DNA from: Peredibacter starrii
GTDB taxonomy: Bacteria > Bdellovibrionota > Bacteriovoracia > Bacteriovoracales > Bacteriovoracaceae
Direction: 5' to 3'
NCBI RefSeq assembly: GCF_034259205.1
Contig: NZ_CP139487.1
Coordinates: 806,001-870,000, forward strand
Length of the DNA stretch: 64,000 nucleotides
The translations under genes and the position numbers were made by a program. Below the pieces are notes generated by a model. That model saw only the letters and a list, made by a program, of their open reading frames with translations, was not told the DNA's origin and did not search any database. How positions within the stretch are numbered: position 1 is the stretch's first letter; every line of letters begins with the position of its first letter. Shown here piece after piece: positions 1-64,000 of the stretch.

Positions 1-588
1 CGTAAATTTTTCAATGATCAGAGCACCTGTCATTAATGCTCCCGCTGATAGTATCAATCCTCTTTGTATTTGTTGAATACCTTCCGGTTGAAGCGGTGAG
101 GCGGTTAACGATTGCATTAGGAGCATTGCGGAGGTCATTGTAATTGCTGACGCAATTTCAGTACTAACTGGAATTGACCAAGGAGCGAATGAATCCGCTT
201 TCAGGATTAGATAATCTTGTTTTCGGGGAAAGTCTTGCATGTCGCCAATGTCCCCAATCCTTTTAAGCGAAATAGGCTTTACTGATTCGATGACAAATAC
301 CGGCTTCATTTGTCCGTTACCATCGGAATCGAATTTTTGAAAAATAACGTGACCTTTTACAAAGGCCTCATCTGCGGACTCTAAGGAGCTTATGCTGTTT
401 ATTAATTTCTGATCTTTCACAAGACTTGGTACGGCCATGGCATCCGATTGATTTCTTGGAATGAATTCAATTGAATTACCTTTCATTTTGACTTTACCCA
501 GAACCTCAATTTCGGCAAATGACTCTGCCTTAATTAAAGAAGGGACCAAGAGTGAGAATAGAAATATTTTGAGCATGAGGAATTTCAT
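1..588 (-). CDS. exported protein of unknown function (3' end outside window)
   Basis: An open frame runs leftward from an ATG at 588 to the window edge without a stop, giving at least 196 residues. The N-terminus (MKFLMLKIFLFSLLVPS..., Ala-Glu near residue 22) reads as a signal peptide. A later stretch (KFDSDGNGQMKP, about residues 92-103) resembles an EF-hand-like Asp-rich loop, but only one is visible. The last visible part has two hydrophobic segments (about residues 145-165 and 178-192) that could be membrane spans. I do not recognise the family. Reading this as one gene is secure because the frame stays open and signal-like at the start; the function is unknown. Confidence 0.7.
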   Translation of the reverse strand, partial: MKFLMLKIFLFSLLVPSLIKAESFAEIEVLGKVKMKGNSIEFIPRNQSDAMAVPSLVKDQKLINSISSLESADEAFVKGHVIFQKFDSDGNGQMKPVFVIESVKPISLKRIGDIGDMQDFPRKQDYLILKADSFAPWSIPVSTEIASAITMTSAMLLMQSLTASPLQPEGIQQIQRGLILSAGALMTGALIIEKFT

Positions 589-628
589 GCTTCTGATTTT
601 ATCTAAGAAATCGTGAAAATTTGCTGAT

Positions 629-1423
629 CTATATCAGTTGCCAATAATTGATGAGTCTTTGAGCGGACTCCAAAGAACTTTTGATCCCATGACTTCCGAA
701 ATAGTCCCCCGCCAAAAAAATATTATCCTCAGCAAAACTAAACTGATGTTCGGGCCCAAGAGAGGTTAAAGCTTCTGAATAACGCCATTTATGAGCATGA
801 GAGTCTAAAACAATACCCTCAACCAAAGACAAGCACTCATTTTTTATGGCTTCTTTCTCCTTTCCCAGGACTTCTTCGAGGTATTCAGACTTTACTTCAA
901 ATAAAGAAAAACACTGATTGTTAGGCAGAGTTCTGCGAATCTTAAGATTGAAATACTTTTCTAATAGCTCGAAATTAGAATTCAGATTTGTTAACACCAA
1001 AAATTGAACAATCGATGTGTATTTTATTTTTTCTAGGAAATGAGCGCTTTTTCTCGACCTTTCGAGAATTAACTTACTTTGAGGAGCGGGACATGTCAGT
1101 ATTACCTTTTTACTTTCAATGACCCTTTCGTTTGTCCCAAGAATTTTAATTTTTCCACTATCATGTTCTAAATGGGTAACTTCCCAATTGTTTAGAACCA
1201 TCAGTTCTTTTGATTCATCTTTTATCCATTTATGTGGATCTTTTATTGAGATATTTTCAATCTGGATTTCTTGAGGTCCATGATTAAAAGGATGACCATC
1301 TAATCGGCGAGAGGCAATTCTTCCTCCTACTCCTCGTGACTTCTCTAGAAGGATTGAATCTGATAATTGCTTTGCCAGGTGAATACCTGTAATTCCTGCG
1401 CCTATAATGCAAATTTCGTTCAT
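629..1423 (-). CDS. FAD/NAD(P)-binding oxidoreductase, renalase/amine-oxidase-like
   Basis: The protein opens with a dinucleotide-binding fold: IIGAGITGIHLAKQL at about residues 6-20 matches GxGxxG, followed by the acidic LLEKSRGVGGRIASRR strand. This GG-R-(I/M)-x-(S/T)-R pattern is typical of renalase-like and amine-oxidase-like flavoproteins. Near the C-terminus, NIFLAGDYFGSHGIKSSLES is the second FAD-contact motif (hAGD...G...gAi.SG type). At 264 residues it is shorter than most amine oxidases and lacks an obvious large substrate domain. I start it at 1423 because AGAGGACAT precedes that ATG; an upstream in-frame ATG at 1453 has no ribosome site. The substrate cannot be told from sequence. 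Confidence 0.85.
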   Translation of the reverse strand: MNEICIIGAGITGIHLAKQLSDSILLEKSRGVGGRIASRRLDGHPFNHGPQEIQIENISIKDPHKWIKDESKELMVLNNWEVTHLEHDSGKIKILGTNERVIESKKVILTCPAPQSKLILERSRKSAHFLEKIKYTSIVQFLVLTNLNSNFELLEKYFNLKIRRTLPNNQCFSLFEVKSEYLEEVLGKEKEAIKNECLSLVEGIVLDSHAHKWRYSEALTSLGPEHQFSFAEDNIFLAGDYFGSHGIKSSLESAQRLINYWQLI

Positions 1424-1507
1424 TATGTCCTCTGAATGGTCAACTAAGTCCATTCTGAACGATTGAACAAGGCTTTGCGATTAATTCTTTGTTTGTGTAA
1501 GGAATGT

Positions 1508-1870
1508 TCAATTCTTTTTGAAGCATTCCAACTTATGAACCAAACGACCATCAACAATCGAGATTTGAAGTCGACCATCTTTTGAGAATTCGGCCGTGCT
1601 TAATGAACCTTTGGTATAGTCCGGTTCTTCGGTGATGCTGATGAAGTAGGGTCCGTATTCCTTGTTTCCGCTTAGGGTGAAGCCACGTCCATCAAGATCG
1701 GTCGAAAGTGAAATATGAACAGGATTTTCTGTCTCTACAGTAAGTTCCTTCCTTTCTTGTCGAGTTGATCCGTCAGGAAAACTTTCAAAGACTTGGGCCG
1801 TACACGAGATTGATTGAGCTTGAGCAGTTGATACGATGAATGAAAACGCTAATAATGTAAAAAGACGCAT
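1508..1870 (-). CDS. small exported protein of unknown function
   Basis: The 120-residue product has a clear signal peptide (MRLFTLLAFSFIVSTAQAQS, cleavage after AQA) and a mature part of about 100 residues with two cysteines (SCTAQ near the start, LECFKKN at the end) that could form a disulfide. A good ribosome site (GGGAG, 7 nt before ATG) lies just downstream of a hairpin. It follows ahpF on the same strand, 54 nt away, so it may be read through from it. No family is recognised. Confidence 0.75.
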   Translation of the reverse strand: MRLFTLLAFSFIVSTAQAQSISCTAQVFESFPDGSTRQERKELTVETENPVHISLSTDLDGRGFTLSGNKEYGPYFISITEEPDYTKGSLSTAEFSKDGRLQISIVDGRLVHKLECFKKN

Positions 1871-1882
1871 AAATTTTCTCCC

Positions 1883-1903
1883 TCACTCATTAAGGATGAG
1901 TGA
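1883..1903 (-). other. hairpin between ahpF and the small exported gene
   Basis: Arms TCACTCAT and ATGAGTGA are perfect complements around a 5-nt loop. On the minus strand the hairpin sits 22 nt after the ahpF stop and directly before the GGGAG ribosome site of the next gene. There is no run of U after it, so it looks more like a 3'-end stabiliser or translation-modulating structure than a classical terminator. Confidence 0.4.
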
Positions 1904-1924
1904 AGGAGAGGTAAATGACAATTT

Positions 1925-3478
1925 TTATTTGAGCATGATGTCTTCGAACGATGAGAGACCGGCCTTGGCACCTTCACCCATTGCGATGATGATTTGCTTA
2001 TAAGGTACATCAGTCACATCACCGGCAGCGTAGATTCCAGGAATGTTTGTTCGACATTTCTCATCAACCAGGATTTCACCAAACTTATTCATCTCGACCA
2101 CACCTTTCACGAATGAACTGTTCGGCACGAGACCAATTTGAACGAACACACCATCGAGCTCCAGAGATTTCAATTCACCAGAAGTGCGATCTTCAAACTC
2201 AAGTGCGGTCACCTTACCGTTGTCACCAATCACGCGGTTAGTGCGGGCGTTCTTAATGATCTTCACATTAGGAAGTGATTCTAATTTATCCACTAAAACC
2301 TTATCGGCCTTAAGTGTAGGCATGAATTCAAAGACAGTCACTGATTTCACAATACCAGCAAGATCAATGGCAGCTTCGATACCAGAGTTACCACCACCAA
2401 CTACCGCAATGTCTTTGCCTTTAAAATAAGGGCCGTCACAGTGAGGACAGAAGGCAACTCCGCGACCCAAGTATTCTTTTTCACCTGGAATGTTAAGCTC
2501 TTTCCATTTCGCACCAGTTGCTACAATCAGCGATTTCGTATGCAGGAATTCACCACTTTCAAGTTCAATACGTTTATTAGGACCTTCACCAACGGTTTTT
2601 ACACGACGGTGTTCAAGGATCTTAATATCGTAATCTGAGATATGGGCCATAAGTTGAGCTGCCAGTTGTGGACCTTCCGTATATTTAATCCCAATCAGGT
2701 TTTCGATACCTTTAGTATCTTGAACCTGACCACCAATTCTTTCAGCGATAATAGCAGTTCTAAGGCCTTTTCGAGCAGAATAGATGGCAGATGAAGCGCC
2801 AGCGGGTCCAGCACCAACGACTACCACATCAAATTCACCAAGATCCAGCGTTTTTGGTTCTGCTGAAACTGAATCATCAATGCCAAATTCTTTTTCAAGT
2901 TTTGAGATTAGATCTACCAATCCAATTTTTCCCGAACTGATTAGCTTATCGCCGATCATAACACTTGGGACACCTTGGATGCCGAGCTTCTGAACTTCAT
3001 CTTGAACTAAACCACCATCAATCATAGTGTGTTTAAAGTCGGGTTTGTTAAGGGCCATGATGTTTAAGGCCTGAACTACTTCAGGACAATTTTCACAACT
3101 TAAAGAAATATAAGTGCGAATATCCACACTGCCTTTAAGACGCTTTACTCGATTTAGGATGGATTCATCAGGTAATTTGCCTTTTCCGTCAGCATTTAAA
3201 ATTGCGAGAACCAGGGAAGTAAACTCATGTCCGCCAGGAACACCTAAAAAAGTAATGCCAGTCTCTTTCCCAGCATGACCCAAAGTTAGTTTTGGTACTT
3301 CAGAATTCTCGAAAGATTCCTTTACGAGGATCTTGTCAGATGTTGAAGCTAACGACTTAATCAGGTCGAGCAGATCTTTTTGCTTCTCATGACTTGATTG
3401 AGCATAAGTAAGTGTCACTTCATTCTCAAGGGCCTTATAAACGTTCTTTAATTGTTCTAAAATATTATTATCTAACAT
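1925..3478 (-). CDS. ahpF: alkyl hydroperoxide reductase subunit F
   Basis: AhpF is the NADH-dependent flavoprotein disulfide reductase that recharges AhpC. At 517 residues it has the full AhpF layout. The N-terminal tandem thioredoxin-fold domain carries CENC (C128, C131). An FAD fold follows (VVGAGPAGASSA, about 220-231), then the redox-active CPHC (C344, C347), an NADH fold (GGGNSGIEAA, 361-370) and the final GIYAAGDVTD FAD motif near 487-496. The start ATG at 3478 has AAGG 6 nt upstream. The gene lies 56 nt downstream of ahpC on the same strand, with a strong hairpin between them. Confidence 0.97.
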   Translation of the reverse strand: MLDNNILEQLKNVYKALENEVTLTYAQSSHEKQKDLLDLIKSLASTSDKILVKESFENSEVPKLTLGHAGKETGITFLGVPGGHEFTSLVLAILNADGKGKLPDESILNRVKRLKGSVDIRTYISLSCENCPEVVQALNIMALNKPDFKHTMIDGGLVQDEVQKLGIQGVPSVMIGDKLISSGKIGLVDLISKLEKEFGIDDSVSAEPKTLDLGEFDVVVVGAGPAGASSAIYSARKGLRTAIIAERIGGQVQDTKGIENLIGIKYTEGPQLAAQLMAHISDYDIKILEHRRVKTVGEGPNKRIELESGEFLHTKSLIVATGAKWKELNIPGEKEYLGRGVAFCPHCDGPYFKGKDIAVVGGGNSGIEAAIDLAGIVKSVTVFEFMPTLKADKVLVDKLESLPNVKIIKNARTNRVIGDNGKVTALEFEDRTSGELKSLELDGVFVQIGLVPNSSFVKGVVEMNKFGEILVDEKCRTNIPGIYAAGDVTDVPYKQIIIAMGEGAKAGLSSFEDIMLK

Positions 3479-3490
3479 AACAAACCTTTT

Positions 3491-3516
3491 AAAAGTGAGG
3501 CCCCTTTTGGGGCCTC
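3491..3516 (-). terminator. intercistronic hairpin between ahpC and ahpF
   Basis: GAGGCCCC and GGGGCCTC (3497-3516) pair perfectly around a 4-nt loop. On the minus strand they are followed by ACTTTT, a short U tract. The element lies after the ahpC stop and before the ahpF ribosome site. It reads as a partial terminator or processing site that would leave ahpC mRNA in excess of ahpF, which fits the known excess of AhpC over AhpF in other bacteria. Confidence 0.6.
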
Positions 3517-3534
3517 GTTCTTTAATTTTTTAGC

Positions 3535-4101
3535 TTAGATTTTACCAACGAGGTCTAGACCTGGTTTTAAAGTATCAGCACCTGGCTTCCACTTAGCAGG
3601 ACATACTTCGTTCGGATGGTTGCGGATAAATTGAGCGGCCTGAACTTTGCGAAGAAGTTCATCAGCATTACGGCCAATTCCGTTATCTTGAACTTCTGCT
3701 AGTTTAATTTTTCCATCTGGGTCCACTAGGAAAGTACCGCGGTAAGCGAGACCTTCTTCTTCGATGTACACACCGAAGGCGCGAGATAGAGCACCAGTTG
3801 GATCTGCTAGCATAGGGTAGTTGATCTTCTTGATTGATTCTGAAGTATCGTGCCAAGCTTTGTGAGTGAAGTGTGTATCAGTACTTACTGAGTAAACTTC
3901 AACACCCATTTTTTTGAATTCTTCATATTTCTCAGCAACGTCTACAAGCTCAGTTGGACACACGAATGTGAAGTCAGCTGGGTAAAAAAAGAACACGGCC
4001 CATTTGCCTTCGATGTCCTTATTAGTAACAGTTCTGAATTCATTCTTGTGATATACCTGTGCTTTGAATTCCGGGACTTTTGTATTGATAATAGTTTGCA
4101 T
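3535..4101 (-). CDS. ahpC: alkyl hydroperoxide reductase subunit C (peroxiredoxin)
   Basis: AhpC is a typical 2-Cys peroxiredoxin that reduces H2O2, organic hydroperoxides and peroxynitrite. The peroxidatic cysteine is C48 in FTFVCPTEL, and the resolving cysteine is C167 in NEVCPAKW. The 188-residue length matches the AhpC/Prx1 family exactly. The start is preceded by AGGAGG, 8 nt away, the strongest ribosome site of the neighbourhood and in keeping with high expression. It is first in an ahpC-ahpF pair read leftward. I saw no clear OxyR or PerR box upstream. Confidence 0.97.
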   Translation of the reverse strand: MQTIINTKVPEFKAQVYHKNEFRTVTNKDIEGKWAVFFFYPADFTFVCPTELVDVAEKYEEFKKMGVEVYSVSTDTHFTHKAWHDTSESIKKINYPMLADPTGALSRAFGVYIEEEGLAYRGTFLVDPDGKIKLAEVQDNGIGRNADELLRKVQAAQFIRNHPNEVCPAKWKPGADTLKPGLDLVGKI

Positions 4102-4331
4102 GTGTAGATCCTCCTATTTTGGATATGTTCACAGGATTGATCTTCGTACAAATCCGATATCCCATCCAATATTTGATTTTTATGAGTCGATAGATAAAAC
4201 CTATGATGCTTAAGCTGTTGAAATTTAGGATGTTTCTGAGGAGTCTTGGAGCGGTTTGGTCATGGAATATTTACATGAAGATAGAGGAAGTTTAATTCAT
4301 TCGTTATGTAGAAGAAAATCAGGAGAAAATA

Positions 4332-4619
4332 ATGAAAACCTTTATTGTTGGTCTTATCACTTTGCTTCCTTTTTCAAGTTTCGCAGCAAATACTACGTGT
4401 GTAAAAGACGCATCAGAGTATGCAATTTCCTATGTTGAAAAATTTTACAACCAAAAGGCAGTTGTTGATAGCGTTTCAGGTAATGCTGAAAACCGTGGTC
4501 CAGATGGGTATGTTGCCTTAGGGGTTAAGGTCGCTCTAGAAGATGGTTCATCACTTCGAGTGATTTCGATGATGACTCCAGGATGTGTTCTCGTTGATAT
4601 TATGGCATTCGAAATATAG
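4332..4619 (+). CDS. small exported protein of unknown function
   Basis: The 95-residue product begins with a signal peptide (MKTFIVGLITLLPFSSFAAN, cleavage after FAA). The mature domain of about 76 residues is mixed alpha/beta in appearance and has two cysteines (TTCVKD and PGCVLVD). The ribosome site AGGAGAAAATA-ATG is good. Convergent with the lipoprotein gene that follows. No family recognised. Confidence 0.7.
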   Translation: MKTFIVGLITLLPFSSFAANTTCVKDASEYAISYVEKFYNQKAVVDSVSGNAENRGPDGYVALGVKVALEDGSSLRVISMMTPGCVLVDIMAFEI

Positions 4620-4639
4620 TTATTGCTTCGAGACATTTG

Positions 4640-5461
4640 CTATTTGCAGATGTCTCGCACACCTTTAATGCCATCTTCTTTACATGCCTCTTTCAGAATT
4701 TCATTCTGGGCCGTTCCAACCATTTCAGTCACATCGAGGAATTTAACATTCGCAGATTTCATTTTCCCATTTCTAAAGAATTCAACGGTAAACTGATTTG
4801 CATTGGAGTTTCGGTGAGCTTGATAAAGTTCAACCACTTTTTCCACGCGAGTCCCATTACCTTTGATGATAATGTCACCCACTTGTAGAATATTCTTGTT
4901 AGGGGAGTCAGGAAGAATTTCTTCAACCTGAACACCGCCTTTCACATCTTGCATGAGATTCTTCATATCGGATGCCGATAAACTTTTGAAGGACATTCGG
5001 GCATCCATAGCTTTTGGAACACATTCAAAGTAAACATCGAACTGTGGCACTGGTTTCACGTCGGTTGTGGTCTGCGTATTCATGGGTCCATAGGCCCCAT
5101 ACATACTCACTCCGGCACCGTATGCTCCATATCTTCCATAGTATGGTGAGACGCCGTAATAATATGTCGGTCCATATGTGTTAGTTTGAGTGATCTCTTT
5201 TTGAAATGATGTATCTCGAATCGTTAGGATATGAGTGTAGGGTTGATTCATTTCTTTACAGAGTTCAATCGCATGAAACTTAGCATAGAGTTGGGCCTTC
5301 TCTTTTTTCGTCGCCGAATTCCCCTGAAAAGTAGAAACTCTTAGATTCTGATCGACAATCTTGTCTGAGAACCCTGTCTTCCCCTTGCTCTCTTTATAAG
5401 ATGCAGGTTCAGAAGCACAACCAACTAAAGCAATAAGAGACATAATAGCTATTGATCTCAT
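4640..5461 (-). CDS. lipoprotein with C-terminal PDZ-like domain
   Basis: The N-terminus MRSIAIMSLIALVGCASEP carries a lipobox (LVGC, acylated Cys at 15). A middle segment is rich in Tyr, Gly and Pro (about residues 98-125, TYGPTYYYGVSPYYGRYGAY). Near the C-terminus, residues about 173-240 (VQVEEILPDSPNKNILQVGD and following) read as a PDZ domain: a ligand loop followed by the xxLQvGDiIikvnG turn typical of HtrA/RseP-type PDZ modules. There is no protease domain, so it is probably a surface or periplasmic binding protein. The start has AAGGA at 7 nt. Confidence 0.75.
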   Translation of the reverse strand: MRSIAIMSLIALVGCASEPASYKESKGKTGFSDKIVDQNLRVSTFQGNSATKKEKAQLYAKFHAIELCKEMNQPYTHILTIRDTSFQKEITQTNTYGPTYYYGVSPYYGRYGAYGAGVSMYGAYGPMNTQTTTDVKPVPQFDVYFECVPKAMDARMSFKSLSASDMKNLMQDVKGGVQVEEILPDSPNKNILQVGDIIIKGNGTRVEKVVELYQAHRNSNANQFTVEFFRNGKMKSANVKFLDVTEMVGTAQNEILKEACKEDGIKGVRDICK

Positions 5462-5608
5462 GCAGAATTCCTTTTGCAGACAACTGCTTGTGTAGACTTT
5501 CTTAAAATGAAATTTCAGTAAAGTAGCATGGCGATAGTGATCTACTTTTCTATTCTTAGGAGAAGTTTTAGTTCATGGCTTCATTAATGATTCATTACAA
5601 TTGATGTC

Positions 5609-6001
5609 ATGAAGGTCTTGATACTGTTCCTAGTCATGCTTTTTCCTTTCGTCGCTTTTGCGCAAGAGCAAGATGAACAAAGCAACGATCAAACTCTTCA
5701 GGAAGAGCAGAAAGTAGAAGAAAAACAAACCCCAACAACTCAGACCCCTCAACGGCAGCAAGATAAAATCCAGGTCGAATGCGTTTGTCCTTCCCCCGCT
5801 CCTCAACAAGAAGTAGAGCAAGAGCAACAGGCGCCACAAATCTTTCCAGATAATGCCGTCTTTAATATAACGCCTGCGTCGCCAGAGCCCCCAGTGGCAG
5901 AAGAGCAAGAGAAGGAGGAATTTGAACTACCACCTGGTTATCTTCAAAAACTGCCTCCAGGCTTTAGTAACGATCAATATAAACGGATAGGACCGTATTA
6001 G
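5609..6001 (+). CDS. Gln/Glu/Pro-rich exported protein
   Basis: The 130-residue product has a signal peptide (MKVLILFLVMLFPFVAFAQE) and then a low-complexity mature part dominated by Gln, Glu and Pro, with two nearby cysteines in VECVCPSP. The C-terminal 30 residues are more ordered (PPGYLQKLPPGFSNDQYKRI). There is no Shine-Dalgarno. A TACAAT hexamer at 5596-5601 ends 7 nt before the ATG, which would make the mRNA leaderless. It lies just upstream of the two-component pair. Function unknown. Confidence 0.6.
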   Translation: MKVLILFLVMLFPFVAFAQEQDEQSNDQTLQEEQKVEEKQTPTTQTPQRQQDKIQVECVCPSPAPQQEVEQEQQAPQIFPDNAVFNITPASPEPPVAEEQEKEEFELPPGYLQKLPPGFSNDQYKRIGPY

Positions 6002-6062
6002 TCGGAAATGAATTATTGAAGTTTTTCATCATCTTTCCACATTTCTCTAAGATACTAAGATC

Positions 6063-6749
6063 ATGCGAAATCTAACTCCCAAAATCCTTTTAGTAGAAGA
6101 CGACCCCATGTTGGGTGAAGGTCTAGTTATTAGCCTTAAACTTGAGGGTAATGAAATTACCTGGAAGAAAACAGTGAAAGAGGGCTATGACGAATTTTCG
6201 TCAGGCTCCTATGATCTGGCGATACTCGATATCAACCTTCCGGACGGAATGGGCACCGATCTTTGTAAAAAAATTAGATCTGAGAATAAAGAAATTGGAA
6301 TTCTTTTTCTTACTGCCAAGACTGATGAAGATACGGTCGTCCGTGCTCTCGATTTGGGCGCAAACGATTTTGTGAAGAAGCCATTTTCTCACAAAGAACT
6401 TATGGCGAGAGTCAAAGTTGTTCTTCGTCCTAAATTCGGAGCAACTAAAGAACTTAAACTCGGTGAACTTCGAGTAAATCCTGAACAAAGAATGGTCACG
6501 TATAAAGATGAACCGATAACTCTAAACCGTCGTCAGTTCGATATCCTCTCTTATTTTATGTCTCATCATGATCAGATTATTACACGTGAACAGTTGCTCA
6601 CTCATTTAGGAACTGAAGGCGATATCATTGATCGCACGGTTGATTCTCATGTAAGCCAACTTCGTAAAACTCTAAAGAGCAGTAACATCGACGATATTCA
6701 AATCACTTCCATTTATGGAGTGGGGTATAGACTTGAAAACCTGGAATAA
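6063..6749 (+). CDS. OmpR/PhoB-family response regulator
   Basis: This is a DNA-binding response regulator of 228 residues. The receiver domain (about 8-120) has the acidic pair in LLVEDDPM, the phosphoacceptor Asp in LAILDINLPDG, the switch Thr in ILFLTAK and the conserved Lys-Pro in NDFVKKPFS. The C-terminal winged helix (about 135-226) has the OmpR pattern ending in DIQITSIYGVGYRLE. It overlaps the downstream sensor kinase gene, which is evidence for a cognate pair. No Shine-Dalgarno precedes the ATG. Confidence 0.93.
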   Translation: MRNLTPKILLVEDDPMLGEGLVISLKLEGNEITWKKTVKEGYDEFSSGSYDLAILDINLPDGMGTDLCKKIRSENKEIGILFLTAKTDEDTVVRALDLGANDFVKKPFSHKELMARVKVVLRPKFGATKELKLGELRVNPEQRMVTYKDEPITLNRRQFDILSYFMSHHDQIITREQLLTHLGTEGDIIDRTVDSHVSQLRKTLKSSNIDDIQITSIYGVGYRLENLE

Positions 6750-8088
6750 ATGGTCCTTCACACTTAAGTGGCTGGGACTTAGTGCCATTATCACCATCAT
6801 CTGTGTTGTGGCCGGTGGCTACATTATGCGTGAACTCACAGAGCGAGAGCGAAAGCTTCAACTCAGTATGGGTGGCCCACACATGGAACATTTTGATGTC
6901 ATGAAAAATCTTGTGGCGAGTGGAAAATTCTCTGCGGATGAGGCCTATAAGCTGGTCGAAAAATCCCGGGAGCCTCGTGGCCCGGTCCGTTCCTATTTGG
7001 TGGATAACAATAAAAATATCATCGATGCCCAAAAGGATGATGTACCTGATTTTGAAAAAGAAAAGTTAAACAAACTTTCCAATGATCGCTCTGTCGTTTT
7101 CATTAGAGAAGATAGGGGCTTTGGTCAAGGGCCTGGTCCTAGAATGAGAGGAGGTCCCGGTGGGCCACCTCCTGGCGCTCATCTTATTGGTCTGGTGTCA
7201 ATTTCTGTGTCAATCATTGTAGGGATTGGTCTTTCATTTATCTTCCTTTCTTTTTATGTGAGAAAAAAATCAAAACAAGCTGAAGAAGTGATCGCCAAGC
7301 TCAAGGCGGGTGATCTTAAGGCCCGATTTAAAATTGGTGAAGTAGATGAGACCAGTCTTCTCATGTCTCGCTTTAATGAGATGGCCGATCAAATAGAAAT
7401 TCTCGTAACGAATTTGAGAAACACTGAGAAGGCCCGCATGCTTATGCTTCAGGAGCTTGCTCATGATCTTAGGACTCCAGTGGCCTCACTAAAACAATTT
7501 CAAGAGATCCTGCTTCATCAAGGTCATCTTTTGGATGAAGAAAGTCGTCGTCGTACTCAGGTGCTGGCAATGAGAGAAGTTAATTACTTTGAAAGACTGG
7601 TAGAGGATCTGCTCTTCTTATCTGGTGTGAACGATCCTCGCTATAGCGTGAACTTTAAGAATGTGTCCCTGAATGATCTTATCCAGGAAGAAGTGGATAA
7701 CTTTGAGACTTCAAAAATTAAAGTCGCTTTAGAGCTAAATTCAAATGCCTCAATCAAGGGTGACTCGCACCTATTGAAGCGACTTCTGAGAAATGCTCTT
7801 TCTAATGCTTCTCGCTTTGCTCGTTCTCAAATCACAGTTCGTCTTCGTACTGAGAACCAAAAGTTGTATCTAGAAATTATCGATGATGGTCCAGGAATGA
7901 AAGAAGAGTATCTTGAAAATTTTGGTGAGAAGAAGTTTTCTCGTGAGACCTCAAGTGATTCAAGTATTTCAATTGGTCTTGGTTCTGTCATTATGAAGAA
8001 GATTGTTACTCTTCATGAAGGTCTTTTCTCTGTAAGCAATCTTCCAAACAGTGGTCTCAAACTAACAATACAATTTCCTACCAAATAA
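6733..8088 (+). CDS. membrane sensor histidine kinase
   Basis: The kinase is partner to the preceding regulator. I place its start at TTG 6733 because GGGG lies 7 nt upstream and the product then opens MKTWNKWSFTLKWLG directly before a membrane helix; an ATG at 6715 has no ribosome site. Order: membrane helix (about 10-30), periplasmic sensor (to about 155) ending in a Gly/Pro-rich linker, a second helix, HAMP, H-box ELAHDLRTP (His about 244), N-box LLRNALSNASRF, G1 box DDGPGMKEEY and G2 SIGLGSVIM. The start overlaps the regulator gene by 17 nt. The ligand is unknown. Confidence 0.9.
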   Translation: MKTWNKWSFTLKWLGLSAIITIICVVAGGYIMRELTERERKLQLSMGGPHMEHFDVMKNLVASGKFSADEAYKLVEKSREPRGPVRSYLVDNNKNIIDAQKDDVPDFEKEKLNKLSNDRSVVFIREDRGFGQGPGPRMRGGPGGPPPGAHLIGLVSISVSIIVGIGLSFIFLSFYVRKKSKQAEEVIAKLKAGDLKARFKIGEVDETSLLMSRFNEMADQIEILVTNLRNTEKARMLMLQELAHDLRTPVASLKQFQEILLHQGHLLDEESRRRTQVLAMREVNYFERLVEDLLFLSGVNDPRYSVNFKNVSLNDLIQEEVDNFETSKIKVALELNSNASIKGDSHLLKRLLRNALSNASRFARSQITVRLRTENQKLYLEIIDDGPGMKEEYLENFGEKKFSRETSSDSSISIGLGSVIMKKIVTLHEGLFSVSNLPNSGLKLTIQFPTK

Positions 8089-8112
8089 AAAAGGGAAGCT
8101 TTCATGCCTCCC
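8085..8112 (-). terminator. terminator of the four-repeat exported gene
   Basis: Read on the minus strand, GGGAGGC and GCTTCCC (one G-U pair) close a 6-nt loop and are followed by TTTTTT. This is a standard intrinsic terminator. It serves the leftward gene at 8184-8597; the plus-strand version has no U tract, so it does not obviously end the kinase transcript. Confidence 0.6.
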
Positions 8113-8183
8113 CCCTGTATAAAAGAGTTTGTAAGCTACTGTTTCGATCCCCTCAGACGTCGCAGTAGCTCACGCACTCAGTA

Positions 8184-8597
8184 TCACTGGGCACTGGCGC
8201 TTCTTGGCCCGCCCTGTGGTTTTGAAATACCTTTTGATTCAAGACATGCATCGATTTTTGCTCGATCTTCTTCGCTCGGACGCTGGCCCCTTTCAGGTTT
8301 TGTAACACCTGTTTCAGAGATACAAGCATCCATGGCCGCTTTAAATTCACTGTTCATTCCACGACCTCTACCAGGTCCGCCCTGAGGTTTCGAGATACCT
8401 TTACTTGCCAGACATGAATCCATGGCTTGGCGATCTTCATCGCTTGGTCTAGTGCCTGGCTCTGGTCGAGAAATTCCAAGTTCTGCAGAACAAGCTTCGA
8501 GAGCGGCGTGAACTTCTTCATGACTACTTTGAGCCTGGGCATTTCCGTAAAATGAAAGAAGAGTTACTAGAGCTAGAGTGGTTGGTTTAACGTTCAT
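8184..8597 (-). CDS. exported protein made of two tandem double repeats
   Basis: The 137-residue product has a signal peptide (MNVKPTTLALVTLLSFYGNAQAQ). The rest is an (A-B)x2 repeat of about 25-residue units. Each has a short amphipathic helix with one Cys (AALEACSAELGI, AMDSCLASKGI, AMDACISETGV, KIDACLESKGI) followed by a Pro/Gly-rich turn (ISRPEPG, ISKPQGG, VTKPERG, ISKPQGG). The four regularly spaced cysteines suggest disulfides or a metal site. The start at 8597 is supported by GGGAGA 8 nt upstream; the longer frame to 8621 is not. It faces a two-component system. No family recognised. Confidence 0.7.
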   Translation of the reverse strand: MNVKPTTLALVTLLSFYGNAQAQSSHEEVHAALEACSAELGISRPEPGTRPSDEDRQAMDSCLASKGISKPQGGPGRGRGMNSEFKAAMDACISETGVTKPERGQRPSEEDRAKIDACLESKGISKPQGGPRSASAQ

Positions 8598-8691
8598 AAT
8601 GGTCTCCCTGTATAAGAGCACTTAGTGTGCATACAGGGAGTGTAGAACTTAAATGTGCAAAGCTTATGAAATCGCTAAGTAATGAGAATTC

Positions 8692-9582
8692 TTAGTGACC
8701 GTGTTCCGAACCTTCGATATTTTCCATACTTCCCATCTTACCTTGTTGGAAATCTGAAAAGGCCTGATGAATTTCTTCAGGAGAATTCATCACGAAAGGG
8801 CCATACCCAGCGATTGGTTCATTAATCGGCTCTCCACCCATGAAGAGAACCTTACTATCTTTAAGAGCTTTGATTGTGAAAGTTGCTTCCTTCTGATCAA
8901 GGACCGCGAACTCTGCTTCACGAATAATCTCGCCGCTCTCAACTTGAACTTCTCCTTCCATCACAAAAAGTGTGGCAGTATGACCTGCGGGAACAGTGTA
9001 GGTAGAAGACTTATTGGCATTCAATTTTAAATCCCAAAGATTAATGGGAGTGAAAGTCATGGCCGGGCCATGAGCACTTTCATATAGGCCCGCGATCACG
9101 CGAATCGTTCCAGCACCATCAGGAAGATCAAGTTTAGGAATGTGCTCATTCTTAATTCCTTGATAGCGAGGTTTTGTCATTTTATCTTTTTTAGGAAGAT
9201 TCACCCAGAGTTGAACCATCTCAAAAGGTCCGCCTTCTTTCGAATAAACAGGTCCATGAAACTCTTCGTGCACTAGTCCTGAAGCGGCGGTCATCCATTG
9301 AACGTCACCATTTCTGATAATGCCTCCACCACCAGCTGAATCGCGATGTTCTACTTCGCCTGAGTAAACAATTGTGACTGTTTCAAAACCACGATGCGGG
9401 TGAGAACCAACACCTCTTCGTTTAGTGGAAGGTCCGAAGTTTGCAGGACCGGCATAATCCATCATTAAAAAGGGTGATATGTCTTTGGCACCATCGTGAT
9501 AGCTGAAAATTGATCTAACTGGAAACCCATCACCAACCCAGTGGCGTTCATTTTGCTGACGAGAGAAGAGTAGCTTTTTCAT
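8692..9582 (-). CDS. pirin family cupin protein
   Basis: Pirins are bicupin metalloproteins, some with quercetin dioxygenase activity and others regulatory. The N-terminal cupin has the canonical metal ligands HPHRGFETVT (H61, H63) and SGLVHEEF (H105, E107). The second cupin (about 180-275) lacks a matching set, as is usual for pirins. The length, 296 residues, is typical. The start has AAAGGAG 6 nt upstream. It is a single-gene unit with no pathway hint from its neighbours. Confidence 0.92.
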   Translation of the reverse strand: MKKLLFSRQQNERHWVGDGFPVRSIFSYHDGAKDISPFLMMDYAGPANFGPSTKRRGVGSHPHRGFETVTIVYSGEVEHRDSAGGGGIIRNGDVQWMTAASGLVHEEFHGPVYSKEGGPFEMVQLWVNLPKKDKMTKPRYQGIKNEHIPKLDLPDGAGTIRVIAGLYESAHGPAMTFTPINLWDLKLNANKSSTYTVPAGHTATLFVMEGEVQVESGEIIREAEFAVLDQKEATFTIKALKDSKVLFMGGEPINEPIAGYGPFVMNSPEEIHQAFSDFQQGKMGSMENIEGSEHGH

Positions 9583-9720
9583 AACGGGCTCCTTTGTTAA
9601 CGAGAACCATTTTACCTCGTCTGAGACGAAACTAAAATAGCACCTGATAAAGACGGATTATTACGTATCGAGCCTTTCAAAAGAGTGAAAAATTCGGGAT
9701 TATAGGCCTGAGGTAAAAAC

Positions 9721-10092
9721 ATGGAATCATTCGGCAAACTACACCCCCAACTTTTAGAACTTCATAAGGCCCTTCTTCAATATCAGGGAAAGATTATGGA
9801 GGTTAAACTCGAGAAACATCTGGGACCCTATGATCTATGGCACTTATCTCTAAATGATGAAAACTTTGTATGGCTTCGTAAAATCTCGGAAATCATTGTA
9901 GAGATGGATGAACTCAACGATGCCAAAGAGAAGGATCCTCAAATCTTTACTAAAATCCGTAGCGATTTGAAGGGCCTCTTTTTTCCGGCGGTAAATTCTG
10001 GGTCTGACTTTGATACCCGTCTGGCCGAAGCACTTGAGAAAGACCCACATATCTGTCTTCAAATGGGTCAGCTCAAAGGGCTTTTAGGCTAA
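9721..10092 (+). CDS. small cytosolic protein of unknown function
   Basis: The 123-residue product is predicted mostly helical, hydrophilic, with no signal peptide or membrane span. It has no motif that I recognise. The ribosome site GAGG lies 7 nt before ATG. It ends 44 nt before trpS, but trpS has its own promoter in that gap, so the two need not be co-transcribed. Confidence 0.7.
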   Translation: MESFGKLHPQLLELHKALLQYQGKIMEVKLEKHLGPYDLWHLSLNDENFVWLRKISEIIVEMDELNDAKEKDPQIFTKIRSDLKGLFFPAVNSGSDFDTRLAEALEKDPHICLQMGQLKGLLG

Positions 10093-10101
10093 CGTAAAGC
10101 A

Positions 10102-10130
10102 TTGTAAATCAGGAACTCTGTCAGTATAAT
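10102..10130 (+). promoter_or_regulatory. trpS promoter (probable leaderless start)
   Basis: TTGTAA (10102-10107) and a perfect TATAAT (10125-10130) are separated by 17 bp. The ATG of trpS begins 7 nt after the -10 box, where transcription itself would start, and no Shine-Dalgarno lies between. The mRNA should therefore begin at or within a base or two of the start codon. Confidence 0.7.
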
Positions 10131-10136
10131 TAACGC

Positions 10137-11135
10137 ATGAAAAAAACAATCTTAAGCGGCAGTACAGTAACAGGTGATCTCACTCTAGGAAACTATATTG
10201 GAGCGATCAATAACTGGACCAAGCTTCAAGATGATTATGACTGTCTCTATTTTCTTGCGAACCTTCATGCCTTAACTGTTTTTCAAGATCCAAAAGTTTT
10301 AGAAGATAGAACTTTTAGTTTCTTCGCTCAGTATTTAGCACTTGGTTTAGATCCAAAGAAAAATATTATTTTCGTACAATCTCATGTGCATGAGCACACC
10401 GAGCTTTCTTGGATCCTTGCTTGTCTTACTCCGATGGGTTACCTGAATCGCATGACTCAGTTTAAGGACAAGTCAGAGAAGCATCCTAAGAACATCAACT
10501 CTGGTCTTTATACTTATCCGGTTCTTATGGCCGCAGATATTCTTCTTTACCAAGCAGACCTGGTTCCGGTGGGTGAAGATCAAAGACAACATTTAGAACT
10601 CACTCGTGACATCGTGGGCTTCTGGCAGAACCGCTACGGCGAAGGTGTATTTAAAATGCCTGAGGCGTATGTTGGTAAGATGGGCGCAAGAGTGATGTCT
10701 CTTCAAGAGCCAGACAAAAAAATGTCGAAGTCAGATGAGAACGATAAGAACTTCATTTCAATCATTGATGACTTCAAGAAGATCGAGAAGAAAATTAAAG
10801 GTGCCGCTACTGATTCAGGCACTGAAATTAAATACGATCCTGAGAACAAGGCCGGACTTTCTAACCTTATGACTATCTATTCAGTTTTGAGTGGCAAAAC
10901 TACTGACCAACTTGAAAAAGAGTATGAAGGGAAAATGTACGGTCATCTAAAGGTAGATCTAGCTGATCTAGTGGTCTCAACTCTAAGACCTGTTCGTGAG
11001 AAGTATGATGATCTTATGAAAAACAAAGATTATCTGGATCAACTCATGAAAGAGGGCGCTGATAGAGCTGCCGTTCGTGCTCAGAAGACTCTTGAAAACG
11101 TTTATAAAAACGTTGGTATTTTATACCGTCGATGA
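10137..11135 (+). CDS. trpS: tryptophanyl-tRNA synthetase
   Basis: This class I synthetase charges tRNA-Trp. The HIGH-like signature appears as TLGN (residues 16-19) within LSGSTVTGDLTLGNYIG, and the KMSKS loop is KKMSKSDEND (195-199). The 332-residue length and motif spacing match bacterial TrpS. I saw no tryptophan leader peptide or T-box-like structure upstream; the short gap holds only a promoter. Confidence 0.97.
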   Translation: MKKTILSGSTVTGDLTLGNYIGAINNWTKLQDDYDCLYFLANLHALTVFQDPKVLEDRTFSFFAQYLALGLDPKKNIIFVQSHVHEHTELSWILACLTPMGYLNRMTQFKDKSEKHPKNINSGLYTYPVLMAADILLYQADLVPVGEDQRQHLELTRDIVGFWQNRYGEGVFKMPEAYVGKMGARVMSLQEPDKKMSKSDENDKNFISIIDDFKKIEKKIKGAATDSGTEIKYDPENKAGLSNLMTIYSVLSGKTTDQLEKEYEGKMYGHLKVDLADLVVSTLRPVREKYDDLMKNKDYLDQLMKEGADRAAVRAQKTLENVYKNVGILYRR

Positions 11136-11174
11136 CGCTTTGAGCGGAGTCATTTCCAATCCATTAAATTTATA

Positions 11175-11209
11175 ATTTGATCATTCTCTTTTAATAGGAA
11201 TGATCAAAT
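11175..11209 (+). promoter_or_regulatory. 12-bp inverted repeat over the ABC importer start codon
   Basis: Arms ATTTGATCATTC (11175-11186) and GAATGATCAAAT (11198-11209) pair perfectly across an 11-nt loop. The right arm includes the first bases of the ATG, and the likely ribosome site AGGA lies at the loop/arm edge. It could be an operator for a dimeric regulator, for instance of metal supply, or an RNA hairpin that masks the start. The pairing is seen directly; the role is inferred. Confidence 0.55.
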
Positions 11210-12200
11210 GTCTTATTGGCCGCTTCTGATTGCCTTATTCTTTTTCACGTCTTGTAACAAGGACGATGGAAAGAAAGAAATTTGGATCTACACATCTCTC
11301 TATAAAGACACTATCGCTGATATGAATCCCAAACTTGAGAAGGCCTTTCCACATCTCAAGATCAATTGGTATCAAGCAGGCTCAGAAGAAATCGCCGCTA
11401 AAGTAAATACGGAACTCATCGCTGGTGCACCCAAGGCAGATATTTTGATTTCATCCGAGAGATTTTGGTATCAGGAACTTTCTGATTCTGGAAAGCTTGT
11501 AAGCTGGAGGCCATCACAGTTTGAGAACTTTGCTCCTGAGTATCAGAATCAACTTGGAACCTTTCACGTCGTTTCAGTCCCAATTATGGTTTTGGTTTAT
11601 AACAGCGACGTCATTAAGGCAGAAGATGCACCGAAAAGCTTTAAAGACATGGCCAACCCGAAATACAAAGGGCTAGTTAACGGCGGAAGTCCGCTCGCTT
11701 CAGGAACAGCGTTCACTACCGTGCTCGCTCTTCAGCATAAGTATGGTTGGGAGTTCTTCCATGATCTTAAGAAGAACAACTTTCTTTTTGATGGAGGAAA
11801 TAGTGCGGTCATTAAGCGGATTCAAACGAAAGAAAGACCAATCGGATTTGTCCTCCTGGAAAACGTTCTCCGTTTTCAAAATGAAGATCAAAGACTTAAA
11901 ACTGTCTATCCGGAAGATGGTGTCGTTACTCAGTTCAATACCATGGGAATTCCCAAGCGCAGCGGAGACATGTCAGATACTTTGAAGCTTGCAGATTGGT
12001 TTTTTGGACAAGACGGGCAAGAAGCGATGACTAGATCATATATGCATTCACCGCTTAAGAATTTCTCTCCACCGGTTGGAGCCCCACCTTTATCTGAACT
12101 CAAAGTCAGGGCCTTCCCTTGGACGGAGGATCTCATTAAAGAATTAACTGAGAAGCGTTTTGAAATCAAAGAAACTTACGTGGAGATTATGTTCAAATGA
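11208..12200 (+). CDS. ABC importer substrate-binding lipoprotein (Fe3+/thiamine/phosphonate type)
   Basis: The 330-residue product starts MSYWPLLIALFFFTSCNKD: a lipoprotein signal with Cys 16. IWIYTSLYKDT followed by a type-II periplasmic binding fold (AGAPKADILISSERF, FHVVSVPIMVLVYNSD, SGTAFTTVLAL) places it with the Fbp/AfuA, ThiB and PhnS-like binding proteins. I do not see the paired tyrosines of classical FbpA clearly enough to call iron. It overlaps the permease gene by 4 nt (ATGA), so the three genes form one operon. Confidence 0.85.
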   Translation: MSYWPLLIALFFFTSCNKDDGKKEIWIYTSLYKDTIADMNPKLEKAFPHLKINWYQAGSEEIAAKVNTELIAGAPKADILISSERFWYQELSDSGKLVSWRPSQFENFAPEYQNQLGTFHVVSVPIMVLVYNSDVIKAEDAPKSFKDMANPKYKGLVNGGSPLASGTAFTTVLALQHKYGWEFFHDLKKNNFLFDGGNSAVIKRIQTKERPIGFVLLENVLRFQNEDQRLKTVYPEDGVVTQFNTMGIPKRSGDMSDTLKLADWFFGQDGQEAMTRSYMHSPLKNFSPPVGAPPLSELKVRAFPWTEDLIKELTEKRFEIKETYVEIMFK

Positions 12201-13828
12201 AAAAACTTGGTCTCTATGCTCTCCTGGTATTTCTATTCTTCTTATGTGTCTATCCTTTCATCTTTTTGGGACATTCCTTCTCATTTGAGAATGGTCAATT
12301 CGATTTCGCTATTTACAAAAGGGCCTTCACAAATCCGATGACCATTAGGTCGTTCATTAACACTATGGTGGTTTGCGGATCGACGGTTTTTATTAGTACT
12401 CTTATTTCCTTGCCGCTTGCCTGGTTGCTGACCAGAACAAATCTGGCATTCAAAGGCTTTTGGAGAACTGTGTTTTGTCTTCCTTATGCCATTCCACCGT
12501 TCATTGGGGCGATTGCCTGGATTTATCTTGCTAATCCTTCTAATGGACTCTTAAGGCCCATACTTCCCTGGATCAATGTGTATTCAAGGCCAGGACTTAT
12601 TTTAGTGATGAGTGCGTTCTTTTATACTTTTGTTCTTATTAATCTTCTTTCTGCATTAGAGAAGATTGATCCTTCACTCGAGGAGGCCGCCCGTATTTCA
12701 GGGGCCAATTCCTGGCAAGTATTCTTCAAAGTCACATTACCTTTAGTTATGCCTTCGCTTATTTCAGGAATGCTGTTGGCGTTTCTTTCTGCCATCGCTA
12801 ATTTCGGAATCGCGGCCTTGATTGGAAATGCTGCCGGAATTAGTATGCTTACAACTCAGATTTTCATTTTCCAGAAAATGGCCTCTTACACCGGTTTAAA
12901 ATTAAGTGGAATTCTTTCTCTTGGGCTGCTCTTGATTGCCGCCATTGTGTTCTATCTGGATCACGTGATCAGCAAACGCTTCAGATTCAGTTTAGTGACT
13001 GGGAAAGTTGCAAGACCAAGTTTAATTGAACTCAATAAATCTAAATTTCCGGTCCAAGTTATTCTTTCACTTCTCGCGATCATCATCTTCGTTCTACCAA
13101 TTGGTGCAATTCTGATTGCGGCCCTTAGTAAGTTGCAAGGAGACAGAAGTCTTTCTAATTTTGGGTTTCAGAATTTCCATACCATCTTCTTTAAAACTGA
13201 TGAGACCTATCGCGCAGTTTGGAACTCAGTTTTACTTGCCATCTCTGCCGCTTTTGCCTGCAGTTTAATAGGATATGGTCTGTCGCAAGCGGGGAAGAAG
13301 TTGTCGTTGCCTGTGAATAAGGTTAAAGAGGCCTTCGTGGCAATTCCTTATGCTGTCCCAGGAACAGTGCTTGCTCTGAGTCTGATTCTGACGACTCTCT
13401 CTTTACGTTTACCTCTCTATAATACCCTTGGCATAATCCTTCTTGCGTACGTAGCGAAGTTTTTAAATTTCTCTTACAGAATTATTAATGATGGGGTCAC
13501 CCAAGTTGATCAGACTCTCATTGATGCTGCTCAAGTGGCAGGCGCTAATAGCTGGCAGATCTTCACTAAAATTTGGATTCCAATTCTTCGTCCTTTCCTG
13601 ATTGCTTCATTCTTTTTGGTTTTCATGCCGGCCTTTTCTGAATTGACGATGTCAGTTCTACTAACAGGTCCGGGCAATGAAACAATTGGAACCCTCATCT
13701 TTCAGCTTCAAGAATATGGTGACGCTTCCGGTGGAGGGGCCGCGGTTCTGGCATTCTGTGTTCTTGTTCTTATCATTGTTCTTAATGGCACTCTTAAAAT
13801 TGCGACAAAAGGGAAATACGGTCTATGA
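12197..13828 (+). CDS. ABC importer permease, two fused permease domains
   Basis: The 543-residue protein has about 12 membrane helices and two copies of the binding-protein-dependent permease domain. Each has its EAA loop for docking the ATPase: LEEAARISGANSWQVFFKV (about 155-173) and DAAQVAGANSWQIFTKI (about 443-459). This fused architecture is that of FbpB, ThiP and PhnV-type importers. It overlaps both neighbours by 4 nt (ATGA), which indicates translational coupling. Confidence 0.92.
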   Translation: MKKLGLYALLVFLFFLCVYPFIFLGHSFSFENGQFDFAIYKRAFTNPMTIRSFINTMVVCGSTVFISTLISLPLAWLLTRTNLAFKGFWRTVFCLPYAIPPFIGAIAWIYLANPSNGLLRPILPWINVYSRPGLILVMSAFFYTFVLINLLSALEKIDPSLEEAARISGANSWQVFFKVTLPLVMPSLISGMLLAFLSAIANFGIAALIGNAAGISMLTTQIFIFQKMASYTGLKLSGILSLGLLLIAAIVFYLDHVISKRFRFSLVTGKVARPSLIELNKSKFPVQVILSLLAIIIFVLPIGAILIAALSKLQGDRSLSNFGFQNFHTIFFKTDETYRAVWNSVLLAISAAFACSLIGYGLSQAGKKLSLPVNKVKEAFVAIPYAVPGTVLALSLILTTLSLRLPLYNTLGIILLAYVAKFLNFSYRIINDGVTQVDQTLIDAAQVAGANSWQIFTKIWIPILRPFLIASFFLVFMPAFSELTMSVLLTGPGNETIGTLIFQLQEYGDASGGGAAVLAFCVLVLIIVLNGTLKIATKGKYGL

Positions 13829-14550
13829 GCTCAGTTGAATTTAAAAATGTGACTAAAGACTATCAAGGCAATGTCATCCTTAAAAACTTGTCGTTTAAGA
13901 TTAATGATGGGGAATTTGTTTCTTTTTTAGGACCATCGGGATGTGGAAAAACTACTTCCTTAAGAATTGTTGCGGGCCTTGAGAAGAACAGTGGGGGAGA
14001 AGTATCTCTTGGAGGTGAAATTATTTCTTCTCCGGAGAAAAGTCTTTTCGTTCCAACTCGCGAAAGAAATCTTGGAATGGTCTTCCAAAGCTATGCCATT
14101 TGGCCGCATATGAATATTTTTGAAAACGTCGCCTTTCCACTTCGCATGAAAAAAACGTCTGAAGCTGAAATTAAAAAGAGCGTTGAAGATGTGCTTCAGA
14201 TGGTTGAATTAGGTGGTCTTTCTGAAAGAATGCCTAGTACTCTGAGTGGAGGTCAGCAACAGCGTGTGGCGCTCGCCAGGGGCCTTGTAGCTCGTCCAAA
14301 AGTTCTGCTTCTGGATGAACCACTATCTAACTTAGATGCAAAGCTGCGCGAGAAGATGAGAAAAGATATTCGTCAGATTCAGCAGCATTTCAAAATTACT
14401 TGTATCTATGTCACTCATGATCAAGTGGAGGCCTTCAGTATGAGTGACCGTATCATGATTATGGAGAAGGGCAATATTCTACAATTTGCGACACCGAGTG
14501 AGATTCGTGCCAATCCTGTTAATGATTTTGTGAAAGATTTTATTTCGTAG
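13825..14550 (+). CDS. ABC importer ATPase
   Basis: The 241-residue ATPase energises the importer. Motifs: Walker A GPSGCGKTT (36-44), Q-loop MVFQSYAIWPH, signature LSGGQQQR, Walker B LLLDEPLSNLDA and H-loop YVTHDQ. It ends soon after the H-loop, without the C-terminal TOBE regulatory domain found in FbpC or PotA; this is short for the family. The 3' end overlaps the convergent GAF/H-box gene by 11 nt. Confidence 0.94.
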   Translation: MSSVEFKNVTKDYQGNVILKNLSFKINDGEFVSFLGPSGCGKTTSLRIVAGLEKNSGGEVSLGGEIISSPEKSLFVPTRERNLGMVFQSYAIWPHMNIFENVAFPLRMKKTSEAEIKKSVEDVLQMVELGGLSERMPSTLSGGQQQRVALARGLVARPKVLLLDEPLSNLDAKLREKMRKDIRQIQQHFKITCIYVTHDQVEAFSMSDRIMIMEKGNILQFATPSEIRANPVNDFVKDFIS

Positions 14551-15541
14551 GTTTGATACCGCGGATGATGCTATCAATGCGATGGGCGGCCTCGACAATC
14601 TTCCTGATCGCGGCCTTTTGCAGCTCACTATCTTGGGAATGTTCTTCGGCCAGAGAATTGAGCAGATAAGCGTTTCCTAAGATGATGGTGAGCGGATTAT
14701 TGATTTCGTGGGCCACTTGTCTTGGATGGTGGTCCTGAGTTCGCTCTTCTTCTAAAAGACTTTCCAGATGTTTGATTTTTTCTTTTGAGTAAAGAGTCTT
14801 TGAAACACTGTGAGACGCAATCTTCAAAAGATTTGTGTCAGACTGACGCCATGGCTTTTTATTCTCTACCTGTTCCAAACACAAAACACCGATAGTGTAT
14901 TCGTTTGTACTAAGCGGCACATCGAGAATGTGATGCAAACTCACTGTTGGATTTGTTTTAGCATGGAGCGATCTAAAATAGACGGCGTAATCAGACACCC
15001 CAAGTGATTTACCTGAAGAATAGGTTTCTGTTTTACGATCGAATTGGCTTTTGCAAATGATTTCCGATTGATCATCATTGAATAACCAAACCGATGCCCG
15101 ATCCACCTGGAAAAAATCACAGAGTGAAGCAGTTAAAGTTTGGAAGAATTTTTCAACGTCCCCTTGATCAAATTCCAGAGAATCTAGAAGATTTGTAATC
15201 TCCAGTTTATGAGAATTTGTGAGAGTTAAATTCTTTGCCGTACTCATAATCTTATTTTCGACATTCTTGATTAAGTTCTTGAGTAGAAAACGGTTAAATT
15301 TCCCCCTGTGTCCTCCAACAAAGGTTATAGTAGGGCCAATAGTTTTAGGGGATTGAGAGGAGACAGGTTTAAAAGATTTTCTTATTCCCGAGTCTTTTAG
15401 TCTTTCCTTAACGAAATTAAACATTTGTTCTACTCGGGGTCCTTCAGAATAAATTATTTCAGACCATATTAGTGCGTTGGCCTTCAACGTTGAGAACGTA
15501 GCAACACTACTCATAAGCACGTTAAGTTTGAGATTTATCAT
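14540..15541 (-). CDS. GAF domain plus histidine-phosphotransfer H-box, no kinase ATPase domain
   Basis: The 333-residue protein has an N-terminal region of no clear family (1-95), a GAF-like sensor (about 105-245, VEKFFQTLTASLCDFFQVDR to IGVLCLEQ) and a HisKA helix with QVAHEINNPLTIILGNAYLL (His about 278). It stops at residue 333, right after the dimerisation helices, with no N, G1 or G2 boxes. The stop lies inside the convergent ABC ATPase gene, so no missing ATPase domain can be recovered by a frameshift. It may receive or relay phosphate from a separate kinase. The start is uncertain: no strong ribosome site at 15541, and an internal ATG at residue 95 is possible. Confidence 0.75.
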   Translation of the reverse strand: MINLKLNVLMSSVATFSTLKANALIWSEIIYSEGPRVEQMFNFVKERLKDSGIRKSFKPVSSQSPKTIGPTITFVGGHRGKFNRFLLKNLIKNVENKIMSTAKNLTLTNSHKLEITNLLDSLEFDQGDVEKFFQTLTASLCDFFQVDRASVWLFNDDQSEIICKSQFDRKTETYSSGKSLGVSDYAVYFRSLHAKTNPTVSLHHILDVPLSTNEYTIGVLCLEQVENKKPWRQSDTNLLKIASHSVSKTLYSKEKIKHLESLLEEERTQDHHPRQVAHEINNPLTIILGNAYLLNSLAEEHSQDSELQKAAIRKIVEAAHRIDSIIRGIKPTK

Positions 15542-15727
15542 TTATTGAAGAGATTTTTTTATCGAAATTCATCACAAAATGTTTGAATGTGCTCGGTTAA
15601 CACTCTTCATCAGTTCAATTGTCTCGAATAGTTAAAATCTGTTTTAAGAAATCTTTATATGACTAAAATTTTCTTAACAAAGTATTTTCATCCCGCCAGT
15701 AACTATTAACCTACAAAAGGTGGAAAA

Positions 15728-17107
15728 ATGAAATTTGTTAAAAAGAATGTGAGTCTTCTCCTCGTTGGATCGTTGTTCGCAACAACAACAATTCCTCACA
15801 ACGTACAAGCTCGTACCCTTACTAACTACAAAGCAAACTTTAAGTCTGTTGATGGCAGAGTTGCGGAAGCTTTTGATAAGTTCCGTTACGATATGACTGT
15901 TGAATGGGACCAACGTGATCCTTATTTCAAAGAACATGCTCAACAAGAACTTCAAGATGCTCTTGAAAAACTTAAAGCTGATGGCGTGAAAGAAACAGAT
16001 ATTCTTGCGTACATGCAAAAGAATATTCTCGATGGTAAAGCAAAGAAAGATTACGATCGCTTGTTAGATGCTTTAAAAAAGCAAAACATGACTGAGGAAG
16101 AAGCTTCTAAAGTCGCGATGAACTACATGGAGAAGAACTATTCTCAAGGTGTGGGCTTCACAGGCGGCGGCTCTCGTAGCTACCGTAAGCTAATGATCGT
16201 CGTAGGTGTAATCATTGTTGGTGTTGTGACTTACTTGATCATCAAGCACCACCACGATCATGATGGTGGCGATGAGAACCACGGAGATTCTTCTGATACA
16301 TCAACAACTACAACTGTTGATAACTCAACAACAACTACGACAACAACAGCTGATACAACAACAGTTTCAGTAGATGCTTCAACAACGACATCTACTTCGT
16401 CGACTACTTCTTCTACTACTGGTGATAACGGTAACAACGGTAACAACGGCCGTTCTGGACACAATGGTAAGAATGGTAAGAACGGAGACAACGGCCGCTC
16501 AGGTCACAACGGTGATAACGGACGTTCTGGTCACAATGGTGACAACGGACGTTCTGGTCACAATGGTGACAACGGACGTTCTGGTCACAATGGTGACAAC
16601 GGACGCTCTGGTCACAATGGTGACAACGGACGCTCTGGTCACAATGGTGACAACGGCGATAACGGCCGTTCAGGACACAACGGCTACCACGGCAACAATG
16701 GTAACAACGGCAATAACGGAAACAATGGCCGCATGGGTAACAACGGTAATAACGGCAACAACGGAAACAACGGCCGCATGGGTAACAACGGTAATAACGG
16801 CAACAACGGAAACAATGGCCGCATGGGTAACAACGGCAATAATGGCAACAACGGAAACAATGGTAACAATGGCCGCGTAGGTAACAACGGCAATAACGGC
16901 AACAACGGTAATAACGGCAACAACGGTAACAACGGCAACAACGGTAACAACGGCAACAACGGATTCAACGGTAACAATGGTAACAACGGTAACAATGGTA
17001 ACAACGGCAACAACGGTTTCAACGGAAACAACGGTAACAATGGTAACAACGGTTTCAACGGTAACAATGGAAACAATGGTAACAACGGTCGCGGCCGTAA
17101 CGGTTAA
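15728..17107 (+). CDS. membrane-anchored Asn-rich collagen-like repeat protein
   Basis: The 459-residue protein has four parts. A signal peptide (1-28, ending HNVQA) is followed by a helical, charged domain (30-150), a membrane helix ([20 protein letters not shown], 153-172) with a His/Asp-rich stretch after it, and a Thr/Ser-rich stalk (190-231). The last 228 residues are an unbroken Gly-X-Y repeat of about 76 triplets, mostly GNN, with GDN, GRS, GHN and GRM. There is no proline, so a standard collagen helix is doubtful. The start has AAAGGTGG upstream and a strong terminator follows. Likely a surface fibre or spacer; the function is inferred. Confidence 0.85.
16493..16654 (+). repeat. six 27-bp tandem repeats inside the collagen-like gene
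   Basis: Six adjacent 27-bp units each encode GRSGHNGDN. They are nearly identical at DNA level (for example GGACGTTCTGGTCACAATGG repeats with one- or two-base changes). Such units can expand or contract by slippage or recombination, so length variation between strains is likely. Confidence 0.85.
16727..16861 (+). repeat. three 45-bp tandem repeats inside the collagen-like gene
   Basis: Three adjacent 45-bp units each encode GRMG followed by NN-G triplets (15 residues). They differ at a few synonymous positions. After them the array degenerates into GNN triplets interrupted by GRV and GFN. Confidence 0.8.
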
Positions 17108-17132
17108 TCTTCCGTCTAGATTATTAGCCACG

Positions 17133-17160
17133 GGCACCTCGAAAGAGGTGCCTTTTTTTT
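17133..17160 (+). terminator. terminator of the collagen-like gene
   Basis: GGCACCTC and GAGGTGCC form a perfect 8-bp stem with a GAAA tetraloop, followed by eight T. This is a textbook intrinsic terminator 25 nt after the stop codon. Confidence 0.93.
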
Positions 17161-17309
17161 GCCTTGTAGCGAAGCTTATCTTTTGATCATTAAGTAAATC
17201 TAAAGTTACCTTTTCTCATTCTGAAGATCACAGAGGGGAAATAGCATTTTTAATCAATCTGTTTTAGATTGGCCCACCTTCCATTGGTGGTTTTAACTAA
17301 GGCAATACC

Positions 17310-17843
17310 ATGAGCATTTCTAAGAAAATTCTAATTAGTTTTTTTATCCTGTTCAATTTCCTGGTGATGGTGAGAGTTCATATGCCGCTTGAAAATAAAG
17401 TCGTAGCGAAAATTTATGAACCAATAGATTCCTATTTGTCCTTTTTCAGCACTTACCAATCATGGACTATGTTTGCACCTGATCCCTCACGCCTGAATCT
17501 TTTTATTACCGCCGAGGTTGAATTTGATGATGGTTCGAAGGACACCTATGATTTTCCGAGGGCCAAAGATCTGAGCATGTTTGACAACGTCACCTATGGC
17601 GAGCGCTATGATAAACTCATGACTTCGACACTTTACCGGGAAGATCATGATTTTCTTTGGGATGATACGGCGAAATTTGTTCTTCGAAAATTAAGAGCAA
17701 AACACTTTCACAAAATTCCTCTGAAAGTCCATTTAGTAAAGCATTGGTACCTAACACCGAGGCTTGATAAAAAATTCCTGCCCCATTTATCTAATAACCA
17801 GAATTTTGAAAGTTTCAAATTTTATACTTATGAGGTGCTGTGA
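17310..17843 (+). CDS. small membrane-anchored partner of HTTM protein (copy 1)
   Basis: The 177-residue protein has one N-terminal membrane segment (ILISFFILFNFLVMVRVHM) and a mixed soluble domain. It shares the motif SWTMFAPDP with the product of 18817-19344 (SWSMFAPNP), then a similar V-E-(F/V)-x-D-G-(S/T) strand. The two are therefore paralogues. It is the first of four genes in an operon; its stop overlaps the next start (TGATG). AAGG lies 7 nt before ATG. The role is unknown; partnership with HTTM is inferred from the repeated arrangement. Confidence 0.75.
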   Translation: MSISKKILISFFILFNFLVMVRVHMPLENKVVAKIYEPIDSYLSFFSTYQSWTMFAPDPSRLNLFITAEVEFDDGSKDTYDFPRAKDLSMFDNVTYGERYDKLMTSTLYREDHDFLWDDTAKFVLRKLRAKHFHKIPLKVHLVKHWYLTPRLDKKFLPHLSNNQNFESFKFYTYEVL

Positions 17844-18820
17844 TGTTTAGTCTAGGACGGGCCTTAAGGTCATATGATAAGTTCTTTTTTGAAGTTAAAC
17901 CTACAGAGGGAATCGCTTTATTTCGGATAGTCTGGATTGGTCTCATTCTGATTCAGTTTTTATTTGATGTTAATAATGTGAGTGATTTCTATGGACCCCA
18001 TGCACTCATTTCATTATCGACGGTTAAGGAACAGTTTCCTTTTGTTCATGCAAATCTTTTTCACTTCTTCAATCCAAGCTACGAAGTAACTTACGGCCTT
18101 TTTATTGTTTATGGATTGTCACTGATCACTTCTTTATTTGGATTTTTTACCAGAACATCATTGGTAATCGCGCTACTTTGTATGACTAGTTTTCACCAGC
18201 GTACGATTTGGTATTTGAGTTCATCAGAAGTCTTGATGCGAACGATCACTTTACTCCTAGTGTTCTCGCCATGTGGACACACGTTGTCAGTAGATTCAAT
18301 ACTTGGAAAATACTTTCCAAGATTTAAACAACCAAGAGACTGGCCTGTGTGGGCACTACGCCTGATTCAAATTCAATTATCTGTAGTCTATCTTTGGACC
18401 GTTTGGCACAAGCTAAAAGGTGAGACATGGCTTGATGGCACCGCAGTTTATTATGCGACACGTGTAGAAAGCCTTGGGAATTTTTCTATTCCTTTTCTTT
18501 TTAACTCTCTTCCTGCAATGAAATTCATGACCTGGGGAACTCTGGTGATAGAATTCGCTCTGGGTGCCTTAATCTGGAATCAAAAGCTACGTAAACCCAT
18601 TATTCTAATTGGTCTCTTCTTTCATCTTGCTCTTCTTTACGTCATGGGCATCTGGTTTGAGTTTTATTTGATGGCCCTCTTGATAAACTTCTATAGACCA
18701 GAAGAATTAAAGGCCTTTGTAGTGAAGAAAGCCGACGCATTGGTTTTAGGCATTCAAGAAACAAACTTAACAGCTGCTATTAAAGAAAGAATGATCCGAA
18801 CTTTGAGAGGTCAGGCATGA
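17843..18820 (+). CDS. HTTM domain membrane protein (vitamin K carboxylase-like), copy 1
   Basis: The 325-residue protein has about 7-8 membrane helices of the HTTM type (horizontally transferred transmembrane domain, related to the membrane part of vitamin K-dependent gamma-carboxylase). The segment VWHKLKGETWLDGTAVYYAT (Lys about 190) resembles the carboxylase block around its catalytic lysine (KKLDADW-x-E-G). The lumenal carboxylase domain is missing, so the chemistry is uncertain. I start at ATG 17843 (GAGG 7 nt upstream), which overlaps the previous stop. Followed by the second pair with a 4-nt overlap. Confidence 0.85.
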   Translation: MFSLGRALRSYDKFFFEVKPTEGIALFRIVWIGLILIQFLFDVNNVSDFYGPHALISLSTVKEQFPFVHANLFHFFNPSYEVTYGLFIVYGLSLITSLFGFFTRTSLVIALLCMTSFHQRTIWYLSSSEVLMRTITLLLVFSPCGHTLSVDSILGKYFPRFKQPRDWPVWALRLIQIQLSVVYLWTVWHKLKGETWLDGTAVYYATRVESLGNFSIPFLFNSLPAMKFMTWGTLVIEFALGALIWNQKLRKPIILIGLFFHLALLYVMGIWFEFYLMALLINFYRPEELKAFVVKKADALVLGIQETNLTAAIKERMIRTLRGQA

Positions 18821-19344
18821 AACGAATTGGCAGGTATTGTTTAAATGTCGTGATTGTTTGCTATCTCTGCATCATATATTTCGCGGGAGTTCCGGAAACG
18901 AACACTCTTAATTACCGTATGAAGCAGAAGATGACTTCGGTAGCTATGGTCTTGGGGATCTGGCCGAGTTGGTCAATGTTTGCTCCAAATCCTATCAAGT
19001 TTGATTCTAAAAGTTATGTTGAAGTAACCTATAAGGATGGAACTATAAAAGAATATGATGTTGAGAAAAAAACCACTGGTATTCTAGCGCCTTTTAGAAA
19101 AGCTCGTTGGATGAAGTACTCACAGGATAACCTGCGAAATCCGAAACAAAAAGGTCTCTTGGCCCCAGCGATCAGACATTTCGTCCATAAATACGACAGC
19201 AAGGAAAATCCTGTTGTTAGTGTTAAAATCAATCGCAAATGGTCTGAAGTGCATCCTTTTTCTAATAAATCCATCCATTCCATTTACCAAACTCCTAGAA
19301 AAGAAATGAATGAGATCCTGGTGACTCAAAAAGTTGAGAGGTAA
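18817..19344 (+). CDS. small membrane-anchored partner of HTTM protein (copy 2)
   Basis: The 175-residue paralogue of the 17310 gene product has an N-terminal membrane segment (YCLNVVIVCYLCIIYFAGV), SWSMFAPNP, then a beta strand VEVTYKDGTIKEYDVEKKTT. The soluble part is basic, with many Lys and Arg. The gene begins in an ATGA overlap with the first HTTM gene and is 2 nt from the second. Function unknown. Confidence 0.75.
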   Translation: MKRIGRYCLNVVIVCYLCIIYFAGVPETNTLNYRMKQKMTSVAMVLGIWPSWSMFAPNPIKFDSKSYVEVTYKDGTIKEYDVEKKTTGILAPFRKARWMKYSQDNLRNPKQKGLLAPAIRHFVHKYDSKENPVVSVKINRKWSEVHPFSNKSIHSIYQTPRKEMNEILVTQKVER

Positions 19345-19346
19345 GT

Positions 19347-20279
19347 ATGTTTTCTCTTAAAAGCTTTACGGATGGCTGGAACAGATTTTTTTACAGTCAA
19401 ACCGATGCGACCGCGCTTTGCTTATTCCGAATTATGTTCGGATTTTTCCTCTTTTTAAATGGTATTAGTCTTGTTGAAGATTTCGAGGCATGGTTTGGTA
19501 TCGGTGACAACTCGCTCGTTCCTCTTTTCGATTCTTTTACTTTTTACGGTGACGCTCGGATCAATATCTTCAAATGGCTTTCTCCGACCGAACTTTCGGC
19601 CTGGTTCGTTCTTATCACTTATATTGTGACTTCTATTGGAGTTATGATCGGATTTAAGACCCGAATCTCGACTATCATCTGTTTTGTTTTAATGGTGTCC
19701 CTGCAGAATAGGAATTACGCTATTTTAAATAGTGGTGACACGATAATGAGATGCCTGCTGTTTTTAATGATCTTTGCTCCTACACAGGTGAAGTTTTCAG
19801 TGGACGCTTATCTCAGGGAAAAATCTGGCGAGCCTTACAAACCAGATATCCTCATCTTGCCACTTCGATTAATGCAGTTACAGTTTTCTCTGGTTTACTT
19901 CGCGACCACGCTATTTAAGTTGAAAGGTTATGATTGGGTGGATGGTACAGCAGTTTACTACACCTCGAGGCTCGTGAATTTTCAAAGAATAGTCCTTCCA
20001 TTTGTATTTGATTTTCCTTCTCTCGTTAAGTTTGCCACCTGGTCCGCACTTTTCATTGAATTTGCCATGGGAACTCTGGTTTGGGTCAAAGAATTAAGAA
20101 TCTGGGTCCTTCTTTCTGGTATTCTTCTTCACCTGGGAATTGAAGTTTCGATGAGCATCGGGTTTTTTGAGTGGGTGATGATTGCCGGGTACATCCTCTT
20201 CCTGGAACCAGACGAGGTCAGATGGTTCACCACCAGGTTCAAACGATTACTTCCTGAAAAAATGTTGGTTAGAAATTAA
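19347..20279 (+). CDS. HTTM domain membrane protein (vitamin K carboxylase-like), copy 2
   Basis: This 310-residue protein is homologous to copy 1 throughout, including LRLMQLQFSLVYFATTLFKL and the block LFKLKGYDWVDGTAVYYTSR (Lys about 191). It has the same membrane pattern and likewise lacks the C-terminal carboxylase region. GAGAGG lies 5 nt before ATG. Last gene of the operon, followed by a hairpin and U run. Confidence 0.85.
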   Translation: MFSLKSFTDGWNRFFYSQTDATALCLFRIMFGFFLFLNGISLVEDFEAWFGIGDNSLVPLFDSFTFYGDARINIFKWLSPTELSAWFVLITYIVTSIGVMIGFKTRISTIICFVLMVSLQNRNYAILNSGDTIMRCLLFLMIFAPTQVKFSVDAYLREKSGEPYKPDILILPLRLMQLQFSLVYFATTLFKLKGYDWVDGTAVYYTSRLVNFQRIVLPFVFDFPSLVKFATWSALFIEFAMGTLVWVKELRIWVLLSGILLHLGIEVSMSIGFFEWVMIAGYILFLEPDEVRWFTTRFKRLLPEKMLVRN

Positions 20280-20283
20280 GAGT

Positions 20284-20306
20284 GGGGTTTATCCCCCTTT
20301 TTTTTT
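20284..20306 (+). terminator. terminator of the HTTM operon
   Basis: GGGG, a TTTAT loop and CCCC are followed by nine T. The stem is short, but the U run and the position just after the last HTTM gene make a terminator likely. Confidence 0.6.
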
Positions 20307-20397
20307 GCCAAAAAAGCCGTTTTAATTTGCCGTTAATGAGTTCTTCTAAGTTTCTGAGTGGGGAAGGATGGACTTGTTCAAAAGTTGATTTAAAGGC

Positions 20398-20424
20398 AAA
20401 AAAAGTCCCGCTCGAAAGCGGGAC
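20398..20424 (-). terminator. terminator of the exported metalloprotease operon
   Basis: GTCCCGCT and AGCGGGAC pair perfectly with a 4-nt loop. Read on the minus strand they are followed by a run of seven T (20398-20404). It ends the leftward operon of the 20432 and 21682 genes. Confidence 0.9.
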
Positions 20425-20431
20425 CTCTTAT

Positions 20432-21664
20432 TTAGAAACCTTTCTTTGCGAATGTTTCGTAGAGCTTTAACTTATCTTTCCTTGGGCTTTCACATTGAAG
20501 ATCACAGGCCTTAAGGATTGATCTTAGAAGTGAGTCACTTACAGTTGCCGTCTCAGTTTTCAAGAAGGTTCTAGCTGCATAAACAACCTTATCACCGATT
20601 TCCTCTCCGAGAACTTCTCTCACATCCCAAAGAACAGAGAGTGTGAAATCTGCTGTGGCAGCTCGGTTAGATTCATCCCAGTGACTATAAGGACGTTTAT
20701 TTTGAGTGTCCTTCGGAGCAGCGTTACTGTAGCCCTTAACTTTTGCGTACACTTTTCTTTTATCCGACATGATGGCCGCAAAGTAATCCGCCATGCCTTC
20801 GTTCACTGGAGTCGAGTGAGACATTTGAAGATGATCACTTAGCACAAGGTGAGAATACTCATGATAAACAATCTCGGGAATCATCGCAGTTTCCAGGTAA
20901 TAATATTTATCCATGAAAAGCGGATCTGAATACCTAGATGCATAGATGATCGCCTTGGTCATTGCAATCGTTCCCACTAATCGCAGAACGTCCTCGTGTA
21001 GAGGACGAGCAGCATATGTCGGGTAGAACATATGCTCCATCAATGTTTGGTTAAAAGAGTTGGCCGTATAGTTAATTAACGGACGCTCCATTGCGAGCAA
21101 TGATGTCGTTAGTGGATTTGGACCAGAAGGGGCCAATTCCTTCGCTGGAATCGACTTCATTGGTCTGAACCAGATCTCTTTTTCCCACTTATCTTGTTTT
21201 TCGGCAGGAACCCAGGCCGGAGTTTCACCAGATGGGATTGAAAGAGCGTTGTTGTATTGAGGAGCTCGATTATCATTCGCAAAATGTCCTAGCTCATCAA
21301 ACTGGTTAAAGATGTCCAAACGGATTGTGATCTTAGGTAGGGCAGCCGCGTGCTCTGATTTCACTTTATTGACCCAGTAATCACGTGCCTTATTCAAGTG
21401 GTAATAAACGTTCGCTGCTTTAAGGAGGAACTTTTCATCTTTTTCATCAAATGAAACGGCTTCCTTACCTTTACCCTTAACGATTTTGAAATACTTACCA
21501 TCAAAAGAGTTATTGCTCTCAAGGTCTGGCATTTCCATTTTTGTGTAATAAGGCTTAGTCGTGCGACCGTCCCTTCTAACAAGAACTGTAAATTGTGGAC
21601 CATTTTCTGCTAGTGCAGTTCCTGACACGAGTAGCGCCAGGGCCATTATAAATTTATTTTTCAT
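20432..21664 (-). CDS. exported HEXXH zinc metalloprotease-like protein
   Basis: The 410-residue product has a signal peptide (MKNKFIMALALLVSGTALAE). Its core is IPEIVYHEYSHLVLSDH, an HEXXH zinc site, followed about 15 residues later by VNEGMADYFAAIM, where the E is the likely third ligand: the gluzincin pattern of thermolysin-like and related peptidases. Four cysteines-poor flanks show no other domain. I choose the start at 21664 (AGGAG 9 nt upstream); an ATG at 21682 would place the ribosome site within the gene. It starts 17 nt after the upstream gene ends, so the two are co-transcribed. The substrate is unknown. Confidence 0.8.
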   Translation of the reverse strand: MKNKFIMALALLVSGTALAENGPQFTVLVRRDGRTTKPYYTKMEMPDLESNNSFDGKYFKIVKGKGKEAVSFDEKDEKFLLKAANVYYHLNKARDYWVNKVKSEHAAALPKITIRLDIFNQFDELGHFANDNRAPQYNNALSIPSGETPAWVPAEKQDKWEKEIWFRPMKSIPAKELAPSGPNPLTTSLLAMERPLINYTANSFNQTLMEHMFYPTYAARPLHEDVLRLVGTIAMTKAIIYASRYSDPLFMDKYYYLETAMIPEIVYHEYSHLVLSDHLQMSHSTPVNEGMADYFAAIMSDKRKVYAKVKGYSNAAPKDTQNKRPYSHWDESNRAATADFTLSVLWDVREVLGEEIGDKVVYAARTFLKTETATVSDSLLRSILKACDLQCESPRKDKLKLYETFAKKGF

Positions 21665-21681
21665 ATGTTTTATTCTCCTCA

Positions 21682-23031
21682 TTAAATAATCACGTTCCAG
21701 TTATCATCAGGATCTGGTTGGTTACCCACGTTCATAACTTTTGATTGAGTCAGAACCAGGGCAACTGCACCAATGATGTTCCAAGGAGGAGGAAGGTAGA
21801 ATGTTGCAGTTCCTGCAAGTGAGAACGCGAAACTTGCGTATGTTTTCCACTTAGGATTTTGTGGGTTCCAGAAATCTTCAAACTTTAATACATAATCAAG
21901 TTCTTCTGATTTGATGAAACCTGTTTCATAAGCGGCAGCAATTAGATCGTCATACTCAAGACCAGTGTTCTTGAATGCCTCCGATCTCATGACTTCACCC
22001 ATTTCTTTACGAAGCATTTTGATCGCCGCACGATACTGTTCCATTGGTGAGAAGATATAAACTTCTGTTTCACCTTGTGGATCTTCAGTGTACTGCCAGT
22101 TAAGAGAAACTTGTTTTGCATCCATACGCTTGGCAGTTCTTTCAATAATCTGAGCAAGCATCATGATTTGAGTACTGTTGAAATTCTTGAAGAGACGACC
22201 ACGTTGAGTCAGACGCTCTTTACGAGATACGTACTTCTCAGAGAAAGTATGATCTGTGCTGATTTCTGGATTTTTTGTTAACTTGTCTTTAGCGTTGTTA
22301 ACAACATCGATATAACGTTTAAAAGTGATGGGCCATTCTAAAACGGCGCGGTTTCTTAACACTTCCAGCTTGTTATAGATGGCCAGGTCAATCACACCTT
22401 GGCGATATGCATGATAGTTAAGGTTTTTAATTTTAGTATCACGCTCTTTTGCTGTTTTCCAAGTAAGCTTAACAACCATGTTGAAATAGGTGTCGAGCGT
22501 ACAAGTTTTGACATCGTCGGGCCATGTTTGAAACGGCTCATACAGCTTCTTGATATCAAGACCATTCTCCATCCCAGAATTGTTTGGTCTCATGAACGGA
22601 AGACGTGCATTCACACGATTGATAAGATCAAGTCTCACGCTTGTTGAGTCTTTCAAAAGCCTGAAAAAGATATCATCGATCATGTCGTTCTTTCTTAAGT
22701 ACATTGAGAACATGTGAAGTTCTTCACTTGGTCCTAGAATGTCTTGAGAACGAGCTTTGTTAGTCAGACGGGTGATAAGACCCACCTCACAAGTAGTGTC
22801 GATCTTTTCTTCTTCATTCATGGTTTCTTGAAGCACGATGCGAGCACGAGATTTTAACTCTGCTTCTTCCAGACGGTGCTGTTGAATCCATTGTTGAAGA
22901 TTAGTCAGATCATTAGCAGAGAGAAGACGCGAATTAGCTTCTTTGTTATTGGCAAGTAGCCTAACGTCGAAAGCATTTGCGTTGGTAACTAAAAGCAGGA
23001 CTGAGACGAGTAACAAGACAATTTTTTTCAT
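21682..23031 (-). CDS. exported protein of unknown function, operon partner of the metalloprotease
   Basis: The 449-residue product has a signal peptide (MKKIVLLLVSVLLLVTNANA). The mature part is helical and charged; a hydrophobic Gly/Pro segment near the C-terminus (FAFSLAGTATFYLPPPWNII) may touch a membrane. No family is recognised. I start at 23031 because GGGAGGG precedes that ATG; the frame can extend to 23046. The metalloprotease gene follows within 17 nt, so a role as its chaperone, inhibitor or partner is possible but only inferred. Confidence 0.75.
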   Translation of the reverse strand: MKKIVLLLVSVLLLVTNANAFDVRLLANNKEANSRLLSANDLTNLQQWIQQHRLEEAELKSRARIVLQETMNEEEKIDTTCEVGLITRLTNKARSQDILGPSEELHMFSMYLRKNDMIDDIFFRLLKDSTSVRLDLINRVNARLPFMRPNNSGMENGLDIKKLYEPFQTWPDDVKTCTLDTYFNMVVKLTWKTAKERDTKIKNLNYHAYRQGVIDLAIYNKLEVLRNRAVLEWPITFKRYIDVVNNAKDKLTKNPEISTDHTFSEKYVSRKERLTQRGRLFKNFNSTQIMMLAQIIERTAKRMDAKQVSLNWQYTEDPQGETEVYIFSPMEQYRAAIKMLRKEMGEVMRSEAFKNTGLEYDDLIAAAYETGFIKSEELDYVLKFEDFWNPQNPKWKTYASFAFSLAGTATFYLPPPWNIIGAVALVLTQSKVMNVGNQPDPDDNWNVII

Positions 23032-23119
23032 ATGGAACCCTCCCAAAAAAATTTGACCCTTTATGCCTGAGTGATTGCATATTTGATACGAGTCTTTCTC
23101 ATTTATGAGGAGGATTTTA

Positions 23120-23170
23120 ATGAATTATGATTTGAAATCTGATTTAGAGAACTTCACATGGGAAGTTTAA
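23120..23170 (+). CDS. possible 16-residue microprotein
   Basis: In the divergent gap between two leftward genes, a 17-codon frame (MNYDLKSDLENFTWEV) begins at an ATG with a near-perfect GAGGAGG 6-7 nt upstream, one of the strongest ribosome sites in the window. A TTGACC hexamer at 23053-23058 and CATATT at 23078-23083 are a loose promoter match. It could be a translated small protein, a leader peptide for nothing visible, or chance. No function is proposed. Confidence 0.3.
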   Translation: MNYDLKSDLENFTWEV

Positions 23171-23226
23171 GGGCAGCTTTCGCGTTAGTATCAGAGCGAA
23201 AATTTTAATTTTAAGAAACACTTTAG

Positions 23227-23634
23227 TTAGAGGATAAATTTCTTGCGCTCATCGGCAGAAGGTAAGCGGCAAGTATCTTTTTTCCCGAACAAGCGATAAC
23301 GATTCTCAGCAACCATATCGTAAACTTTATTCGAAAGACCCACAGGTAGAATTTTTCCAACCGCTGTTACTTTCCAAACACCACCTAGATCACCCAACAC
23401 TTCGAGAACTGCCTCTGATTTTCTAAATGTCCTTCCATTTTTTAGAAGCACGACTGAGGTTAGATCACGAGTCATCTCGATCGGGAGTTCTTTTTGAGCG
23501 TAATCACTTTGAAGGGGAGAGAAGAGAAATTTATTTTTTTTATCGGCAGAGATGACAAAATCTACAAAACCATTACAAAGGCCACATACGCCATCGAAAA
23601 AGATAACTTGTGTGTTTGTTGACTTATTTTCCAT
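23227..23634 (-). CDS. DCC family thiol-disulfide oxidoreductase-like protein
   Basis: The 135-residue protein carries the family signature IFFDGVCGLCNGFVDFVI near its N-terminus, with D-x-x-C-x-x-C (C17, C20). It belongs to the DCC/YuxK family (DUF393), predicted thioredoxin-like proteins of unclear substrate. The end of the protein (VAENRYRLFGKKDTCRLPS) matches the family ending, R-Y-x-L-F-G-x...C. Start at 23634: GGAG lies 6 nt before this ATG but touches the alternative ATG at 23640. Confidence 0.9.
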   Translation of the reverse strand: MENKSTNTQVIFFDGVCGLCNGFVDFVISADKKNKFLFSPLQSDYAQKELPIEMTRDLTSVVLLKNGRTFRKSEAVLEVLGDLGGVWKVTAVGKILPVGLSNKVYDMVAENRYRLFGKKDTCRLPSADERKKFIL

Positions 23635-23762
23635 GTGCATCTCCAGGATAAACCGTGCTCTCTAGTCAATTATCGCTTTCTTCGTAAGAGTTCCAGATAA
23701 ATTTATCTCATTTCTCACGGCTTCACACTCAAGACAACAGGCCCCTTTTCCGAAAAACAGAT

Positions 23763-24002
23763 ATGAAGAATTGCGTTGCTTGCGAACATGAAGGAAAGAT
23801 GGCAATGGCCGACTATGTTGATGTGGTTTATCAAACCAGCGGTCGACATACGTATGTGCGTCTTTGTTATAACCATTCAGTAGAGCTCTTTAAGCGAGGA
23901 CAAACTACCTTTTCTTTTAAGTATCGAATCAGTAACGAAGACAAACCCCGAGAGCAGCGTAATCCTCTTTCAAATTTCATGCTCTTTAATTCTTTCAGGT
24001 AA
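23763..24002 (+). CDS. small protein with possible zinc-binding cysteines
   Basis: The 79-residue product has CVACEHEG at the N-terminus and RLCYNHS in the middle, a C-x2-C...C-x2-H spacing that could bind zinc. It lies 3 nt upstream of the next gene, so the three small genes from 23763 to 25022 form one operon. No signal peptide. Family not recognised. Confidence 0.65.
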   Translation: MKNCVACEHEGKMAMADYVDVVYQTSGRHTYVRLCYNHSVELFKRGQTTFSFKYRISNEDKPREQRNPLSNFMLFNSFR

Positions 24003-24005
24003 TAT

Positions 24006-24440
24006 ATGTTAAATGATGACGGCGATAAGATTGATCCTAATCTCTTGAATAGCTTTATTCGAGAGTCATCTGAAGTGATTGAAAACTTAAAATCTTTTCT
24101 GGCCGAGTTCACAGAGCCATCTCAGAACGAATGTTTCGAAAGATTCGGCCAACAAATCGATCGTGTCATGGGCGCGGCATTTACTCTTGCTCTTAATGAG
24201 ATGGGGGAGCTTTGTCGTCTTGGTAAAGAGCTTGGTTACAAATCCAGCCAGGTAACAGAGATCAGTAAGCTTCTTACGGTGCAAAGTCTCTTATCTCAAC
24301 TGGTAAAAATTCTTGAAAATATTTTGAAGAGCCTCAAAGCGGGACTACGTGAAAAGTCCGAAGACGTTGCTCCATTGCTCAAACGTATGACAGAGGCAAG
24401 CGCCATGCTTGGCAATCTTCGAACATCTGTCAAAGTCTAA
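24006..24440 (+). CDS. helical protein of unknown function
   Basis: The 144-residue product is predicted almost entirely helical, with heptad-like leucines through LLTVQSLLSQLVKILENILK. It has a size and texture like HPt or CheA-P1 bundles, but no H-x-x-K-G motif, so I do not call it a phosphotransfer protein. AGGT precedes the ATG, 6 nt away, at the end of the previous gene. Second gene of a three-gene operon. Confidence 0.65.
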   Translation: MLNDDGDKIDPNLLNSFIRESSEVIENLKSFLAEFTEPSQNECFERFGQQIDRVMGAAFTLALNEMGELCRLGKELGYKSSQVTEISKLLTVQSLLSQLVKILENILKSLKAGLREKSEDVAPLLKRMTEASAMLGNLRTSVKV

Positions 24441-24443
24441 TCT

Positions 24444-25022
24444 ATGGTAGATCCAGTCTGGGAAGAGAAACTTTCATTTTTGGTTCAACAGGATCATGCA
24501 ATGAGAGAGGTTCTTCTTCAGAAGGGCGTCTTGTGGGACACCTATCATCCGGAAATGGAAAAAATCCATCTCGCCAATGCTAAAAAGCTTCAGAGCATGA
24601 TTCAGAAAATGGGATTTCCAGTTTTGAGTAATGCGGGCGAGAAGGGTGTGAGACTTTCTTGGCTAATTATTCATCATGCAATCTCATGGCCTGATTTCAT
24701 GAAAGAGGGGCTAACTCAAATGAGATTGGCGGCCGCTCAACATGATTACCTGTTAGAACTTCTGGCCTACACTGATGATCGAATCGCTTTTTATGAGGAC
24801 CGCCCTCAGCTCTATGGTACAAATCTAGACTGGATCGCAGGTGAATTAAAGCGTACACCAATTGCAGATCCTGCTTTCCTGGATCAGAGAAGAAAGTCAT
24901 TGGGACTACCTCCTGTCTCCCGTGTTCCAATTCCTACGGGTGAGGAGCGCCCTCCGAAGGACCCAGAAAAAAAGCTCCGCGAATTTAAAGAATGGCAGCG
25001 TAGAGTCGGTTGGATTCCTTAA
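24444..25022 (+). CDS. DUF6624-like protein
   Basis: The 192-residue product resembles the DUF6624 family by several landmarks: an N-terminal D-x-x-x-R helix (VQQDHAMREVLLQ), WLIIHHA in the middle, the LLELLAYTDDRIAFYEDRPQ helix and YGTNLDWIAGEL, equivalent to the family's Q-x-Y-G-T-Q. The biochemical role of the family is not known to me. The C-terminus has an extra Pro/Lys-rich tail. It is the last of three genes with 1-4 nt spacing. Confidence 0.65.
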   Translation: MVDPVWEEKLSFLVQQDHAMREVLLQKGVLWDTYHPEMEKIHLANAKKLQSMIQKMGFPVLSNAGEKGVRLSWLIIHHAISWPDFMKEGLTQMRLAAAQHDYLLELLAYTDDRIAFYEDRPQLYGTNLDWIAGELKRTPIADPAFLDQRRKSLGLPPVSRVPIPTGEERPPKDPEKKLREFKEWQRRVGWIP

Positions 25023-25098
25023 AATCAGTTAGTTAGACCATCTGTATTTTTTACTCCAGAGCATCTTCTCCTCTCTAATAATGCTATAAATGCGGCCC

Positions 25099-26757
25099 AT
25101 GAAATGCTTAAAATGGCTTCTTATACCATTCCTTTGTTCGACGATGGCGTCTGCAGAAGTGCCTCAGGACATAGTTATCAAGACTCGTTTTGATTTAGAG
25201 TCTTCTGAGGCCTTTATTAATCAGCTACGCATCTTTCTAGTTAATAATAACTTTGGTGATCCATACGCGCAGGAACTTCCAAAACCTTTGAAAGTTGATC
25301 TGGCCAAGGCATTGGATGAAATTCCATCTGATACTCAAGCATGGATTCGTGAACTTCAATCTGTTCTAAGCGTGAATGTCTTCGAATCTGATTACCAGAT
25401 GATTGTTGAAAAGCTCAGCTATACCGTGAATGAATTTAATTCCGAGTTTAAGACTGATACCTCTTCAGGTGGCCGAGTAGAATATGTGACTGTGAGTTAT
25501 GTTAAAGGGCTTTGTCTGCGTGCAGATAAGGTCATTTTTCAGGTTGAATTAAAAAAGACCCAAACCAAAGAGCCTATCCGTTTTAAAGTAGAGCTTTTAC
25601 AACCTGAGTTCATTGTAAGTCCTGAACTTACAGCTGAACTATCTCTTGGTTGGATGACATCCATTCTTCCCGAGAATTTTCAATTATCATTAAACGTTGT
25701 TGATATTGAAAAACTCATGGGTAAGTTGGTTCAAAGACCAGATCTCATTGATTTGAATGTGGCCGATGTGACCATGCCAAATGTTTCGATACGTATTGGT
25801 AATAAAGAGGTTAAATTCGATAAAAATAAGATTCAAAATTTCTTCTCTAAGAATCAGGGCGATCTTAAAAAAGGGATTCTTGATCTTTTAAACGTCCGAA
25901 TGAAGGATCGTTTTTCGAACATCATTAAAGAGAGCCCGAAGCAGCTTCTTCTTCCAAAAACATTCGGTATTAGGTCAGAAATTAATGGTGTCTTCGATCT
26001 TCAGAAGATGAGCGCCAATCAAACTGGTATCATTCAGGTTGAAGTAGACGGTCATTTTTGTTCACGGCAGGTTGCCATGAAAAAAGACATTTGTGCCAAT
26101 GACAGAATTGGAACTAAACTTCGTCGTACAATTGACATTTCTGACTATCAAAAATCTATTCGGGAAATTAACCGTAGTTTGATTGAGAAAAAAACCAATA
26201 TTGCTGTGAGTGTGAGTGAGGACTATCTAAACCAACTCGTTGCGGCCACGGTTAAGAGCGGACTTTGGGAAGAGAAACTAAAAGGCCGTAAGTTTAAACT
26301 TGGACCAGAGCATGCCTTTGTTCTGGCAGAAGAGAAGGGCGATACTTTTTCTCTCTATCTCGATATTATGTATCAGCTTTCCGGTGCACAAAGAATCTTA
26401 GTTGGTCGATCAGAGCTTAGATTTCCGGTTCGATTCAAGATTGCTCTTAGTTTTGAAGAGATTCAGGGCATCCCTCACTTTTTAATTAAAGTGAAGGAAG
26501 TGGCCACTGATAATAAGCTCCTGCTAAATGGAGCTCCTCAGTTTGGTTTACCAACGACAGTGAATACCGTCCGTTTCCAGAACAAGGTTTTAGAGGCCAT
26601 TCATCAAGAGGTTGACGATTTTTCGGGTGAAGTATTGGTTGATCTGGAAATGAAAGAACTTGAAGGAACTACTTTTACGCGTTTGAAATTCTTTTCCGAT
26701 GGGTTGGGTAGAGGAACAGCAACATTAGGTTTTGGAGAAATATATGAGATTCGTTAG
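25099..26757 (+). CDS. exported protein of unknown function
   Basis: The 552-residue product starts with a signal peptide (MKCLKWLLIPFLCSTMASAE). The mature protein has long amphipathic strands and repeated beta-like stretches, as in BPI/LBP-like or lipid-binding folds, but I cannot assign it. It may have an in-frame ATG at 25090; I prefer 25099 because a TATAAA at 25085-25090 ends 8 nt before it and neither ATG has a Shine-Dalgarno, suggesting a leaderless mRNA. The stop overlaps the next gene by 14 nt. Confidence 0.75.
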   Translation: MKCLKWLLIPFLCSTMASAEVPQDIVIKTRFDLESSEAFINQLRIFLVNNNFGDPYAQELPKPLKVDLAKALDEIPSDTQAWIRELQSVLSVNVFESDYQMIVEKLSYTVNEFNSEFKTDTSSGGRVEYVTVSYVKGLCLRADKVIFQVELKKTQTKEPIRFKVELLQPEFIVSPELTAELSLGWMTSILPENFQLSLNVVDIEKLMGKLVQRPDLIDLNVADVTMPNVSIRIGNKEVKFDKNKIQNFFSKNQGDLKKGILDLLNVRMKDRFSNIIKESPKQLLLPKTFGIRSEINGVFDLQKMSANQTGIIQVEVDGHFCSRQVAMKKDICANDRIGTKLRRTIDISDYQKSIREINRSLIEKKTNIAVSVSEDYLNQLVAATVKSGLWEEKLKGRKFKLGPEHAFVLAEEKGDTFSLYLDIMYQLSGAQRILVGRSELRFPVRFKIALSFEEIQGIPHFLIKVKEVATDNKLLLNGAPQFGLPTTVNTVRFQNKVLEAIHQEVDDFSGEVLVDLEMKELEGTTFTRLKFFSDGLGRGTATLGFGEIYEIR

Positions 26758-27043
26758 CCTATTAGTAGTATTCACATCTTTTTCAGCTTTTGCCGGACCT
26801 CGTGTCGAGTGTGTGGCCGGTCCTCATCGTGTAATCGTTGAAAACGTTTCTCCCCGCGAGCTTAAAGTCACTTTTCGAGGCGAAACGGTTCTGGCCGACG
26901 GAATTCTGGACAACGAGCAAGTGGATTTAGTGGCCCGTTTTTCTTCAATTGGAGAGATGACCCTCTTTGCCAAAATCTCTAAAACAGCTCCGGAGAACTA
27001 TATGTTCATCCAGGGCCAAAGAATTCAGGCCATCTGCCGTTAA
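26744..27043 (+). CDS. small exported protein of unknown function
   Basis: The 99-residue product has a signal peptide (MRFVSLLVVFTSFSAFAG) and a mature beta-rich domain with cysteines at the start (RVECVAG) and end (QAICR), likely a disulfide. GGAG is 6 nt before ATG, which lies within the last codons of the preceding gene; the two are translationally coupled. No family recognised. Confidence 0.75.
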   Translation: MRFVSLLVVFTSFSAFAGPRVECVAGPHRVIVENVSPRELKVTFRGETVLADGILDNEQVDLVARFSSIGEMTLFAKISKTAPENYMFIQGQRIQAICR

Positions 27044-27098
27044 ATCAATTCACTATTTTTCATCGGAAGGTTAAAATGGACGGGTTAAAGGAGACCCC

Positions 27099-28319
27099 AT
27101 GGCCCGTATTACTGTCCTTCCAGAACAACAATTAGCTGAACTTAAGCGTGGAGCTTTTGAAATCCTTCCTGAAGAAGAGATGCTCAAAAAGCTTAAGAAG
27201 TCATATGAAACTCAAAAGCCGCTTAAAATCAAGCTAGGTGCTGACCCATCAAGACCTGATATCCACCTTGGACACACTGTCGTGCTTCAGAAGCTTCGTT
27301 TGTTTCAAGAGTTTGGTCATGAGATTTACTTTCTCATCGGTGACTATACGGCGCAGATTGGAGATCCAACTGGTAAGAATAAAACTCGTCCCATTCTTTC
27401 GGATGAGGAAGTAAAAGAGAACGCTAAAACATATTCAGAACAGATCGGTAAAATTCTTGATCTAAGTAAGACTCATATTGTTTTCAATAAAGACTGGCTT
27501 GGGAAATTCTCAGGTCTTGAATTGATTCAACTCATGGGGAAGGCAACTGTTGGTGCCCTTCTTCAGCGTGATGATTTCAATAAGCGTTATACAAATGGTG
27601 AAGCGATTTACCTTCATGAGTTCGTTTACCCGGTTCTTCAAGGTTATGATTCAGTTCACTTGAAAGCTGATGTTGAACTTGGTGGTACAGATCAGACCTT
27701 CAACCTTATGATGGGCCGACAGCTTCAATATGCTTACGGACAAGAAGCTCAGTGTATTCTGACTATGCCACTACTCGAGGGCACTGATGGCGTAAATAAA
27801 ATGTCTAAGTCTCTTGATAACTACATTGGACTAACTGACACTCCGACAAATATGTTCGGTAAAATTATGTCGATCTCTGATGAGCTTATGAAGAAGTACT
27901 ATCTTCTTCTTTGTCGTCGTCCGGCAGTTGAAGTTGAGGCGATGATTTCTGGTCTTACTAACGGTACGATTCACCCTATGGAGGCCAAAAAGGCCCTTGC
28001 TTCTGAAATCACTGGCTACTATCACGGTGAAGCAGCAGGGAAGGAAGAAAGAGAAAAATTCGAAGCTCGCTTCTCTAAAAAGCAGATTCCAGACGATATT
28101 CAGACAATCACTCGTCCAGCGGGCACAGTTGCTCTATTGGATTTCTTCCTGGAGCTTGGGCTTATTAAGTCTAAGTCTGATGGCCGTCGTTTGATTCAGC
28201 AGAACGCTGTTAAAGTTAATTTTGAAAACCACACGACCGATACTCTTAACCTTGAGAAAGGTCAGGAATTGATTCTTAAGATCGGTAAACTCAGAATGGT
28301 TAAGCTAATCGGCGAATAA
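27099..28319 (+). CDS. tyrS: tyrosyl-tRNA synthetase
   Basis: This class I synthetase charges tRNA-Tyr. HIGH motif: HLGH (56-59) in [17 protein letters not shown] motif: [11 protein letters not shown] (234-238). An S4 RNA-binding domain occupies the last 60 residues ([20 protein letters not shown]). At 406 residues with this S4 ending it belongs to the TyrZ-like branch (HLGH, KMSKS) rather than the E. coli TyrS branch. Strong ribosome site AAAGGAG 5 nt before ATG. Confidence 0.97.
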
Positions 28320-28345
28320 AGAAAAGGCGAGCTTAATAGCTCGCC
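28317..28345 (-). terminator. terminator overlapping the deoC stop codon
   Basis: GGCGAGC and GCTCGCC pair perfectly around a 6-nt loop. On the minus strand the stem is followed by TTTTCTTT. The deoC stop lies in the loop, so the last codons are part of the hairpin. Confidence 0.8.
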
Positions 28346-28998
28346 GTCGATGTTAGACCTTTTACAATTTCAACACTAGCACTTGTTCCGAGGCGGGTAG
28401 CACCTGCCTCGATCATTTTACGGGCAGTCTCGGCATCTCTGATACCACCGCTCGCTTTCACACCCATTGTACCTACAATTGAGCGCATGAGTTTTACGTC
28501 TTCAATCGTTGCTCCACCTGTTGAAAAGCCGGTCGAAGTCTTAACGAAATCAACCTTTGCTTTAACTGCAAGTTCACATGCCTTGATTTTTTCTTCCTGA
28601 GTAAGAAGACAAGTTTCAAGAATGACTTTTAGGATGCTTCCTTGCTGATGACAAACTTGAGCAAGCGATGACATATCATCCAAAACATACTGCCATTCAC
28701 CTGATTTAATAGCCGAGACGTTGATCACCATATCGATCTCGCGAGCGCCTTCAGCAACTGCTTTCATCGCCTCAAATCTTTTTGTTTCCATGGTTGAAGC
28801 ACCAAGCGGGAAACCCACCACAGTACATACTTTCACGTTACTTCCAGATAAAAATGAAAGCGCCTTCTTCACATAATAAGAGTTCACACATACTGAGAAG
28901 AACTCATGTTCTCTGGCCTCAGCACAAAGCTTCTCAATTTGAGCGGCACTTGCATCGGCCTTAAGAAGAGTATGATCGATGTATTGATTAAATTTCAT
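28333..28998 (-). CDS. deoC: deoxyribose-phosphate aldolase
   Basis: DeoC cleaves 2-deoxyribose 5-phosphate to acetaldehyde and glyceraldehyde 3-phosphate, in deoxynucleoside catabolism. The Schiff-base lysine is K153 in VDFVKTSTGFSTGGAT; D89 (EIDMVINVS) and K181 (VKASGGIR) complete the active site. At 221 residues the length is usual. AAAGG lies 7 nt before ATG. It is 2 nt downstream of the GST-like gene, in the same operon. Confidence 0.97.
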   Translation of the reverse strand: MKFNQYIDHTLLKADASAAQIEKLCAEAREHEFFSVCVNSYYVKKALSFLSGSNVKVCTVVGFPLGASTMETKRFEAMKAVAEGAREIDMVINVSAIKSGEWQYVLDDMSSLAQVCHQQGSILKVILETCLLTQEEKIKACELAVKAKVDFVKTSTGFSTGGATIEDVKLMRSIVGTMGVKASGGIRDAETARKMIEAGATRLGTSASVEIVKGLTSTASY

Positions 28999-29000
28999 AT

Positions 29001-29579
29001 TTATACCTTTGGGATGGCGGTTTTCTTTACGATTTCACGGTCCGCGTGTTGGGCCATGAACTGCTGATACTCAGGACGTTTTTCAAGACTAAGAATTCCT
29101 CTGAACTGACCCCAATCCAGAAACGCGTAAAGAGTCATTGTCTGGAAGTTCCAATTCTTACCTTCTGCTTTAACAAAAGGAAGGAGATAGTCGAGAACTG
29201 AATCAATGCGATCTTTGTGGCGATTCACAATCATATAAGGTTCTTCGATGCTGATGCCTGAACGCTTGAACTGAAAGAGGGCGATTCCTGCATTCAAAGC
29301 ACCCTCGATGGCAGTAAGGGTATTTTCATCTTCAAGGTTCATGGTTTGAAACTTGTACTTACTATTTAGATAATTAAAAATCTGGCGCGAGTCCCAAATC
29401 TTTTCATTCCCCATCACAAGGACCGGAATCTGATTAATAGGGTTGATCTTATTTAGTGTGATACCGTCATCAGTTTCATAAATGTTCAGTTCAGTTAGCT
29501 CATAAGGAATGGTTTCCATGAGCATGCGGATTCGACGAACAAAAGGGGAAGTCAGGGAGCCAATCAGCGTGTAGTTCAT
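29001..29579 (-). CDS. glutathione S-transferase family protein
   Basis: The 192-residue protein has a thioredoxin-like N-terminal domain (YTLIGSLTSPFVRRIRMLME, then INPINQIPVLVMG with the cis-Pro and IWDSRQIFNYL with the Glu/Asp-Ser glutathione contact) and an all-helical C-terminal half. The expected S-P-(F/Y)-x-x-(R/K) N-terminal motif fits beta- and zeta-like bacterial GSTs. I choose ATG 29579 (GGAG 6 nt upstream) over 29600. It is first in an operon with deoC; the link is not obvious. Confidence 0.85.
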   Translation of the reverse strand: MNYTLIGSLTSPFVRRIRMLMETIPYELTELNIYETDDGITLNKINPINQIPVLVMGNEKIWDSRQIFNYLNSKYKFQTMNLEDENTLTAIEGALNAGIALFQFKRSGISIEEPYMIVNRHKDRIDSVLDYLLPFVKAEGKNWNFQTMTLYAFLDWGQFRGILSLEKRPEYQQFMAQHADREIVKKTAIPKV

Positions 29580-29655
29580 AATAATCTCCATGCTAACCAT
29601 CTTAGATTTTTTGCCCGTCCATTGGCAAAAAGATTGATAGTGATTATTTCACCAT

Positions 29656-29672
29656 TGTCTAAAATTTAGACA
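29656..29672. promoter_or_regulatory. 17-bp palindrome between the GST-like and lipoprotein genes
   Basis: TGTCTAAA and TTTAGACA are perfect inverted arms around a single A. It lies in a divergent gap, 77 nt upstream of the GST-like start and about 100 nt from the lipoprotein start. The size and symmetry suggest a transcription factor operator. Confidence 0.45.
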
Positions 29673-29712
29673 CTTTTCCCCTCCTAACTAACCAAAAACA
29701 CTCTACGGAATT

Positions 29713-29728
29713 TGGCACGGATCTTGGA
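29713..29728 (+). promoter_or_regulatory. possible sigma-54-type promoter of the lipoprotein gene
   Basis: TGGCACG-N4-TTGGA matches the sigma-54 consensus TGGCACR-N4-TTGCW except at one base in the -12 dinucleotide (GG instead of GC), a position that is usually conserved. The spacing is correct. It lies 46 nt upstream of the ATG at 29774. Confidence 0.3.
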
Positions 29729-29773
29729 TGTATAGGGTCAAACATTTATACATTTCTCTGAGGGGGGAATTTT

Positions 29774-30550
29774 ATGAAACACACACTATTTAAGAATTTA
29801 ATCTTTCTGACTTTTTTATCAGTATTTGTTGTTGGTTGCGGTAAGGATGGCGGCGGCGGAAGTAGCTCAGGTTCCGCTACTAACCAATACGGCGGGACAC
29901 AAGGTAATTCAGATATCTCAACTCAAGCGATTCAAGGCTATAATGCGATTGTAAGTTGGAAAAATAATCTTCAAAGAAATCCAGTTCAAGAAAAATTTTT
30001 CATGGCAAGCGGGCGAGGATACTCGCGAGGAGTTATTTCTCTGACAAGTAGTAATACCGGGTCATCAAGTCTACCACAAGGTTGTACTTATTATAATCCT
30101 AGTTGGATGCCTGATTTTATGAAAGATAAGATTTATACATGTAGTGGAAGTTCGGGGACAATCACTCAACCAACTGTAACTCCAACAAGTATTACGGAAC
30201 GAAGATGTACTACTTTTAGCTTCAATACTGCTAATGTTCCAGTCGTTAAGTACAAGACAGCTACAAGCATGTCTAGCACAGGTTGTGTGTCTTCAGGTTC
30301 TGAAACTACTTATAGCATTGCTAATAATACTGAGTTGAATCAGCTCTTAAATTTTTCAAAGGGTAAAATTCTACAAGTGACAGCTTCAAATGGAATTTAC
30401 ACAGTTAGAGTTGGAAATAGAGTTCCGGAGAACTATCCCAACCAAGTAAATGGGATTTATACAATCGATACAACGAAGCACTCGATATATAGCCCAACTT
30501 CAGCTCAAACTTCGAACACAGAGATCACGACTATTTACGAAGCGTATTAA
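29774..30550 (+). CDS. Ser/Thr-rich lipoprotein of unknown function
   Basis: The 258-residue product has a lipoprotein signal ending FVVGCGKDGGGGSSSG (acylated Cys about 22), then a flexible Gly/Ser linker and a domain rich in Thr, Ser and Asn with four cysteines (QGCTYY, IYTCSG, RRCTTF, TGCVSS), probably two disulfides. A run of G (GAGGGGGG) 7-8 nt before ATG is a strong ribosome site. The gene is more AT-rich than its neighbours and ends in a strong terminator. No family recognised. Confidence 0.75.
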   Translation: MKHTLFKNLIFLTFLSVFVVGCGKDGGGGSSSGSATNQYGGTQGNSDISTQAIQGYNAIVSWKNNLQRNPVQEKFFMASGRGYSRGVISLTSSNTGSSSLPQGCTYYNPSWMPDFMKDKIYTCSGSSGTITQPTVTPTSITERRCTTFSFNTANVPVVKYKTATSMSSTGCVSSGSETTYSIANNTELNQLLNFSKGKILQVTASNGIYTVRVGNRVPENYPNQVNGIYTIDTTKHSIYSPTSAQTSNTEITTIYEAY

Positions 30551-30574
30551 GATTTTCAATCATTGATTAAAAAA

Positions 30575-30599
30575 AAGGGCAGCTTCGGCTGCCTTTTTT
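30575..30599 (+). terminator. terminator of the lipoprotein gene
   Basis: GGCAGC, a TTCG loop and GCTGCC, preceded by A and followed by six T, form a strong intrinsic terminator. Confidence 0.92.
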
Positions 30600-30719
30600 C
30601 GTTTAACCGGATTTGTCGGATTTTATTTCTTCGCTTTTTCTTAATCAAACCTCACTAAAATTTCAGATTCACGTTATCCTATTAATACTAATTTTCTATT
30701 GCCAAGGACGAGGTAATTT

Positions 30720-32447
30720 ATGGGTTATTACAAGGCCGATATTCGTGACATTGAATTCAATCTAACAGAGCTACTAAAAGTTCAAGACTGGAAAGACTTT
30801 GGTCTTGAAGAGAATGACGTTAAAGGCATTCTTGCTGAATATAACAAGTACGTTGAAAACGAAGTGTTCCCAACTCGTGAGCCATCAGATCACGTTGGTG
30901 TAAAACACGTTAATGGTAAAGTGATCGTTCCTGAATCACTTCATGGTGTTCAAAAATCTTTTTATGCGAACGGCTGGTTCGCTCTTGGTATGCCGGCCGA
31001 AACAGGTGGTACTCCGGTTCCTGAATCTCTCTACGTTGCCTGTATGTCACTTGCGACAGGTGCTAACTGTGCTTGGACAATGTATCCAGGTCTATCACGT
31101 GCGGCCCTGAACGTTATTAACCTTAAAGGTAATGACTTCATGAAGACCAACATCATTCCAAAAATGATGGAAGGGACATGGGGCGGAACAATGTGCTTAA
31201 CTGAGCCAGGAGCTGGTTCGGACGTTGGTGCTCTTCGTTCAACAGCGAAGCCTCTTGGTAACGGCAAATATTCGATCAAAGGAACAAAGATTTTCATCTC
31301 TTCGGGTGAGTCAGATCTTTATGAAAATAACATCCATCTAGTACTTGCTCGTACACCAAACGGTGGCGAAGGTTCAAAGGGGATTTCTCTTTTCGTAGTT
31401 CCTCGTTTCAAAATCAATGACGACGGTTCCATGGGTGGAACTAACCACGTTATTTGTTCAAAAATTGAACACAAAATGGGGATCCATGCTTCGGCAACTT
31501 GTGAAATGCAATTCGGTACAGACGGTGAGACAGAAGGCTGGCTAATCGGTGATGAATTCGACGGTATGGCGACTATGTTCATTATGATGAACGAAGCTCG
31601 TCTTTATTGTGGTATTCAAGGTGAATCACAAGCTAATGCGGCTTATATGATGGCCGAAAAATACACTAAAGAGCGTGTTCAATTCGGTAAGGAAATTATC
31701 AATCACCCTGATGTTCGCCGTAATCTTCTTACAATGAGAGCTCAGGCCCGCGGAATGCGCGCGCTTTGTCTTTATACTGCAAACCTATTTAACAAAGCTC
31801 ACAAAGATCCTAAAGCTGAGGCCATCATCGGTCTTCTTACTCCAATCTGTAAGGCCTACTGTTCAGAGACTGGTTTCCAGGTTTCTTCAAATGCTCTTCA
31901 GGCCCACGGTGGTTACGGCTACTGTACTGAGTACGGAGTAGAGCAGTACGTTCGTGATACTCAAATTGCGATGATCTATGAAGGTACAAATGGTATCCAG
32001 GCAATCGACTTCGTCATGAGAAAAATCCTAAAAGATGGCGGTAAAACTCTGACTGCACTGACAGCTGAAATCGTTGCAGCAGTTCAGTCTCTTGATGATG
32101 CTAAATTCAAAAAAGAGAAAGACATCTTCAACAAGGTTCTTCTAAGTGCTCAGGGTGTTATGCAGCACATTTCGACTTACGCGAAGAATAATCAGTTCAA
32201 CATGATCCTTCAAAACTGTACTGATTTTCTCAACTTTGCGTCTCAAATGGTTATCGCATGGCAACTTCTTGAGTCAGCTGTCCTAGCTGATAAAAAACTT
32301 GCATCAGCTTCGGCCGACGATAAGAAATATTATGAGTCGAAAGTGACTGATTTCAGAGTGTATTGTGCTCATTATCTGATCCATAATCTCTCAACTGCCA
32401 AAACCATTACTGACTTCACTGAAGATATGACGACGCTGGAGATTTGA
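30720..32447 (+). CDS. acyl-CoA dehydrogenase
   Basis: This flavoprotein catalyses the first step of fatty acid beta-oxidation or a related acyl-CoA oxidation. Visible features: TEPGAGSDVGALRSTA (FAD/substrate loop), IKGTKIFISSGE, the helical middle with RVQFGKEIINHP and the end QAHGGYGYCTEYGVEQYVRD and IYEGTNGIQ, with the catalytic Glu at about 421. It is 575 residues long, with about 140 residues beyond the core as in the long FadE-like or DUF1974-containing forms. Ribosome site GAGG 7 nt before ATG. Confidence 0.95.
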   Translation: MGYYKADIRDIEFNLTELLKVQDWKDFGLEENDVKGILAEYNKYVENEVFPTREPSDHVGVKHVNGKVIVPESLHGVQKSFYANGWFALGMPAETGGTPVPESLYVACMSLATGANCAWTMYPGLSRAALNVINLKGNDFMKTNIIPKMMEGTWGGTMCLTEPGAGSDVGALRSTAKPLGNGKYSIKGTKIFISSGESDLYENNIHLVLARTPNGGEGSKGISLFVVPRFKINDDGSMGGTNHVICSKIEHKMGIHASATCEMQFGTDGETEGWLIGDEFDGMATMFIMMNEARLYCGIQGESQANAAYMMAEKYTKERVQFGKEIINHPDVRRNLLTMRAQARGMRALCLYTANLFNKAHKDPKAEAIIGLLTPICKAYCSETGFQVSSNALQAHGGYGYCTEYGVEQYVRDTQIAMIYEGTNGIQAIDFVMRKILKDGGKTLTALTAEIVAAVQSLDDAKFKKEKDIFNKVLLSAQGVMQHISTYAKNNQFNMILQNCTDFLNFASQMVIAWQLLESAVLADKKLASASADDKKYYESKVTDFRVYCAHYLIHNLSTAKTITDFTEDMTTLEI

Positions 32448-32495
32448 TCCGGTTCGTGATAAGATACGTGTAATTTAAGTTTAAAAGGTTACACC

Positions 32496-33320
32496 GTGTT
32501 AAAAGATAAAGTCTTTGAGTTGTCCCAGAAGTTCACTGGGACAACTCATGGCAGTTCCGATTACGACAAGGATCATATCTTTGTCAGAGGAAGCAGTGAT
32601 CGGGAATATGTCCCTTTCAGCTACCTTCAAAAAGAAGTGCCTGAAATTGATTCCATTAATAAACTCAAGGCCGAAGGTTTCGTTTTCAGCTCTTACGATT
32701 TCCTAGAAATAGGAGAGTTTGATCAATGGTACCTTGGTCAGTTCAACAAGCGTCTTTCAAGTAAGACGATGAAGAACCTTGGGATTCTCCATCTTCCGGA
32801 TCAAAAAGCGATTTTTGACACAGTGGAAGTAGTTCACCAAACCTTCCAGATTTTAAAAGATCACAAAGTTTTGATGAATGGCAAAAACTTACCGATTCAG
32901 TTAGGTGAGTGGTACGCGAAAATCATTTTCGGTCTTCATCAAATTAAAAGTTCCTCTCAACGTGGTTTCGATTTCAAGACGGAAAACGGCAGCACGGTTG
33001 AAGTAAAAGTTCATTGGCATGATTCAACCTCTCCGAAAGGGGTAAAAATCAAAAAATCTTTAGCTGAACTATCTGATTTTTGCATTATTATGTATGTAGC
33101 CAAGAACTTTACAATTAGGGACATTCTCTTCTTGGATTCTGAATTTATTCTTCGCAAGTTCGATACGAAAGGTCACACGATCTTTCTAAAAGATCAGGAC
33201 GTCGCGGGGTATTTTTTCAGCAAATCCGACAAGCATTTTGACAAAGTTGTAAATAAAACGGCGTTGTTGAAATTTGCGAGCCCAACTTTAGCGATGAAAT
33301 TAGAAGATCGTTTGAAGTAG
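32496..33320 (+). CDS. protein with PD-(D/E)XK nuclease-like core
   Basis: I do not recognise the family of this 274-residue protein, but residues about 132-173 fit a restriction-endonuclease-like core. A helix with E138 (LPIQLGEWYAKIIFGL) is followed by a strand with D159 (RGFDFKT) and then E169-V-K171 (STVEVKVHWHD), giving the E...D...ExK order. The N-terminal 120 residues are unlike any nuclease that I know. It starts at GTG 32496 with AAAAGG 7 nt upstream. Two tandem response regulators follow 26 nt downstream, which suggests control by, or co-expression with, them. DNA cleavage is inferred, not shown. Confidence 0.6.
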   Translation: MLKDKVFELSQKFTGTTHGSSDYDKDHIFVRGSSDREYVPFSYLQKEVPEIDSINKLKAEGFVFSSYDFLEIGEFDQWYLGQFNKRLSSKTMKNLGILHLPDQKAIFDTVEVVHQTFQILKDHKVLMNGKNLPIQLGEWYAKIIFGLHQIKSSSQRGFDFKTENGSTVEVKVHWHDSTSPKGVKIKKSLAELSDFCIIMYVAKNFTIRDILFLDSEFILRKFDTKGHTIFLKDQDVAGYFFSKSDKHFDKVVNKTALLKFASPTLAMKLEDRLK

Positions 33321-33346
33321 GCCGCTCATAACTTGTTGGAGATGAT

Positions 33347-34018
33347 TTGAAAGCCGGAATCGCGTACATTGATGATAATAAACTCAATTTAGACTGTATT
33401 AAGACAATCCTCGATCAAGATTTTGATGTAGAGATTTTCCAAAAGCCGGAAGCGTTCTTAACTAAATTCGAATCAACTTCGTATACATCGATTCTTGTCG
33501 ACATTCATATGCCAACTCTTAATGGCTTCTCGCTATATGAAAAGATCATCGAGCACCCGCACTACAATGGTTGTCCGATTCTTTTTATTTCTTCTGATGA
33601 TTCTGACAGTGCTCGTATCAAATCTTTCGTCATGGGTGCGGTTGATTTTTTAAATCGCGCTATCAATCCGGATGAAATGATTGCAAGAATTAAATCGAAG
33701 ATTGCGTTCTTCCAAAAGCACCGTAGCATCATCGAGTTCACAAATTTAAGAGTGAACTTAACTTTGCTAAAGGCATATTTGGATTCGAAAGAGCTTCCTC
33801 TAACGTTCATCGAGTTCAAAATTCTCTGTCTGGTTTTAAGAAATTATCCGGACGTTGTGCCTAAGCCGCAACTTATTCAGCAGGTTTGGAGAACAGATCA
33901 CGTTCTTGACGCCACCATTTACACTCACGTTTCTAACTTAAATAGCAAGCTAGGTCCATGGGACTATGAAATTAATGGTCTTAAAACCAAGGGCGTGCAA
34001 TTAATGAAAAAAGCGTAA
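33347..34018 (+). CDS. atypical OmpR-type response regulator (copy 1)
   Basis: The 223-residue protein starts at TTG 33347 (GGAG 5 nt upstream). The receiver keeps the acidic pair (YIDDN, D9-D10), the acceptor D52 (LVDIHMP) and a switch Ser (ILFISSDD), but the conserved Lys is Arg104 (DFLNRAINP) and the following Pro is Ala. The C-terminal winged helix (about 130-220, LTFIEFKILCLVLRNYP to ATIYTHVSNLNSKLG) is OmpR-like and shorter than usual at its end. It is a paralogue of the next gene, from which it is separated by 4 nt. Confidence 0.8.
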   Translation: MKAGIAYIDDNKLNLDCIKTILDQDFDVEIFQKPEAFLTKFESTSYTSILVDIHMPTLNGFSLYEKIIEHPHYNGCPILFISSDDSDSARIKSFVMGAVDFLNRAINPDEMIARIKSKIAFFQKHRSIIEFTNLRVNLTLLKAYLDSKELPLTFIEFKILCLVLRNYPDVVPKPQLIQQVWRTDHVLDATIYTHVSNLNSKLGPWDYEINGLKTKGVQLMKKA

Positions 34019-34022
34019 ATCT

Positions 34023-34700
34023 ATGAAGTGGACCCTTATCTATTTTGATGATCAAGTTCAGAATATCGAAGCTTATAAGGAGTTTCTCTCAGATAAATTC
34101 AATGTGATTGGAAGTAATGATCCAAGATCCTTGACGACGCTTCTTCAAGACAACAATCCACACGTCATTCTTCTTGATGTTCATATGCCATACATTGATG
34201 GCCATGAACTTCATAAGAACATTGTTGATCACCCTCTCTATAATGGCTGCCCGATTATTTTCATCTCTGGCGATCAGTCGGATGAAAATAAACTACGCTC
34301 TTATGAGAAAGGAGGCATTGATTTCTTGCCTCGTGACCTGTCACCTGAAGAGATCGTGGCCAGACTTACCAATAAGGTGAAGTTCTTCCTTCAAATGTCG
34401 ACTAAGCTTGAGCTTGGAAATTTATCGATGGATGTGAAGACAATGAAGGCCACAGTTAACGGTCAGAATGCTGACCTTACTCTGTTGGAGCTTCGTTTAT
34501 TAAGTAATATTCTACGCTCTTATCCAGCGCCTCTGACTCGTAGTGATTTGATCCTGAGAGTGTGGGGGAACGATACTGTTAAACCCGGCACAATCAATAC
34601 CCATTTAACAAATCTCAAACCGAAAATTGAGGCCTGGGATCACCAGATCAAAGTTCGCGAAGAGAACATCCTTGTTCAAAAAGCTCAAAAGAAAATTTAG
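34023..34700 (+). CDS. atypical OmpR-type response regulator (copy 2)
   Basis: The 225-residue paralogue of the preceding gene product keeps D9-D10 (IYFDDQ), acceptor D52 (LLDVHMP) and Ser in FISGD, but again has Arg in place of the conserved Lys (IDFLPRDLSP, Arg104; the Pro becomes Asp). Its winged helix reads LTLLELRLLSNILRSYP to GTINTHLTNLKPKIE. Both copies share HP-(H/L)-YNGCPI-(L/I)-FIS. No kinase is adjacent. The 3' end overlaps the convergent methyltransferase gene by 4 nt. Confidence 0.8.
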   Translation: MKWTLIYFDDQVQNIEAYKEFLSDKFNVIGSNDPRSLTTLLQDNNPHVILLDVHMPYIDGHELHKNIVDHPLYNGCPIIFISGDQSDENKLRSYEKGGIDFLPRDLSPEEIVARLTNKVKFFLQMSTKLELGNLSMDVKTMKATVNGQNADLTLLELRLLSNILRSYPAPLTRSDLILRVWGNDTVKPGTINTHLTNLKPKIEAWDHQIKVREENILVQKAQKKI

Positions 34701-35935
34701 TAAAGAGAGTACTCAGCAAGTCTACACTCGATGTCACCGTTAAAGAGAATGTGACGTTTCGAGGTCTTCAGACCTACAACTTTCAACATCTCTAAATTAC
34801 CAGTGAATAGAGCTGCCCTGTGACCCTTAAAGGCGTGTTTCCAATGATCACCAAGACCTTTGTAGAGGGCCTTAAGTTTCTCTTCTTCATTGTGCTCTAA
34901 ACGCTCACCATATGGTGGGTTACAAATGAAAACTGATTTTGTCGTTGGTGGATACAATTCAAGTGCATCTTTTTTAGTAAGATCGATGATGCCTTCAAGC
35001 TTGGCTTTTTTAACGTTTTCACGAGCTGAAATAAGGGCCATCTCAGAAAGATCATTTCCAACGATGAAGCCTTTCTTGGTACGAAGGAACTCCAGACCTT
35101 TTTCAGTTGCGTCAGTCACTTCAGCTAAAAGTTTTTGGAAGTTATCCCAAAGAAACTTGTCCTGTGTGAGCCAAGGGTAGTTCAGGAAGGTCCACATTTT
35201 GAATTGGGGATTTTTTAAATAACGTTCAACTTTTAAGAAGCTTGGTGGAATGTTCGCTGCCATCAGAGCTGCTTCAATGGTGAAAGTACCAGAGCCACAC
35301 ATGGCATCGATAAGACCTTCTTCAGCTGGATTCCAATTGATCATTTTCAGAATACCCGCTGCCACGTTTTCTTTAACTGGAGCTTCGGTCTTCGCCATAC
35401 GGTATCCACGTTGGTTAAGTGGATCACCACATAGGTCGTACATAAGAGTTACCTGATAAGGTTTCTCTTCACCTCGATCAATGCGGGCAAGGAAAGCAAT
35501 ATCTGGAAATTCACGGCCAACACTTGGACGGTTACCATCGTGATGACGGAACCAATCAACGATCGCGTCTTTAAGTTTTAAGTTTGTGAACTGAGAGTTT
35601 CTGAATTCTTCACGCTCGCCTGGAAGGTCACCGTAAATTGTTGTCAGACGGAAAGTCTGATTCACATCCATTAAGCTCTTCCACTTGATATTTGTCGCTT
35701 CAAGATAATAATCTTTTTCGTTTAGCACATCGAAAGTGAAGAGGTATTTGAACACTCGGCTTGCAATGCGTGAGTAAAGAATCACTTTTAGGGCAACTTC
35801 ATGAAAGGCCTCAAATTGAACACCGCCCCTTACAGTTTTGGTTGTTTTGGCACCTAACGCCAAAATTTCCTGTGCGAGAAGCTCTTCCAAGCCCATTGAA
35901 CAAGAAGCAAAGTATTCGAAGCGATATTTTTTCAT
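34697..35935 (-). CDS. 23S rRNA (guanine-N2)-methyltransferase, RlmL/YpsC type
   Basis: The 412-residue enzyme belongs to the THUMP-containing class I methyltransferases of COG0116, which methylate guanine in 23S rRNA. N-terminal region about 1-170 holds the ferredoxin-like and THUMP domains (KYRFEYFASCSMGLEELLAQ). The methyltransferase domain has the SAM loop MCGSGTFTIEAALMA (about 195-210) and motif IV FICNPPYGERL, the N-P-P-Y of N-methylases. It lacks the second methyltransferase (RlmK) of E. coli RlmKL, as in YpsC. AAGG 7 nt before ATG. Confidence 0.9.
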   Translation of the reverse strand: MKKYRFEYFASCSMGLEELLAQEILALGAKTTKTVRGGVQFEAFHEVALKVILYSRIASRVFKYLFTFDVLNEKDYYLEATNIKWKSLMDVNQTFRLTTIYGDLPGEREEFRNSQFTNLKLKDAIVDWFRHHDGNRPSVGREFPDIAFLARIDRGEEKPYQVTLMYDLCGDPLNQRGYRMAKTEAPVKENVAAGILKMINWNPAEEGLIDAMCGSGTFTIEAALMAANIPPSFLKVERYLKNPQFKMWTFLNYPWLTQDKFLWDNFQKLLAEVTDATEKGLEFLRTKKGFIVGNDLSEMALISARENVKKAKLEGIIDLTKKDALELYPPTTKSVFICNPPYGERLEHNEEEKLKALYKGLGDHWKHAFKGHRAALFTGNLEMLKVVGLKTSKRHILFNGDIECRLAEYSLY

Positions 35936-36072
35936 ATTAAGACCTTAGGTAAACCCTTGATTCGCCTATGTTACACTTGAGTCCCTAGGGAAAGAGTGTT
36001 AGTTTTGAGGGCAAATTATTGTTAATTGGGCTTATTTACCAGACCGCAACGGTTTAGGAAAAGGAATTGTCG

Positions 36073-37413
36073 ATGAAAGCAACTTTTTCAGAGGGTACCT
36101 ACGGTAACTCAACTCGCTTAAAGTACAAGGTTAAAGATATCTCGCTAGCTGATTGGGGCCGCAAGGAAATCAAATTAGCTGAAGCTGAGATGCCAGGTCT
36201 AATGTCTCTTCGTGAAGAATTCGGTAAATCGAAGCCACTAAAAGGCGCTCGTATTGCTGGTTGTCTCCATATGACGATCCAAACTGCTGTTCTTATTGAA
36301 ACTCTGGTAGAGCTTGGTGCAGACGTTACTTGGTCTTCTTGTAACATCTTCTCAACTCAGGACCACGCTGCTGCTGCAATCGCGGCCGCTGGTATTCCAG
36401 TATATGCTTGGAAAGGCATGACTGAAGAAGAGTTCAACTGGTGTATCCACGAGACTATTTTCTTCGGCGAGAAGAAAGAGCCTCTAAATATGATCCTTGA
36501 TGATGGTGGTGACTTAACTGAGATGGTTCTTTCTAAGTACCCAGAGCTTTACAAAGGCATCAAAGGTATCTCAGAAGAAACTACTACAGGTGTTCACCGT
36601 CTATATGAACTTGAGAAAGTTGGAAAACTTCCAGTTCCATGTATCAACGTAAACGATTCTGTAACTAAATCTAAATTCGATAACAAGTACGGTTGTCGTG
36701 AGTCTTGCGTAGATGCTATCCGTCGCGCAACTGACGTTATGATCGCTGGTAAAGTTGCTGTTGTTGCTGGTTTCGGCGACGTAGGTAAGGGATCTGCTGA
36801 TTCTCTACGTGGTGCTGGTGCACGCGTAATCGTAACTGAAATTGATCCTATCTGTGCTCTTCAAGCTGCAATGGAAGGTTTCGAAGTTAAGAAGATGGCA
36901 GATGCAGTTAAAGAAGCTGACATCGTTGTAACAACAACTGGCTGTCGTGACATCGTAACTGGTGAGCACTTCAAAGCAATGAAAGATAAGACGATCGTTT
37001 GTAACATCGGTCACTTCGATATCGAAATCGATATGGCATGGTTGAACAAAAACTACGGTCACACAAAAGACACTATTAAGCCTCAAGTAGATCTTTATAC
37101 TCTTGAAAATAACAAGCAAGTTATCGTTCTAGCTGAAGGCCGTCTTGTGAACCTTGGATGTGCTACTGGTCACCCAAGCTTCGTAATGTCGAACTCATTC
37201 ACAAACCAAACTCTTGCTCAAATTGAATTGTGGGCCAATTCAAACAAGTATGAGAAGAAAGTGTATATGCTACCGAAGCACTTAGATGAGAAAGTAGCGC
37301 GTCTACACTTGAAGAAGATCGGCGTTGAGCTTGATACTTTAACTCCGAACCAAGCTGAATATCTTGGAATCTCTGCTTCTGGCCCATTCAAGCCAGAGTA
37401 CTACCGCTACTAA
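36073..37413 (+). CDS. ahcY: adenosylhomocysteinase (S-adenosyl-L-homocysteine hydrolase)
   Basis: This NAD-dependent enzyme splits S-adenosylhomocysteine to adenosine and homocysteine, completing the methyl cycle. Visible motifs: [49 protein letters not shown], the NAD fold [20 protein letters not shown] and the C-terminal [14 protein letters not shown] and KPEYYRY ending. Length 446 matches the bacterial enzyme. I start at ATG 36073 because AAGGA is 7 nt upstream; a TTG two codons earlier is too close to it. I saw no SAH riboswitch in the 137-bp gap. Confidence 0.97.
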
Positions 37414-37422
37414 TCAATACCA

Positions 37423-37448
37423 GGCCCGTCTATTAGACGGGCCTTTTT
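37423..37448 (+). terminator. terminator of the adenosylhomocysteinase gene
   Basis: GGCCCGTC and GACGGGCC pair perfectly across TATTA and are followed by five T. Confidence 0.93.
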
Positions 37449-37518
37449 CTTTAAGCTATCTCAAGTTCACATTCACATAATCAGTTGCGACCATAAAAAC
37501 CAAATTGTGGAGGTTTTT

Positions 37519-38571
37519 ATGAAAAAACTTTTGATTGTGCCTTTCCTCCTTTTTGGCTCGTTCGCTTTTGCTGCTGAAGACAACATTCATCTAGGTAAGA
37601 GATTTGGTCTAGGGGCCGGTGCTGGTCTTAGTGCTCCCATCTGGAACAATAAGTTTGATGATAATGCGGATACAGGCTTCATGTGGGATCTCCACGCTCG
37701 TTATCAATTCACGGATGCTCATGGTTTGATGTTCAATTGGGCCAAACACAATTGGGAAAACACAGATGTAGATGCCCAGGTGTATGACCTTATGTACTTA
37801 TATCGTTCGAACCCAACTGGAATGTTCAGTGGGATCTGGGGTCTTGGTGCTGGTGTGGCCAATCTCAATGATGCTGATCCCAAAGATAATTTAAAATTTG
37901 CCGCCCGAGCCCGTGCAGGGATTGAGATGGCCATGAATGATGACCTCTTATTATCTGCGGCGATTGATTATCAATATATCTCTAAGATGATCGGCGCGGG
38001 CAGTGGTGAAATGCCAATGGGTGAGATTCACGCCATTGTTCCTCAGTTAAACCTTACATACTTTTTTGGAAGTAGTGCGCAGTCGACGACAGCGGCCGTC
38101 GGTGCAGGAGCTGGAGCGGCGGCAGTGGCCTCAGCTGACAGTGATAAAGATGGAATCGCAAATACCGAAGACAAATGTCCTAACACTCGTCCTGGTTTAG
38201 AGGTGAATGCCTATGGATGTACTCCGGATGAATTTGCGAGCACTGAAATTGAAGTGCTATTCGATACAGATAGTGCGGAGCTTGCAGCGGGACCTAAGCC
38301 AGCACTGGATGAGCTGGCCCAATTTATGGAAGAGCATCCAAATACTAAAGTACAAATTCAGGGACACACTGATAACACTGGTCCGGCGTCACTCAATCAG
38401 GGACTATCTCAGCAGCGCGCTGAAGAAGTAGCAGATTATTTAAAAAATAATGGGATTGATGAATCACGTCTCGAAGCGAAGGGATTTGGTGAGAATCAAC
38501 CAGCTGCCGACAACACGACAGCCGCAGGGCGTGCAGAAAATAGACGAGTTATGACTATTATTTCTCAATAA
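37519..38571 (+). CDS. OmpA-family outer membrane protein
   Basis: The 350-residue product has a signal peptide (MKKLLIVPFLLFGSFAFAAE), an N-terminal beta-barrel domain (about 25-185, alternating strands ending in LNLTYFFG), a linker of Ala/Gly/Ser, one thrombospondin type 3-like Asp-rich repeat (SDKDGIANTEDKCPNTRPG) and a C-terminal OmpA peptidoglycan-binding domain (IEVLFDTDSAEL to GRAENRRVMTI). The OmpA domain keeps the D and R that bind diaminopimelate (TDNTG...LSQQRAEEV). GTGGAGG 6 nt before ATG 37519. Confidence 0.95.
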   Translation: MKKLLIVPFLLFGSFAFAAEDNIHLGKRFGLGAGAGLSAPIWNNKFDDNADTGFMWDLHARYQFTDAHGLMFNWAKHNWENTDVDAQVYDLMYLYRSNPTGMFSGIWGLGAGVANLNDADPKDNLKFAARARAGIEMAMNDDLLLSAAIDYQYISKMIGAGSGEMPMGEIHAIVPQLNLTYFFGSSAQSTTAAVGAGAGAAAVASADSDKDGIANTEDKCPNTRPGLEVNAYGCTPDEFASTEIEVLFDTDSAELAAGPKPALDELAQFMEEHPNTKVQIQGHTDNTGPASLNQGLSQQRAEEVADYLKNNGIDESRLEAKGFGENQPAADNTTAAGRAENRRVMTIISQ

Positions 38572-38580
38572 AACTGAACA

Positions 38581-38610
38581 AGGGACCCTTCCTATAGGGT
38601 CCCTTTCTTT
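38581..38610 (+). terminator. terminator of the OmpA-family gene
   Basis: AGGGACCCT and AGGGTCCCT pair perfectly around TCCTAT and are followed by TTCTTT. Confidence 0.88.
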
Positions 38611-38624
38611 GGTATCATAAGGGC

Positions 38625-39056
38625 ATGAAAATCTTCATTGCCTCAGATCATGCAGCCTTTAACGAAAAAACAATCATGGTTGAATACCTAAAAAAGAACC
38701 ACGAAGTCGTGGATCTTGGAACGCATTCAACTGAATCAACAAACTACTTTGAATGGGCCAAAAAACTGGTTCAGAAAGTGGTGGAAGAGAAGACCCAGGG
38801 GATTCTCCTGTGTGGGTCTGGACAAGGCGTCTGTATGACGGCAAATCGTTTTAAAGGCATTCGCGCGGCCCTGTGCCGTGATGAAGATGATGCTCGCATG
38901 ACTCGTCTGCATAACGATGCCAACGTACTTTGCATTGCCGGCAGAAAAACTCACCCAGAGTTTATGAAAAAGATCGTAGATGTCTTCTTGTCCACTGAAT
39001 TTGAAGGTGGAAGACATCAGACGCGAGTGGATCAATTCAACAATCTTGGAGAGTAA
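38625..39056 (+). CDS. rpiB: ribose-5-phosphate isomerase B
   Basis: RpiB interconverts ribose 5-phosphate and ribulose 5-phosphate in the pentose phosphate pathway. It has the family signature FIASDHAAF near the N-terminus (D8-H9) and LLCGSGQGVCMTANR with the catalytic Cys 63. At 143 residues it is the normal length. No Shine-Dalgarno at a useful distance; TATCAT ends 6 nt before the ATG, consistent with a leaderless mRNA or read-through from the OmpA gene. Its stop is adjacent to that of the convergent exported gene. Confidence 0.95.
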   Translation: MKIFIASDHAAFNEKTIMVEYLKKNHEVVDLGTHSTESTNYFEWAKKLVQKVVEEKTQGILLCGSGQGVCMTANRFKGIRAALCRDEDDARMTRLHNDANVLCIAGRKTHPEFMKKIVDVFLSTEFEGGRHQTRVDQFNNLGE

Positions 39057-40670
39057 TTACTTCTCCAGAGTTTGTAGTTTGTCCCAGCCAGATCTGCGAT
39101 AGCGGTTTGAAATAATATCAAAAATTGGAGTTTCAGGAGCGTTCGAAACGTCGGCCTTACTGACCGCTTGTTCCGCAAAACTAATCACTTCAGTTCCATT
39201 TGAAGCTGCAGGAGCTTGTCCTGGAAGACCAGAGAATGAAAATTCTGGCTCATCAGCTGAGTTTCCAAAACCAGAACCACCAACTTTATAATTTACATCC
39301 AAAGCTTCACCCAGTTTTTCTTTTAGAGCAGGGGAGAGCTTACTAACAGAAGCTGATTTTCCTGAGGCCTCTTGAATCCCACTTGGATTGGCCGAACGAC
39401 CGCTGGCGGCCGCAAGAGCTGCAATGTTCGCCGGCATGTGCTGGGCCATTGAATCAGCGATTTTCTTTTGTTCAGCATTGAGGCTTACACTTGGGACAGC
39501 ACCTTTTTTAGGTTTTAATCCTGAAGCAAGAGCAGCAGCACTTGTTGAATAAGAATCAAGTTTTGCCTGATCAAAATCTCCAGAACCTAAAAGATCAAAT
39601 CCCGCATTCGAAGTGTTCATGAAGTTTTTGCTGATATCGAAATTTGGATTGTAGGCCTTAAGTGACGACTTCATACAAGAGTTCGTTTGTTTACACTTAC
39701 ATTCCTTATCGTATGACACTTTCCCGTCAGTCACGGTACCACAACCAAGTGCGACTTTTGGTGTTTCGATATTACCGTTATTCAGTACACACACTTCCTG
39801 ATATTCAGCAGGGAAGTAGTCTTTTGAAGTAAGTTCCTTACAAAAACATGGAGTATTGGTCCAAGGGTTACATTCACCAGTTTTAGGAAGTGAATCAATG
39901 ACTTCCTGAACTTTCTTAGATGCTTTTGCGTGCTTTGCTGCCTTCTTTACATACAAACCAGTTAAGGCAACTGCACCACCAAGCTTCGCCCAGTATTTCC
40001 AGTCAGTCTGAACACCGGTGAATGCCATGGCTCCATAACAGGCTGAGACGGCACCATAAATTCCGGCCTGCCATGTCGCAGTTGTTTTTCTCGCTTTATG
40101 CGTTTCTTTTAAACTAATGAGTGATTGAAGTTGAACATCACCAATTCCAGAAGCTTTACCTTCTGCTTTCTTCTGAAGGTCACTCTGAATAAATCCGCCC
40201 AGAGTTTCCCAGGCCATCGCTGCATACATACAGTAGTCGGGACGTGATTCATCTTTTTTAGCGGCATCAGTGCCTTTGGTTGCACCTTCAGCTGGAGCAG
40301 GTGCTGCCACATCACCACCAGGTTTCACGTCAGTTTTGGCCGTCGCTGCGGCACCATCTTTTTTCATGGCCAGAGTAGGTCCACCCATACCACCAACTAA
40401 ACCACCAAAGATCAAAGCATAGGCCTTACCAATAATTGTTTCTAACGGAAGTCCATCTTCATCGGCCTTACAATCATCAAGCTTGGCACAGCCTTCTTTG
40501 TAGGCGCGATCTTTGATACCAGTGTGATTAAACTCCTTCGCCTTCGTCATCTGCTCATCTGTCATACTGGTTGGATTCGAAAAAGATGTATCAATCGATT
40601 CTGATTCCTGTGCGAAAACAGTCGTCGTGATCATCAGCATGGCCATTAGAAGGCAGGTAAGTCGTTTCAT
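39057..40670 (-). CDS. large exported protein of unknown function
   Basis: The 537-residue product has a signal peptide (MKRLTCLLMAMLMITTTVFAQ). It has Ala/Gly-rich and Lys-rich stretches (about 100-140), one or two hydrophobic segments (AYALIFGGLVGGMGGPTLAM near 88-107 and KLGGAVALTGLYV near 230) and a Cys-rich middle (CNPWTNTPCFCKEL, ALGCGTV, CKCKQTNSCM) likely to form several disulfides. The C-terminal third is low in structure. The start is preceded by AAGGG. It is the sole gene of its transcript and its family is not recognised. Confidence 0.75.
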   Translation of the reverse strand: MKRLTCLLMAMLMITTTVFAQESESIDTSFSNPTSMTDEQMTKAKEFNHTGIKDRAYKEGCAKLDDCKADEDGLPLETIIGKAYALIFGGLVGGMGGPTLAMKKDGAAATAKTDVKPGGDVAAPAPAEGATKGTDAAKKDESRPDYCMYAAMAWETLGGFIQSDLQKKAEGKASGIGDVQLQSLISLKETHKARKTTATWQAGIYGAVSACYGAMAFTGVQTDWKYWAKLGGAVALTGLYVKKAAKHAKASKKVQEVIDSLPKTGECNPWTNTPCFCKELTSKDYFPAEYQEVCVLNNGNIETPKVALGCGTVTDGKVSYDKECKCKQTNSCMKSSLKAYNPNFDISKNFMNTSNAGFDLLGSGDFDQAKLDSYSTSAAALASGLKPKKGAVPSVSLNAEQKKIADSMAQHMPANIAALAAASGRSANPSGIQEASGKSASVSKLSPALKEKLGEALDVNYKVGGSGFGNSADEPEFSFSGLPGQAPAASNGTEVISFAEQAVSKADVSNAPETPIFDIISNRYRRSGWDKLQTLEK

Positions 40671-40858
40671 AATAAACCCTTGGTATAGTTGAATTTTATC
40701 ATGGAGCTTTCTCTCTCCAAGGGAGTGAATTTCTTGCCAGTCTGGGGTTTAAGCAATTTCAATGAGTTAGAGAGGGGCTACTAAGCCTGCCTGAGTGAGG
40801 GAGTTGCAACAAATATTTATCGTTTGACGGCTATCTGGGGGATAAGTAAGTTATAGGC

Positions 40859-41380
40859 ATGTCAGACAAAAAACCTACTATTCAGCATACGCACGATAAC
40901 GACCTTACTCATTCTATGGTTCACTACCTACTGGCGATCCATAAATTGAAAGAGGCGAAAGGCTATGCTCGCGTAACAGATATTGCTCACGAAATGGGTC
41001 TTACAAAAGGTTCAGTTTCAACAGCATTAACTAACTTAAAAAAGCGCGAACTCGTTCTGGAAGATGAGAGCAAATTTCTTTCGCTTTCGCCAACTGGTCA
41101 CGAAGCAGTTCATGGAATTTTGTCTTCTAGAACACTCCTATATTATTTCTTAAAAGACATCATTGGTGTTGATGAAGAAGTTGCTCATAAAGATTCATGT
41201 CTAATGGAGCACTTAATGAGTTCTGAGACTCGTGAGAAGTTTTTCAATTTCATGAAGAACCTTACAACTGAAGATTTTAAGAAAACCCCATATTCTACTT
41301 CTTTCGATTTTACTCAATTCGAGCATCAGCACGATTTCGAAGAAATCCAGAAGGGCGATACTTACTTAAAGACTGAATGA
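40859..41380 (+). CDS. DtxR-family iron-dependent transcription regulator
   Basis: The 173-residue protein has an N-terminal winged helix-turn-helix (TDIAHEMGLTKGSVSTALTN, about 40-60) and a dimerisation/metal domain with the motif KDSCLMEHL (C114-x2-E117-H118). The C-x2-E-H set matches DtxR/IdeR (Cys102, Glu105, His106), where MntR proteins have Glu for the Cys; this favours Fe2+ over Mn2+. It lacks an SH3-like C-terminal domain. A TTGACG at 40824-40829 is 17 bp from TAAGTT, which ends 6 nt before the ATG; no Shine-Dalgarno. It overlaps the NTT-like gene by 4 nt. Confidence 0.9.
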   Translation: MSDKKPTIQHTHDNDLTHSMVHYLLAIHKLKEAKGYARVTDIAHEMGLTKGSVSTALTNLKKRELVLEDESKFLSLSPTGHEAVHGILSSRTLLYYFLKDIIGVDEEVAHKDSCLMEHLMSSETREKFFNFMKNLTTEDFKKTPYSTSFDFTQFEHQHDFEEIQKGDTYLKTE

Positions 41381-42594
41381 ACATTCTCCAGATTCTGAAA
41401 AGTGATGATCCTCGTTTTAAGGGTCATCTGTGGTTCTTCCTGGGTGCTTATTTCCTTGTTCTATTCAATTATCCATTAGTCCGAGCTGCTTCAACCACCA
41501 TGTTCTTCGAGGACTTTGGTGCTAAATCTACGCCTTTGGCGTGGCTTTGGTCGGTGGTGTTTCTAGTGGCCTCGGTTTTCTTTTGTAATCATCTTCAGGC
41601 CAAGCACAGCGTTCATAAAGTTTTCTTCTGGGCCTCATCATTCACAACTGCCTTATTTGGTCTGAGTGTTCTGGGTTTTATTTCTGGGATTAAGCAGCTC
41701 ACGTTTCTGTCTTTCATCTGGAAAGAAGTTTATATCGTCATTCAAATCCATCTCCTCCTGGCCTATGCCAATACTTATTTTCGCAAAGACGAATTCAAGA
41801 TGATTGTGGGAGTAGTAGGTGCAGCAGGAAGTTTAGGTGGTGTTCTAGGTGGCCTCCTTACTTCTTATCTAAGTCATAAGTGGGGAACTGTTTTCGTAGC
41901 GTGGTTTTCTCTCATTTTTATTTTTTCTCCGGCGGTTCTGTTCTTCTACACTCCTGATCTTGCGGCAAAGAACAATGAGAAACCCGTTTCTCCGATGAAA
42001 AGCCTGAAGGGCAAGGACATCAAAGAATACGTTTTTATCATCGCAGTGATCGTGATGCTTTCTCAATTCATCATCAACATTGCTGACTTTAAATTCAACC
42101 TGGCCTTTGAGGCCGCGATTCCTGATTCGGCGAGCCGCACAGGGTACCTGGGCTGGATTTATACCTGGACCAACTTACTGACTTTTATTCTGCAATTTTT
42201 GTGCATGCCTTTGCTGTTGCCGAGAATCTCAGAGAAAACACTCCATCTTTTTATCCCGGTTTCTTACCTGATTTTGACCTCTGGTTTAATTCTCTCGGGC
42301 GGAGTAATGCTTTTGCCATTAGCGGGGTTTTACATTTACCTCAAGGCCTCAGATTACTCTTTGTTTAGTGGAGGAAAAGAGCTTTTGTATCAACCTCTTT
42401 CACCTGACCAAAAGTACGGTGCCAAATATCTCACTGATATGCTCGTGTATAGGGCATCAAAAGCCTTGATTGCCGCAGTCTTGATTTATCTTCAATCCTC
42501 TTTCATCCTTAATATGATGATGATTTCATTCCTATTGGTATGGTTAATCCTCGTCATCAAGTTGTTCGGAATACACCGTAAACTTTTCAGTTGA
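41377..42594 (+). CDS. NTT-like (ATP/ADP translocase-like) membrane transporter
   Basis: The 405-residue protein has about 11-12 membrane helices. LFNYPLVRAASTTMFFEDFGAK and, near the C-terminus, GGKELLYQPLSPDQKYGAKY (a K-E-x-L-Y-x-P-L-s-x-x-x-K-Y-x-A-K pattern) are landmarks of the NTT nucleotide transporter superfamily, known from rickettsiae, chlamydiae and plastids and also seen as distant bacterial homologues. I cannot tell whether it carries ATP, nucleotides or something else. The gene begins within the last codon of the DtxR-like regulator (ATGA). A general MFS assignment is the alternative. Confidence 0.7.
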   Translation: MNILQILKSDDPRFKGHLWFFLGAYFLVLFNYPLVRAASTTMFFEDFGAKSTPLAWLWSVVFLVASVFFCNHLQAKHSVHKVFFWASSFTTALFGLSVLGFISGIKQLTFLSFIWKEVYIVIQIHLLLAYANTYFRKDEFKMIVGVVGAAGSLGGVLGGLLTSYLSHKWGTVFVAWFSLIFIFSPAVLFFYTPDLAAKNNEKPVSPMKSLKGKDIKEYVFIIAVIVMLSQFIINIADFKFNLAFEAAIPDSASRTGYLGWIYTWTNLLTFILQFLCMPLLLPRISEKTLHLFIPVSYLILTSGLILSGGVMLLPLAGFYIYLKASDYSLFSGGKELLYQPLSPDQKYGAKYLTDMLVYRASKALIAAVLIYLQSSFILNMMMISFLLVWLILVIKLFGIHRKLFS

Positions 42595-42601
42595 GGAAAT
42601 T

Positions 42602-44629
42602 ATGCAGAATCCACTATTAGAAACACCCAAGGCACGCCATGGGGCCTATCCATTTGATAAAATCCTTCCCGAGCATTTTCTTCCAGCGCTTAATGCCGCC
42701 ATCGAAACTGCCAAAGGAAAGTTAGAGACATTCAAGAATGATAAGCGCACTGATTTTCAGCACGTGGTGGTGGAGAAGGGTGATATCACGGAGCAAGTGG
42801 ATTACATCGCGGGAATTTTCTTCAATCTCCATTCAGCCGAGTGCTCGGATGAACTGGAAAAAATCTCTCCCGAAGTTTCAGAAATCCTGACTCGTTTTGG
42901 AAATGATATTTCCCTCGATCCAAAAATCTTCATGAAGGTCAAGGCCTGTTACGATACTCGCATGAATCAGGGTCTTAATCCGGAAGAGATGACAATTATT
43001 GAGAAGACCTATAAGTCCTTCGTGAGAAATGGTGCTCTTCTTGCTGAAAGCGAGAAAGACCAGATGAGAGTGATGGACGAGAAGCTCGCGAAGCTCACTC
43101 TGACTTTTTCTCAAAACGTTCTGAAGGCCACGAATGATTATCTGATGGAGATCACAAATAAGGCAGATCTTGATGGACTACCTGAAGGTGTGATTGAAGC
43201 CGCCGCTGAACTGGCCGAGAAAAAAGGCAAGACGGGAAGCTGGTGTTTTGACTTGAACGTACCAAGTATGCTTCCATTCATGACGTATTCGAAGAAGCGC
43301 GATTTAAGAAAAACTCTTCTAACTGCAAGCTCTTCAAAAACGTTTAATACAAAATACGATAACCAGGAAACTCTGAAAGAGATCCTGAAACTTCGCACTG
43401 AGCGTGCTCAGCTTTTGGGTTTTAAGACCCACGCTGATTACGTGCTGGAAGAAAGAATGGCGATGTCACCTAAGAAGGTGATGGACTTTCTTGAGGAGCT
43501 TCTTAGTAAGGCAAAACCACATGCCGAAAAAGACGTAGCTCGCTTGAAGAAACTTGCAGCGGAAGATGGAATTAATGATCTTCAGTCATACGATACTGCT
43601 TACTACTCGGAAATTTTAAAGAAGCGTGAACTGGACATGGACGATGAAATGCTTCGTCCGTACTTCAAGTTAGAGAACGTGGTTGATGGTATTTTTGAGG
43701 TCGCAAAACGACTTTACGGACTTACTTTCAAAGAAGTTTTCGACGTTCCAAAGTATCACACTGACGTAAGAACTTTTGAAGTTTTCGATGAAGCAACCAA
43801 CGCATTCGTTGGTCTTTTCTACACTGACTTTTTCCCTCGTCCAACAAAACGCGGAGGCGCGTGGATGTCGGGAATTAAAGAGCAGGGGATGTATCAAGGT
43901 AAAGTTGAAAGACCGCACATTATGATTGTGTGTAACTTCACTAAGCCGACAAAAACGAAACCATCGCTTCTGACTTTAGATGAAGTGCTGACTCTTTATC
44001 ATGAGTTCGGTCATGCCCTTCATGGTCTACTTTCAAAGGTTAAATACCGTGATCTATCTGGTACCAATGTGTATTGGGATTTCGTGGAACTTCCCTCGCA
44101 AATTATGGAGAACTGGGTGCTTGAAAAAGAGTGTCTGGATATCTTCGCCGTTCACTATGAAACTGGTGAAAAAATTCCGGCCGATCTGGTTCAGAAAATC
44201 AAAGCGAGCGGAAAATTCCTGGAAGGCATGGGAACTCTCAGACAGTTAACATTCGCTTTCCTTGATATGGCCTACCACACGGCCGATCCGAATTCGATTA
44301 AAGACATCGGAGAGTTCGAAACAAAGACGGTAGATAGAACAACACTACTTCCCAAGATCCCTGGGACAAGTATTTCTACTTCGTTCTCACACATCTTTGC
44401 TGGCGGATATTCTGCCGGATATTATTCATACAAATGGGCCGAGGTTCTGGACGCGGATGCCTTCGAATTCTTCCAGACTTCGGGTATTTTCAATCGAGAA
44501 GTGGCCAATAAGTTTCGCGAGTTCATTCTCGAGAAAGGTGGCACTGAACACCCTATGGAGCTCTATAAGAAGTTCAGAGGGCAAGAGCCAGATGTGGGAG
44601 CTCTCCTTCGTAGGGCCGGTCTTCATTAA
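42602..44629 (+). CDS. M3 family oligopeptidase (oligopeptidase A/Dcp type)
   Basis: This 675-residue zinc metallopeptidase of family M3 degrades short peptides in the cytosol; there is no signal peptide. The zinc site LYHEFGHALHGLLS has H467-E-F-G-H, with the third ligand Glu downstream (WDFVELPSQIMENW). The N-terminal half is the helical cap typical of OpdA/Dcp. The C-terminal part (GTSISTSFSHIFAGGYSAGYYSYKW) matches the family's YSAGYYSYxW signature. It starts 7 nt after the transporter gene. Confidence 0.95.
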   Translation: MQNPLLETPKARHGAYPFDKILPEHFLPALNAAIETAKGKLETFKNDKRTDFQHVVVEKGDITEQVDYIAGIFFNLHSAECSDELEKISPEVSEILTRFGNDISLDPKIFMKVKACYDTRMNQGLNPEEMTIIEKTYKSFVRNGALLAESEKDQMRVMDEKLAKLTLTFSQNVLKATNDYLMEITNKADLDGLPEGVIEAAAELAEKKGKTGSWCFDLNVPSMLPFMTYSKKRDLRKTLLTASSSKTFNTKYDNQETLKEILKLRTERAQLLGFKTHADYVLEERMAMSPKKVMDFLEELLSKAKPHAEKDVARLKKLAAEDGINDLQSYDTAYYSEILKKRELDMDDEMLRPYFKLENVVDGIFEVAKRLYGLTFKEVFDVPKYHTDVRTFEVFDEATNAFVGLFYTDFFPRPTKRGGAWMSGIKEQGMYQGKVERPHIMIVCNFTKPTKTKPSLLTLDEVLTLYHEFGHALHGLLSKVKYRDLSGTNVYWDFVELPSQIMENWVLEKECLDIFAVHYETGEKIPADLVQKIKASGKFLEGMGTLRQLTFAFLDMAYHTADPNSIKDIGEFETKTVDRTTLLPKIPGTSISTSFSHIFAGGYSAGYYSYKWAEVLDADAFEFFQTSGIFNREVANKFREFILEKGGTEHPMELYKKFRGQEPDVGALLRRAGLH

Positions 44630-44636
44630 AGAAAAA

Positions 44637-44662
44637 CGGGTGCTTAGGCACCCGTACTTTTT
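44637..44662 (+). terminator. terminator of the M3 peptidase gene
   Basis: CGGGTGC and GCACCCG pair around TTAG and are followed by TACTTTTT. Probably ends the regulator-transporter-peptidase operon. Confidence 0.88.
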
Positions 44663-44758
44663 CCCTCTAGGAATTTAAAGATTTCTTGAGTTTACTCCAA
44701 CTCAATTAGGCGTTAACTTGCGGAATTCCCGAATCTTTCGTCTCAGGAAGGCCCTGTC

Positions 44759-46819
44759 ATGGTAGATAAATTTGAACTTTATCACGCCGCTCAAAGCTGG
44801 TTTGCGAAGAACACCGAGATCTACCGGTCTAGTCGTTATCGCGCGCTTGAAATCATCTGCCAAAAAATTAATGAAGTAATGAACGTTCAACGCATCGGCA
44901 TATGGTTTTATACCATCGATAAAGAAGCGATGTACGAAGAGATGACTTTTGTGGCGAACGGGGTTCCTACTCAAGGCTCGATTTTAAAGCGAGCAGAGTT
45001 ACCAATCTACTTCGAACACCTTCGCGCAGAAAGAGTACTTGTCAGTAACGATACTTTTAAAGATGAGGCCACTTCCGAGATGGTCGACTCCTATATGAAA
45101 CCGTTAAATGTAAGGGCACTTCTGGACGCTCCAATCTTTTCTGATGGAGAGATGATTGGAATCCTTTGCTGTGAATACATTGGTGGTCCGAGAGAGTGGG
45201 ACATTCAAGATAAAAACTTTGCGGCAAGTAGCTCGGATTTCATCGGCCGTTTAATAGAATCTGAAAAACGTCATACTTACGAAAAAGAACTTCGTCACCG
45301 TATTAACTATCTTGAGAACGATCTTAAAAGAAAGCTCGACGATCTCAACGAAGCGAAGCTTAGTCTGGATCTTGCCCTTGAGGGCGCTCAAGTTGGTAAG
45401 TGGGATTGGGACTTATCTTCTAGCAAACTTCTTTTAAATAAAACCTGGTACACAAAACTGGGCTACAACTACAACGAACTTCCTCAGACGATTGAAACAT
45501 TTAAAAAGTGTCTGCATCCGGATGATGTTTCAAGAGTATTTGAAGAACTGGATAGACATTTAAAAGGTGAGACTCTTTTCTACGAATGTCGTTTCCGAAT
45601 GCTGACAAAGTCAGGGGACATTCAGTGGTGTCTTGACCGTGGTTGTATTATTCACAGGACCAGCGATGGTAAACCTCTTCGCGTGATTGGCGTAAACGTT
45701 AATGTTACTCCAGTTGTGAAGTGGGAACAAAGTGTAATCATTTCTGAGCAACAGTTGAAAGCGATGATTCAATCACTTCCAACTCCAGTTGCGATGTTCG
45801 ATAAAGATCTTAAATACCTTGCCTTCAGTTCTCGTTGGGCAGAGGAGTGGCAGAATTTTGGTCGCGCTCGCGAAGGTCAGAATGTTCGTGCTGACTTCCG
45901 TCCAGACTGGATTAAAGCGATGGAAAAGGCCCTCCAGGGCGAAATCCTGAGTCGTGATGAGGATCTGGTGGAGTTCGCTCCAGGAAACGAATTATGGCTT
46001 CGTTGGGCGATTCAGCCGTGGAAAAACGCCAACCAGGAAATTGGTGGTGTGATTGTGATGGCAGAGAATATTTCTAGTCGTAAAGAAGCTGAGATGAAAC
46101 TTACTCAGGCCTCTAAACTTTCAGCTCTGGGAGAGATGGCCGGTGGTATTGCTCACGAGATCAATAACCCTTTGAGTATTATTAAAGGTTATATCGACCT
46201 TCTTCGCCGTCATTCATCTCGTCAGTCTTTAAGTTCAGAACTTCTTCTTCAGTACATTGAAAAGATGGATCTGACAGTGGGACGAATTTCGCGAATTGTG
46301 AATGGTATGAGACGCTTCTCTCGTGAATCTTCAATGGACGAGAAAGTGAATTATTCTCTGAATAAGATCGTGGAAGAGACTCTTGATATTTGTCAGGAGC
46401 GAATCAATAACAATGGCACCTCGGTTGATGTGCAGTACTTAAAGCATGATTCGACGGTCAATTGTCGTCCGGTTGAGATTTCACAAGTATTGCTGAATCT
46501 TATTAATAACTCTTACCAAGCTACGTCTTCGTATCCGCATCCATGGATTAAGATCAAGATGGAAGAGCTTCCAACTATGTACCGTATTCAGATCACTGAC
46601 TGCGGAGAAAAAATTTCTTCGACCATTCGTCAGAAATTGTTCCAACCATTTTTCACGACCAAAGATATCGGCGTGGGGACTGGTCTGGGTCTCAGTATTT
46701 CACGAGGGATCATCGAAGAGCATAAAGGGAAGTTGTACTATCAGGACGAAGCACCTAATACGACGTTCGTTATTGAGCTACCGAAGCTTGACACGGTAAG
46801 TACTCAAATTTCGCATTAA
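44759..46819 (+). CDS. cytosolic GAF-PAS-PAS sensor histidine kinase
   Basis: The 686-residue kinase has no membrane helix. Order: GAF-like domain (about 15-170, INEVMNVQRIGIWFYTIDKE), a coiled coil (180-210), a PAS domain (about 208-325 with GKWDWDLSS and GVNVNVTPVVKWE, PAC), a second PAS (about 335-450) and the kinase core: H-box MAGGIAHEINNPLSII (His about 466), N-box VLLNLINNSYQAT, G1 ITDCGEKIS (G1 is atypical) and G2 GVGTGLGLSISRGI. The ATP-binding D-x-G-x-G is D-C-G-E, slightly degenerate. The start has AGGAAGG 9-10 nt upstream. No adjacent regulator, so it is an orphan. Confidence 0.93.
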   Translation: MVDKFELYHAAQSWFAKNTEIYRSSRYRALEIICQKINEVMNVQRIGIWFYTIDKEAMYEEMTFVANGVPTQGSILKRAELPIYFEHLRAERVLVSNDTFKDEATSEMVDSYMKPLNVRALLDAPIFSDGEMIGILCCEYIGGPREWDIQDKNFAASSSDFIGRLIESEKRHTYEKELRHRINYLENDLKRKLDDLNEAKLSLDLALEGAQVGKWDWDLSSSKLLLNKTWYTKLGYNYNELPQTIETFKKCLHPDDVSRVFEELDRHLKGETLFYECRFRMLTKSGDIQWCLDRGCIIHRTSDGKPLRVIGVNVNVTPVVKWEQSVIISEQQLKAMIQSLPTPVAMFDKDLKYLAFSSRWAEEWQNFGRAREGQNVRADFRPDWIKAMEKALQGEILSRDEDLVEFAPGNELWLRWAIQPWKNANQEIGGVIVMAENISSRKEAEMKLTQASKLSALGEMAGGIAHEINNPLSIIKGYIDLLRRHSSRQSLSSELLLQYIEKMDLTVGRISRIVNGMRRFSRESSMDEKVNYSLNKIVEETLDICQERINNNGTSVDVQYLKHDSTVNCRPVEISQVLLNLINNSYQATSSYPHPWIKIKMEELPTMYRIQITDCGEKISSTIRQKLFQPFFTTKDIGVGTGLGLSISRGIIEEHKGKLYYQDEAPNTTFVIELPKLDTVSTQISH

Positions 46820-47522
46820 AATCCCAATTCTTTAAATCAAAAGATCCTTCTACTTGTTCTTCGATACGATTATCGAGGAACTGGAAGAAGTCTAATTGCG
46901 CGATTTCTTCGACCTCATTAATACTCATGGTGTAGGCCCTCAGATTAGCGTGAGGAACAGAAGTCTCCATGAGAAAGGCAATACCTTGATATGAGTTACC
47001 GTTCTGTCTAAGGATCACTTTAAAGTATTTGTCTGGAATAGAGATTTGATTGTCCTTACCCATCGTGGGAAGGCCCTTCTCTAAAACAGGTCCAGTCACG
47101 ATCCAGATCTTTTCGTATCTAGATGCCCAAGCACGCATGAGGTTTTCGAGCTGAACCCATCTGCCTTGATTAAATTTTCCAGGCTGAGGAGTCATGTTGC
47201 TCATGAAGAATGTGTCTCGCATGGCCTCAGCAGAAATTTTCATATCACCGGCCGGCACTAAGTGTCCGCGATCAAAACCACTGTTGGCGTAATCATTGGG
47301 AGTTGCTGAGCCAGTGCTAACGTTTGGATCAATTCGAAAACTATTTGTGCGTTTTGTGCAATTTCGAAGATTGTTCTTCTCTAATTCATACGACACCCAG
47401 TTCGCGACCTCATGGTCTTCGTTATAGCTGAGAGTGTAGTATTTTCGTTTGATGATTTCTTCTCTCGCGAGGAGAGTTAGAGGAAGAGAAAGAAGTAGGA
47501 TGAACAGTTTTATGTTTTTCAT
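46770..47522 (-). CDS. secreted DNA/RNA non-specific endonuclease (NucA type)
   Basis: The 250-residue product has a signal peptide (MKNIKLFILLLSLPLTLLAR) and the beta-beta-alpha-metal nuclease core of the Serratia nuclease family. The motif GFDRGHLVPAGDM (D-R-G-H with catalytic His) is followed by FFMSNMTPQPGKFNQGRWVQ with metal-binding Asn. This would degrade DNA and RNA outside the cytosol, for example in prey. The last 50 nt overlap the convergent kinase gene. A weak ribosome site precedes ATG. Confidence 0.95.
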   Translation of the reverse strand: MKNIKLFILLLSLPLTLLAREEIIKRKYYTLSYNEDHEVANWVSYELEKNNLRNCTKRTNSFRIDPNVSTGSATPNDYANSGFDRGHLVPAGDMKISAEAMRDTFFMSNMTPQPGKFNQGRWVQLENLMRAWASRYEKIWIVTGPVLEKGLPTMGKDNQISIPDKYFKVILRQNGNSYQGIAFLMETSVPHANLRAYTMSINEVEEIAQLDFFQFLDNRIEEQVEGSFDLKNWDFNAKFEYLPCQASVAQ

Positions 47523-47578
47523 CCTACTTAGAATAAATGATAAAGGAATAATCTCCTAACAGAGTTTGTTTGAGGAAA

Positions 47579-49108
47579 TTACTCGATTTTTATGCTGCCT
47601 CTTGGAGCGAAGTCAGAAGATTTCATTTCTTTCTGAGAAGCAATGAATTCCTTTAACAAATCAGCATCTACGTAACCAAATTTACGGAACTTAACTGCTG
47701 GATACTTATCTCCACCAGCTGCGATGAATTCAGGTAACGCCATGAGGTATTTTTTTGACTCATCAAGATCAACACCACCAACTTTGAATGATTTGATCTT
47801 GCTCGTCTTCTTGTCTGCAACGATATCTACGTTGTTGGTTTGAGCAAAACTTCCAGAACCTGGAGTTAATTTAAAAATGACGTGCTCGAAAAATTCTTTG
47901 ATTTCCTTCCCAGTCATTTCAGTTGAAACAACTTCGCCACCAAATGGCAGAACCATTCCCACTGTTTCGATGGTGATTTTACCTGGGTAGATTGAATCTC
48001 TGATTCCACCGGAATTTGTCAGACCAATGTCGGCCTTAAATTTCTCTCTGTAAGCACGTGCCACGAGGTTACCAAGATTTGTTTCTTGGAATCGAACAAC
48101 ATCACGGCGACCGATATATTCAGAATCAGCATTACCGATTTGAACCAGAAGAGTTTTATCTCCACGCTCTTTATAAGGGCGAAGAAGAGCTTCTACTTTT
48201 TCATCAGGCTTAATTTTTTCAGCAGTGTCTTTAAGATTTACCGGAATTAGCTTGTAACTTTTAAGCGTTACTTTACCGTCCAAAATTTCCAGATCGACCT
48301 TACCAACGTATTTACCCCATTCATAAGCTTGCACAATGATTGTGCCGTTTTGAATATCTGGCTCGAACAGTGGTTTTTGCGTGTGACCACCAACGATAAG
48401 ATCGATGCCTTTTACCTGACGAGCAAGAGTGACGTCACCTGGAGCATCAGCACCGTGTTTTTCATCCGGATAGTGACCAACGTGAGTAAGTGCAATCAGG
48501 ACATCAGCATTCGGACGAAGAGTTGGAACTAAAGTCTTCGCTTCTTCCACAGACTTTGTGAATTTTAGATCGGCAGTATTCTTGGGATTTGATTTAAGCG
48601 GAGTGTCCTCAGTTGTAAGACCGAAGATCGTCACTTTCAAATCACCCAATTTCTTAGTTACGTGAGAAGGAAACACACGTTTCTTGGTCCACTTATCGTA
48701 AATGTTAGCAGAAACAAATGGAAAGCCGGCCCATTTTCTTTGCTGATAAATCGTTTTAAGCGTCTTATCAAACTCATGGTTACCAACGGCCATCACATCA
48801 TAACCAATGGCATTCATTCCCTTGAAGTCAGGTTCAGCGTCCAGCATATCTGATTGAGGAACACCTGTGTTTACGTCACCTGCATCTAATAGAAGAACGC
48901 TTGCACCGTTTGTTTTTGCTTCTTCACGAAGTTGTTTAATGAGAGTGGCGCGAGCTGCGAGACCAACTTCACCGTCACGGTTGGACCAAAATCTTCCGTG
49001 GTGATCGTTTGTGTGAAGAATTGTGAGCTTATAAGTTTTGCCCTTGGTATAGGCGAGAGCGCTGCTTGTGAAACAAGCAACTGTGGCGAGCAACAAGACC
49101 GATTTCAT
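47579..49108 (-). CDS. exported 5'-nucleotidase/2',3'-cyclic phosphodiesterase family protein
   Basis: The 509-residue product has a signal peptide (MKSVLLLATVACFTSSALAY) and the two-domain layout of UshA-like enzymes, which release phosphate and nucleosides from nucleotides in the periplasm. Metal-site motifs: LTILHTNDHHGRFW, LDAGDVNTG, AVGNHEFD, ALTHVGHY and VGGHTQKPL. The C-terminal substrate domain (ETNLGNLVARAYR, NSGGIRDSIYPG, LPFGGEVVSTEMTG) is present. I start at 49108 (GGAGGAACT-ATG) rather than 49129. Together with the secreted nuclease it suits salvage of prey nucleic acids. Confidence 0.95.
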   Translation of the reverse strand: MKSVLLLATVACFTSSALAYTKGKTYKLTILHTNDHHGRFWSNRDGEVGLAARATLIKQLREEAKTNGASVLLLDAGDVNTGVPQSDMLDAEPDFKGMNAIGYDVMAVGNHEFDKTLKTIYQQRKWAGFPFVSANIYDKWTKKRVFPSHVTKKLGDLKVTIFGLTTEDTPLKSNPKNTADLKFTKSVEEAKTLVPTLRPNADVLIALTHVGHYPDEKHGADAPGDVTLARQVKGIDLIVGGHTQKPLFEPDIQNGTIIVQAYEWGKYVGKVDLEILDGKVTLKSYKLIPVNLKDTAEKIKPDEKVEALLRPYKERGDKTLLVQIGNADSEYIGRRDVVRFQETNLGNLVARAYREKFKADIGLTNSGGIRDSIYPGKITIETVGMVLPFGGEVVSTEMTGKEIKEFFEHVIFKLTPGSGSFAQTNNVDIVADKKTSKIKSFKVGGVDLDESKKYLMALPEFIAAGGDKYPAVKFRKFGYVDADLLKEFIASQKEMKSSDFAPRGSIKIE

Positions 49109-49181
49109 AGTTCCTCCAGGTTTGAACATGATTATCCAATCATTTACAAGTTTGGCCAGTTCAGAAATGTGGAGATTTTAA

Positions 49182-49214
49182 TTAACAAATGCCTCGATGT
49201 TTGGTATACCAAAC
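49182..49214 (+). promoter_or_regulatory. feoAB promoter with 16-bp palindromic operator
   Basis: TTAACA (49182-49187) and TATACC (49205-49210) with a 17-bp spacer form a likely promoter. GTTTGGTATACCAAAC (49199-49214) is a perfect 16-bp palindrome covering the -10 box and ends 4 nt before the ATG at 49219. An operator here would block transcription of the iron transport genes. The prime candidate regulator is the DtxR-like protein encoded at 40859-41380; this link is inferred. Confidence 0.65.
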
Positions 49215-49218
49215 TAAC

Positions 49219-49464
49219 ATGACAATCAACCAAGCGCCGATGCAGACAAAGTTGTTGGTGCGCTCTTTCCCTATTCATGACGAGCGAGAGATATCAGATA
49301 TCGAATCTCGACTGATGCATTTAGGATTTATCCACGGTGAAATCATTCGAGTTACTCGTAAGGCCCCGCTTTTTAAAGAGCCAGTCCTGGTTGAAGTTCG
49401 CGGTCGTATGGTGGCCCTCTCTGCAGAGGAAGCCGCTCTCGTCTTAGTTGAGGTCCTGAAATGA
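49219..49464 (+). CDS. feoA: ferrous iron transport protein A
   Basis: FeoA is a small SH3-like protein that supports FeoB. The protein (81 residues from ATG 49219, 74 from ATG 49240) shows the FeoA fold: an N-terminal helix, ESRLMHLGFIHGEIIRVTRK and a closing beta-barrel strand VEVRGRMVALSAEEA, with G-x-x-(I/V) turns. Neither start has a Shine-Dalgarno; 49219 is 8 nt from the -10 box and fits a leaderless mRNA. It ends in a 4-nt overlap with feoB. Confidence 0.88.
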   Translation: MTINQAPMQTKLLVRSFPIHDEREISDIESRLMHLGFIHGEIIRVTRKAPLFKEPVLVEVRGRMVALSAEEAALVLVEVLK

Positions 49465-51323
49465 TCCCTCGTATTGCCCTCGTCGGTATGCCCAATGTGG
49501 GTAAAACAGCTCTTTTTAATAAACTAACTGGAAGTTTTCAGCGTGTAGCAAACTTTCCGGGTGTGACGGTTGAGAAGAAAACCGGATGGGTCAGCGAAGG
49601 TGGAGAAAAGATCATTGAAGTGATCGACCTCCCAGGGATTTACTCACTAGATGCCACAACTCTTGATGAGAAGGTCACAAAAGACTTCCTTCTTAAAAAA
49701 GAATCACAAAGTAGCGCTGATTTATTCGTTTTGGTATTGGATGCCACGAACTTAGAGAAATCTTTGTTCCTCGCTTTCCAGCTTAAACAACTAGGATATC
49801 CACTTATCATTGCTCTCAATCTATTTGATGAGGCAAAGAAGCGTCAGTTTTCAATTAACCTGGACGAATTCGCCAAGCAATTAAATGCCATCGTTGTTCC
49901 GACCAGTGCTTCAACTGGTGAGGGGGTTTCGGATCTCGTTAAGGCGCTTAAAACAGAACTTTCTAAAAAACAAAAGCTAGAACTTAACATGCCTGAGCAT
50001 GCTCAGAAGGTTTTCCGTTCTCCAGCTTACGTGAATGGCATTTTTAAAAGCATCGATGGTCTTCTGAAAGACGTGACCATTACTCCGCTTAAACCTGATA
50101 CTTTTAGTGAGCGCATTGATAGTCTGGTTCTTCACCCGGTGTGGGGAATTGTGATTCTGTTCTCGCTTTTGATTCTGGTTTTCCAAACTCTCTTTACTTG
50201 GGCCTCTCCGTTAATGGATGGCATTGAAGCAATGTTTGGATTTGTGGGAGAGATGGCCTCAACTTATATCGACAATGAACTTCTTAAGAGTTTGATTGTT
50301 GATGGGATTATTAGTGGAGTGGGTGGCGTTCTCGTTTTCCTTCCGCAAATCGTTCTCCTCTTCTTGTTCATTCAGTTCCTGGAAGATCTTGGATATCTTG
50401 GTCGTGCTGCCTTCCTGATGGATTCTTTCATGAGAAAGATCGGTCTTCCAGGGAAGTCAGTGATTCCACTTCTGTCTTCTCACGCCTGTGCGATTCCAGG
50501 AATTCTTTCTACTCGAGTGATTGATAATTACCGTGAGCGTTTAATTACAATGCTCGTGATTCCTCTTACGACCTGTTCGGCCCGTCTTCCGGTTTATGCT
50601 ATTTTGATCGGTGCTCTTATTCCGAATGTGGCGGTCTTTGGACTTCCGTGGTTGAAGCTTCCCGGGCTCGTTCTTTTTGGTCTTTACATGCTGGGCTTTG
50701 TTTCAGCGTTAGTTGTATCGTTAGTGTTCAAGAAAACTCTTCCTCACTCTTCTCCTTCAATGCTTTTGATGGAACTTCCTCCGTATCGCGTGCCGAAGAT
50801 CAAAAACCTTCTTCTTGTGATGAAGAACAAGGCAATGATCTTCTTAAAGAAGGCCGGTGGAATTATCCTTGTGATTAGTATCGTTATTTGGGTGCTAGTG
50901 ACATTCCCGCAAAAAGATGGTGTTTCTCATATCGAAGAATCATATGCTGCTTCAATCGGGCATGTATTTGAGCCGGTGTTCAGACCACTTGGTTTTGATT
51001 GGAGAATTACAACAGCTCTTATTCCAAGTATTGGTGCCAGAGAAGTTGTGGTGAGTGCGCTTTCAATGGTGCTTTCAATTGAAGAGGGTGCAGAAGGTTT
51101 CGAGAAGAACATGTCGGCCGCACTGGTTCAGCAGTTTGGTCTGGGAACTCTGGTGGCACTTCTGATCTGGTTCGTCTTTGCTCCACAATGTATTTCTACA
51201 TTTGCGGTGATGAAGCGAGAAACGGATTCAATTAAGTGGCCACTCATCATGGTGAGCTATACCCTGGCGCTGGCCTATCTGTTCGCGTTTCTCGCTCGAA
51301 TGCTAATTAACCTTTGGTTTTAA
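49461..51323 (+). CDS. feoB: ferrous iron transporter FeoB
   Basis: FeoB imports Fe2+ through the inner membrane using an N-terminal GTPase. G1: VGMPNVGKTALFNKLTG (residues 9-16 GMPNVGKT); G3: DLPGIYSLD; G4 region NLFDEA; G5 SASTGEG. The C-terminal membrane domain has two Gate motifs: LSSHACAIPGILSTR and the downstream SARLPVYAILI with the conserved Cys-Ser-Ala-R-L-P. At 620 residues it is shorter than E. coli FeoB (773), as in many bacteria that lack the C-terminal cytosolic domain. Overlaps the convergent thioesterase gene by 17 nt. Confidence 0.96.
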   Translation: MIPRIALVGMPNVGKTALFNKLTGSFQRVANFPGVTVEKKTGWVSEGGEKIIEVIDLPGIYSLDATTLDEKVTKDFLLKKESQSSADLFVLVLDATNLEKSLFLAFQLKQLGYPLIIALNLFDEAKKRQFSINLDEFAKQLNAIVVPTSASTGEGVSDLVKALKTELSKKQKLELNMPEHAQKVFRSPAYVNGIFKSIDGLLKDVTITPLKPDTFSERIDSLVLHPVWGIVILFSLLILVFQTLFTWASPLMDGIEAMFGFVGEMASTYIDNELLKSLIVDGIISGVGGVLVFLPQIVLLFLFIQFLEDLGYLGRAAFLMDSFMRKIGLPGKSVIPLLSSHACAIPGILSTRVIDNYRERLITMLVIPLTTCSARLPVYAILIGALIPNVAVFGLPWLKLPGLVLFGLYMLGFVSALVVSLVFKKTLPHSSPSMLLMELPPYRVPKIKNLLLVMKNKAMIFLKKAGGIILVISIVIWVLVTFPQKDGVSHIEESYAASIGHVFEPVFRPLGFDWRITTALIPSIGAREVVVSALSMVLSIEEGAEGFEKNMSAALVQQFGLGTLVALLIWFVFAPQCISTFAVMKRETDSIKWPLIMVSYTLALAYLFAFLARMLINLWF

Positions 51324-51819
51324 CTTGTTCCCAATTCTTTAACTGCCAAATAGTGGTGACTTCCGCCACTTCTTTGCCATTTAAATCACGGATAATGGTC
51401 TTAAGCGGCTGAGAGTATTTCCCCTCGGTTTCAAGGCCCACGCGCACTTTTTCCACATCGATCTGAGTTGGAGAACAAACACCTTCCAGGTCCACTCGAC
51501 CCTGATAAGTGTATTTCACACTAAGATCAGACATGATCAAACGGTACTTACTAATCCCGAAAGATTGAAGAAGTGATAAACCGGCCGCGTATTCTCCCAC
51601 TGTGGCCATGGCACAAGCGTGAACACCGCCAAGGTGATTGTGGTTTAGTTTTTTATTGGGAAGGGCAATAATCACAGCATCACGGTTTAGAGTTTTAATT
51701 TTAAAACCGTGAGGAGCATTGAAAGGAATTCCTACTTTAAGAACCTTATCCAACGCCATGATATTGAGCGGAGTGGGGTTCGCGAGAAGTTTATCAATGA
51801 GCTTGTATGCTGCTTTCAT
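51307..51819 (-). CDS. DUF4442-type hotdog thioesterase-like protein
   Basis: The 170-residue protein resembles hotdog-fold acyl-CoA thioesterases (DUF4442/YiiD-C group). The stretch NHNHLGGVHACAMATVGEYA, with N-x-x-G-x-x-H then a long central helix, is the hotdog helix and its catalytic region; the sheet continues in MSDLSVKYTYQGRVDLEG. It starts 2 nt after the upstream monooxygenase gene (GGAG 5 nt before ATG), forming an operon. The physiological acyl substrate is unknown. Confidence 0.8.
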   Translation of the reverse strand: MKAAYKLIDKLLANPTPLNIMALDKVLKVGIPFNAPHGFKIKTLNRDAVIIALPNKKLNHNHLGGVHACAMATVGEYAAGLSLLQSFGISKYRLIMSDLSVKYTYQGRVDLEGVCSPTQIDVEKVRVGLETEGKYSQPLKTIIRDLNGKEVAEVTTIWQLKNWEQVKTKG

Positions 51820-51821
51820 AA

Positions 51822-52805
51822 TTACTCCAAGATAGAATTAATTTTAGTCTGAGCTTCTTTCATCTCTGTTTTATATCTCGTTACAATGTCGCTTACTGAT
51901 TCGATTTTTTTCGTGAATTCAATCGAACTTCCGGCCACCCAAAGACTCTTGTAGTTAGCACTAAATGCGGCCTTCTCGAGTGCCTTCATACCTTTGTAGT
52001 AAGTCAGCATCTTGGCATACTTTTTAAGCTGCTTATTTTTATTCAAAACGCTTTCCACGATATTTTGTTCGGTACCGATTTTTTGCACGTAAGGAGTGTT
52101 GATCACAGTACAACGACTACCTGAGAGCTTTGTTGTGACCACAATATCTTCACCGCGATATTTCACACAGGCGTCTTTGTAATCTTGAGAAACCGGAGAT
52201 TCGTGAGTGGCGATGAAAGGTGAGCCGATTGAAAGTCCATCAGCACCAAGCGAAAGCATTGAAACAATCCCTGCACCGGTTCCCACACCACCGGCCGAGA
52301 TCACCGGAATTTTACAAACTGATTTAAGACCTGGAATGAGTACACTTGCGGGAATATTACCTAAGTGTCCACCCGCGCCTGAATTCACAGCAATCACTCC
52401 ATCAGCACCCAGATCTTCAACTTTCTTCGCGTAGTTTTCTTCGATTACGTCACAGAAAACTTTAATACCTTGTTTGTGAGATTCACGAATCACTTCCTCA
52501 GGAGAACCAAGAGAAGTGATGAAGAAGTTCACGCCCAGATCAAGACACTTATAAAGTTGTTTCTTCGCCAGAATGTTTGATTTGTTAACGATGATGTTCA
52601 CACCAAAAGGCCTATTGGTTTGAGATTTAATTTCCTTAATACCAGCTTCAAGCTCTTCAATCGTTCTGAAATTCAGGGCCGGAATGCAACCAGCGATTCC
52701 ATTTTCGGCCGCTGCCACAATCATCTTAGTGTTAGTAACAAGAAACATTGGGGCCATGATAATAGGTAATTCGATTCCCAACATCTCTGTAAGTTTCGTT
52801 TTCAT
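51822..52805 (-). CDS. nitronate monooxygenase family FMN enzyme
   Basis: The 327-residue TIM-barrel flavoprotein belongs to the nitronate monooxygenase/FabK group (2-nitropropane dioxygenase family). It has LGIELPIIMAPMF at the N-terminus, NSGAGGHLGN in the middle (FMN/phosphate and catalytic His loop) and VISAGGVGTGAGI, GADGLSIGSPFIATHES in the C-terminal half. The same motifs occur in enoyl-ACP reductase FabK, so the activity is not certain. The start is ATG 52805 (AGGAG upstream). The thioesterase partner hints at acyl-chain metabolism. Confidence 0.88.
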   Translation of the reverse strand: MKTKLTEMLGIELPIIMAPMFLVTNTKMIVAAAENGIAGCIPALNFRTIEELEAGIKEIKSQTNRPFGVNIIVNKSNILAKKQLYKCLDLGVNFFITSLGSPEEVIRESHKQGIKVFCDVIEENYAKKVEDLGADGVIAVNSGAGGHLGNIPASVLIPGLKSVCKIPVISAGGVGTGAGIVSMLSLGADGLSIGSPFIATHESPVSQDYKDACVKYRGEDIVVTTKLSGSRCTVINTPYVQKIGTEQNIVESVLNKNKQLKKYAKMLTYYKGMKALEKAAFSANYKSLWVAGSSIEFTKKIESVSDIVTRYKTEMKEAQTKINSILE

Positions 52806-52928
52806 ACTGCTCCTGTGTGGATTGGGCACATGTGTCATTGTAAGGCAAAGTCATAGAAGTTTCACTTCCCAAACAACTTTGAATTATGGGTTAATTATAC
52901 CAATCATTTTAATACAAGGATGGATGAA

Positions 52929-54113
52929 ATGAAGAAATTGTCAGGATTATTGGCCCTCACTCTCTCTACCGTAGCGTTCGCAGCTCCCAAGGCTCAATGG
53001 CTGACAGTCGACAACCAGGTTCTCGCCAAAATCCGTCCCAAACTTAACAAATCAGTTCAAACAGTTTTCTCTGCCCAAGGCGCTTCAGTCGTGAAACTCA
53101 CGGCCGAAGAAGTTGAGCAACTTTCTGAGGTAATTCACCACGAGCTTAATCGTTGTGGTGGTTTCATGGCCCATGAGTCTCAAGAAGAGGCCGTAACAGC
53201 TCTTTCTCAGCAAGGTGAAATGTACTTTGCTAAGAGTGCTATCTTCTCTGATTACACAATCAATCAGGCGACAATGGTTCGTCCGATGGTGTCTCAAGTT
53301 GCTGAGCCATCAATTCGCGACATGATCCTTAAGCTTTCAAACTTCAACACTCGTTACTACAAATCTGATACAGGTGTTAAATCTTCTGAGTTCATTCGTG
53401 ATGTATGGGCCGGACTTGCTCGTAACAGAAATGATGTGACGGTTGAACTTTTCAAACACAAAAACTGGCCACAAGCTTCGATCATCATGACGATCCAGGG
53501 TTCTGAACGTCCAAATGAAGTGGTGGTACTTGGTGGTCACGCAGATTCAATCGCGGGCTTCTTCGGCGGTGGCGGACGTGCTCCAGGCGCTGATGACAAC
53601 GCTTCTGGTATCGCAACAATCACTGAGGTTATCCGTATTCTGATGAATAACAATTTCAAGCCGAAGCGCACGATCCAGTTCATGGGTTACGCGGCCGAGG
53701 AAGTTGGTCTTCTTGGTTCAAAAGATATTGCTGCTTCTTATAAGGCGAAAGGTGCTCAGGTTGTAGGAGTTATGCAACTTGATATGACTCTTTACAAAGG
53801 TACAGCTGATAAAGACATCGTTCTTATGTCAGATTATACCAACCAGGCCCAAAATGAATTCATCGGTAAACTGGTAGATGAGTATGTGAAAGTTCCTTGG
53901 GGTTATTCTCGTTGTGGTTACGGCTGTTCTGATCACGCTTCATGGACCGCCAATGGCTACCCAGCTTCAATTCCATTTGAGGCAACTATGGATGAGAGTA
54001 ACAAAAGAATCCACACTGCTCAGGATACTCTAGAAACTTCTGGCGGTGATGCGAAGCACGCTGCTAAATTTGCTAAGTTGGCCACGGCTTTCGTGGTAGA
54101 ATTAGCAAACTAA
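52929..54113 (+). CDS. exported M28 family zinc aminopeptidase
   Basis: The 394-residue product has a signal peptide (MKKLSGLLALTLSTVAFAA). The peptidase domain has the paired zinc sites of family M28: VVVLGGHADSI (first His/Asp), GADDNASGIATITEV (bridging Asp), GYAAEEVGLLGSK (catalytic Glu/Glu), MQLDMTLYKG (Asp) and SIPFEATM with IHTAQDT (His). It resembles Vibrio leucyl aminopeptidase. ATG 52929 has AGGA 9 nt upstream; an ATG at 52920 is too close. Expected to trim peptides in the periplasm or outside the cell. Confidence 0.94.
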   Translation: MKKLSGLLALTLSTVAFAAPKAQWLTVDNQVLAKIRPKLNKSVQTVFSAQGASVVKLTAEEVEQLSEVIHHELNRCGGFMAHESQEEAVTALSQQGEMYFAKSAIFSDYTINQATMVRPMVSQVAEPSIRDMILKLSNFNTRYYKSDTGVKSSEFIRDVWAGLARNRNDVTVELFKHKNWPQASIIMTIQGSERPNEVVVLGGHADSIAGFFGGGGRAPGADDNASGIATITEVIRILMNNNFKPKRTIQFMGYAAEEVGLLGSKDIAASYKAKGAQVVGVMQLDMTLYKGTADKDIVLMSDYTNQAQNEFIGKLVDEYVKVPWGYSRCGYGCSDHASWTANGYPASIPFEATMDESNKRIHTAQDTLETSGGDAKHAAKFAKLATAFVVELAN

Positions 54114-54129
54114 CAAGATTTGGAACAAA

Positions 54130-56862
54130 TTGAGCAATGAACTTAGGTCCCTTTATCAGGACATCCGCACTAACTTAGAAACTTCACGTAAAGCCTTAAT
54201 AACGACCAGTATTCTGGGAGACGACGAGTCTTCCAGAATGCGACCTCTCGAAGATTCAGAGATTGTTTTAAACACCCTCGAATCTATCGCAGTTGATACT
54301 CGAGCAATGCTCGATGCCCATCCTTCCTTAGAATCTCTTTTCGAAAAAGCATTCGGCCGTATTCGCGAAGTATTTGATCGCGAAGCGATTGTTGAAACCG
54401 CACTAGTGGAAGATTTTATCTTTCCAGTGACTTCAACATATCCTGTCGTGGTGGATGGTCAGTTTAGTCGCGAGATGACTGAATCTTATAAGGAGACTTA
54501 TAAGGCGTGGTCAGAAGAAAAGATCGCCAAGCACCTTGAGACTCAAAATCTCGTAAAATTAAACTTTGATATTAAACTCAATGACCGAGATCTCAGCTGT
54601 CAGTGTGTTCAGTGTCTAGGTGATTATCGTACACAGGTAAGAGAAGCGGTATTCGCCACTCAAACTGGCATGATCGATAAGATTGAAGAAAAACTTCATG
54701 ACTGGGTACTGGTTAAACGCATCAGCGATATTTCAAACGCTGTGTTTGATCTGAAAAAGAACCTTGATAAAAACTTTCATCAGTTAAGAAATAAGCTTAA
54801 GCGTTCTTCAGTTAATAAACTTGAGAATGAAGTGAAGCACCACTTTCGTACTAAGTTCGGTTCTAAGTCTGAACTAGGAAAAGTGTATAAAGAGAAACTA
54901 ACGGTCTTCTTCAACACTCTTTTAGTAGAGCAGGGACTTAAGCCTGAACTGGTCTCAGCAGAAGAGTACGATCGTTTCTATCTTCAACTCGAAACCAACA
55001 TCTGGAAGGGAGAAGTTTTCCTCCGAAAGGAATTCGAGCGCTTCACACAAGCGATTCTAGCTCTTAAACGCAAAGACGTATCTTCATCGATTCTAAGAGA
55101 TTATCTCGGACAGTTCTGGCTACACGCTGATGCTCGTCGAATGAACCGTCGTGTGATTTATCACATGGGTCCAACTAACTCGGGTAAAACCTATCATGCT
55201 ATTGAGGCCCTGGTTCAAGCGAAGAAGGGCTGCTATTTGGCGCCTCTAAGACTTCTGGCCTCAGAACTATACGATACGATGAACCTTAAAGGTGCTAAGA
55301 CCACACTTCTCACTGGTGAAGAAGTGATCGAAGTTCCTGATGCGACTCACTTCTCTTCAACGATTGAGATGGCCAAGCTTCAGCAAAAGTTTGATTGCTG
55401 TGTCATCGATGAAATTCAAATGTTAACAGATCCTCAGAGAGGTTGGGCATGGACCCGCGCTCTGGTGAATATTCAGGCCGATGAAATCCATCTTTGTGGT
55501 GACCACTCTGTCCTGGAACTTGTTAAAAAGATCCTGGCCCTTTGTGGTGATACGCTTGAAATTCGTGAATACACACGTATGACAGAACTCAATGTTCTGA
55601 ATCATCAGATTCCGCTTTCGCAGATGCAGAAAAACGATGCCCTCATTGTGTTCTCTCGTAGAAATGCTCTGAAATATAAAGCTGATCTTGAAGAACTTGA
55701 TTTTAAAGTATCGATTGTTTATGGACGTCTTTCTCCGGAAGTTCGTCGTGAGCAGGCCCGTAAATTCGACGAAGGTGAAACTGATATCATGGTATCAACT
55801 GATGCCATCGCCATGGGGATGAACCTTCCAGTAAAACGTATCGTCTTCTCAGCTTTATCTAAGTTTGTAGATGATAAAGAGAACCCCCTTACATACTCGG
55901 AGATCAAGCAGATCGCCGGGCGTGCCGGACGTTTTAAACGTTTCCCGGTCGGTGAAGTGACTACACTAAACCGTGTGGAAGATGGGTTACATATTCTAAG
56001 AAATGCTCTCTCTCACCACTTAGGTCAGAGTGATAAAGCGATGGTTGGTCCGGATTTAGATATCTTCTCATCTGTGAACCATGCCCTTGAATCGAATTCA
56101 CTTCCGATTCTTTCGCTTTCTGAGTTCCTGCGTCTCTTCAACACCATGACTTTCCAAAAACCATTCTACTGCGTAGATATGAAGGAGATGATTGAGCTTG
56201 CTGAGATGGTGGAAGCGGCTGACGAGAACCGAACACTCACGTATGCGGAGATCTTCGGATTTGCTTGTGCTCCTGTGAACTTGGGCCTTATGGAACACGT
56301 TCAGTACTACATGTGGATTCTTAATCATTATGTGAGCAATCAGAGTATTTACAATGAACCGATTGATGAAAAGTCGGACAACATTGATTATCTTGAGACT
56401 TCAATTAAGTGTGTTGAGTTGTTCCAATGGTTATCTCGTCACTTCAATCAAAAGAACTTTGAATACGATGAGAGACAATTATTAGAGAACAAGACAAAGG
56501 CCATTGAACGACTTAATGAGCTTCTTTCTGACAAGATCTCTAAAACTTGTTCAAGTTGCGGATGTAAAATGCCGGCAAATGCCCGCTTCAACATCTGTGA
56601 TGAGTGTTTCTCAAAACGCCGTTTCGGCCGTCGTCCTTCTCGTGAAGAGGGTCGCCACGAGGGTGGTCGACAAGATGGTGGTCGAGGTGAACGTCCACAT
56701 CGCGGTAAATCTGGTGGTAGACCAGGTGGCGAGCGAAGTGGTATCTCTGCAGGCTCAGACCGTGGTGGACCGAGAAGATCTTCTCGTCCAGGTAGCGGCG
56801 GACCTAAGAGAAGTGGCGGAGGAAAGAGTGATGCCGCAAAAGCCTTTAGAAAACACAGATAA
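54130..56862 (+). CDS. SUV3-like RNA helicase with zinc ribbon and RG-rich tail
   Basis: The 910-residue protein has three parts. Residues 1-340 are helical with no clear family, including a C-x2-C pair (CQCVQC, about 157-162). The superfamily 2 helicase core has Walker A HMGPTNSGKTYHAIEAL (about 347-354), VIDEIQMLTDPQ (about 426), VSTDAIAMGMNLP and QIAGRAGRF, the pattern of mitochondrial degradosome helicase SUV3. The C-terminus has CSSCGCKMPAN...CDEC, a zinc ribbon, then an RGG/RG-rich tail of about 80 residues, usual for RNA binding. It begins at TTG (GGA 5 nt upstream); an internal ATG at residue 36 is an alternative. Confidence 0.88.
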   Translation: MSNELRSLYQDIRTNLETSRKALITTSILGDDESSRMRPLEDSEIVLNTLESIAVDTRAMLDAHPSLESLFEKAFGRIREVFDREAIVETALVEDFIFPVTSTYPVVVDGQFSREMTESYKETYKAWSEEKIAKHLETQNLVKLNFDIKLNDRDLSCQCVQCLGDYRTQVREAVFATQTGMIDKIEEKLHDWVLVKRISDISNAVFDLKKNLDKNFHQLRNKLKRSSVNKLENEVKHHFRTKFGSKSELGKVYKEKLTVFFNTLLVEQGLKPELVSAEEYDRFYLQLETNIWKGEVFLRKEFERFTQAILALKRKDVSSSILRDYLGQFWLHADARRMNRRVIYHMGPTNSGKTYHAIEALVQAKKGCYLAPLRLLASELYDTMNLKGAKTTLLTGEEVIEVPDATHFSSTIEMAKLQQKFDCCVIDEIQMLTDPQRGWAWTRALVNIQADEIHLCGDHSVLELVKKILALCGDTLEIREYTRMTELNVLNHQIPLSQMQKNDALIVFSRRNALKYKADLEELDFKVSIVYGRLSPEVRREQARKFDEGETDIMVSTDAIAMGMNLPVKRIVFSALSKFVDDKENPLTYSEIKQIAGRAGRFKRFPVGEVTTLNRVEDGLHILRNALSHHLGQSDKAMVGPDLDIFSSVNHALESNSLPILSLSEFLRLFNTMTFQKPFYCVDMKEMIELAEMVEAADENRTLTYAEIFGFACAPVNLGLMEHVQYYMWILNHYVSNQSIYNEPIDEKSDNIDYLETSIKCVELFQWLSRHFNQKNFEYDERQLLENKTKAIERLNELLSDKISKTCSSCGCKMPANARFNICDECFSKRRFGRRPSREEGRHEGGRQDGGRGERPHRGKSGGRPGGERSGISAGSDRGGPRRSSRPGSGGPKRSGGGKSDAAKAFRKHR

Positions 56863-57670
56863 TCCAATTTCATATTTTGAATATGCTAAAACTATCCTCC
56901 AGGGCACGACTCTGGAGGATAAGTATTTTTCTGCTGCCATTAACTGGGACGAATGGAAGGGAATCGAGCTTCCTAGTTTACCTGGTCGAGCGGCACCTAT
57001 TAATTTCTCCGCAGATCAAATCAAATTTCCTAAAGCTCCGAACCTAAACATTGCTGAGAAGAAGGCAATTGCTCTTCATAGCTTCGCTAATCACGAGCTA
57101 CTTGCCATTGAGATGATGGCAGCGGCGCTTTTGATTTATCCTCATAAAACTGAAGAAGACATTCGGTTTAAGCGTGGAATTGTTTCCGCCTTAAAAGACG
57201 AACAAAAGCATTTAGGTCTTTATATCGCTCGTTTAAATGAGCTCGGTTATCAATTTGGTGATTTTCCGCTGAATGATTTCTTCTGGCGTCAGATGACCAA
57301 ACTGAAAACGCCCAATCAATATACGGCCGTGATGTCTCTGACTTTCGAAGCAGCGAACCTGGATTTTGCTCAGTACTATGCCAAGATCTTCCGTGATTTT
57401 GGTGATGAGAAAACCGCCGATATTCTAGACATCGTGCTGGAAGATGAAATCAGCCATGTGGCCTTTGGATCTCACTGGATGAAGAAGTGGCGCGAAGATA
57501 AGGATCTTTGGAGCTACTATCTGGAAAGCCTGCCTTTCCCGCTGACTCCGGCCCGAAGTAAAGGCATTGGTTTTGATCCTAAGATTCATGAGCGGGCGAT
57601 GAATGATGCCGACTTCACTCATAAGCTTGATCTCTTTGAAGATGATTTTAAAATCACAAAGCGGTGGTAA
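56831..57670 (+). CDS. ferritin-like protein of the DUF455 family
   Basis: The 279-residue protein resembles the DUF455 (COG2833) ferritin-like group. The four-helix bundle carries E-x-x-H pairs: FANHELLAIEMMAAAL (E/H), LKDEQKHLGLYIARL, LTFEAANLDFAQ and LEDEISHVAFGSHW, giving a di-metal site. Its function is unknown; similar proteins include MiaE-like tRNA hydroxylases. I start at ATG 56831 because GGAGGAA is 8 nt upstream and lies in the helicase coding sequence. The 32-nt overlap with the helicase and the TAATG overlap with the next gene indicate one operon. Confidence 0.85.
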   Translation: MPQKPLENTDNPISYFEYAKTILQGTTLEDKYFSAAINWDEWKGIELPSLPGRAAPINFSADQIKFPKAPNLNIAEKKAIALHSFANHELLAIEMMAAALLIYPHKTEEDIRFKRGIVSALKDEQKHLGLYIARLNELGYQFGDFPLNDFFWRQMTKLKTPNQYTAVMSLTFEAANLDFAQYYAKIFRDFGDEKTADILDIVLEDEISHVAFGSHWMKKWREDKDLWSYYLESLPFPLTPARSKGIGFDPKIHERAMNDADFTHKLDLFEDDFKITKRW

Positions 57671-58707
57671 TGAAATCCATCAAATTTAATGCTGATTACG
57701 AGAGTGTTCTTTTCTCTAATAGGCCGGCACCTGTTATTAATCAGGCGCTGGAGTTTTTGGCGTTCTTTGTGGATGAACGTCCGCTGATCACTTCTAAAAA
57801 ATACACTGAAGAATATCTCGGTTATGTTGAGGCGATTACGGGTAGAAAACCGGTTCTTAAGAAAGAAGGACAGGCCGAAAATTTCTGGGGCAAATTGGTA
57901 AACTTACCTCTGGAGAAAAAGCTCAATTCCAAAATAGAAAGTTCAAAATTTATTATCGATCAAAAGTGGTGTGATCATACCTATATAATTCATTCACTCG
58001 AAGAACTGAATGGGTTGGATGATCGCCTTTATCTTGCGAAGAATCCGTTCGGAATGTCAGGTCAAAATTTTGTGACCTTCAACAAATGCGCCGTAGATAA
58101 AGTGGAGCCGCTTTTGAAGTACGGTGCTGTCATTGTTGAGCCGTTCTTTGATCGTAAGTACGATTTTTCCCATTACGTTTTTCCTGATGGAAAAAAGATT
58201 TGTTATCAAAATCTTGTCGACGGCAAGTTTCAGTACCGAGGAACTCTTTTCAATAATTATCAAAATGCTTCCATTGAGAATCTTGGCTTCTATTCAGAAA
58301 TCTCCAAGACCGAATGGGACAAGTTTCAAGAGCAATTAGAGAGCATTATCAGCTTCTATCGTGCAGAAGGCGCGGTGGATGGTTTCTCCATCGATTCATT
58401 TGTTTATCTGGAAAGAGGGGAGCTTAAAATCCGCGCGATGAGTGAGATTAATTATCGCCGCACGATGGGACTTGTGTGCTATCTGCTGGCAGAAAAATTT
58501 GCGACCACTCCTTGGTGTGCTTTCTTACTTGCCAAGGCCACTCAGCACAAAGTGATTCCGGTGGATAAAACCATGATTCAGTTGTCTCCAGGTGACTCAC
58601 GTTACGAAATGTATTTTCTCTCGGCCAGTGACCGAGAGAATGGTAAGAAACGTTTTGTTGAATTGAAAGAATTACTGCCTGACTGCCAATTTCCGGTAGA
58701 GCTCTAG
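57670..58707 (+). CDS. ATP-grasp-like protein
   Basis: The 345-residue protein shows ATP-grasp landmarks. LYLAKNPFGMSGQNFV is the flexible Lys/Gly-rich ATP loop, YGAVIVEPFFDRKYDFSHYV is the purine-binding hinge and KIRAMSEINYRRTMG carries the Mg-binding E-x-N. It would join a carboxylate to an amine or thiol, but the substrate is not evident. It begins in a TAATG overlap with the ferritin-like gene (start chosen at 57670; a GTG two codons earlier has no better ribosome site). Its end overlaps the convergent aldolase gene by 36 nt. Confidence 0.7.
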   Translation: MKSIKFNADYESVLFSNRPAPVINQALEFLAFFVDERPLITSKKYTEEYLGYVEAITGRKPVLKKEGQAENFWGKLVNLPLEKKLNSKIESSKFIIDQKWCDHTYIIHSLEELNGLDDRLYLAKNPFGMSGQNFVTFNKCAVDKVEPLLKYGAVIVEPFFDRKYDFSHYVFPDGKKICYQNLVDGKFQYRGTLFNNYQNASIENLGFYSEISKTEWDKFQEQLESIISFYRAEGAVDGFSIDSFVYLERGELKIRAMSEINYRRTMGLVCYLLAEKFATTPWCAFLLAKATQHKVIPVDKTMIQLSPGDSRYEMYFLSASDRENGKKRFVELKELLPDCQFPVEL

Positions 58708-59289
58708 AATAATTTTTCCGGCCTCTTCTGGAGTGGCCCCATAAGAAATGATTCCGTCTTCATGACCTTTCATCACAAAAATTCCGGATGTCTTAGTTCC
58801 CATTAACTGAGAAGCGGCTTCGGCCATGGCCTGAGTTCCGTAAGGAACATCATCTGAAATATAATCAAACGGTCCGTTACACATCATCTCCCAAAGTTTT
58901 TGGTGATGAACGTGAAACACGTAATTGATATTTGGATTCGCCTCATACATGCCGTAGTGGGTGAGGGATTCACTTGATGGAGGAATTAAACCTTCCGCTG
59001 TGACCGATCCTTTTTTCAGATCGCATTCAATCACTTTCGAATAATGATGGGCCTGAAGATGGGCCAGGTGCCCAGTTTGGCTTCCGGTGATAATGAAAGT
59101 CTTCTTTCCAATGCGAGAAGAAAGGTTACCATAGCCGATCTTGTCGATCGGATATTCACCAATGAGTGCCAGTTTAAAAAACAGCGCCCGCCACTTTTCC
59201 AAGGCAATGACCTGGTTCATTTCAGGTGCTGGTGCCCGTTTTAGTGTTAATTTGAACTTGATGACGCCTTCGTCACGATTGGTATTCAC
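58672..59289 (-). CDS. class II aldolase/adducin family protein
   Basis: The 205-residue protein has the zinc-dependent class II aldolase/epimerase fold (fuculose-phosphate aldolase, methylthioribulose-phosphate dehydratase relatives). Key residues: GYGNLSSRIGKKTFIITGSQ (phosphate/substrate loop), SSESLTHYGMYEANP, with E as the base, and VFHVHHQKLW (H-x-H metal site). A third His is expected from GHEDGIIS. It starts at GTG 59289 with AAGGA 7 nt upstream. Product specificity is not shown by sequence. Confidence 0.88.
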   Translation of the reverse strand: MNTNRDEGVIKFKLTLKRAPAPEMNQVIALEKWRALFFKLALIGEYPIDKIGYGNLSSRIGKKTFIITGSQTGHLAHLQAHHYSKVIECDLKKGSVTAEGLIPPSSESLTHYGMYEANPNINYVFHVHHQKLWEMMCNGPFDYISDDVPYGTQAMAEAASQLMGTKTSGIFVMKGHEDGIISYGATPEEAGKIILELYRKLAVRQ

Positions 59290-59427
59290 AGATAAGTCCT
59301 TGATCTCCTATGGGATTTGATTGCAAATGCCACAGGCTGCCTTATAATGAGAATACTGGATAACATAGTCTAAGTACAAGACCCAATTCAAATAGGAGCG
59401 GTTATCCTCGATAAAATCGTCAATGAC

Positions 59428-60525
59428 TTGAAGGCCAAACTTCCATTTCTTAAAAAGAAAGAAGAAGAAGGCGACGAGTTAGAGGAAAATTCAGAAGCAG
59501 ATGAGTCATCACGTTCAGAGGACGCGACGGGTGCTACTGATTTGTCTTCAGTTGAGGAACTGGAAGAAGAGGCCGAAGAGGCTGCTGCTTCAAATGCATC
59601 TCTCATTCATAAATTAAAAGCAAAAATTCAATCACTCAGTGCGAAGCCTGCTAAGCCAAAGAAGGCCGTAGCAGAGGAAGAAGAACCTGCTCTTGATGAT
59701 GAGGCAGCAAAAAAGAAAAAGCGCAGTCGTATCATTCAAGCAGTGATTGGACTGGGTCTCGTCATCTTCCTAGCAGAAGATTACATCATCCCTAAAGAAG
59801 AACCGGCAGAAAATGTTCCGGTTCCACCTCCAGTATCAAGACGTCGTCCGGAGACAAAGCCAGCAGAACAAACTCCTCCTGCGACAGTTGATACAACGAC
59901 GCCTGCTACAGAAGCGCCAGTAACACCGACGGAAGCAACTCCAACGGAGACGACGCCGGCCGAAACAATGCCAACTGAGACAGCTCCAAGTGAAACAGTG
60001 GCGACCGAATCAACAACGACCACGGAAACACTTCCGGATTCTCCAGTTGATGTGACTTCGACAGAAGTTCCTTCCGAAGCAACTCCAGAAAACACAACTC
60101 CTGCAATCGAAGAACCCTCTGATTCAACAATCACGGATGTTCCGGTTGAGACGACTCCATCGGTTTCAATGGACACAATTGATGGTGAGGCGACTCCTTC
60201 TGATGACAATCTGACTGACCAGATTCTTCAGGACCTTGAGAAACAGGCAAAGGGGACTGAACCCAAGAAAACAATCAAAGAATACGTGGCCCCACCTGAC
60301 TATGAATATCGTGGTCGTGGTCTTGTCTATAATTGCCAAGGTAAACACTGGGCATGTGTAGATGCTCCCAGCTATAAGATCTGTGAAGACAATGCGGCTT
60401 CAACTCAGTTCTTAAAGAAAGCGATCGAATGTCATCCGGTGAATATCTATGAGACACAAAAAGGCTGTGAGAGCACTCAGAATAGAATGGTGTCGAGCAG
60501 TGCTAAGACGGCGTTCTGTAACTAG
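59428..60525 (+). CDS. acidic, Thr/Pro-rich single-span membrane protein with Cys-rich C-terminus
   Basis: The product (365 residues from TTG 59428) has an acidic, Ala-rich N-terminal half (to about 95), a basic KKKKRSR patch, one membrane helix (IIQAVIGLGLVIFLA, about 101-115) and a long periplasmic stalk rich in Thr, Pro, Glu and Ser. The C-terminal 70 residues are a compact domain with several cysteines (VYNCQGKHWACVD, YKICED, AIECHP, KGCEST, AFCN), most likely disulfide-bonded. The real start may be upstream: AGGAG at 59394-59398 is 5 nt before an in-frame ATC at 59404. Function unknown. Confidence 0.75.
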   Translation: MKAKLPFLKKKEEEGDELEENSEADESSRSEDATGATDLSSVEELEEEAEEAAASNASLIHKLKAKIQSLSAKPAKPKKAVAEEEEPALDDEAAKKKKRSRIIQAVIGLGLVIFLAEDYIIPKEEPAENVPVPPPVSRRRPETKPAEQTPPATVDTTTPATEAPVTPTEATPTETTPAETMPTETAPSETVATESTTTTETLPDSPVDVTSTEVPSEATPENTTPAIEEPSDSTITDVPVETTPSVSMDTIDGEATPSDDNLTDQILQDLEKQAKGTEPKKTIKEYVAPPDYEYRGRGLVYNCQGKHWACVDAPSYKICEDNAASTQFLKKAIECHPVNIYETQKGCESTQNRMVSSSAKTAFCN

Positions 60526-60531
60526 AAACAG

Positions 60532-61254
60532 TTAAGCTGCGTTCTTGTCGAATTTCTTGTCCATAAGTGGAATGAAAAATTGATCTTCGCCTTTAAGCGC
60601 TTCCTTCTTCATACCTTGAATGAACATTTTTACAAGATGCGGATCGAATTGAGTGCCTGAGAATTGAATTAGTTCTTCGAAGGCAACTTCATATGGAAGT
60701 CCTTTACGATAAGGACGAGTCGAAGTCATAGCATCAAATGTGTCAGCGATAAGAATGATTCTTGCGGCAGTCGGAATATCTTCGCCTTTAAGACCTAGCG
60801 GATAACCTTTACCATCAAAACGCTCATGGTGAAGACGGGCGTTGTCGGCGATTTTTTGGAACATCGGAAAGTCTTTCAGGATTTCGTAAGAATTCTCCGG
60901 ATGTTTTTTCATGATTTGGAATTCTTCCTCAGAGAGGCGAGAAGGTTTATTCAATACGGCATCGGGAGTTCCGATTTTGCCGATATCATGGAAAATAGCA
61001 GATAGCTCCAGCTCATACATTTCTTCTGGTGAAAGTCCTGCCTCTGCACCTGTTACTAGTGAGAAGTAGGCAACACGCATACTGTGACCAAATGTATAGT
61101 TGTCTTTAGCATCGAGAGCTTTAAGGATTGTGCGAGCGGCCTGTTCACTGATTTTCTTGTTTTCATCTTTTAATGCTTCTACTTGTGCTGCCATTCCCAA
61201 GAGGGAAAGAGCAGTACTCATTGTCGGCAGCTCGAAGACATTATTTTTTTTCAT
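60532..61254 (-). CDS. HD-GYP domain cyclic-di-GMP phosphodiesterase
   Basis: The 240-residue protein is a stand-alone HD-GYP domain with a short N-terminal helix. It hydrolyses c-di-GMP in this family. The metal and signature residues are present: GHSMRVAYFS, AIFHDIGKIGTPD (H89-D90), LHHERFDGKGYPLGLKGEDI (HHE...GYP, about 142-152) and ADTFDAMTSTRPYRKG. It has no receiver or sensor, so regulation must come from partners. I prefer the ATG at 61254 (GGA 7 nt upstream); another lies at 61266. Confidence 0.93.
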   Translation of the reverse strand: MKKNNVFELPTMSTALSLLGMAAQVEALKDENKKISEQAARTILKALDAKDNYTFGHSMRVAYFSLVTGAEAGLSPEEMYELELSAIFHDIGKIGTPDAVLNKPSRLSEEEFQIMKKHPENSYEILKDFPMFQKIADNARLHHERFDGKGYPLGLKGEDIPTAARIILIADTFDAMTSTRPYRKGLPYEVAFEELIQFSGTQFDPHLVKMFIQGMKKEALKGEDQFFIPLMDKKFDKNAA

Positions 61255-61396
61255 AGTTTCATCCAACTAAAAAAACAGTGAAAGAACCTTCCACTTGATA
61301 AATTCTCTTCGGTTGTTTTGCAGAAAAATAAACGGTAAAATGAGGGGGTCCCCCAAATAAGCCCTAAGTACATAAAATAATTGTGATTTAGATACC

Positions 61397-62542
61397 ATGA
61401 AGGTGCCGCAAATGATCATTTTGGATGAACGCAACTATCTGAAACCTGAGCTCGAGTCCAAGGGCTTTTCGATTTTCGATTTCTTCGAGAATCACCAGGT
61501 GTTGGACCTTAAAACCTTTAATGCCCTAGAATTAAAACGTCGTGGCGAATTTCTATTAGTAGATACGCAAACGATTTTAAGTCGGCCAGTCGAAGCACGT
61601 GAGACCTTCAAGTCCATCATGAATACTTTCTTAGGTGCTGTGTTCTTTCACGAGCAAAGTAACGTGAAGGCGCAAGAGTGGGTACAAAACGAAGCGGCCT
61701 TCTTAACTAAGATCATTGGAGAGTACTCTCTGCCGATGCCTCAGCTCAACTGGACCATGCTTTCAAACCAACTCCAATTTTTCTGGAATCTCCTTGAAGA
61801 TCAAAGAATGCTTCAGAAGCACATGGCCCAATTTAGTATTGAGCTTGATCAGGTCCTGCAAAACGCTGAAGTTGAAATGGTGAAGGCGAAGAAGATCCAT
61901 GAGATGCTGGTTCCTCGCCGCACGGACGAAATCAAAGGTGTTTCTTTCTCAAATAAATATGCCGCAGGTGAAGGCGGCGGTGGAGAGTTTTACGATCTTC
62001 ATCAAACTCCTTCAAAGGTCTACCAAATCATGGTGTCCAGTCAGTCATACCTCATTTCAAGTGCGCTCTTAGGAATTCTTGGGCAGCACCGTGAAAAGGA
62101 TTTTAATCCTGCTGCCTTTTTGAAAGACGCGCAGGCAGAGATTGAGACCATTAATGGAGCGAAGAAGAAAAAATCAGAAGTAGAAGTGACGGTTCTTGAA
62201 TTAGACCTGGGCACGTTAGAGCTTAAACTTCATTCACCAAACAAGCCTGAGTTATATAGTCAACAGAATGGTCGCATTGAGTTGGCCCGCGATAAAGGAT
62301 ACAAGCTTTCTAAAGGAGAGAAATTTATTGTTTTCTCTCCGGGATTCATCTTTAATTGGAAAGAAGGGCATCCCAATAAAAACATTCATGATTTCCTAAA
62401 AAGTCATGAGAAGTTGAACGCTTCTGAGACCTTGTCAGAGCTTTTCTTCCAGTTAAAAGACGGGAAGGAAAGTCAGTTCCTAACAAAAGACGCGACCGTA
62501 GTAGTGATGGAGGTTAACCGTCATGGCATTCATAAAGTTTAG
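61397..62542 (+). CDS. degenerate SpoIIE/RsbU-like phosphatase-fold protein
   Basis: The 381-residue protein has three parts: an N-terminal region that reads like a degenerate receiver (MIILDERNYL..., FLLVDTQ), a coiled coil (about 135-170) and a PP2C-like domain. The last matches RsbU/SpoIIE layout: VPRRTDEIKGVSFSNKYAAG then GGGGEFYDLHQ (G-G-D-F-Y-D in active enzymes; here the D is E) and the end DATVVVMEVNR. The later TDG motif is replaced by FSPGFIFNW, so metal-binding aspartates are lost. A non-catalytic scaffold is inferred. Starts at 61397 or 61412 (AAGG 8 nt upstream of the latter) are both possible. Confidence 0.65.
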   Translation: MKVPQMIILDERNYLKPELESKGFSIFDFFENHQVLDLKTFNALELKRRGEFLLVDTQTILSRPVEARETFKSIMNTFLGAVFFHEQSNVKAQEWVQNEAAFLTKIIGEYSLPMPQLNWTMLSNQLQFFWNLLEDQRMLQKHMAQFSIELDQVLQNAEVEMVKAKKIHEMLVPRRTDEIKGVSFSNKYAAGEGGGGEFYDLHQTPSKVYQIMVSSQSYLISSALLGILGQHREKDFNPAAFLKDAQAEIETINGAKKKKSEVEVTVLELDLGTLELKLHSPNKPELYSQQNGRIELARDKGYKLSKGEKFIVFSPGFIFNWKEGHPNKNIHDFLKSHEKLNASETLSELFFQLKDGKESQFLTKDATVVVMEVNRHGIHKV

Positions 62543-63185
62543 TTTTTTATTTCTAGTGCTTGTAAGTAGTGCTTTTGCACAAACCCGTTTCAGCTCTAAG
62601 AGTTGTTTGGATGCTACTTACAAAATGAAAATGGTTCAGAAGGGCCCGCTCTTTGGTCTTCTGAAACAAGAATTTGTGATTGATAAAAAGAACTGTATCG
62701 TTCGTATCTCACATAAAAAATATCTTCCGAAAGAATGGATCGTGGATGTTTGTCGTGAGCCGGTTCACATCAAAGTAACTTCCGCCACAGGCGTTGATGT
62801 TGCCAAGAAAGAGTCTGAGTGCATTCACCAGGACAAATCGAAAGACACATCAGACTTTTGTTCACAATACTTCGACATGATGGATGTGATTCAAGACGAT
62901 GGTCTGATTTTTGCTGAAGGTGACCGCGATAATCTAAATTCAGATCACGGAAAAACTTTTTGTACTTATCTTTTAATGAAGAAATATTTGAATGATTCAG
63001 TGGTGTTCAGCCGCTATACAGAAGTTCCGGATATTTTCTCTGAGAAGGCGAAGGAAGTAACTCCTGCTCCGGTTGTTCCATCGGCACCGGTAGATCCTAA
63101 GAAAGAAAATCAGGAAGCGAAGTTAACAACGCCTCCTGAAGTTCCTGTTAAAACAACATTAGACGCGACTAAAAGCGTGCTCTAA
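62523..63185 (+). CDS. exported protein of unknown function
   Basis: The 220-residue product has a signal peptide (MAFIKFSFLFLVLVSSAFAQ). The mature domain has six or so cysteines (SKSCLDATY, KKNCIVRIS, VDVCREP, SECIHQD, SDFCSQY, KTFCTYLL), then a Pro/Val/Lys-rich tail. It begins 20 nt inside the preceding gene, with GGAGG 9-10 nt upstream of ATG, so it is co-translated with it. Overlaps the convergent PLP-enzyme gene by 27 nt. Family not recognised. Confidence 0.7.
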   Translation: MAFIKFSFLFLVLVSSAFAQTRFSSKSCLDATYKMKMVQKGPLFGLLKQEFVIDKKNCIVRISHKKYLPKEWIVDVCREPVHIKVTSATGVDVAKKESECIHQDKSKDTSDFCSQYFDMMDVIQDDGLIFAEGDRDNLNSDHGKTFCTYLLMKKYLNDSVVFSRYTEVPDIFSEKAKEVTPAPVVPSAPVDPKKENQEAKLTTPPEVPVKTTLDATKSVL

Positions 63186-64000
63186 GTCCTTCACTAAATC
63201 ATCACAATCCTCAATACCAACTGAGAGACGGATTAGGTTATCAAAAATACCTAGTCCTTCTCTTACATTTTTAGGAATCGAAGCGTGAGTCATGATGGCC
63301 GGGTGATCCACAAGAGATTCAACACCACCAAGTGATTCAGCAAGAGCAAATAGTTTTACGTTCTCAAGGAATTTACGAGATTCATCAATTCCACCTTTGA
63401 TGAAGAATGTAATCATCCCGCCGGCACCCTTCATTTGCTTCTGAGCAAGTTCATATTGAGGGTGAGACTTAAGACCAGGATAAATAACTCTTTCAACTTT
63501 CGGATGCTTCTCAAGAAAGTTAGCGATTTTCATCGCGTTTTCCTGGTGAGCTTTCATTCTTACGGCAAGAGTCTTGATCCCACGGATAACTAACCATGAA
63601 TCAAATGGCGACTGAGATGGGCCAATGGCATTCTGATAGAAGAAGATTTTCTCTTTGATTTCATCAGAGTTAAACATCAATGCCCCACCAACAACGTCTG
63701 AGTGACCGTTGATGAATTTTGTCATTGAGTGAAGAACAATATCAGCACCGTGATCAAGAGGGTTCTGGAAATACGGGCTCATGAACGTGTTATCTACAAC
63801 AGTTAAAGCGCCTACTTTTTTAGCAAGTGCCGCAATCGCCTTGATATCTGAAATTTTAAGAAGAGGGTTTGTTGGAGTTTCAAGCCAAACAAGTGCCGGC
63901 TTCGTCTCGTTGATTTCTTTTTCAAGTTTCACCAGATCAGTCGTATCTACGAACTTGTATTGGTGAATGTCATTGAAAACTTTTGAGAACAAACGGTAAG
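63159..64000 (-). CDS. Cys/Met metabolism PLP enzyme, cystathionine gamma-synthase/lyase type (5' end outside window)
   Basis: The frame is open to the window edge and its sequence begins mid-protein (YRLFSKVFNDI), so the N-terminal third is missing; the visible 280 residues are the C-terminal two thirds of an enzyme of about 380-400. It belongs to the PLP-dependent trans-sulfuration family. The lysine that binds PLP is in LHSMTKFINGHSDVVGGAL, with the upstream D of VDNTFMSPY. The C-terminal end (LAESLGGVESLVDHPAIMTHAS) matches MetB/MetC-like enzymes, where S-x-G-G-x-E-S-L is the substrate-carboxylate loop. I cannot choose between synthase and lyase. Confidence 0.93.
   Translation of the reverse strand, partial: YRLFSKVFNDIHQYKFVDTTDLVKLEKEINETKPALVWLETPTNPLLKISDIKAIAALAKKVGALTVVDNTFMSPYFQNPLDHGADIVLHSMTKFINGHSDVVGGALMFNSDEIKEKIFFYQNAIGPSQSPFDSWLVIRGIKTLAVRMKAHQENAMKIANFLEKHPKVERVIYPGLKSHPQYELAQKQMKGAGGMITFFIKGGIDESRKFLENVKLFALAESLGGVESLVDHPAIMTHASIPKNVREGLGIFDNLIRLSVGIEDCDDLVKDLEHAFSRV

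Follow-up and report, generated by a model that had tools for sequence, protein, structure and literature searches.

The window, that is, the whole 64,000-nucleotide stretch of Peredibacter starrii DNA that was analysed, carries on its forward strand three closely spaced genes, one encoding a 274-aa protein with a GTG start (32496..33320) and two encoding the OmpR-type response regulators RR1 (223 aa, TTG start, 33347-34018) and RR2 (225 aa, ATG start, 34023-34700). These open reading frames and the gaps of 26 and 4 nt between them are as originally predicted. Upstream, 48 nt before the first gene and on the same strand, lies the gene of a 575-aa acyl-CoA dehydrogenase (30720..32447; Pfam Acyl-CoA_dh_1/M/C), and downstream there is a convergent gene for an RlmL-like 23S rRNA methyltransferase (34697..35935, reverse strand). 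AlphaFold modelling, structural matches and class-wide presence mark the 274-aa protein as a predicted class-specific core nuclease of the PD-(D/E)XK type.

The AlphaFold model, built with 39 homologues from the class, had a mean pLDDT of 92.5. For the nuclease domain (aa 102-260, 32799..33275), the best PDB matches found with VIA-align were NhoI (Z 12.3, aligned over aa 102-260) and Eco15I (Z 11.7), followed by PvuII (Z 9.2); NhoI and Eco15I were also the closest by Foldseek (best E 5e-6), and the Hjc and RecU resolvases were also matched, with lower Z values. The nuclease fold, which had been proposed from motif order only, is thus supported by structure prediction. The motif itself (E138, D159 and E169-x-K171) was confirmed in the 274-aa frame and falls within a predicted core made of helix 132-145 and strands 158-161 and 167-174, the active-site stretch covering 32907..33008 (E138, 32907-32909; D159, 32970-32972; E169, 33000-33002; K171, 33006-33008). 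When 60 class homologues were aligned, E138, D159 and E169 were each invariant (60/60) and K171 was kept in 53/60, the rest having Q, N, M, R, V or I. The N-terminal domain (aa 1-101, 32496..32798) is also conserved and, modelled alone, reached a pLDDT of 90.3; PDB searches gave it no hit with E<1 and none with Z>=2, from which novelty of the fold does not follow. In one homologue (L056:4029-4961), some 30 residues rich in Ser, Asn and Thr are inserted into this domain. Among the profiles, Pfam DUF6998 matched 26 of 39 family members (best E 7e-5) and the window's nuclease at E 0.0014, below its cut-off, PADLOC mREase_II gave a weak match (E 9.6e-5, aa 110-219), and the Vsr profile (PF03852) had no match in Pfam scans of the window's nuclease or its 39 homologues. 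On this model, the 274-aa protein consists of a class-specific N-terminal domain followed by a BisI/PvuII-type PD-(D/E)XK domain, and we infer that it is cytoplasmic (no signal peptide was seen by eye) and active.

The nuclease gene, essentially single copy, was present in 126 of 129 genomes of the class Bacteriovoracia, whose members are largely predatory bacteria, and in all 73 of the near-complete ones; searches in the other classes of the phylum gave chance-level matches only, none of them credible. In most genera with a contig long enough to show it, the acyl-CoA dehydrogenase gene directly precedes the nuclease gene in the same orientation, as a conserved neighbour, and in the genomes without the regulator pair the RlmL-like methyltransferase gene comes directly after it. 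Within the window's genus it is the most conserved of five genes compared, with a mean pairwise identity of 0.88, the values being 0.81 for the dehydrogenase, 0.73 for the rRNA methyltransferase, and 0.55 and 0.51 for the regulators, which evolve far faster. The nuclease is a predicted, vertically inherited core endonuclease of Bacteriovoracia, and represents a universal class-specific family that carries no informative annotation. Since it occurs in essentially all known members of the class, it resembles a housekeeping gene more than a part of a phage-defence module. Neither the patchy distribution nor the defence neighbourhood of anti-phage genes was found for this universal single-copy gene beside an acyl-CoA dehydrogenase, and membership in a known defence system was rejected, PADLOC giving only the weak match to methyl-directed restriction enzymes.

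The regulator pair

Both regulators matched Response_reg (4e-18 for RR1 and 2e-16 for RR2) and Trans_reg_C (1e-9 and 2e-6, respectively). They resemble OmpR/PhoB regulators in having a receiver plus a winged helix, with the acidic pocket and the acceptor Asp, but differ from them in that every member has Arg104 for Lys (codons 33656-33658 in RR1 and 34332-34334 in RR2). Residues D9, D10, D52, S82 and R104 were invariant in 34/34 orthologues (18 of RR1 and 16 of RR2). In the 62 receivers of the genome that were examined (RR1, RR2 and 60 others), the Lys position is occupied by Lys in 59, by Tyr in one and by Arg only in RR1 and RR2, and the Pro at the next position, kept in 58/62, is absent from both. 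Since R104 is found in all orthologues and is the only Arg among these receivers, the Lys-to-Arg change is not due to chance. The original prediction had described Arg104 without the next Pro, together with retention of D9-D10 and D52, and this holds for both regulators; it had also seen no kinase nearby, and the cluster indeed has none, with the closest match to a histidine kinase some 11 kb downstream (window ~46115-46789).

RR1 and RR2 are genus-restricted. The pair adjoins the nuclease gene only in the window's genus, at 18 of the 24 first-examined loci with a readable neighbourhood, and a fragment from one more genome also bears it; in the other genera examined, it was not found beside the nuclease gene. 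A three-gene tree requires five changes to explain this pattern, which we read as one gain and about four losses in the genus. At one locus (L017, from the same genome as L112), RR2 has been lost and RR1 is the only gene that separates that of the nuclease from that of the rRNA methyltransferase. An AU test of RR1 plus RR2 as a single clade among Lys-to-Arg receivers gave p 0.42. Arg-carrying relatives of the two regulators exist elsewhere in the class and, at five loci among those examined, adjoin a membrane histidine kinase (L079:2812-4661, L080:2698-4664, L081:4065-5866, L082:4070-6244 and L084:4077-5899) whose H, N and G boxes are intact. Another relative (L096:3997-4671) has a degenerate receiver with Ser-Asn in the Lys-Pro region, and the canonical DD motif is absent. 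The Arg relatives beside intact kinases therefore define an Arg-type two-component family that includes RR1 and RR2 as orphan members. These relatives, together with the invariance of the acceptor Asp and the acidic pair, argue against RR1 and RR2 being unphosphorylated. To call them pseudo-receivers without a kinase, as had been done, was therefore too strong: the loss of Lys stands, but Arg relatives adjoin intact kinases in the five loci. RR1 and RR2 are a later, genus-level and dispensable addition, and are probably phosphorylatable outputs of a separate two-component family. In CheY, the K109R change keeps phosphorylation and abolishes signalling, and in CsrR signalling is lost with K102R (PMC3203184); by analogy with these outcomes, RR1 and RR2 would have to switch differently or act constitutively.

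It had further been suggested that the nuclease is regulated by, or works with, the pseudo-receiver pair in an undescribed defence or predation module. The common strand and the short spacing (26 and 4 nt) make co-transcription likely in the window's genus, but the other genera examined had no adjoining pair and, within the genus, the pair was lost about four times while the nuclease persisted. In addition, the order of three genes looked for in other Bacteriovoracales is confined to one genus, and what accompanies the universal single-copy nuclease gene is the acyl-CoA dehydrogenase gene. On these grounds of synteny the module was rejected, and we regard it as the least probable of the explanations considered. 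Of the original interpretation as a whole, the nuclease fold and the conserved Lys-to-Arg change are supported, and the functional module is not.

The GGCT-to-GGCC bias and the class-wide C5 methyltransferase

Base composition was analysed in 464 kb of class DNA (21 stretches, the window plus L283-L302) and in 366 kb from other classes of the phylum (20 stretches, L263-L282). In the class, GGCC was the only strong departure among the 16 palindromic tetramers, with an observed/expected ratio of 1.72 (z 22.5) and an excess in 21/21 stretches; outside the class the ratio was 0.94, and the 20 stretches spanned 0.62-1.10. GGCT/AGCC displayed a ratio of 0.55 (z -23.7) in the class and of 0.99 outside. 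The corresponding GGCT-to-GGCC odds ratio ranged from 1.8 to 19 over the class stretches and from 0.5 to 1.2 in the other classes. Expressed as GGC[C/T] the odds ratio was 4.59 in the class (0.93 outside), vs 4.56 obtained with the same measure for the Vsr/Dcm control of E. coli K-12, C[C/T]WGG. This context was the single strong outlier among 64, and flanking bases were without influence. After GGC, C was favoured over T whatever the codon phase or the strand, and in non-coding DNA as well (odds ratios 1.65-12.8 in the class; 0.69-1.07 in other classes), and codon usage was accordingly rejected as the cause. Selection for GGCC as a whole motif was also rejected, because the other one-step neighbours of GGCC were near 1 (0.93-1.05) and only GGCT/AGCC was strongly depleted, a pattern that favours a directed T-to-C correction. 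The footprint showed no dependence on K171 or on the regulator pair, and it was no weaker where the nuclease is without K171 (pooled odds ratio 6.95) than where K171 is kept (3.69). The BisI site GCNGC occurred in the distant-class set at 1.13 times its expected frequency and was thus not depleted. Vsr was absent from 72/76 class genomes, DUF559 from 71/76 and MTES_1575 from 70/76. The window's genome is among the only four of 76 with a Vsr-family match (G000:C1:1529708-1529899). A class-wide GGCT-to-GGCC bias calls for an enzyme to explain it, and may point to an undescribed repair system of which the nuclease is possibly a member.

Because the closest folds of the nuclease act on methylcytosine, C5 methyltransferases were searched for. 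A solitary C5-cytosine DNA methyltransferase was present in 73/73 near-complete class genomes, the copy of the window's genome being at L237:3526-4656 (G000:C1:2193125-2194252). Class members were 43-87% identical to this copy and matches outside the class reached at most 36%; the catalytic motifs were invariant in 20 members. No recurring nuclease gene stood beside it in the 20 neighbourhoods examined and no cognate methyltransferase adjoins the nuclease gene, the class methyltransferase being encoded elsewhere. Comparison with PDB relatives disclosed a similarity to M.HaeIII (GGCC) that spans the catalytic part only. The class enzyme may modify GGCC; a paper on a Bacteriovorax methylome was not found.

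A possible Vsr-like repair system and its alternatives

The nuclease, the methyltransferase and the footprint have the same class-specific range and fit together as a Vsr-like system. Our main reading, to which we assign a probability of about one in three, is that the nuclease is a DNA-maintenance enzyme tied to the solitary C5 methyltransferase of the class and working like Vsr. The methyltransferase would modify the outer C of GGCC, deamination of 5-methylcytosine would leave a T:G mismatch, the nuclease would nick the DNA at this mismatch and C would replace T; over-correction would then enrich the whole genome in GGCC and deplete it of GGCT, so that the footprint would be made by the nuclease. 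That the nuclease is the mismatch-repair endonuclease behind the GGCC footprint is put forward tentatively, as a proposal and not as proof. With a similar probability, Bacteriovoracia would own a very-short-patch-like system in which a universal solitary C5 methyltransferase acting on GGCC is joined by the 274-aa protein, a repair nuclease with no sequence kinship to Vsr that would turn T:G back into C:G at GGC(T/C). The footprint strength equal to that of E. coli Vsr/Dcm counts for the Vsr-like reading. Against it count the equally strong footprint where K171 is lost, the fact that NhoI and Eco15I cut methylated duplexes and not mismatches, and the position of the marked base, since M.HaeIII modifies the inner C of GGCC and the footprint marks the outer one. 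A further point against it is that nuclease, methyltransferase and footprint each appear once, with the class, so that their co-occurrence amounts to one evolutionary event; no informative loss was found. If the Vsr-like reading is true, a restriction-enzyme-type fold would guard against 5-methylcytosine deamination after a recruitment separate from that of Vsr, a whole bacterial class would carry a fixed cytosine-methylation system of which we found no description, and the persistence of solitary C5 methyltransferases would in part be accounted for.

Close behind the Vsr-like mechanism, and likewise a tentative possibility, ranks a core function unrelated to cytosine methylation, by which the protein would be a structure-specific or repair/recombination nuclease and another enzyme, for example a T:G glycosylase, would make the footprint. 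A universal, single-copy, slowly evolving and syntenic gene is consistent with such a role, and so are the lower-Z matches to Hjc and RecU and the independence of the footprint from K171. However, the nearest folds belong to restriction enzymes, methylcytosine-dependent or of Type II, and not to resolvases and, since RuvC is present in 73/73 near-complete class genomes, the nuclease is not a RuvC replacement. We consider it improbable that the nuclease and the solitary methyltransferase are a fixed, unlinked restriction-modification pair, in which the former would cut the unmethylated site that the latter protects. The PvuII-like fold and the class-wide distribution shared by the methyltransferase would agree with this, but the two genes were not linked in any of the 20 neighbourhoods examined. 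Restriction as a rule makes a genome avoid the site, whereas GGCC, the sole palindrome to stand out class-wide, is in excess, and restriction systems are seldom fixed throughout a class.

NhoI and Eco15I being the best structural matches, and mREase_II a weak one, the protein could also act as a BisI-like, modification-dependent restriction enzyme and destroy foreign methylated DNA from phage or prey. Yet a C5 methyltransferase is universal in the class itself, and the restriction enzyme would therefore need a different target; most defence genes are patchily distributed and this one is in all near-complete genomes, and its motif III is ExK and not the QxK of that family. We regard this explanation as slightly less probable than a restriction-modification pair. 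More unlikely again is a protein that has kept the fold and lost catalysis to become structural or DNA-binding: K171 is replaced in 7/60 homologues, but E138, D159 and E169 are invariant in 60/60, and several active PD-(D/E)XK enzymes do without the catalytic Lys.

With regard to known systems, the nuclease resembles PvuII in fold (Z up to 9.2) and in the D-10-E-x-K spacing, and is unlike it in having no linked methyltransferase, an extra N-terminal domain and the status of a class-wide core gene. With the BisI family (NhoI, Eco15I) it shares a PvuII-like PD-(D/E)XK core, the fold of the catalytic domain being matched. The order of the active site is the same as in Eco15I, with a spacing of E-21-D-10-E-2-K vs E-20-D-10-Q-2-K, and mutation of Eco15I shows that each of E49, D69, Q79 and K81 is required for activity (PMC11347163). 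In contrast, motif III of the BisI family is QxK (PD-QXK subgroup; PMC11347163) and that of the nuclease is ExK, with E169 in 60/60; identity to the family is 12-19%, and the nuclease has an extra N-terminal domain without a fold match and is encoded by a universal core gene. The BisI family is modification-dependent, with 5mC-dependent cleavage in GCNGC, and the nuclease described here is not known to depend on 5mC. Finally, the proposed class system is like Vsr/Dcm of E. coli in its solitary C5 methyltransferase and its T-to-C footprint of equal strength, but the nuclease falls outside the Vsr family by sequence, the site is GGC[C/T] and not C[C/T]WGG, and mismatch nicking is a prediction. 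A solitary C5 methyltransferase (ScmA) and a Vsr-like protein (VsrA) encoded by unlinked genes have been described in Caulobacter (PMC12907096), and the proposed class system resembles this pair in that its nuclease gene is unlinked to the solitary C5 methyltransferase.
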